A stretch of 27,537 nt of DNA, taken from NCBI GenBank assembly GCA_024196135.1, contig JAMQCK010000342.1, positions 1 to 27,537 on the forward strand, in the 5' to 3' direction. The translations under genes were made by a program, and so were the position numbers. The DNA comes from Pleurotus ostreatus/Saccharomyces cerevisiae fusant. Lineage: Eukaryota; Opisthokonta. Within the stretch, counting starts at the first letter, position 1. The number at the start of each line of letters is the position of its first letter. The notes beneath the pieces were generated by a model. The model was not told where the DNA came from, ran no database searches, and saw only the letters and a list, made by a program, of their open reading frames with translations. Shown here piece after piece: positions 1 through 27,537 of the stretch.

Positions 1-13
1 TAATCTCTGAATT

Positions 14-295
14 TTACAGATTTTTCAGAAGTCCATGCCCACCAGAACTGGACTGTTTCGCTGGGGGGTGATGTTTCGGATATAGGTTAATTACTGTATA
101 TTGAAACTTTGTGTTTGTCTCTTCTGAAAACTCCCAGAATATTGTGGTCGTCGGAGCCGGATAGAGTTGCTCGTCCGATGCCTTGAGATGACAGCCGACG
201 AGAAGTCGCTCCTTCCCGATTAGGCCATAGGAGTGTTCGGGACGCACGTGGCGGCTCGGATAGATTCCCATGTCTTTGACTGAAATTTCTCGCAA
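14..295 (-). other. possible C-terminal coding exon, unrecognised
   Basis: An open frame of about 90 codons ends at a stop at 14-16. It has no ATG at its 5' end, but an AAATTTCAG acceptor-like site lies at about 284, so it could be a last exon. The residue mix (YGLIGKERLLVGCHLK, TTTIFWEFSEE) looks somewhat protein-like. Frames of this length are expected by chance in a window this size and I recognise no family. The rest of 1-796 holds only the 21-bp repeat at 572-634. Confidence 0.2.
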
Positions 296-571
296 GCAGT
301 GAAGCCTTTTTTAGACTCATATTTGCCAGTTCCTGAAGCTGAGGCAGCTTTTTAGGTCGTGCCAGCCACTCAGTGACCTTCACGGAGTGCCTTCGGCTAT
401 CTCCGGACAGTCACGCGCCGAATGAGTCACGTGAATGATGCGGCACCGCGACGCTGGTGTTGCATCTCGAACTTGCCGTCGTTGCAACTCACCGAAGGTT
501 GCTTGTCTAGATCGAAATTGAATGTGATAACTGTGCATGACATGCCCAAATGTGAGTCACATTCCCTTGAG

Positions 572-634
572 TTACTCGCGCGGACGTCGCACTTGCTCGC
601 GCGGAGCCGTTTCTTGCTCGCGCGTAGCCTTTTC
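572..634 (+). repeat. 3 x 21-bp imperfect tandem repeat
   Basis: Three consecutive 21-bp units share the core TTGCTCGCGCG with diverged tails. On the plus strand a chance frame reads the units as LLARTSH, LLARSRF and LLARSLF, a heptad pattern. No gene context supports translation. Confidence 0.6.
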
Positions 635-796
635 TTATAGCTCTGAAAGGCCGTTTCACGGCAGGGCCCGCTACCATACAGCATTACACCGAGGAATTTG
701 CTGTGTGCGGACTCAGCTGGCTTGTAAGTGAGTGACTTGCGTGCTTCCTAAGTTCTCTGGTGCCCTGGCCACTAGTTCTCACACAATCGCTCGACC

Positions 797-1315
797 ATGC
801 CTGTCACAGCGTCAATGTATCGCTCGTTGCGAAGACGGACCCTTGAGGCGTCGCATCCGGTGAGCCCGCCAGCGCGTACTCGCGCTTCCGAACGCCGTTC
901 GAGCCCGACGGGGTATATCTCTACGATTGGGAGTATCACTACATTGTCTGAGAGGAGCCATGTTAAGGGGTCAAAGACAATGGATAGGCACTCGACATAT
1001 TATCTGCTTGGATACTATACAGAGAAATGGAGGTGGATGGAAGAGCCGAAGTGCGCTCGGCCGACGCCGAAGATCAGAGACCACGGAAGACCCTGTCATG
1101 TGCCGGCACGTGAGGGGTTACCAAAGTTCGCGAGACGGGGCCATTGCGATTTTTGCGCTTCATCCCTAAGACCCTTTACCATAAATGGTAGCGGGAACTT
1201 GGGCGGTGTCACGTTTTGCTCGCGCGGGCGTCTGTCTTACCTCGCGGAGACGCTGAAATCAGTTGTAACCGAACCCATATTGACTTGCAACACACAAATC
1301 AATAGATTTACGTAA
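797..1315 (+). CDS. doubtful single-exon hypothetical ORF
   Basis: ATG in a fair context (ACCATGCC) opens 172 codons without an intron. The product is rich in Arg, Ser and Thr at the N-terminus and has four scattered Cys in the C-terminal half. I recognise no domain, signal peptide or membrane segment. Frames of roughly 150 codons are expected about twice by chance in 27 kb on six frames, so length alone is weak evidence. The stretch 1316-1807 that follows has nothing I can call. Confidence 0.15.
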   Translation: MPVTASMYRSLRRRTLEASHPVSPPARTRASERRSSPTGYISTIGSITTLSERSHVKGSKTMDRHSTYYLLGYYTEKWRWMEEPKCARPTPKIRDHGRPCHVPAREGLPKFARRGHCDFCASSLRPFTINGSGNLGGVTFCSRGRLSYLAETLKSVVTEPILTCNTQINRFT

Positions 1316-1807
1316 TCAACGGCATAATATCCTGTATTAAGAGATGACTGTATGCACTCATGTATGCCTTCATGCTTCAGCTACAGAGGAGGTATCCTAC
1401 AAGAGTACTCAATGGAGGGCGGCGCTGTCGAGGCTGTCTGCCTCTCGGAGTTGCCCGTGACCTCGTGCGGTGTGCCGAGCACGGCATTCAGGACTTCGCC
1501 GGCGTATCGCAGGAATACTCGCCGACAGAAATCGCGTTGCTAGACAAAATTTCCACGGTTGGGTTTCTAATCATGATTTTCCAACTGACTCGGCCCAATT
1601 TACGGTGAAACGAGATATTCTGACCTGCCACTGCCATCCATCCTGTCTGATTCTCTAAACGTATAGCACAGATCCACTGCACGATGGTTTCCAACAACCC
1701 GCCCTTTCGACATCCTCTGGACATAATCTCGTCCGTAGCCTGCATGCTCCTGCGGCGCCAGCACTCGACTCCACCTCAGTGCGCGCCCGCAGCGCATGCA
1801 TCCGGTG

Positions 1808-3698
1808 TCAAGCGTGAGGTGGCGGCAGGAGGAGTCCACATGTCTGTCGGAAGTTGTACATGTCAGCTTCTTGAGAGGGCAGGAGCACAGCCGAACACGG
1901 ACCAAGTGTACCCTCGGTGAGGGACCGGAATCTGGGCTGCTCCGCCCAAGTTGGACGAAAGGTGAAAGTGAGATCATACTCAACATCCGTACGACAGACG
2001 GATGTCGCCACCATGATACGCGGTTCCGCCAACTCTGGGGGCGAAAGGTCGTAGCTTAGCTGCGGAGCACCATGACTGAAGGACAGCATTATGTAGGCGG
2101 AACGATCTCGCCTGAGTGACGTGAGGGAGAAATTTGCTTGGACGATCTCTCGGATGTTCTGAAAGATAAAGTACACGTCCCATGCACGCAATGCTGTTGT
2201 TGCGCTCATTAGATCCGTGTTACACACGCACTGTAAATCTCACCCTTATGCCCAGGCCATAGGGTGACGTTGCCGTCATCCACGATGCAGTCGTCGCGAT
2301 GGCCATTTCGCCAATGCAGCTTCTGGCATTCCCTAGAGCAGTACACCACCCTTGCGCACGCGCAGGCACGAAGCGATGCGCCGCCGACGACCACACACTG
2401 TTGACTCATGAGCAACTGAGCGGCATTTTTTCGGCACGAAAACCAACCTGCAAATTGCTGCACCGCGCTTCATACCCCCAACGACGCTTTGTATCATGGA
2501 GGAGCTTCGTGGCTCGCCTAGTTGGGCCATAGAGAGAGTTCATGTCGGCCGATGTCATGACGGGGCCGCCGTTGAGTGCGCTCCCAATTGCTTTAGCTGT
2601 ATCCGGAAACACGAGGGACATTCTGAGAACATCGGGGATCGGAGTGTGTGACCCGCTCTTCAGAATCGCGTCGATGATGGGAAGGCCACCGAACTTGACC
2701 ATGAGCAGCAAGGCGTGGGCGTTGTGGACGCACATATACGAGAGTGCAGTGCATGCGCGCGACCACATCCTGGCGTCGTCAGAGAAGTCCTTGATGACTG
2801 CTAGCATGCCCTTGATCAGCACGCGGGAATACACGCGGCGCAGGCATCCTGTCACACGGCTGACCGTGTCCAGGTGGAGCTGCAACAGAGGTTGTGGGGG
2901 GTCTGGCATGAGGAGGAACGAGGTGCCGCGACCCATCGCCCGCAGCATGCGGCGCGGGTGACCCTTGAGCTCAGCCAGAATTGCTGCCATGACCTGATTC
3001 TCTGTAGCCCCCGGCTTCGTGTCAACTATGGTCAGCCAGAGACTGGATGTACAGTCCTTCACAACCTCGGCCACCTGAAGCTCTCCGTTGTCGGCGCTGG
3101 CACGGTGAAAATGTGCAGGAAGCCCCGGTGCTGTCAGGCAGCCGACGTAGAGATGTATAGCGAGACCCATTATGCTATGTCGCGAGTCGAAGACCTCTTC
3201 CCACTGTGTCTGTGATAGCTTGAGCTTCTTGAAGCAAGTGATGAATCTGGCTGTAGCACCGAGGGCAGAAGTAAGTACGCGTCCCGCTGGCCCGGCCAGG
3301 GCAGCATAGCCGAGGGAATGTGTCATCGGGAAAATGTATCGGATCCAGGCGTGGAGACCCGGCCATATTTCAAGAACGTGTGAGATGAGAGTAGGGTCGC
3401 CGTTGAAAAATTCGCTGACAAGAAGTAGGGTCTGTACAGCGCTGATCAGGCTCCTTCCGTAAGCCGTCGACAGGAAGGCCGCGAGAGGGAGGGCTTTCCG
3501 GTTGGGGGGAGGAGAGGCAAAGAATTGGAAAGGACGTCGGCGCAGTATTGCGCGTATGCGCTCGCCATGTGTCCGTGCGTTGTGCTCGATGAGCAGCTTT
3601 GCGTCGCGGTTGCTCGTTACCTGCGTACGCTGATGGCCACGCAGCAAGGCTGACAGCGTAACCGCGTCGTCGAAGTCGCTCTGATGGGGGGCCGCCAT
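1808..3698 (-). CDS. MYND-type zinc-finger protein, three exons
   Basis: Exons are 3698-2448, 2397-2244 and 2193-1808. Both introns (2398-2447 and 2194-2243) are exactly 50 nt with GT..AG ends, and the second has a TCTAAT branch site. The joined CDS is 1,791 nt, 596 residues. Residues 1-410 are a helical, repeat-like region (LSYMCVHNAHALLLMV, VFPDTAKAIGSALNGG) typical of large basidiomycete MYND proteins. The finger spans residues 413-454 and is made only by splicing: CSNLQC crosses intron 1, followed by CAC, YCSRECQ, HW and GHRDDC. MYND fingers bind zinc and usually mediate protein-protein contacts; the partner cannot be read here. The third Cys pair is C-x-C (429, 431) instead of the usual C-x2-C, as if one codon were lost. 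Exon 3 (RAWDVYFIFQNIREIV..) is the C-terminal tail; its 3' end rests only on the first stop. The start is the first ATG of the open frame (MAAPHQSDF). Confidence 0.82.
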
Positions 3699-3866
3699 CG
3701 CAAGGGTGTCACTTCAAGTAAGTCACGTTATTGCGGTGCAAAATTGAGGGCGCTGAGGCACGTACGCAGCGTCAGACGGATGTGGTGATAGCCTCTCAAG
3801 AGGACAGCTGATTCTCCCACGCTGTCGCATCGATAACATCTTGCGACATTGGACGTAAGTGCCTGC

Positions 3867-3912
3867 GAGAAATCAATTACCTGCCTTTCTTGGCAGATAA
3901 TTCCCACTGTAT
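3867..3912 (+). repeat. palindromic repeat, copy 1 (inverted partner at 5083-5128)
   Basis: About 46 bp beginning TGCCTGCGAGAAATCAATTA recurs in opposite orientation at 5083-5128 at roughly 85% identity. Each copy holds its own palindrome, here TTACCTGCC..GGCAGATAA. It lies upstream of the MYND gene start. Confidence 0.6.
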
Positions 3913-4014
3913 ACAACGCAGCCCGTAACAGGGCGAAAGAAGATACATCTTGACACGGAGGGTACTGAAATAATGATTTATTTCTTCTACTGCCTGGTCT
4001 CTACAGTGTTCAAG

Positions 4015-4045
4015 CACTCGATGAGCAGTCATCACTCGATGAGCA
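4015..4045 (+). repeat. tandem CACTCGATGAGCA pair, left side of an inverted repeat
   Basis: CACTCGATGAGCA occurs at 4015-4027 and again at 4033-4045. A 16-bp extension of the second copy (4030-4045) matches 4603-4618 exactly in inverted orientation. The 570 bp enclosed has no recognisable gene, so this could be a short non-autonomous element. Confidence 0.5.
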
Positions 4046-4602
4046 ATCGGTTTCGGGAAGCGGTGCCATGATGTTGTGTCGCCCCGGTTAAATTGCTCTA
4101 TGCATGAGGGATGTACTGTTCATGTGCTGTAATCTTTTCAAGCTGTGAAATGAGCGACATCGAGCACAGTGGACTTGCTAACGCAGATGAGCAGCCTTTG
4201 AGCAGCCCAAGCACAATTTAGAAACATTCCTATGAGTGCTCCCAACGCCTGCCTGCTTCAGGAAGGTCCGAGAACGATACTAATTAGCTACAAGGGCATG
4301 GGTCGGCTACCATGCTCATGTTTATGGGGAATGGCTGCGAGCACGCCGAAATGGGCAGCGTGAGCGGTCACGAAATCACATCGGCAGTCGGGCCCGTCGT
4401 GCCGGTGCTTTCAAGGTGTAGGGCGGAGGCATGCAAGGGCAGATCCGATTGGCAAGAATGCCATGCTCGTTGTGATGCCCTCCGCTCGAGAAGCAAGTCC
4501 AGAAAGCGTAGAATTAGTGTAGGGGTACTTAGGTAGCGTAGAGAACGCTCGGAATGTGTTCCAGATTCGGGTCCGCCGCGACGGGCCGGCGTGATGTGAC
4601 AC

Positions 4603-4618
4603 TGCTCATCGAGTGATG
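4603..4618 (-). repeat. right side of the CACTCGATGAGCA inverted repeat
   Basis: TGCTCATCGAGTGATG is the exact reverse complement of 4030-4045. The rest of 4046-5004 contains only short chance frames, and I see no other structure in it. Confidence 0.5.
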
Positions 4619-5004
4619 TTGGGGCTGTTTGCTCATCTGCGCCTTGATCCCTCCTTCACGCTGGCACTGCTCGCATCTGCACTCCAAAAAGCTTATACGC
4701 CGAGAGCCACACAGTATACGGTCAGATTGGGGTACTTCCAAGTTGCTGTCCGGGTACGGTAGCTATTGTCCCGAGGCTACACAAGATTTGGTCTGCTCAC
4801 CGAGTGCTTGGTCACTGTAACAGGCATAAACCTGCTAATTTTGGCAAAATATCCTGGTTTGAAGCGGTCGAAGTCAGCCAGAAAGCACGGTCGAGAGTGA
4901 CTCTCGGCAATTGCGGAAACATAGAGGCTGACCCGTCTCTTGAAAAGCCTGTGGCACGCCTCAGAGAGCGCCCTTCGAGCCGCTTCTTCCGTCTAGATGC
5001 TCAT

Positions 5005-5681
5005 TCATGTTCCTCCAGATACCCTTGATGCGTCTGACCTGAATATAAGCCCGCGACAGGAAGGGCCAAGGCTTGCGTTATGGGCAGTGGGAGTTACCTG
5101 CCAAAATGGCGGGTAATTGATTTCTCGCAGGCACTGTAGGTGACTTATAGTACCCGCAGTTGCATCGCCCCCCTTGGAAGCGGGCGCCGGCGGGATCGCA
5201 GAGGCGTCCGACTGCGATACCGGTAGAACGACATTTCCCGCGTCAACGAGGGTGACATTCATCCTGACCTGGTCTATCAGCGAGACCGCGACCAACGCGG
5301 GACGCACGTACAGCGGATTGATGACCTATAGGAGCGTGTCAAGGTGGAATCTGGACCCGAGAGACTGCGGTGAGCGTACCTTATATTGTACAGCTGTATC
5401 CATTCCACCTTCTGTCTCTTGTTAGCAGAATCGCTGATATCGTTCTCGGAGCTATGCGTCCGCTTGCTGGACAGATGCCGAGGCGAAATGGGTTCGTTGG
5501 GCAGAGAGCTGGAGTCCACAGTGCCGGGGATTAGATGAGCGGGAATGGTGGCATCGTGAGTAATGTCGGCGCCGTCAAGCGCGATCAGGGTCGATAAGTC
5601 AAGTGAGGGAGCTCCGCCTCCTCGCCGGTTTCGGGTTGCGCACGAGGGTCGTCCGGCACGATTTGGTGTCGTCGAGTGCAT
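5005..5681 (-). pseudogene. possible two-exon gene with a frame conflict, unrecognised
   Basis: From ATG at 5681 a frame of 100 codons gives a Ser/Pro/Arg-rich, probably disordered N-terminus with a basic KRQK segment, ending at a good donor (AAG|GTACGC, 5379). A 54-nt intron would end at TATAG (5326). A second protein-like stretch (LVAVSLIDQVRMNVTLVDAG) then stays open to 5005, but it is out of phase with exon 1 by one base; the in-phase reading stops after about 15 codons. Either a frameshift has broken the gene or exon 2 is not real. The end of exon 2 includes the palindromic repeat at 5083-5128. No family recognised. Confidence 0.33.
5083..5128 (-). repeat. palindromic repeat, copy 2 (inverted partner at 3867-3912)
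   Basis: On the minus strand it starts TGCCTGCGAGAAATCAATTA, as copy 1 does. It contains the palindrome TTACCTGCCA..TGGCGGGTAA. Confidence 0.6.
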
Positions 5682-5816
5682 CGCAGGAGACAGTGTAGCT
5701 GGTGCAAGACTCGTCACCCGGCTAATGGAGGAGGGGAGCAAGGAGTAGACCGGGTGGCGGCATGAGTGCGCCCTTCCGATGCCGAAGATATGACAGGTTC
5801 AGGAAGGACCCCCGAC

Positions 5817-5997
5817 AACTCACTAAAACGTCCGATCCTAATGCGATAAATTAGACGCTTGGAATTTGGCAGTGTTCGATATCAGTGCGCCGGGTCTGGC
5901 CTAAACGATGAGGGACGTCGGATCCAAAGTGCAACAGCTAGGGTCGCACCTCGTCGAGGTCCGATCCACTGTGCGCCAGAACCACGCGTCGCGTCGG
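5817..5997. repeat. transposon left-flank repeat with GTCCGATCC motifs
   Basis: CTCACTAAAACGTCCGATCC begins a stretch that aligns with 22537-22690. The motif recurs as GTCCGATCC, GTTCGATAT, GTCGGATCC and again GTCCGATCC, each followed by a TGCG or TGCA core. No gene in 5682-6047. Confidence 0.6.
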
Positions 5998-6047
5998 AGT
6001 TCCGCTAGCTAGCGTAGACCCCCACCGCCCCATCACACGAGTGGTAG

Positions 6048-6207
6048 GGCGATTCTTTTCGGGCCAAAAACATGCTTAAAAAGGTGCTGAAAAAGGCGCT
6101 CAAAAAGACGTTGTTTTTGCGCCGAAAAAGTGTATGTTTTCAGAGCCAAAAAGGTGTCAAAAAGACCATCTTTTGAAGCATATTTTTGGCCCTGAAAACA
6201 TGCGCTT
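6048..6207. mobile_element. AT-rich foldback (MITE-like) insertion in the transposase gene
   Basis: The two ends are imperfect inverted repeats: GGGCCAAAAACATGCTTAAA at 6061 and GCATATTTTTGGCCC at 6178, with the match running outward to about 6050 and 6204. The centre has 12-bp-spaced A-tracts (TTAAAAAGGTGC, TGAAAAAGGCGC, TCAAAAAGACGT). It sits where transposase homology stops, just after EYTG, so it truncates the C-terminus. A frame at 6072-6176 would encode a 34-residue Lys/Leu-rich peptide, probably by coincidence of the A-tract spacing. Confidence 0.55.
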
Positions 6208-6217
6208 TTTCGGTGCA

Positions 6218-7826
6218 CCCGTGTATTCTGGCCTGACTACCCACATCCCTGTCTCTCTGTCGCACGTATCAGCGACAGGTACGAAGCAATGGATCAACGC
6301 GCATGGAAAGACCCTCCCGTTGTGCTTAAAGGACATGAAAAGAAGGTCACGGCCGACGTTCATGCCTTTCAGCACCTCCTCGTCCCCTGCGATGTCGATG
6401 AGCACAGTGTCACGCCTTGGGCACCCGTACCAACTGGGAGTTGACCGGATACGTTCACGACGCACACCACCCGCGCCGCAAAGATCACTGGGGCATAGAA
6501 GCGCGCGACTGCAGAGTGGTACACGTAAGCCTTGGACGAGATGCGGGGAAGGTCCTCGTCGCGCAGATCTTCAGCTGCAATGTCGGGGTAGATCTGGTCA
6601 CGAAGGAAATGTCGGAGCAAGATGGGTAGCCTTGGCTGCCCAATATGCACTGCCAGCGCTTTGAGATCTCGCGGGTAAGTGCGCTCTACAGCCCAGTGAG
6701 TATGTAGCGCAATTGCCGCAGAGAAGTACGTACCTGGACGCTGCGCAAGATCGACAGAGGTGAGCGCGCGGGGGCCACGCCGACTGAGGGGCTCCGGTGG
6801 TCCATTGTCGTTGACATCCTCATCCTCGCTATCCTCGTCGGCGGGGTTCGATCTGATCGGTGCTGGGCGCACGCCATCTAGAACGCCTGCTGTGTACGAT
6901 GCCGTAGTACCAATCATCATGCCGCGCTTCTCGAGAAGAAGTCGTGCGGCATGCATCTTGTCAAGCCGAACATTGGTGGTGAGCATCTGCCCGAGTGCGT
7001 TGTACCGGTTAGATCGACGCCATGGCTCCTTGACGGCCTTGATGTGCTTCGAATCCGTGATTGAGGAGCAGAGCCCATTGGGAGAGCCGAACAGGAGGAT
7101 TGAAGGAATGTAGTGCTTGAGGGCGTGCTGGCGGGGTAGTGATATATCGACGCGGACTCCGACGTCCATGAAGATTTGCCGGTCCTCGTAGAAGCGGGAG
7201 AGGGCGTCGTCCATCTTGGCCAGCATCGTCGACGTGATAGCGTTTCTGCGTGCGAGGAAGCAGAAGTCGAGGTAAGCGGATAATGCCTTAACCATGCGCT
7301 CTGGGACGTGTCCAGCGATAGCAGCGATGTATATCTTCATCAGCGCTTTTGAGTCGTCACCGGTCCATTGAGCGAAGTCACGGCCCTCGGGGAAACGACG
7401 AAGCCCAAGGGAAGGATGGGACAGCAGCCAATCTACGTGATGTCAGTGTCCACACTCACGTGGCGTCAAAGAGCACATACCGTCGATCGATGTCATCGAG
7501 TATTTCCTTGGCCTTTGCTTCGCCATGAACAAGGACAAGGTAGTCCGATACCCATGCTACAAGGTGGTCCATGAAGGTGCCTTTGATGGCTTGATGGAGA
7601 GGGTCGGGAGAAAGGAGCTCGTGGATGTCCGCACGAGGAAACTCATGAGTGAAGGGCTGACCGTGTATTAGGAATCGGGAAGCAGATGAAGGGAGCGGTG
7701 TACGCACCACGATATCTTCGCGTATACCAAAGTCGGACCAAAGAGTGCCAGGGTCAAAGATCTTGACCAAGAAGTCCGTCTTCTGAGGCTCTAGGGCTCC
7801 GTAGAAAATGGGTCTGTTTCGAACAT
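6218..7826 (-). pseudogene. Plavaka-family transposase, C-terminal half, frameshifted
   Basis: Exons are about 7826-7708, 7656-7481 and 7432-6218, with introns of 51 nt (7657-7707) and 48 nt (7433-7480). Diagnostic family blocks appear in order: FPRADIHELLSPDPLHQ, IKGTF-DHL, ILDDIDRR, the GHVPERMV region, SLPRQHALKHYIPS, NGLCSSITDSKHIKAVKEPW, AVARFYAP, RERIRS-PSWYG, MSFKHNGRVFPCALI and GMWVVRPEY. Plavaka proteins are DDE-type cut-and-paste transposases of basidiomycetes. Two lesions break the frame: an extra base near 7407 between FP and GLRRFPEG, and a lost C in the run at 6490-6493 after FYAP. Upstream homology fades before 7826 and downstream homology ends at the foldback insertion. The copy cannot make active transposase unless both indels are assembly errors, and even then it is truncated at both ends. 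Confidence 0.85.
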
Positions 7827-8280
7827 CTGTTTGTAAACACTGTTATTAAAACGTTATTAAAATTTACTTACAGCGGGGGCTCGTATCGGCATGTTTGAAA
7901 ATGTAAGTAATCCTCATCCTCAAAGGCGAAGGCCACCGACGTCAGCCTTCGCGCTCAGTTGGCTCGAACGGCAAGGAAAGAAATTAGGACGGCGTTTGCC
8001 GAGCGGGGCTTTCCGACATCAGTGACGGATTTGTCACGCGCGTGACTGTTCAACTTCTTGCCGTAAATCGGAACTCGCAAGGCCTGTCTATGCCTGCACC
8101 GTCGTAGCTCGATGCCGCACCACTTCTCGCCCATGTAGAGCGTGAAAGGTCTACCGAGTGTGGCAAATCTCAGTCTCACGGCACATTCTGAGCATCGCTA
8201 TCCTGCCTCGCCCCGCATGTCTACGTCGTCGTCGCCGTCACTGCCGTCAGCTTCGCCTGAGGACCCCGCGCCTACGGTCC

Positions 8281-8805
8281 CTCTCCTCCTACATACATTT
8301 CGACAGCTGGCTTTGTCTTTCGCCACCTGGCTACACACGAATGCCCCAAGTAACACCATCTCGCCACCCACCACTGGCAGTAAATCGAGCTCTACTTCTT
8401 CATCAGCTTCTGCTTGTGCGAAAGCGATGGTGATAGTATCTTCCTCGACGCATCAGGTGATTCAGAGACGCGCCGTGCCTGGTATCTCCACAACTAAAGC
8501 ATCTCTACTCCCGCTCCTGTCCCCGTCTTGAATCATCTCTTTTGCCCAGCGGTCTCGCCATCGTCTCGAGCGAGCCAATGATTTTGATGCTGCGTGTCCA
8601 GCTAACTTGACGAAGGTACGCACGCGACATTTTCGGCGTGTCCTGCGACACCCATCGTTTTTTTCTGACAAGTATGAGTAGGAGACGGAGCGGAGGATCG
8701 ACAAAGTCGACGTATGCTCTCCGAAATTTGTCTATGACCGTCTCCGAGACCATTTATTGCTTTCCAAACCTCAGTATACATTACAAACCTGTAAGAAATG
8801 CATTC
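8281..8805. repeat. transposon right-flank repeat (copy at 22722-23260)
   Basis: Colinear matches to 22722-23260 include GCTTCTGC..GCGAAAGC, CCCCGTC..TGATCATCTC-like blocks and a well-kept end around CAAACCTCAG and AAACCTGTAAGAAATGCATT. The repeat ends at the ATG used by the following gene. The rest of 7827-8280 has no gene I can support; frames on either strand are short. Confidence 0.65.
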
Positions 8806-11101
8806 GATTCCGAGTCTCCCCGAGGCCATCCAGGATTCACCCGTCAGCTCTTCGACCAAGCAGAAGAGAGCACGCGTGGATACGACTCACCTTCCGACAT
8901 CCAACGCCGCGCGGTCAGCAAGCTCGTTGGCTGTCAACAGCTCCGACGCCGCCCCGCCGCCCCCTAAGCATAAGCGCACAAGGAAGGCGGGCACCTCGAC
9001 AAATTCCAACCCAACGGAGGTCTTCCCGGCTGGTGCTGCTGCTACTCCAGACAAGCGGGGTGCCCTAGAGGACGGGCCACAGGTGCGTATCAGTTCGCTA
9101 TTCACATCCAAGTACTGACCATGTTGATCAGAGTGCCGCTCCTGTTGTGCGTGGACCACCGCATACGCTCAGCATCAACTCTCCGATAGTGGACGACTAG
9201 CGTGCTCCGCGCATTGACGATGCAATGGCAGATGCCGCTCAAGCTGATCGTCAGCGCCTCTCCGAATGGGAAGCTTCCCGCGCGGTCCAGGAAATCGAAG
9301 ATCGCCAGAATACCATCCTGAACCTAGCGAACATGGCGAAGGATGGCATACAGGACATCGAAGATCAGGCGATGGAGAGCGAGGAAGACGCAGACCTCGT
9401 GGAGGACGACAACGCTGGCCTCGATCACATGAATGTTGATGTTCTCATCGTATGTTGACTTGTCACTGTGCTTCCTTGCTCTCACCGCCACGATTGCCCC
9501 TAGCCGACCTCCAAGCCGAAAGCCGGGTCTACGCGCGACGAGCTTGAAGCTCTGTTTCATGCCTTTATATTGGACAAGGGTATCGATGTGAACACCCTCA
9601 AGCAGCACGAGCCAGGGGCTGGCCGTGCGGGGGTCGCGTACGTGGCTACCTACTGTAACGTGATCTTCGCTAACATCTACTATCAGGAGCGCACCACTGC
9701 TCACCAAGGGGCGCAACGAGTCCACAGCCATGGCAGGCCCTCCGCGGGATTGGCACAGCCGCGTTCCAGCCCTCAAGGCACCCACAAATGCGCCGTCGCT
9801 CGTCTCGAGAGTGATACGATCGGGGGGTTGCGCGACGAGGACGCCATCGCCAAAGGCCTGGCGACGAGCCGCAAGTCTCGCTTAGCGCCAGCAGCTCGTC
9901 AGCAAGCCCTCGCGCGCACCTCTGCCATTGGAAGGGGTCGAAGCAGGCGCAACACGGAGGTGTGAATTCACCATCGTGCAGGTCATCGAAGTGTCATCAG
10001 ACGACGAGCCTCACGGCATACACCCTCGTTCCCTACCTCCCAAGCCCGAGCCCAAGCCGGTCAAGCGCGCGCATCAGGTCAAGGTCGAAGCGGCAAGCAA
10101 CGTAGTTCCCCCATCATCGTCCGCGCCAGGCGCATCAGTCTCCTCCCCCAATAACGCCCAACAAGAGGTCATTCGCCTCCACTGGAAGTCTGTCGTCGTT
10201 CCCGTTCTCTATGCCTATCTATTCGAATCCAAGGCACCATTCGGCCTCAACTCGGACATCAAGGTCGTTCCCCGTCTCAATGCCCTGCTATCGCAGGCAT
10301 TCCCATCCGACACGATCAACGTGGGGTGGAAGGATGAGACTTTCACGCAGGTACGCGACTTCCCATGCCCCCACTGGTAGTTGGCTTACGCATACTATAG
10401 GCTGTTGCGAGATGGGGCGAGAAGCGCTCTGCCGTTAAGGCCGCCGCTGAGGCCATGGTCGACCGCCACTTCGCAACAAAGCCCCTTATAAGGACAACCC
10501 GGACGAAAACAAGAAGTACGCGTTGTGGGCTGCTCATCCACGTGGACCTGCAATCTGCAAGGTCCCCATTCCTCAGGGCTGCCAGGGACCAGAAGACGAA
10601 GGTTACGTCGTACGTCTCACTGCTATGTCTCTGTTTTCCTGCACGCTGACCTTTCCCCTTTGGAAACCTAGTGGAATCTTCGAATCCGAGCACTTCGTCG
10701 AGGTCATCAAGCCCGCTTTGACCGCATATCTCGGAACACCGCGTATCAAGCTGAGTCGTCCGTGTGGACTCGTTGGACTGGTGGCAGCTGCAGTACGTCA
10801 TACTTCATCATTGCTTCAGCTGTGTCCCTCATCTGTCGGGCAGATTGAGCGCGCGTTTTCTCACTACACGGAGCTTGACGATAAGGACAACAAGTTCAGT
10901 TCGGGGCAATTCACCAAGGGCGACTACGACGATATCGTCTACGACTACGCTGACAACGTCAGCCGTCTGACCGAGAACCGCTGGAACATCATTTATGGGC
11001 TTTGCGGGTTCAAGGGAAATCAGAAGACGGTCAGATCCACACGCACGGACCCGAATCTGGCTCGTCAGCGCCGCGAACTTTACCAGCCGAGCAGCCCTTA
11101 G
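8798..11101 (+). pseudogene. multi-exon basidiomycete hypothetical gene, broken
   Basis: Exons are 8798-9082, 9132-9449, 9504 to about 9623, about 9672-10350, 10401-10609, 10672-10792 and 10844-11101. The introns are 48-62 nt and mostly have clear GT..AG sites. The N-terminus is Lys/Arg/Pro-rich and disordered (KHKRTRK), then comes a charged region (EIEDRQNTILNLANMAKDGI), then a folded C-terminal half (HWKSVVVPVLYAYLFESKAP, GIFESEHFVEVIKPALTAYL, IERAFSHY, ENRWNIIYGLCG). The layout resembles repetitive fungal families such as DUF6532, a weak comparison from memory. Lesions: an in-frame TAG at 9198, a frame change at the six-G run near 9821, one at the C run 10482-10485, and a phase mismatch at the 10610 intron. 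The ATG lies at the edge of the transposon flank repeat, so it may be an accessory gene of a mobile element. Confidence 0.68.
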
Positions 11102-11605
11102 TTCCCCTATAGTATAGTCGTTCTCGTAAGTATACTCGCTCTCGTTCTACGTATCTTGAATACCTCCGTTATATTGCCTACCTTCGGACATCTATCTCAT
11201 TGCCTATTATTTTGACCAAAACACGCCAACTATAGCCGTTCTTTACTAGGTAGTACAATACAAAGCTCTTAATGTGTAATTCTCGTGGCGGTGCTGGACC
11301 TGCAGCTGGCGAACTTGTGAACCTTGTGGACCCGAAGTCGCGAAAATGGGCTCGCAACACGACGCGACTTGTGGACCTCGGAGACATAAACTTGCGACCT
11401 GCATCTTGTCGAGCCTGTCAAGCCTTGTCGGGTCTGGGCATTTGTCAAGAAACTGATGGAAATGGGGGCAGGCTGACGAAATTGGTATGCAGATGGGGAT
11501 TTCGAAGGTGCTCTCCTGTTTCTGCGACCGTCTGAGCTCACCATGTCGATATGCCCAAATGAGGCCAGCTAATCAGTGACGCCCGCAGCTGATCAGATCA
11601 CGAGG
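11102..11605. other. intergenic, no gene seen
   Basis: AT-rich just after the pseudogene stop, then a segment with recurring CTTGTGRACC and CTTGTCGAGCC words at 11310-11440. A frame of 87 codons at 11272-11535 has no family resemblance and looks like chance. Confidence 0.5.
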
Positions 11606-11611
11606 TATAAA
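11606..11611 (+). promoter_or_regulatory. candidate TATA box of the H3-tail gene
   Basis: TATAAA occurs 62 bp upstream of the ATG at 11668, a spacing compatible with a fungal TATA promoter. No other control site is evident. Confidence 0.4.
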
Positions 11612-11667
11612 TTGTGGCCTGCGTGATCGTGACAGAGCTGTTCTTATCTAGTACCACCATCTCGACT

Positions 11668-12352
11668 ATGCCTCGAACCAAGTGTACGGCGAGAGTGTCC
11701 GTCGGGGGAAAGGCTCCACGAAGTATGCATCCTACCATGCACACCCAATGACCTCATGCTGACTCATGAGTAGAGCAACTCTATCCGAAGTCTGTGATGA
11801 GGCCACAGCCAGTCCGAGAAAATGAGGAGTCGGGCGGCTCGGAGGACAAATCTAACGACAAGGTTAATGAGCTGCAGGGGGCGTTGGCCGACCTGAGCCT
11901 AGGACAAGATTCCATCCAAAGCGGTGCCAAGAACAACATGGTGGAACCTGACTCGCAGAGCCTTTCTGCCACCGCTTCAGCGCTTGATTCGGGGATACAC
12001 ACCTCACAACCTGTCATTCCGGCTGCCGAGATGATCCAGAAGTATGGTGATCAATCTCAGCCCATGAGTCAGCGATGGGCATCTGGTGAGCTTTAGTTTG
12101 CGACCGTACTTTGGTCCAGCTTCTGATCTCACTGGCCCGACTTCAGCAGCGGAAGGAGGACGCCGTTCCCCCAATGGCGTGAAGGTTCATCCTTCGGTCT
12201 TGCTGCCGGGGAGCGACATCCATCCAGTTCGTGCATGTACAGCTGGCCACTCCAGAAGTCCCACTGACGCTTTTCAGGTCAGGCCGACGGATGGACTTGC
12301 CGAAGACATCGCTGCTCTGCAGCCTTGCGATAACAAGCCTGACGTTGACTGA
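11668..12352 (+). CDS. protein with a histone H3 N-terminal tail and no histone fold
   Basis: Exons are 11668-11722, 11774-12085 and 12147-12352, joining to 573 nt (190 residues). Intron 1 is 51 nt (GTATGC..GAGTAG) and must be spliced because the unspliced frame stops; intron 2 is 61 nt (GTGAGC..TTCAG) with a CAGCAG tandem acceptor that could add or drop one codon. After Met, the first 20 residues are PRTKCTARVSVGGKAPRKQL. Sixteen match histone H3 residues 1-20, keeping R2, T3, K4, R8, S10, K14, R17 and K18, plus K23 beyond; K9 is Val. The KQL match is formed exactly across intron 1. The rest is Ser/Asp/Glu-rich and probably disordered (RENEESGGSEDKSNDK, ELQGALADLSLG), with no alpha-helical histone fold. 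Inference: it could engage H3-tail readers or modifiers, or be a relic of a captured H3 5' end. It is not an H3 gene. Confidence 0.72.
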
Positions 12353-13142
12353 GGGTCTCGGCCATCTGGCCTGTCAGAGCAGGGTCTAGCAGAGGCTAAA
12401 TTGTCTTTACCAATAACATTCCAAGGTGTTGTCACAGCTGAGATGTTCATATAGCTTACAGGCAGACTGTCTACAGAGAATGCACAGGCTCGGTCAGCAT
12501 GCTGTAGCCCAAGTCCATCTAGCCCGATCGTGATAGTCAAGAGCAGTCAGTACGACACGTACACTCGTGATTGTGAGGTCCATCAATGCAATTGCGCTGA
12601 TTTGGGGTATTGCGCAGACGTAAGGTCCAGCATGATACGCCGAGGGTGTGGCACGAGTGTGCTTTGTAGCAGAGCTACAGACGGGTCAGATGAGGAAGAT
12701 TGCAATAGGCTGGCTCTGTAGCATACGTGAACGAAGCGGAGGTTGTGGAAATCATGGTCACCAAAGGAAACGGCCTTATCCGCTGTCAGGCTACACAGTC
12801 CAGGAGAAGGACAGTGCGACAGTCACTTTGGCTCTGATTGCTGTGGCGTACCGGTGTGTAAACAAAGATTGATACAGTCCAACCACGACCCGTGGCCACA
12901 AGAGAACGTGCTGCCGAGAGAGAGACATGCACAATCATTATGAGAGAATGTAAGGAAGGGTGAGGAAAATGGCAGAGAACGTACTATCCCATGAGCAGGC
13001 CTGCTGGGGGCCCCTAGGGTGAGCAAGTAAGTAAGGTGGCGGGGCGAAGTCCGTGTCGGCAATCGCCGATCGGCAAAATATGTCGGAGACGCCGACAATC
13101 AGCCACGTGAGAGTGACCAGGAGTGCTTTTCTTCGCTCTCTT
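12353..13142. other. intergenic, no gene seen
   Basis: Several frames of 60-90 codons overlap on both strands, none with recognisable motifs or good splice structure. Confidence 0.5.
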
Positions 13143-13188
13143 TCACGCACTTCGTGAATCGTGAATTTTGCGTAACAGACTGCGATTT

Positions 13189-13201
13189 GGGGGGGGGGGG
13201 G
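13189..13201 (+). repeat. poly-G run (13 nt)
   Basis: A homopolymer within the repeat-rich region; its length is likely unreliable in assembly. Similar runs occur near 15771, 16471 and 23441. Confidence 0.7.
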
Positions 13202-13268
13202 TGGTCGATTGGAAATCACTCACCGATAGGTCGTGCCTCTAATCACTCGTGCGTGAAGACCCACCGTA

Positions 13269-13296
13269 TATGGTTGTAGATCTTGGACAAAATCCG
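13269..13296 (+). repeat. 27-bp TATGGTTGTA..GGACAAAA site, copy 1
   Basis: Matches the consensus TATGGTTGTAAATC-TGGACAAAAACCG. Further copies lie at 13790 in the same orientation and at 14848 and 14935 in the opposite orientation. Four sites arranged as two facing pairs suggest element termini. Confidence 0.6.
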
Positions 13297-13789
13297 TGCC
13301 CAGTGACCCACGACGAGACCCACGATTGCGTGATGATTGTGACACTGTACTACCCATCTTCACGCACCCCGCGAATGCCCCGAGGCTCACGGTGGTGACG
13401 CCCATCACGCGGCGACGGATCAAGGCCACTTATCTCTGGGCGGGATTTGCCGCCCTCGAGTTGGGCGACACCCTGTGCAATCATATAGTACGGAAAACAC
13501 AAAGGATATCGTACCTGCGTATATAGCTGAGATGGATTTCCCCTCTCATTTCTTTATTAGCTCGCATGCACCGAACGGGTCGAGTGGATGGTAAAAGACA
13601 ACCGACGCATCTGCGCACGTGCTAGATAACACGGCGATAAGATCAGCGGCAAGACTCGGCACGGAGATAGCGAGATTAAGACGAGTAACACATGGGTGAC
13701 ACCCAGTCAGGTACCTCACGCACCTCGCGACCCACGTTTCGTCACGCCAACTCTCGTTGCATGATACTCACGCACTATCACTGTAGATC

Positions 13790-14110
13790 TATGGTTGTAA
13801 ATTATGGACAAAAACCGTGGTTAGTGAATGGCTAAGCAGTAGTGATTTGAGCGCTCGCCTCGATCACTAGTGCTTTCGTGCACGCACTAGTGAAGCGATT
13901 CGGTCGCTATCTTCACGCAGCGAGAGGCACCGTTTTGATCTGATTCACGCGCCGGTGATTGCCGAACGGCTCAAGCACCCACAAGGACCCCCTCGTCTTC
14001 GAAATTCAGGCCCCGTACACGAAGTTACTTATGTCTAGGCAGATTAGAGCGTATTAGTTAGCATATATATCAAGTTCTTCACTTAAAAAATGCAGCTCCA
14101 CTTGATGCAG
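13790..14110 (+). repeat. left arm of a large imperfect inverted repeat
   Basis: Starts with the 27-bp site. It shares with the reverse complement of the right arm GAGCGCTCGCCTCGATCACTAG, a block ending in ACCCCCT (13987-13994) and, near 14047, AGAGCGTATTAGTT followed by a TTCACTTA-like stretch. The arms are diverged with indels. The centre (about 14110-14400) has a 78-codon frame of unknown merit. Confidence 0.6.
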
Positions 14111-14419
14111 TGGCGAATGCAAACTTGTGAGGGCTGATGAATATTCTCGTAGGGAAGTCATAGAGCAAGGAACGTCACAGCTATCTGAGCTCTGGCGCGA
14201 CTGTGTGATGGCCTCGTGCGAGCTCGGGACGAACGTATCAGGCGGCGAGGATCTCGTGGCCACCATTGAGGTATACTTTCGGGATATGGCAGTCAGAAGG
14301 CGAGTATCCTGGCGTGCAGGCACACAATGGGGAGGATCGGCAGGTTCCCGGAGCGCGTGCTAGCGCAGAATCGCCACTAGAAGCTTCAAACCCGTCTACA
14401 TCTTTACATTTGGTCGTCT

Positions 14420-14960
14420 TGATCTTTCACTTAAAGCTGAATTTCAGATGAATTTCCACTTGCGCCTTCGTTAGTGAACTCTCTGATAATTATCGAAACT
14501 AATACGCTCTATTCTGCACTTCCCTCACAGTACGAGCGACGGTGGTACAATATGTCTACGGTGAGGTTGTCAGAAAATAGTGGAAGTGAAGGGGGTCCTC
14601 CACTTTGGGTGCCCGATCACTAGTGCCTCAATCACGCACCGAGCGGTAAGTGGACAGTGATCAATCACGCACCTAGTGATCACTCGATTCTGCGTGATTT
14701 TGATGCTCACGCACCTTCACGCACCTGGAGAGTGCGTACTGAATCACTGGTGCGTGATTTAAGACCGAAAATCGCTGATTTTCACGCAAAACACAGTGAT
14801 CACACCACCATTTTCACGCAGAATCACTCGATCAGTAGTGGTATAGCGGTTTTTGTCCAGGATTTACAACCATACTAGTGATCGAGGCGAGTGCTCAGCG
14901 CTCATCACTAGTGGTCAGCGATTCACTGACCAGTACTTTTGTCCAGGATTTGCAACCATA
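14420..14960 (-). repeat. right arm of the inverted repeat
   Basis: Read on the minus strand from 14960 it begins TATGGTTGCAAATCCTGGAC and repeats the order of the left arm, with an extra internal 27-bp site at 14848-14874. The segment 14420-14520 (TTTCACTT.., CACTTGCGCCTTCGTTAGTG) also has a relative at 23771-23845. Confidence 0.6.
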
Positions 14961-15049
14961 GTCTCGTAAAACAGCGTAACACGATGATAAATGTTAAAGA
15001 TGCATACAAAAGTTATGAAGAATACATCACTTGGAACAAAAAAGCAGGA

Positions 15050-15735
15050 AAAGAACACGAGCAAGATTTTCAACTCGCGCGACGTGCTCCCGACGCTTTC
15101 GGAGAACGCGAGAGCGCAAGAGGGGGGTTGGGAAGGGAAGGGAGATGTCCGCCCCAAGCTCCGTGTACCCGTCTTCGTCGAGGGACGCGTCTGCAGTGGC
15201 CACGTATCCGGAAGGGGAGGGAGCAGGTTCAAGTTGGGGTGGTGCTGCACACCCCAGGCCCTCTCAAGCGCAAATCATAACAGGGAAAGAGCATCACAGG
15301 CACGCAAGGACCGCAGGAAGCGAGAGCTCAGGCACGACCTTTGCTACTGCACCTCTTGACTGTTCTGCACATCGTCGAGGCGCAGATGCGGGCGAACGCG
15401 AACGAGCGCATAGCCCTCGATCTTGTCCCATAGGGGGATTGAGAGGACACACCACCGGCGCCAGCTCAGCACGATGGCACAAACTGGGGTACGCACCAGG
15501 GTGACCTTCCGGGTGCGTAAAGCGCATCTCCCGCAACCAGGAAGATCGTCGCGTCGGCGATATCCCACGATCGCAAGGAGGGAGGGTCATGGGGTGAGCG
15601 CCAATACCCACCCGCGCTAGTTACGAAGGACGCTGGGCGCGAGGGTAGGGGAGCGACAGCCATATGGCTGTCAAGGGTTTGCTCACGAAGTGCAGCGCGC
15701 GGCAGGCAAGACCCTGACACCCTCAGACGAGACTC
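15050..15735 (+). repeat. GC-rich subtelomeric duplication, copy 1
   Basis: Degenerate direct copy of 16485-17190. Shared blocks include AGCTCCGTGTACCC / AGCTTCGTGCACCC, GACGCGTCTGCAGTGG / AACGCGTCCGCGGCGG, and GGCTGTCAAGGGTTTGCT / GCCTGTCAAGGGCTTGCT followed by ACCCTGACACCCTCAG / ACCCTTGCGCCCTCAG. Long frames here reflect high GC content and few stops, not genes. Confidence 0.5.
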
Positions 15736-16484
15736 GAGGGCGAATTTGCCCCGTTTTCCCCGTCGCGGCCGCCCCCCCCCCCCTCTTCCCCCTTTGCGAC
15801 GCAGAAGGATAGAATTAGTGATGAGCTTGAGTGCGGGGCGTGTTCACACACCTGTGTCCCTCCTTCCCTTTCGGCTGCCCGTCGTTTGCTTATCCGCCGA
15901 ATTTCGTCGTTTTGGCGGATGCGATCGAGGGCGAAGAGCTAGGCAGCGGATTTTTCGAGGTGCCGAGAACAGAAGGGAGTGTGGGAGAGGTTCCCGGAAG
16001 GGATGGGTAGACGAGGTGGCGGGCGAAGTGGAGGTTGATGACAAACGACGCCCATTGCAAGTACGCCGGATGGGCGGACCGAGATGCCGGCCCGGCCTTC
16101 AAACAGTGGCAATGTCGCTCTCGAGGACCTCGGAATCAGGCCGAGATGCAGATGCGCATGCAATCTCCTCGGAACATGTGACGATAATTATGCGAGGAAA
16201 GATCCTGAAATTCTCGCGGTATGTGCATCTCACAGAGATGCTCACCTAAAACGAGTTCGACTTGAGTCCTGCAAGAAGTACTGGCAGCTGCCCACTGCGC
16301 GCTCGTGGCCAGCCATATCTCGCCTCCGAGTAATCATTGTACCTCTCTAACGCACACGGGACGGCTCAAAAGGCAGTGCAGTACGAGGGGAGATGTATAT
16401 AAGCCGGGAAAGGGAAGGCGGCGAGATGATGACTGTTAGAGGTGCGGGACCAAAACCCGCAAGACGAGGGGGGGGGGGGGTTGA
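15736..16484. other. GC-rich subtelomeric spacer
   Basis: Contains a poly-C run near 15771-15783 and a GTATATAA sequence near 16394. I see no supported gene; the frames on both strands lack motifs. Confidence 0.4.
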
Positions 16485-17190
16485 AGAGAACAAGAACAAG
16501 GGGAAAACGGCGCGAGTGAAGCCTTTCGCTCGCGCGGCACGCAGAAGTGCGGATGGACGGCGAGGAAGTGGAGGGGGACCCCGCCATCCCCCTCCAAGCT
16601 TCGTGCACCCATTAGCGTCCAGAAACGCGTCCGCGGCGGTCACGTAGCAGGGAGAGGGTGTTGTAATGATTCCCACGTTCTCGGAACGCGCAGGGGACAT
16701 GAGGGCGAGGGCATCGCTCGAGAGTGAGAAGCCACTGAACGGGGGGACGCAGCGAGTGCGAGCTCGCGCACAACCTGGACCACTGGACCTCCCCGCCGTA
16801 TCCGCCCTTTTCCGCGGCATGAATACAATTGTGGGGCCAAAAAAACCCTGGCCCTCAGCCCTGCCTAGCAACGGACTGGGCAGAGGCAGTCGGGCGGCGG
16901 GTGCACGTAACGCGCTGCAAGTGCCAAACTGGCTCTGGCCTAGCTGTGTGCACAGCACGCCGGGTAAATGCATGGCGGCACCGCGCACATCCTGTACGGT
17001 GCGTGGAGTCGCCACGAAAGCGAGTCTCCACGTCCGCAGTGGAGGGGATGAGCAGGGGGCACGCGCTACCCACCATCTGCGTCATGTGCGATGCGTGCGT
17101 GCATGCACGACAGCCATACGCCTGTCAAGGGCTTGCTGAGGACGCGCTGAGCGCCATGGGCGAGACCCTTGCGCCCTCAGTTTTCATCCG
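16485..17190 (+). repeat. GC-rich subtelomeric duplication, copy 2
   Basis: Diverged direct copy of 15050-15735. A 222-codon minus-strand frame across it (17015-16347) starts at a non-ATG codon, is Pro/Ala/Arg-rich and runs through a poly-G tract, so I do not call it a gene. Confidence 0.5.
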
Positions 17191-17400
17191 AGGACGAATG
17201 AGCGGCCAGTGGAGCAATCTCACCCCGCATTTTCCGGCTCATTTTGCGTGCATGTCTCTCCCCTCCCACGACGAGGGAAGTATTCGTTGGTAGGCTTGTG
17301 GTATGCGGTGCTGAATCACGCACCTCCTGCTCGATGGTGATTGCGGACCAGGACTGCGAAAGGCAAGTCAGCGATTTGGGTTTCCCACAAACGCGGCGAA
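17105..17400 (+). repeat. 296-bp duplication, left (telomere-capped) copy
   Basis: Identical to 17518-17813 except at one base (C at 17203 against G at 17616). It ends in GCGGCGAA, where telomere repeats begin. Confidence 0.95.
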
Positions 17401-17497
17401 GGGTTAGGGTTAGGGTTAGGGTTAGGGTTAGGGTTAGGGTTAGGGTTAGGGTTAGGGTTAGGGTTAGGGTTAGGGTTAGGGTTAGGGTTAGGGTTAG
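17401..17497 (+). repeat. telomere repeat tract (TTAGGG)n
   Basis: About 16 perfect GGGTTA units, G-rich on the plus strand, so the sequence to the left ends here as a chromosome terminus would. No degenerate units are seen, unlike most old interstitial telomere tracts. Confidence 0.95.
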
Positions 17498-17517
17498 NNN
17501 NNNNNNNNNNNNNNNNN
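17498..17517. other. 20-N assembly gap
   Basis: Exactly 20 N, likely a placeholder, directly after the telomere tract. Sequence after it restarts with a copy of the sequence before the tract. Confidence 0.98.
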
Positions 17518-17813
17518 GCACGACAGCCATACGCCTGTCAAGGGCTTGCTGAGGACGCGCTGAGCGCCATGGGCGAGACCCTTGCGCCCTCAGTTTTCAT
17601 CCGAGGACGAATGAGGGGCCAGTGGAGCAATCTCACCCCGCATTTTCCGGCTCATTTTGCGTGCATGTCTCTCCCCTCCCACGACGAGGGAAGTATTCGT
17701 TGGTAGGCTTGTGGTATGCGGTGCTGAATCACGCACCTCCTGCTCGATGGTGATTGCGGACCAGGACTGCGAAAGGCAAGTCAGCGATTTGGGTTTCCCA
17801 CAAACGCGGCGAA
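17518..17813 (+). repeat. 296-bp duplication, right (uncapped) copy
   Basis: After GCGGCGAA this copy continues as GCGCCATCGG into non-repetitive sequence, in place of telomere repeats. Confidence 0.95.
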
Positions 17814-17925
17814 GCGCCATCGGCCGAGCGTTTGAAAATTGCAGCTTACCTCCAACATCCACCTCTCTGTCTGATTCCGACCTCCAGTTGCTGGACATCA
17901 CTCGACTTCTTCTCCTAAGTAGCAG

Positions 17926-18506
17926 GCTGAGGGTGTACGAAGCGAGGCGCAAGGGCAAGAGGTGAAAAAAGGGAAGAGGGTCGCCGCTGAGAAGCTTCAG
18001 GCTGCCCCAGGTGAGGGCTAGCAGGACGAGCACGGTGCTGCCGACATACTTCTCGACAACGAGCTAGGCCGCAAGCGGAGACACGAGGATCTGACGAAGG
18101 AGGTCAGCCCTGCTACTCCAGCATCAGACCTAGAGGCGCCGGCGTCGAAGCGTACACGGAGCGCACCTACAACACGCGATACTTCGAGCACCGCAGAGAG
18201 TCCTCCTGCAGTAAAGTCGTCGGGAACAGGCTGGAAGCTCGTCCTCAGGGCGCCGGTTTGTAGATGCAGCATTGTCGCCGGAGATTTCTGAGCCTCCCCG
18301 CCGCCTCCACGCGTCCGCTGCGACCTCACAAAGCGCCCGCGCCGACACCGCCTATGCGCAGACCACGGCGTACGAGCGAACAAGTCCCGGTAAACAACGC
18401 AAAGCGTGCCGCGCGCGCAAAGCACCTGCGCGAGATCAAGGAGCAGCAGCGGGAGAGCCTTGCTGTCATGGAGGCGGAGGAGGTCATGAGCTATCTGATA
18501 GCGTAG
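17926..18506 (+). CDS. Lys/Arg-rich nuclear-type protein, 5' incomplete
   Basis: Proposed exons are 17926-18010, 18068-18217 and 18277-18506. Intron 18011-18067 (57 nt, GTGAGG..GCTAG) removes an in-frame TAG, and intron 18218-18276 (59 nt, GTAAAG..TGCAG) joins the last two parts in phase. The predicted product has basic stretches (GRKRRHEDLTKEV, PASKRTRSAP) and ends in a charged helix (AARAKHLREIKEQQRESLAV). No conserved domain recognised; the basic clusters suggest a nuclear protein. The first exon is unclear: a CTAAGTAGCAG acceptor precedes 17926, and an ATG at 17747 inside the duplicated segment could start the gene. If so, the telomere-capped left copy would be a truncated allele. Confidence 0.35.
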
Positions 18507-18873
18507 TTGATCAACATCCTCACCTTGGCTGCCACGCGGTCACCCGCGGGCCGTCCCGCTCTCGTGGCACACCCCCACACCCGGGCCGGGTTGCCCGCCT
18601 CCACGTTAAGTTGACCATATTCGGCTTTGACTGACCGGTACGTGCATTGGGTCTAATCGGATGTTGCTTCCCTTAAGCCTGACCAATGCCAACTTCAGTC
18701 CAGTCCAGTCCGTATCGTGTCCTAGCAAATACGTTATCCGTTGTGTCGATCAACGCCCCGTGCGTCTTGCCATTCAGGCGGAGTTTGAAACATCATGCCT
18801 CGATGCTGACGGCCTCATCGTGGTCCTTCAACACTACAGCCTCGTTTCTTTCATCGTGCTGGTATCGCGAGTA

Positions 18874-19499
18874 ATGAACGGCAGGAAAAAGCTGTGGAAG
18901 GCTACCCCTGCACGAGCTCTCAGGGGCGAACGCCCGAAATCACCAGACTCAGCATATTCGAACTTCGAGGAGATTTCTCAGAATGGTTCGGACGACGAAT
19001 ATGCGGAGCACCCCATCCCTGCGAAAAGGTCCCAGAAGAAACAAACCAAGACAGCTAAGCGAAGCCGAAAAAATCCCGGCGAAGTAATGCCCGCACCCTC
19101 TCCGGAAGCAGGGCCGTCGACTCGAACGACTGGCGCTTTTGGTCAGTGTTGACCTTGCTTGACCGCTTGGAGGCTTCTCAAACAAAAGGCAGATGACCAG
19201 AGTTGGCCGCTGGAGAGATTCCTGCGGATCATGCAAGAAGTCCCGGAAAAGCCAGCGCCAAGCGAGAAGTACAGCACACCCGTTGCCTGGACGGATGTTC
19301 CTGACGTAGGCCAAACAAACGAGGGCTCAGAGAGCCTGCACATTGCGGCGATTAAGCACAAGGCATTTGTTCTTCAAAGGTTAGCCAATGCGGAAGGTGA
19401 ATGTTTTTCTCTGCCTACCCATGCAGTCCCTCACGCCTCGCAGCCATAATGTCTCAGAGGAAGAAAGACATGGCATCCCTAGAAGGAGATCGAACATAG
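18874..19499 (+). CDS. small hypothetical protein, three exons, possible nuclear localisation
   Basis: Exons 18874-19141, 19193-19396 and 19444-19499 join to 528 nt (175 residues). Intron 1 is 51 nt (GTCAGT..GGCAG, with a TTGAC branch) and removes an in-frame TGA; intron 2 is 47 nt. All phases agree. The N-terminal half is acidic and basic by turns (NFEEISQNGSDDEYAEH, then KRSQKKQTKTAKRSRK, a likely nuclear signal). The C-terminal half (WPLERFLRIMQEVPEKPAP, LHIAAIKHKAFVLQRLANAE) is probably helical. The frame is open upstream to an ATG at 18661, so the true start may lie further 5'. No family recognised. Confidence 0.5.
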
Positions 19500-19649
19500 C
19501 TACAAAATTCTTGGTGGAAGGACATGAAACGGGTGGCAATGTTAGACGCTTGGGGCGGGGTCCTTGAAAAGATGCTGGAAGAGATGCTTTTTTCATCTGA
19601 GAAACATATTTGCTACGGCTGCTATATAGCAGCGCGTAGCCCCAGTAGA

Positions 19650-19740
19650 GGGACTTTGGTAGACGGTCTACACGGTCTACTTGGCCTCTATAGCCCGAAA
19701 TAGCGCTGCGTAGGTCGAGTAGACCGTAGACCAAAGTCCC
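19650..19740. repeat. 91-bp imperfect hairpin
   Basis: GGGACTTTGGTAGACGGTCT at the left pairs with AGACCGTAGACCAAAGTCCC at the right end, 20 of 22 bases over the full stem. TAGACGGTCTA units recur inside. It could be a tiny inverted-repeat element. Confidence 0.6.
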
Positions 19741-19798
19741 AACTTTCTTCCCGACGTGGGCGCACGTTTGCTGTCCAAAAGGGCCCCTTTCCGTCACG

Positions 19799-19860
19799 TA
19801 CAGTGGCGGCCAGACCAGTTGCACGCTTCACTTTTCAGAGAGAGCAGAGGCGGGTGTTGG
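19799..19860 (+). repeat. transposon-end repeat, copy B
   Basis: TACAGTGGCGGCCAGACCAG followed by TTGCACGCTTCACTTTTCAG and GCAGAGGCGGG. Matches copy A (22255-22318) and copy C (23600-23538, minus). Probably the terminus of a DNA transposon family. Confidence 0.55.
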
Positions 19861-20424
19861 ACGCGGTCGGATAATCTAACACCTTCACGGAATGCTAGAG
19901 CGTGGCGGGAAACCCCGGAACATGGATTTTCAAGGCGAAATAAGCGTGTACCCTGATATATGCCATGTGCAGTAGGTGAGGGCATGTAGTAGAATATGAC
20001 ACATACTGACATGTTTTGTGAGCATCAAGAGCGCTCCCCCGCAACATTCGTATGCCAGTGGAGTCCTTTGATAGCGCTTTCAAAGTTCTATGAAGCTTTT
20101 GAGACCCGGAGTACTACTGAATAAGTATCATGTTTTCCTCGCCAATGAGGACGCATGTAAGTCGTCTGCGCCACCCGCGAACAACGGCCAGTGAGTCTAA
20201 TCTGCAGAGTCACACCTGAATTGGTCCATGAAATTTACCTTAGGCAAGTTCGCGCTGTCACAGGGTCGCATCCAGCGAAGCTGCGGTTGAAACGATACGG
20301 TAGCGTAGAGGAGACTGACCCTCGTCCTCAGTAGACATCAGGCAAAAGCGACATCATATGTCCCCGCACTTGACCGTCCGCGTAGGGTACTTCTTGTTTC
20401 TTCAGAGTATTCCCAAATATAATA
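19861..20424. other. intergenic, no gene seen
   Basis: Short overlapping frames only, without motifs or splice structure. Confidence 0.5.
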
Positions 20425-20528
20425 ACATGTCGCGGAAACATGTCGCGGAAACATGTCGCGAAAACATGTCGCGGAAACATGTCGCGGAAACATGTCGCGA
20501 AAACATGTCGCGGAAACATGTCGCGAAA
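20425..20528. repeat. 8 x 13-bp minisatellite
   Basis: Eight head-to-tail copies of ACATGTCGCGRAA with R alternating between G and A. Each unit contains the palindrome ACATGT, and the A variants create TCGCGA. A unit of 13 shifts frame each copy, giving a 13-residue period on the minus strand (MFPRHVFATCFRD) that is probably not translated. Confidence 0.9.
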
Positions 20529-22254
20529 TTATGAGATGCCCCGCTAGCCTACTGCCAGATGCAATGAACACTGTCATTGAAGGTGAAGTGTCGGCTCATT
20601 TCTGACTACTGTCGGGCGCGAGTATCATTGAGACAAAAGTGGTATATCCTTGGCTAGCAGTTCCGAGTTCTGCTCTCCTACATAACAAGCTCCTGTAGCT
20701 GATGTGAGTCGTGGGTGGGGACGGCGACCACCCATTTGTGTGCGGTCACAAATTCAATAGTGCTCCGTCGAGTGACTGACAGCCCGGGGCCATACAAGGT
20801 GGCTGCTTAGGTACGTCCCCCAGCTAGACTATTCCCTTCTTTCCATCTTACAGCTTCAAGAGTGTTCCCTGGCTAATGCTCTAGCGCCGCTTTTCTCGCT
20901 CTAAACGTGTCATACTGACGTGTCAAAACGCTGATGGAGGTTGAGATACTTCGCCTCACTCGTACTTCCAGGTGGCCCTGGAGTTTGTCACGACCTCAAG
21001 GAACACTTCCAAAACTAATGTAATGGTGAGACTTGAAATGTGTACGATAATAGCTTTTCCCCCCTAATGTAGCGTCGCCAGGATCTCAAAAAGCACGCCT
21101 ACACCCTACACCGTTCTTCAGACGGATTTACGGAACTTCTGACTTCTGACATTCCAATGTCATGTCCGAGCTCCCAGTGGCGATGAACCTTGCGAAAACG
21201 CCATTTATGGCACCTACAAGAGGCTTGCACTAAAATGTGGGCAAACAGCCACATGTACAAGGGATATGTAAGTAAAGCCGCCCGAGAGGGATCTTTGGAA
21301 GTAGATTTGAAGGAAATCCGACTGGTGCTTGTAGAGAAAAGGGCGAGTGATCCGGTGGGCTGCACCTTACCTGTCACGCCACACAATATAGAGCTAAGAC
21401 GCTATGGGACTCGCCGGGATGACACATCTTGCAAGGAGTGCGCGCAATACTATTACCACACCATCGAGCTTTTGTGAAACCGAATGGACAGCAGTAGTGG
21501 GTGACTTCCCGTAAGAATTTGGTACAAATGGCACAGCCTCCACTTTAGTCGAGGGACTTGGAAAGCGCGCACCACCGTAAGCACCAACGGACCAGATCAT
21601 TTCCAGAGCTTTCCTGCCGCGCCATTTGATGGGACGCACAGCGTCCGAATTCGGAAGGTGCACCTGCTGTCCTCTTCAACGCATTTTACCTGCTTCAGAA
21701 TGGCAGGGTATGAATATTACAGCACATACAAGCAAAATAGAGGTCGAGCGGGAGCGATAGAGGGGGTACAAGACTCGCTATGGAGGGGACGCTGAAGTGA
21801 GTGGACGCCACGCGATCAGCGTGATGACGTCACAAAAGCAGTTTGGAAACCCTCCGTGATCTGGAAAGGTTTTGAATTTCAAATCGCACATTGCCTTCCC
21901 TCCGGCATCGCGGCGTGACGCAAATTTAGCTGTGCGAAATGGGTTTGGTCGACCAAATTCCTTGCGGGAAGTCACCCAGGAGGTCATTAGCATCGGGGCC
22001 GGCGCTTTTAGAACGATTTCACACACCATTTCGGACGGATAATTCACAACAACGCGGCCAATCATTGCGTATGCAGAAGGCAGAGAACAAAAGAGGCCCG
22101 CATTGGCCGGATGGCAAGGAAATACATGCCAGCATCGGTAGAGAGTGAAAATCGCGATTTTGGGCCCAAATCCCTCCATTATGGACCTATGCAGTATGTC
22201 GCACAGTTCGGGGACCGCTGTGACCTGTGACAATTGGCCGTTGGGTGTTGTTCA
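20529..22254. other. intergenic, no supported gene
   Basis: The best frames are 21190-21477 (plus, non-ATG start, with an internal GTAAGT) and 22178-21778 (minus, about 130 codons from an ATG, MEGFGPKIAIFTLYR). Both are within chance length and match no family I know. Confidence 0.4.
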
Positions 22255-22318
22255 TATAGTGGCAGCCAGATCAATTGCGCGCTTCTCTTTCTGAGAAGGA
22301 GCGCCGAGGCGAGCACTA
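22255..22318 (+). repeat. transposon-end repeat, copy A
   Basis: TATAGTGGCAGCCAGATCAA then TTGCGCGCTTCTCTTTCTGA and GAGCGCCGAGGCG. See copies B (19799) and C (23538). Confidence 0.55.
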
Positions 22319-22499
22319 GACTGTATTTTGCAACAGGGTTTTCCGACCTCTTTCCCGTTTTGCTAGCGGGCACCTGCCATATTCGGTCGACCTTCGTCGC
22401 CCAGCTCTCGGCCTTCCTCCCCCCCAAAATTTCATGGTGAAACTTCGCATATGAGTTCATATCCACGTCAAAAGCTTGCCTGACCTTTCTCGAGTGCAT

Positions 22500-23270
22500 T
22501 CGAAGACGACGAGGTTGCACAGGCCCCCCGGCATCTCACCAAAATGTTCGATCTTAATGCGACGGATTGAAGGCCCAAAATGCGCTGACGTTCGATCCCA
22601 GTGCGCCGGAATCAGGCAAAACTGCGAGGTAGGTTCGATCCAAAATGCGACGTTCGGGCCTTGTCGTCGCCCAGGTTCGACCATAACCTCCGTGCCCATA
22701 GATGCCTCGCCTTCAACAAAGGGTGAAACAGCTGGCCTTGTCATCACGCTACCTGGTAACGCACGAATGCCTCAAGCACACCAACACCGGTGCGACGCTC
22801 ACCAGCACGTCTAACTTCACTGTTTCTTCAGCTTCTGCAGATGCGAAAGCTAGGAAGATACGACCTTCGTCAACGCGCGAGATGAGGCGCGTCGTGCTTG
22901 GTTTCTCCCCGTCTCTAGTGCGTCCCCTCCCGCTCATCCCCGTCCTGGATCATCTCTCTTACCCTCCAATCTCCTGCCATCAACTAATACGAACTTCTCG
23001 AGCGGGTCAACGTCTTCGCTTCTGCGCGTCAAAATGGCCTGGCTTGAATAAGGCAAGCACGCAGCGCGGTCGGCGTGTGCCGCAACGCCGAACCGAACTG
23101 CGACGCAGACCAACCTTTCTCGACACGTGTGAGTAGGAAATGGACCGAAAGAGCATCGCAATCGAGGTATAATCCCCGAAATTCGTCAACTACTGTCTCT
23201 GAGACCGTCCATGGCTTTTCAAACCTCAGTGTACAATACAAACCTGTAAGAAATGCATTTCTAACGCTGT
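22500..23270. mobile_element. internally deleted, non-autonomous copy of the 5.8-8.8 kb element
   Basis: 22537-22690 matches 5817-5997 (CTCACCAAAATGTTCGATC, CAGTGCGCCGG, TTCGATCC motifs) and 22722-23260 matches 8281-8805. About 2.3 kb holding the transposase is missing between them. Divergence between copies is substantial, so the deletion copy is not recent. No protein is encoded. Confidence 0.6.
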
Positions 23271-23537
23271 ATCAAACAGTTCTTCACAAACAGTTTCAAA
23301 CACCATACTTACTTACATATAGCGGGCATTTCTAACACTTACTAACTTACTAGCTTACAGGGGCCCTGGTAATTTTATACGGGCCCTATGGTGCTAAGTG
23401 CCCTAACGTACCATACCACGTATATCTCGCAGACCACCCTCCCCCCCCCCCCCCTTTGCGCTTGCAACTTCGTATCTGGTGGTTTGCAGACACGCTCTAT
23501 TGATCTACAAAAAAAGAGTTGGAAGACGCTGCCCAAC
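23271..23537. other. intergenic with poly-C run and two GGGCCC sites
   Basis: Two GGGCCC sites (near 23361 and 23382) flank an AT-rich stretch, and a 14-C run lies at 23441-23454. No gene. Confidence 0.5.
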
Positions 23538-23600
23538 GACCGCCCCGGCGCTCTTTCCCAAAAAAAAAGGAGGGGGCAATTGATCTGTCCGCAACTGTAA
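23538..23600 (-). repeat. transposon-end repeat, copy C
   Basis: On the minus strand: TTACAGTTGCGGACAGATCA, then ATTGCC, a T-rich run and GAGCGCCGGGGCGG. Inverted relative to copies A and B. Confidence 0.5.
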
Positions 23601-23770
23601 GTCATTTTGACCTGTGACGCGAACCTGCGGTCGAAACAATACAGTAGTAGAGAAATTTCTCGAGTTCTTCACGCTATGCGAAGATCATCGGCTTGCCGCC
23701 TAGTGCAGACTCTCGGTCCATCCTACATTCATTCTGCTGCTGCTTGATTTGATCAACGTTTCACTTGAAT

Positions 23771-23845
23771 TTTCACTTGCCCTGTCGTTAGTGACTTCTC
23801 TAATGCGTCCTAATTTCCGATCTATCCACTGTAAGTAGCTCCCGT
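23771..23845 (+). repeat. relative of the inverted-repeat arm at 14420-14520
   Basis: TTTCACTTGAATTTTCACTT then GCCCTGTCGTTAGTGACTTC parallels TTTCACTT..CACTTGCGCCTTCGTTAGTGA at 14428-14480. It lies outside the main cluster, so the family is dispersed. Confidence 0.45.
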
Positions 23846-24515
23846 GTATTACGTGTATAGTAGCATGAAATGGTCTTGTGAGTTACGAGCCCCAGAGACT
23901 ATTGCAGGTCCTTAGGACCAACTCAGGACCAAAGATTGCTTAGAACACATCAAGTTGAACTCGATGTGATCAGAAGATGCATGTGCACGCAACATCAATC
24001 TGCTTGACGGGATGTCATGGATGCGCATCACGTGCTACCTGACGCCGTTGAAGACCTTGGGTGGGCGCCGCGGAGAACCCTGGCCAGCTTTGCGTGAGTC
24101 GTCGGCATAGTCGGGTGGCATTCGGCGGCCTGGAGAACCCTTTGGTCGACCACCAAGCCCCCGATCGCGTTTCACGGGTCACAGCTGGAGGTCAGATTGC
24201 TGGCCTTGGGACATACCGAGTATGGCAATTTTGTCGCCAGAAAATCTGAAAAAAAATCAAGCTTTCTGCTCCGGTCATGTTCCCCGGATGCCTGGTTGCC
24301 TCTGTCGCGATTTTCATGGTTACGGCCTGGTTACATCCATACAGGTAGGTACAATAGTAGATCATGTTGCATATTGCACGGTGTGCGATTCTCTGACATC
24401 CTTTCCACGCGTGGATTCGAGGTCAAGGCCTCGCAGCCGGTATTCTTGAGACGTGGTGCGTGACGTTGTCGAGCCCGCATCTTCATAGTCTTGGTGGCAA
24501 AGGATCAATCGCTGG
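23846..24515. other. intergenic, no gene seen
   Basis: Frames of 60-88 codons on the plus strand share no motif with known families. Confidence 0.45.
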
Positions 24516-24797
24516 TCAGATCGATTGTCTCGCCTGGGAGGAAAGTGGAAACTTGTTCCAACTTGACAGTACACCGCCCTCGCTGATTGTACAGCTTGGC
24601 GCGGGCTTGGCGCAGGTTCTCCTGTAACGGCACATGAGGTTGGACTGATATATGCGGCAACCTAACGGCCAGCCAACCTCAGCTCGACGAACCGCTTCCT
24701 CTTGTTGCTCGATCGATACGATATCTATTAATTCTTTCTTTACAACCGATATGGCCTCAACGGGCTCGTTGAATGCCTTGCGTTTGGATCCGATCAC
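24516..24797 (-). other. possible 3' exon or separate fragment
   Basis: A minus-strand frame begins after a CTTCCTCAG acceptor-like site (near 24813) and reads GSKRKAFNEPVEAISVVKKE then LIDIVSIEQQEEAVRRAEV. Such a basic KRK/VKKE-LID tail is common at the C-terminus of DUF7918-type fungal proteins, so it may once have belonged to the gene at 25044-25687. I cannot find a donor that connects them, because exon 3 of that gene ends in a stop. Confidence 0.25.
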
Positions 24798-25043
24798 CGA
24801 CCTCGACCCTGAGGAAGAGGGGCAACGGATGGAATGGCGATCAGGGGGGGGTATATGTTTCTGGGCTCGGAGTATGTCTTGACGGAGCGCGAGTTACTCC
24901 TTGACACCGTCAAGAGTGAATTATCGCACCTCTGGTATTGTACAGAAACGTGAACACGGCGATGGGTGACCGATCCATGGTGACACTGTAGATGGTATCT
25001 GATGGTATACGGATCGGCCTTGGTGTACCGAGCCTGAATGCGT

Positions 25044-25687
25044 TCAATGGTTGTGCGACTTGTAAAGGTAGAAGGTAACGAACGTCACCATATGTTTTCG
25101 TCCTTTGCTCTGTTTCTCCGACACTTCTGACACGTCTGCTACATGGGTAGGGTTAGGCAAGAACCCGTCAGCATGGGGAGCCATCTGTGATCGCCACACT
25201 TCCACGACGATTTCGCCGAGATTCCGTGCCTTCAAGTGATCAGGTGTCTGTCTGCCTATCATCAATGAGGACAGTGTATTCACGCTGGGATGTTATGCCT
25301 CTACCCACCTAGAAGCCCTATGTTGGAGAACAGAAAGGGACGAAGCTCACAAGCAGGGGTGGTGAGCCCTTCAATCGCTACCTCATCATCTCCGTCCTTG
25401 GTCAAGATCGTGTACGCCTTCAGGTGCCCGTCGATGATTACATCGACGTTGAGGTCGCAAGTTCCTTTTCGTGCCTGCTGTCCTGCATCACAAACGTGGA
25501 TCGAGAACATCTGCAGCTTAGTCCTCAGCAAAAGTACCTGCCCATATCGGTGCAACCGTCAGCGAACCTGTTCGTCCTGAGAGATGATATAACTTTTTCC
25601 CGATTGTCTCCCCGAATATTCGGTGTCGAACTCGCTGAGAGTGACGCCGCGCGACCGAACCTGACATTCGATGCTGGAAAGTCGCAT
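25044..25687 (-). CDS. DUF7918-like hypothetical protein, three exons
   Basis: Exons 25687-25568, 25510-25309 and 25255-25044 join to 534 nt (177 residues). The introns are 57 nt (GTTCGC..GACTAAGCTGCAG) and 53 nt (GTGGGT..GATAG), and the phases agree at both junctions. The order of blocks fits the DUF7918-type family of Agaricomycetes as I remember it: an N-terminal strand region (MRLSSIECQVRSRGVTLSEF), then FSIHVCDAG, NVDVIIDGHLKAY and ACELRPFLFSNIGLL, then LGEIVVEVWRSQMAP and HMVTFVTFYLY. That family has no known biochemical role. The protein is shorter than usual at the C-terminus (see the fragment at 24516-24797). Family name uncertain; coding status is better supported by the three concordant exons. 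Confidence 0.6.
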
Positions 25688-27537
25688 GGCAGGTAGAACT
25701 CTTTAATGGAAGTATTAGCCTGCTTGTGTGCTTGGGACTACCACGCTGGAGTCCACTCAATCACAGAAAGACGTTTCCGTCCGATGGTGGGAGCAGAGAA
25801 ACAAAAAGCACCACCACACTTGCGTGCGGGTTTATTGATCGCTTACGTCAGCTTTGACGTTGCCTTTCGCAAGATCCTGGAGAAATATGAGGCAGAAGAA
25901 CTCTGACTTTGTTATGGTTGCCCTCGACTTGCTTTGTAAACAAGTGCAACTTGTTTTCCCGGTCTTACTCGATAAGAGCTTCCCGAGCACTGGTGAGCTC
26001 AGCGCGCGGGTCTCTGTACATATGCTCAAAATTTTACATGGGACTTCGTGCCCTTACAAGCACATGTCCATCAATTTTTGTGAGGAATAGTCGGAGGTTA
26101 CGCTGCCTCGCAGGGCCAGAAGTGTTTCTTTCTTTGGGGCTATTGGCAATATTGAATGTCCAGTGTAGCATTCAGACCAGTAGTCAGTTGATGCCCTCCG
26201 ACCTTGCACTTGCTGGGGCCTCGTGTCTTGGCACGTCGGCCAAATAGGCTCAATTATCGTCCAGGTCTCGCGAATCTTAGTGCGCATTCATGCAGATTCA
26301 TTTCTGCTTGTTTCGAGAATTTGTAAACACATTCAGAATATTGTATCTGAGTACCGACCCCTATTGTTACCGTATATAGGACTATTAACTTGGAAATCAG
26401 GTGTCAGAAAATTGAGATGATCCTGATACAATCGCTTGCAGAGTAGATTGCAGTCTCGTGCTGCAAAATCTCGAGCACGCGGCCACTGTAAATGAACCAG
26501 ACGCGTCACTCGGGGGTTATTAGAGTAGGGTTGCTGCATAATATATTACAATCTATCAAGATCTTTCAGTAAAGTCTTTCGCTCCGTGCATAATGTATAC
26601 TCCATCTTAGTAAAGTCTCTAGGTGATATAATGTACGCGAAGGCGTCTAACAGGGCCTAGCGTGCCCGCGCTCGCCCAAGGTCCCCACTCCACCGACCCA
26701 TTCTCATCATTTTGCTTCGACTTTCTCAATTGCCGCTTGTATTTTTCGTAGAAAACATCATGTCACCTACGAACTGGGCGGTGCATAAATTACTGAGCGA
26801 ACATTACTGAGCAAACCTACTCTATTGACGCCCTGGGCTTGCATGTATGGGTCCCTGGCGACCCGACGGCACACACGTGCTCAAAAGTTTGCAGTACGAG
26901 ACTGCATTTTGTTGTGCACACAACTGCACAATGTATGTTTTAGGACGAGAAAAGAAGCGCACAAGCAGGGACACCCTCCCCTTCAGAAACGCCGCCTTGC
27001 CGACTGTTCCCACATCTGTAAAATCAGGGGAAGAACTAATATCATATATCGTGTATATAAAGAGCGCTACATACAGAATTGCAGCTCATCCGATAGGATG
27101 ATGAGCGATACATGCGGTGAAGGCCTCGTAGAAGGGAGAGGGCCACCATCACCACTGTCTGATGAATTATCAGCGTCCAAAGCGCCGGTATACCTGGTTA
27201 AATTTCAGGGAACCTTCTCTGTGCTATACTTGACCCATGAGTGTCATTTCTGGGCAAAAGCGCTGGTCCTAAACCGGATTAAACACGGTGTTTTGGAGGG
27301 TGGGTACAAAGAGGGTTCCCCACCCAACAGCTGGCCCCCCTCTGTTCAGCTCGACTCTTCACGGATTTGTCTAGAATCGATTATGCAGATACTCTACGAC
27401 ATGATCCATCTATTGCCAATGCACGGCGGTCACAGTCCGCATACATCTTCCAGGGGTGGGGGCGGCGCGGTAATTCCGTTTTGGATGGGGGTTACGGTCA
27501 GTTTTCAGCACCTCTGCTTGCGCTCTGCACAATGGTA
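25688..27537. other. intergenic to window end, no supported gene
   Basis: Plus-strand frames at 25706-25906, 25854-26247 and 26847-27101 overlap each other and minus-strand frames, without recognisable motifs or intron structure. Confidence 0.45.

Follow-up and report, generated by a model that had tools for sequence, protein, structure and literature searches.

Two Schizophyllum genes for free-standing proteins with a histone H3-like N-terminal tail: a candidate family of H3-tail mimics

Structure of the window gene and its annotated counterpart

The window analyzed here (27,537 bases) is the whole of contig C550 in the genome that we searched, which comprises 40.05 Mb in 1,277 contigs. The ATG at position 11668 opens a spliced frame on the forward strand, to which all coordinates of the gene given below refer, and the product of this frame begins MPRTKCTARVSVGGKAPRKQLYPK. 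Exon 1 (11668-11722) contains Met, the H3-tail-like residues 1-17 and the first base of the K18 codon. Intron 1 (11723-11773; 51 nt, GTATGC...GCTGACTCATGAGTAG) lies in phase 1 inside this codon, and its removal joins a to ag to restore K18. The remainder of K18 opens exon 2 (11774-12085), followed by Q, L, a variable stretch, an acidic linker (approximately residues 33-47), a weakly predicted helix (residues 46-62 in the annotated protein P0001) and a Ser/Gln-rich rest. A TATAAA box at 11606-11611, 62 nt before the ATG, stands in the context GGTATAAAT; the window contains four TATAAA in total when both strands are counted.

Over H3 residues 1-20, the window tail is identical to H3 at 16/20 positions, and at 17/23 over residues 1-23. 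The residues kept are R2, T3, K4, T6, A7, R8, S10, G12, G13, K14, A15, P16, R17, K18, Q19, L20 and K23, and the changes are A1P, Q5C, K9V, T11V, A21Y and T22P. A sequence-only reading of the same DNA had counted 16 matches among residues 1-20 plus K23, with K4, K14 and K18 kept and K9 replaced by Val, and our recomputation and residue comparison gave the same result.

P0001 is the annotated Schizophyllum commune protein FB107DRAFT_225125, which is 97% identical over 64% of the 190-aa query. It was the only protein among 193 candidates to match the 190-aa model at E ≤ 10, and its cluster has four member sequences. From this match we take the genome searched to be that of S. commune or a very close relative. 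Over 122 compared residues the two proteins show 4 differences, all of them past the first 21 (Met included), and the P0001 tail is that of the window protein except at H3 position 21 (C for Y). An excerpt of a published study describes S. commune as the most polymorphic species known (PMC9187340), so that 4 changes in 122 residues are suggestive of constraint, although the two genomes may be close kin. The protein search for tail-keeping orthologues that the sequence-only reading had suggested did recover such a relative, P0001, from another S. commune genome. Beyond S. commune, none of the 193 and 244 candidates matched further than the tail.

The first splice, which the sequence-only reading had placed so as to give KQL across a 51-nt intron, agrees with the annotated P0001 sequence and with the paralogue described below. 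The second splice (12085/12147) is less certain. Probable intron 2 (12086-12146; GTGAGC...TTCAG, phase 1) is read through in the P0001 annotation, which gives a protein of 125 aa ending ...WASGEL with a stop corresponding to 12094-12096. However, the last intron of the paralogue also begins with GTGAGC and is in phase 1, and the protein annotated in strain H4-8 fits its removal. Intron 2 and a 190-aa window product are therefore plausible from the sequence. Probable exon 3 (12147-12352, stop TGA at 12350-12352) would complete this product. It received support from no relative in the protein searches, and its GC fractions at the three codon positions (0.70, 0.55, 0.52) lack the pattern of exon 2 (0.60, 0.43, 0.61).

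Beyond the tail, the protein had been described as Ser/acidic and devoid of a histone fold. The acidic character holds for residues 33-60 (net charge –5 in 28) and is mild for residues 61-190 (–5 in 130) of the 190-aa model. Zero Pfam families were detected in this model at E ≤ 0.1, and the single-sequence structure model of P0001, which is of low confidence, contains helices only at 46-62, 102-109 and 116-122, the first of these with a pLDDT of about 64-71 (model without alignment). As far as these models go, no histone fold is recognizable after the window tail, in agreement with the earlier description. The simple basic nuclear-localisation motif tested for was absent.

A second gene with the same tail and the same intron

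We found a second tail gene at C813:57349, the product of which begins MARTKATARRSNGGTAPLKRLAG; this gene, and hence the family, is new here. Its orthologue in strain H4-8, P0002 (SCHCODRAFT_02630189, 100 aa), begins MARTKATARRSNGGTAPRKQLAG and was recovered by profile search, with a tail identical to H3 1-20 at 16/20 positions. Two introns of the C813 gene (L032 3405-3456 and 3490-3538) were modelled from DNA alone before P0002 was found, and P0002 agrees with both, whereas the third (L032 3722-3771) was picked in light of P0002. The resulting 99-aa model aligns end to end with P0002 with 8 substitutions and one gap, and the end of P0002, ATLRRSANA, fits the C813 DNA once the GTGAGC-starting phase 1 intron is removed.

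Intron 1 of the C813 gene (52 nt) splits the codon for K18 in phase 1, at a position and in a phase identical to those of the window gene; by our inference, two independent introns would coincide in this way by chance about once in sixty positions. A TATAAA box at –54 has the same GGTATAAAT context as that of the window gene, so that both boxes lie 54-62 nt before the ATG; two of the four H3 genes carry TATATA at –96/–97, and the other two have neither box. Three of four changed tail positions (Q5, K9 and T11) are common to P0001 and P0002, for which the probability of at least three coinciding positions is about 0.013 (hypergeometric, calculated by hand). The core R2-T3-K4, T6-A7-R8, S10, G12-G13, A15-P16, K18 and L20 is kept in both tails, while the C813 paralogue is without K14 and K23. 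R17 and Q19 are present in three of four tail sequences; the exception is the C813 allele of this genome, in which L17 and R19 replace the R and Q of H4-8, and tail part 17-20 thus tolerates change and is not under strict constraint. In both proteins, a basic tail (+8 and +7) gives way to an acidic stretch (–5 each) and then to a predicted helix, which in P0002 spans residues 50-99 with block-mean pLDDT values of 80-97 in a single-sequence model.

The two products are 33% identical overall and, beyond the tail, too diverged for paralogy to be proven by alignment alone. From the K18 phase 1 intron, the coinciding changes, the GGTATAAAT box and the basic-acidic-helix layout, we conclude that the window gene and the C813 gene, as judged by sequence, are paralogues. 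The family is defined here by an H3-like tail, the K18 phase 1 intron, an acidic linker followed by a helix, and a TATA promoter; both genes fit this definition, which was drawn from these two and is hence a description. A genome search with P0002 for a third member returned its own gene, two H3 genes and one match with an E value of 1.07. Segmental duplication was also considered, and a blastn comparison of the window with L032, L081 (C813) and L031 (C591) yielded nothing at E ≤ 0.01.

The evidence for a real, conserved two-gene family is strong. The alternative that the window gene is a pseudogene or gene-model artefact, that is, a broken or mispredicted H3 gene, could appeal to the facts that it is known from predictions only and that its 3' end differs among models. 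It is nevertheless hardly credible, given an open frame with canonical splice sites that is kept in another annotated genome, a paralogue that aligns with the H4-8 protein over its whole length, and a 190-aa model in which the lack of any Pfam family means that no remnant of the histone fold is present.

Similarity to H3 by chance or by recent copying

We next compared the tail match with chance expectation. The probability of a 17/23 match anywhere in the six-frame genome is about 4e-7 (binomial, assuming 0.075 as the residue frequency). The pattern M-x-R-x-K-x-T-A-R, with the second residue limited to P, A, S or T, matched the genome 5 times and the reversed control 0 times, the five matches being three H3 genes, the window gene and its C813 paralogue. 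Sequence searches of the PDB yielded 129 matches at E ≤ 10 for P0001 (best E 3.3e-4) and 136 for P0002 (best E 7.8e-5), and the best 60 of the 129 and the best 60 of the 136 were all H3, CENP-A/Cse4 or H3 peptides. On the basis of the pattern control, the PDB matches and the binomial estimate, chance similarity to H3 was rejected. The large protein search with the single 190-aa query returned no H3 at E ≤ 10, which is to be expected of a match of only 20 residues in a very large set. A looser pattern, R/S-T-K-x-T-A-R/S, gave 32 matches versus 20 in the control, which is near background; among the 30 of these 32 that were read, eight were H3, the two mimics and C591. The loose pattern was accordingly rejected as a sign of many mimics.

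The K18 intron is absent from all five H3/CENP-A-like genes examined (four H3 and one CENP-A-like). The H3 tail runs uninterrupted to about residue 29 in two H3 genes, two others are split at G12, with a further split after K4 in one of the two, and the putative CENP-A-like frame runs through the K18 region with no intron. Inheritance of the K18 intron from canonical H3 genes is not supported, as the H3 splits lie at G12, after K4 and near residue 30. The CENP-A-like gene (C458:100297-100554) contains an internal H3-tail stretch, RATARKSTGGRAPR.

The codons AGA (R8) and CAA (Q19), which had been taken as hints that the peptide rather than a recent DNA copy is conserved, are present in the window DNA. 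Between the window tail and the H3 gene on C608, 22/63 nucleotides differ, 14 of them at third positions (14/21), while 17/21 residues are kept (Met included). In neutral simulations (20,000 trials of random substitution, with the same number of changes), the residues kept averaged 8.5 and never exceeded 14. The C813 tail, compared with the same H3 gene, differs at 22/63 nucleotides (13 at third positions) and keeps 15/21 residues, again beyond all 20,000 simulations. By the NG86 method against H3, the window tail gave a dN of 0.21 and no computable dS, and the paralogue a dN of 0.27 and a dS of 1.68, values that over 21 codons are only indicative. Third codon positions are thus near saturation relative to the H3 of the genome while the peptide is kept, which is a strong argument against a recent H3 copy in neutral decay; this candidate was rejected, and the earlier hint was upheld. 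Because the residues kept exceed all neutral simulations in both genes, the tail peptide has been under selection since an old split from H3.

These results also bear on the possibility that the tail is a residual H3-derived N-terminus without a tail-specific function, an old H3 gene fragment in a gene that now works via its linker and helix. The C813 allele of this genome has indeed lost R17 and Q19, and none of the candidates searched from outside S. commune resembled the window protein past the tail. However, neutral decay leaves about 8.5 of 21 residues, compared with the 17 that remain here (15 in the paralogue), and the same core has been retained by both paralogues. We therefore consider such a residual tail unlikely.

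Other proteins bearing H3-like tails

In the profile search, 48 of 244 candidates passed E ≤ 10, and 12 of the 48 were without a precomputed Pfam domain (P0001, P0002, P0004, P0010, P0011, P0016, P0026, P0028, P0040, P0042, P0045 and P0048). We read the sequences of all twelve, together with three histone-bearing ones. P0011, P0016, P0028, P0040, P0042 and P0045 look like H3 genes that were cut or mis-joined after the tail, whereas P0004, P0010 and P0048 look, from their sequences, like other free-standing tail proteins that have only the tail in common with the window protein. Like the window protein, P0004 (59 aa) and P0010 (61 aa) have a free-standing H3 tail, no histone Pfam domain and changes at K9 and T11. 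Their tails are changed at positions 6, 9 and 11 (in P0010 also at 5), with K9 replaced by D in P0004 and by E in P0010, and with T11V in both. They differ from the window protein in that the tail is followed by a SUMO-interaction-like motif (VITVDLT and IVIDLT, respectively), and the match spans 21-22% of the query, that is, the tail. P0004 additionally showed a weak sub-cut-off match to PF15715, the Pfam family of PAF15; a viral source of P0004 was considered, and none was found in viral contigs. In P0048 (138 residues), the H3 tail extends to about residue 28 with K9 kept and then gives way to an acidic non-histone stretch, SDADSDSGDES.

A tandem family at C591:77900-81100 (L031 2765-6165) has a repeated domain without a Pfam match above the cut-off, and each of its three domain copies is preceded by RTKKTAR, RTKQTAR or KTKQTAR. 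One of these motifs is an exact 11-residue copy of H3 (ARTKQTARKST), PARTKQTARKSTYSRPPRKP, and a further PRTKQTARRGG lies between. The single distant relative of this family that was found, at C758:111722, has no such motif. Loss of K9 is not universal in tail look-alikes, as P0048 and one C591 copy retain it.

Comparison with known systems and a proposed role

Histone mimicry has been documented for viral, bacterial and some animal proteins. The window protein shares with histone H3/CENP-A the tail residues 1-20 and differs from both in having an acidic linker and a helix in place of the histone fold, and in its K18 intron. The first part of the core shared by the two tails is what K4-end readers and enzymes hold in H3. 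We propose that the window gene is functional and belongs to a small family in Schizophyllum whose members, free-standing mimics of the H3 tail, dock on proteins recognizing the H3 tip and are insulated from K9 methylation, a reading to which we assign a probability of about 0.5. The mimic would be a short, largely disordered protein in which a short acidic linker joins the H3-like N-terminal tail to a helix, as the structure models suggest. Removal of Met would expose a (P/A)-R-T-K-x-T-A-R end, which could dock on proteins that recognize the H3 tip, whether unmodified or modified at K4, for instance PHD-type readers and K4 writers or erasers, and the A-P-R-K-Q-L part may lengthen the contact with the docked protein. 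The loss of K9 in both members would keep the mimic from H3K9 methylation and HP1 binding, while the linker and helix may bind a partner or dimerize. A ligand that engages the H3 tip yet cannot be methylated at K9 would suit a soluble competitor for K4-type readers, or an adaptor bringing an H3-tail reader to a target. In keeping with this proposal, the genome has 13 PHD matches, and two of the other free-standing tail proteins, P0004 and P0010, are likewise without K9. Expression and nuclear location are inferred, as is the mechanism as a whole, including docking, the partner and the choice between competition and recruitment.

The nearest precedent is vertebrate PAF15 (PCNA-associated factor, PF15715), which is set apart by its PCNA box. 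According to PMC7060239, this free-standing protein, whose N-terminus is H3-like, undergoes dual mono-ubiquitylation and is a binding partner of DNMT1, and its H3-like VRTK is bound by the PHD finger of UHRF1 as H3 ARTK is (Kd 2.2 micromolar for PAF15 vs 1.5 micromolar for H3). The window protein resembles PAF15 in being small and free-standing with an H3-like N-terminus. By analogy, the window protein might be a DNA-methylation maintenance factor, its tail bound by an SRA/PHD-type ligase and ubiquitylated at K14/K18/K23, with DNMT1 recruited via its replication-foci domain. The precedent itself, the retention of K14, K18 and K23 in the window tail, and the presence in the genome of 10 SRA matches on five contigs (C813, C134, C667, C403 and C367) and one partial DNMT1-RFD match are consistent with such a role. 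However, a pattern search found no PIP box, the PCNA-binding element of PAF15, in the window model, P0001 or P0002; the window tail is closer to H3 (16/20) than PAF15 is, and the window protein has no match to PF15715 at E ≤ 0.1. In addition, the 13 PHD matches in the genome lie on 12 contigs, none of which is an SRA contig, and the paralogue is without two of the three lysines. We regard this role as quite improbable.

The sequence-only reading had also suggested testing the peptide for binding to LSD1-type enzymes; such a partner would correspond to a recruiter whose free N-terminal Pro-Arg end enters the active site of an LSD1-type demethylase. SNAG-domain proteins (Snail, GFI1) have a short, H3-like N-terminal end that starts with Met-Pro-Arg and carries Phe at the place of H3 K4. 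The window protein shares the Met-Pro-Arg start, and H3 itself is an LSD1 substrate. However, the Phe of the MPRSFLV-type SNAG end is absent from the window MPRTKCT, which keeps K4 and most of the 20 H3 residues, and the paralogue begins Met-Ala-Arg. Moreover, each of the two SWIRM matches in the genome is preceded on its own strand by ZZ- and SANT-like frames, which, as judged by eye, is the Ada2 arrangement and not that of LSD1, although an intron-split LSD1 could be missed in this way. An LSD1-type partner was therefore not supported, and a SNAG-like recruiter appears very improbable.

Returning to the docking mimic, a fuller version can be put forward tentatively: the two genes may form a dedicated Schizophyllum mimic family in which K9 was lost under selection while the K4 and K18 neighbourhoods were kept, its products competing in soluble form for H3K4 readers or serving as their adaptors, and H3-tail mimicry may have been used more than once, since the unrelated C591 family carries its exact 11-residue H3 copy in the linker that precedes a repeated domain. 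Through such imitation tails, the fungus may engage the readers and modifiers of its real chromatin. If the proposal is true, a mushroom naturally modulates its H3-tail readers with an endogenous near-copy of the H3 tail that is long, free-standing and, in two paralogues, devoid of K9; the fungus is experimentally tractable, which opens the idea to direct test. Judged by titles and the beginnings of abstracts, none of the open-licence papers listed on H3-tail mimics in Agaricomycetes, fungi, S. commune or basidiomycetes describes such proteins. In the excerpt available of a study on H3K4me2 in S. commune, true H3 tails are compared without mention of mimic proteins (PMC8046757).

Genomic surroundings

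An SRA-domain match at C813:43857-44400 lies about 13 kb from the mimic gene at C813:57349. Contig pairs C412/C608, C232/C1203, C200/C1031 and C262/C873 gave identical or nearly identical matches, and the assembly may thus have retained both haplotypes in places. In the window, an open frame on the reverse strand (6369-7442) resembles basidiomycete Plavaka-type transposases in their C-terminal part; its one Pfam match, to an unrelated family, was below the cut-off. Sixteen TTAGGG repeats occupy 17400-17497 and abut a 20-base gap, past which (17518-17814) stands an exact second copy of the 297 bases that precede the repeats (17105-17401). This tract, about 5 kb from the mimic gene, is a telomere, an interstitial tract or a scaffolding error.
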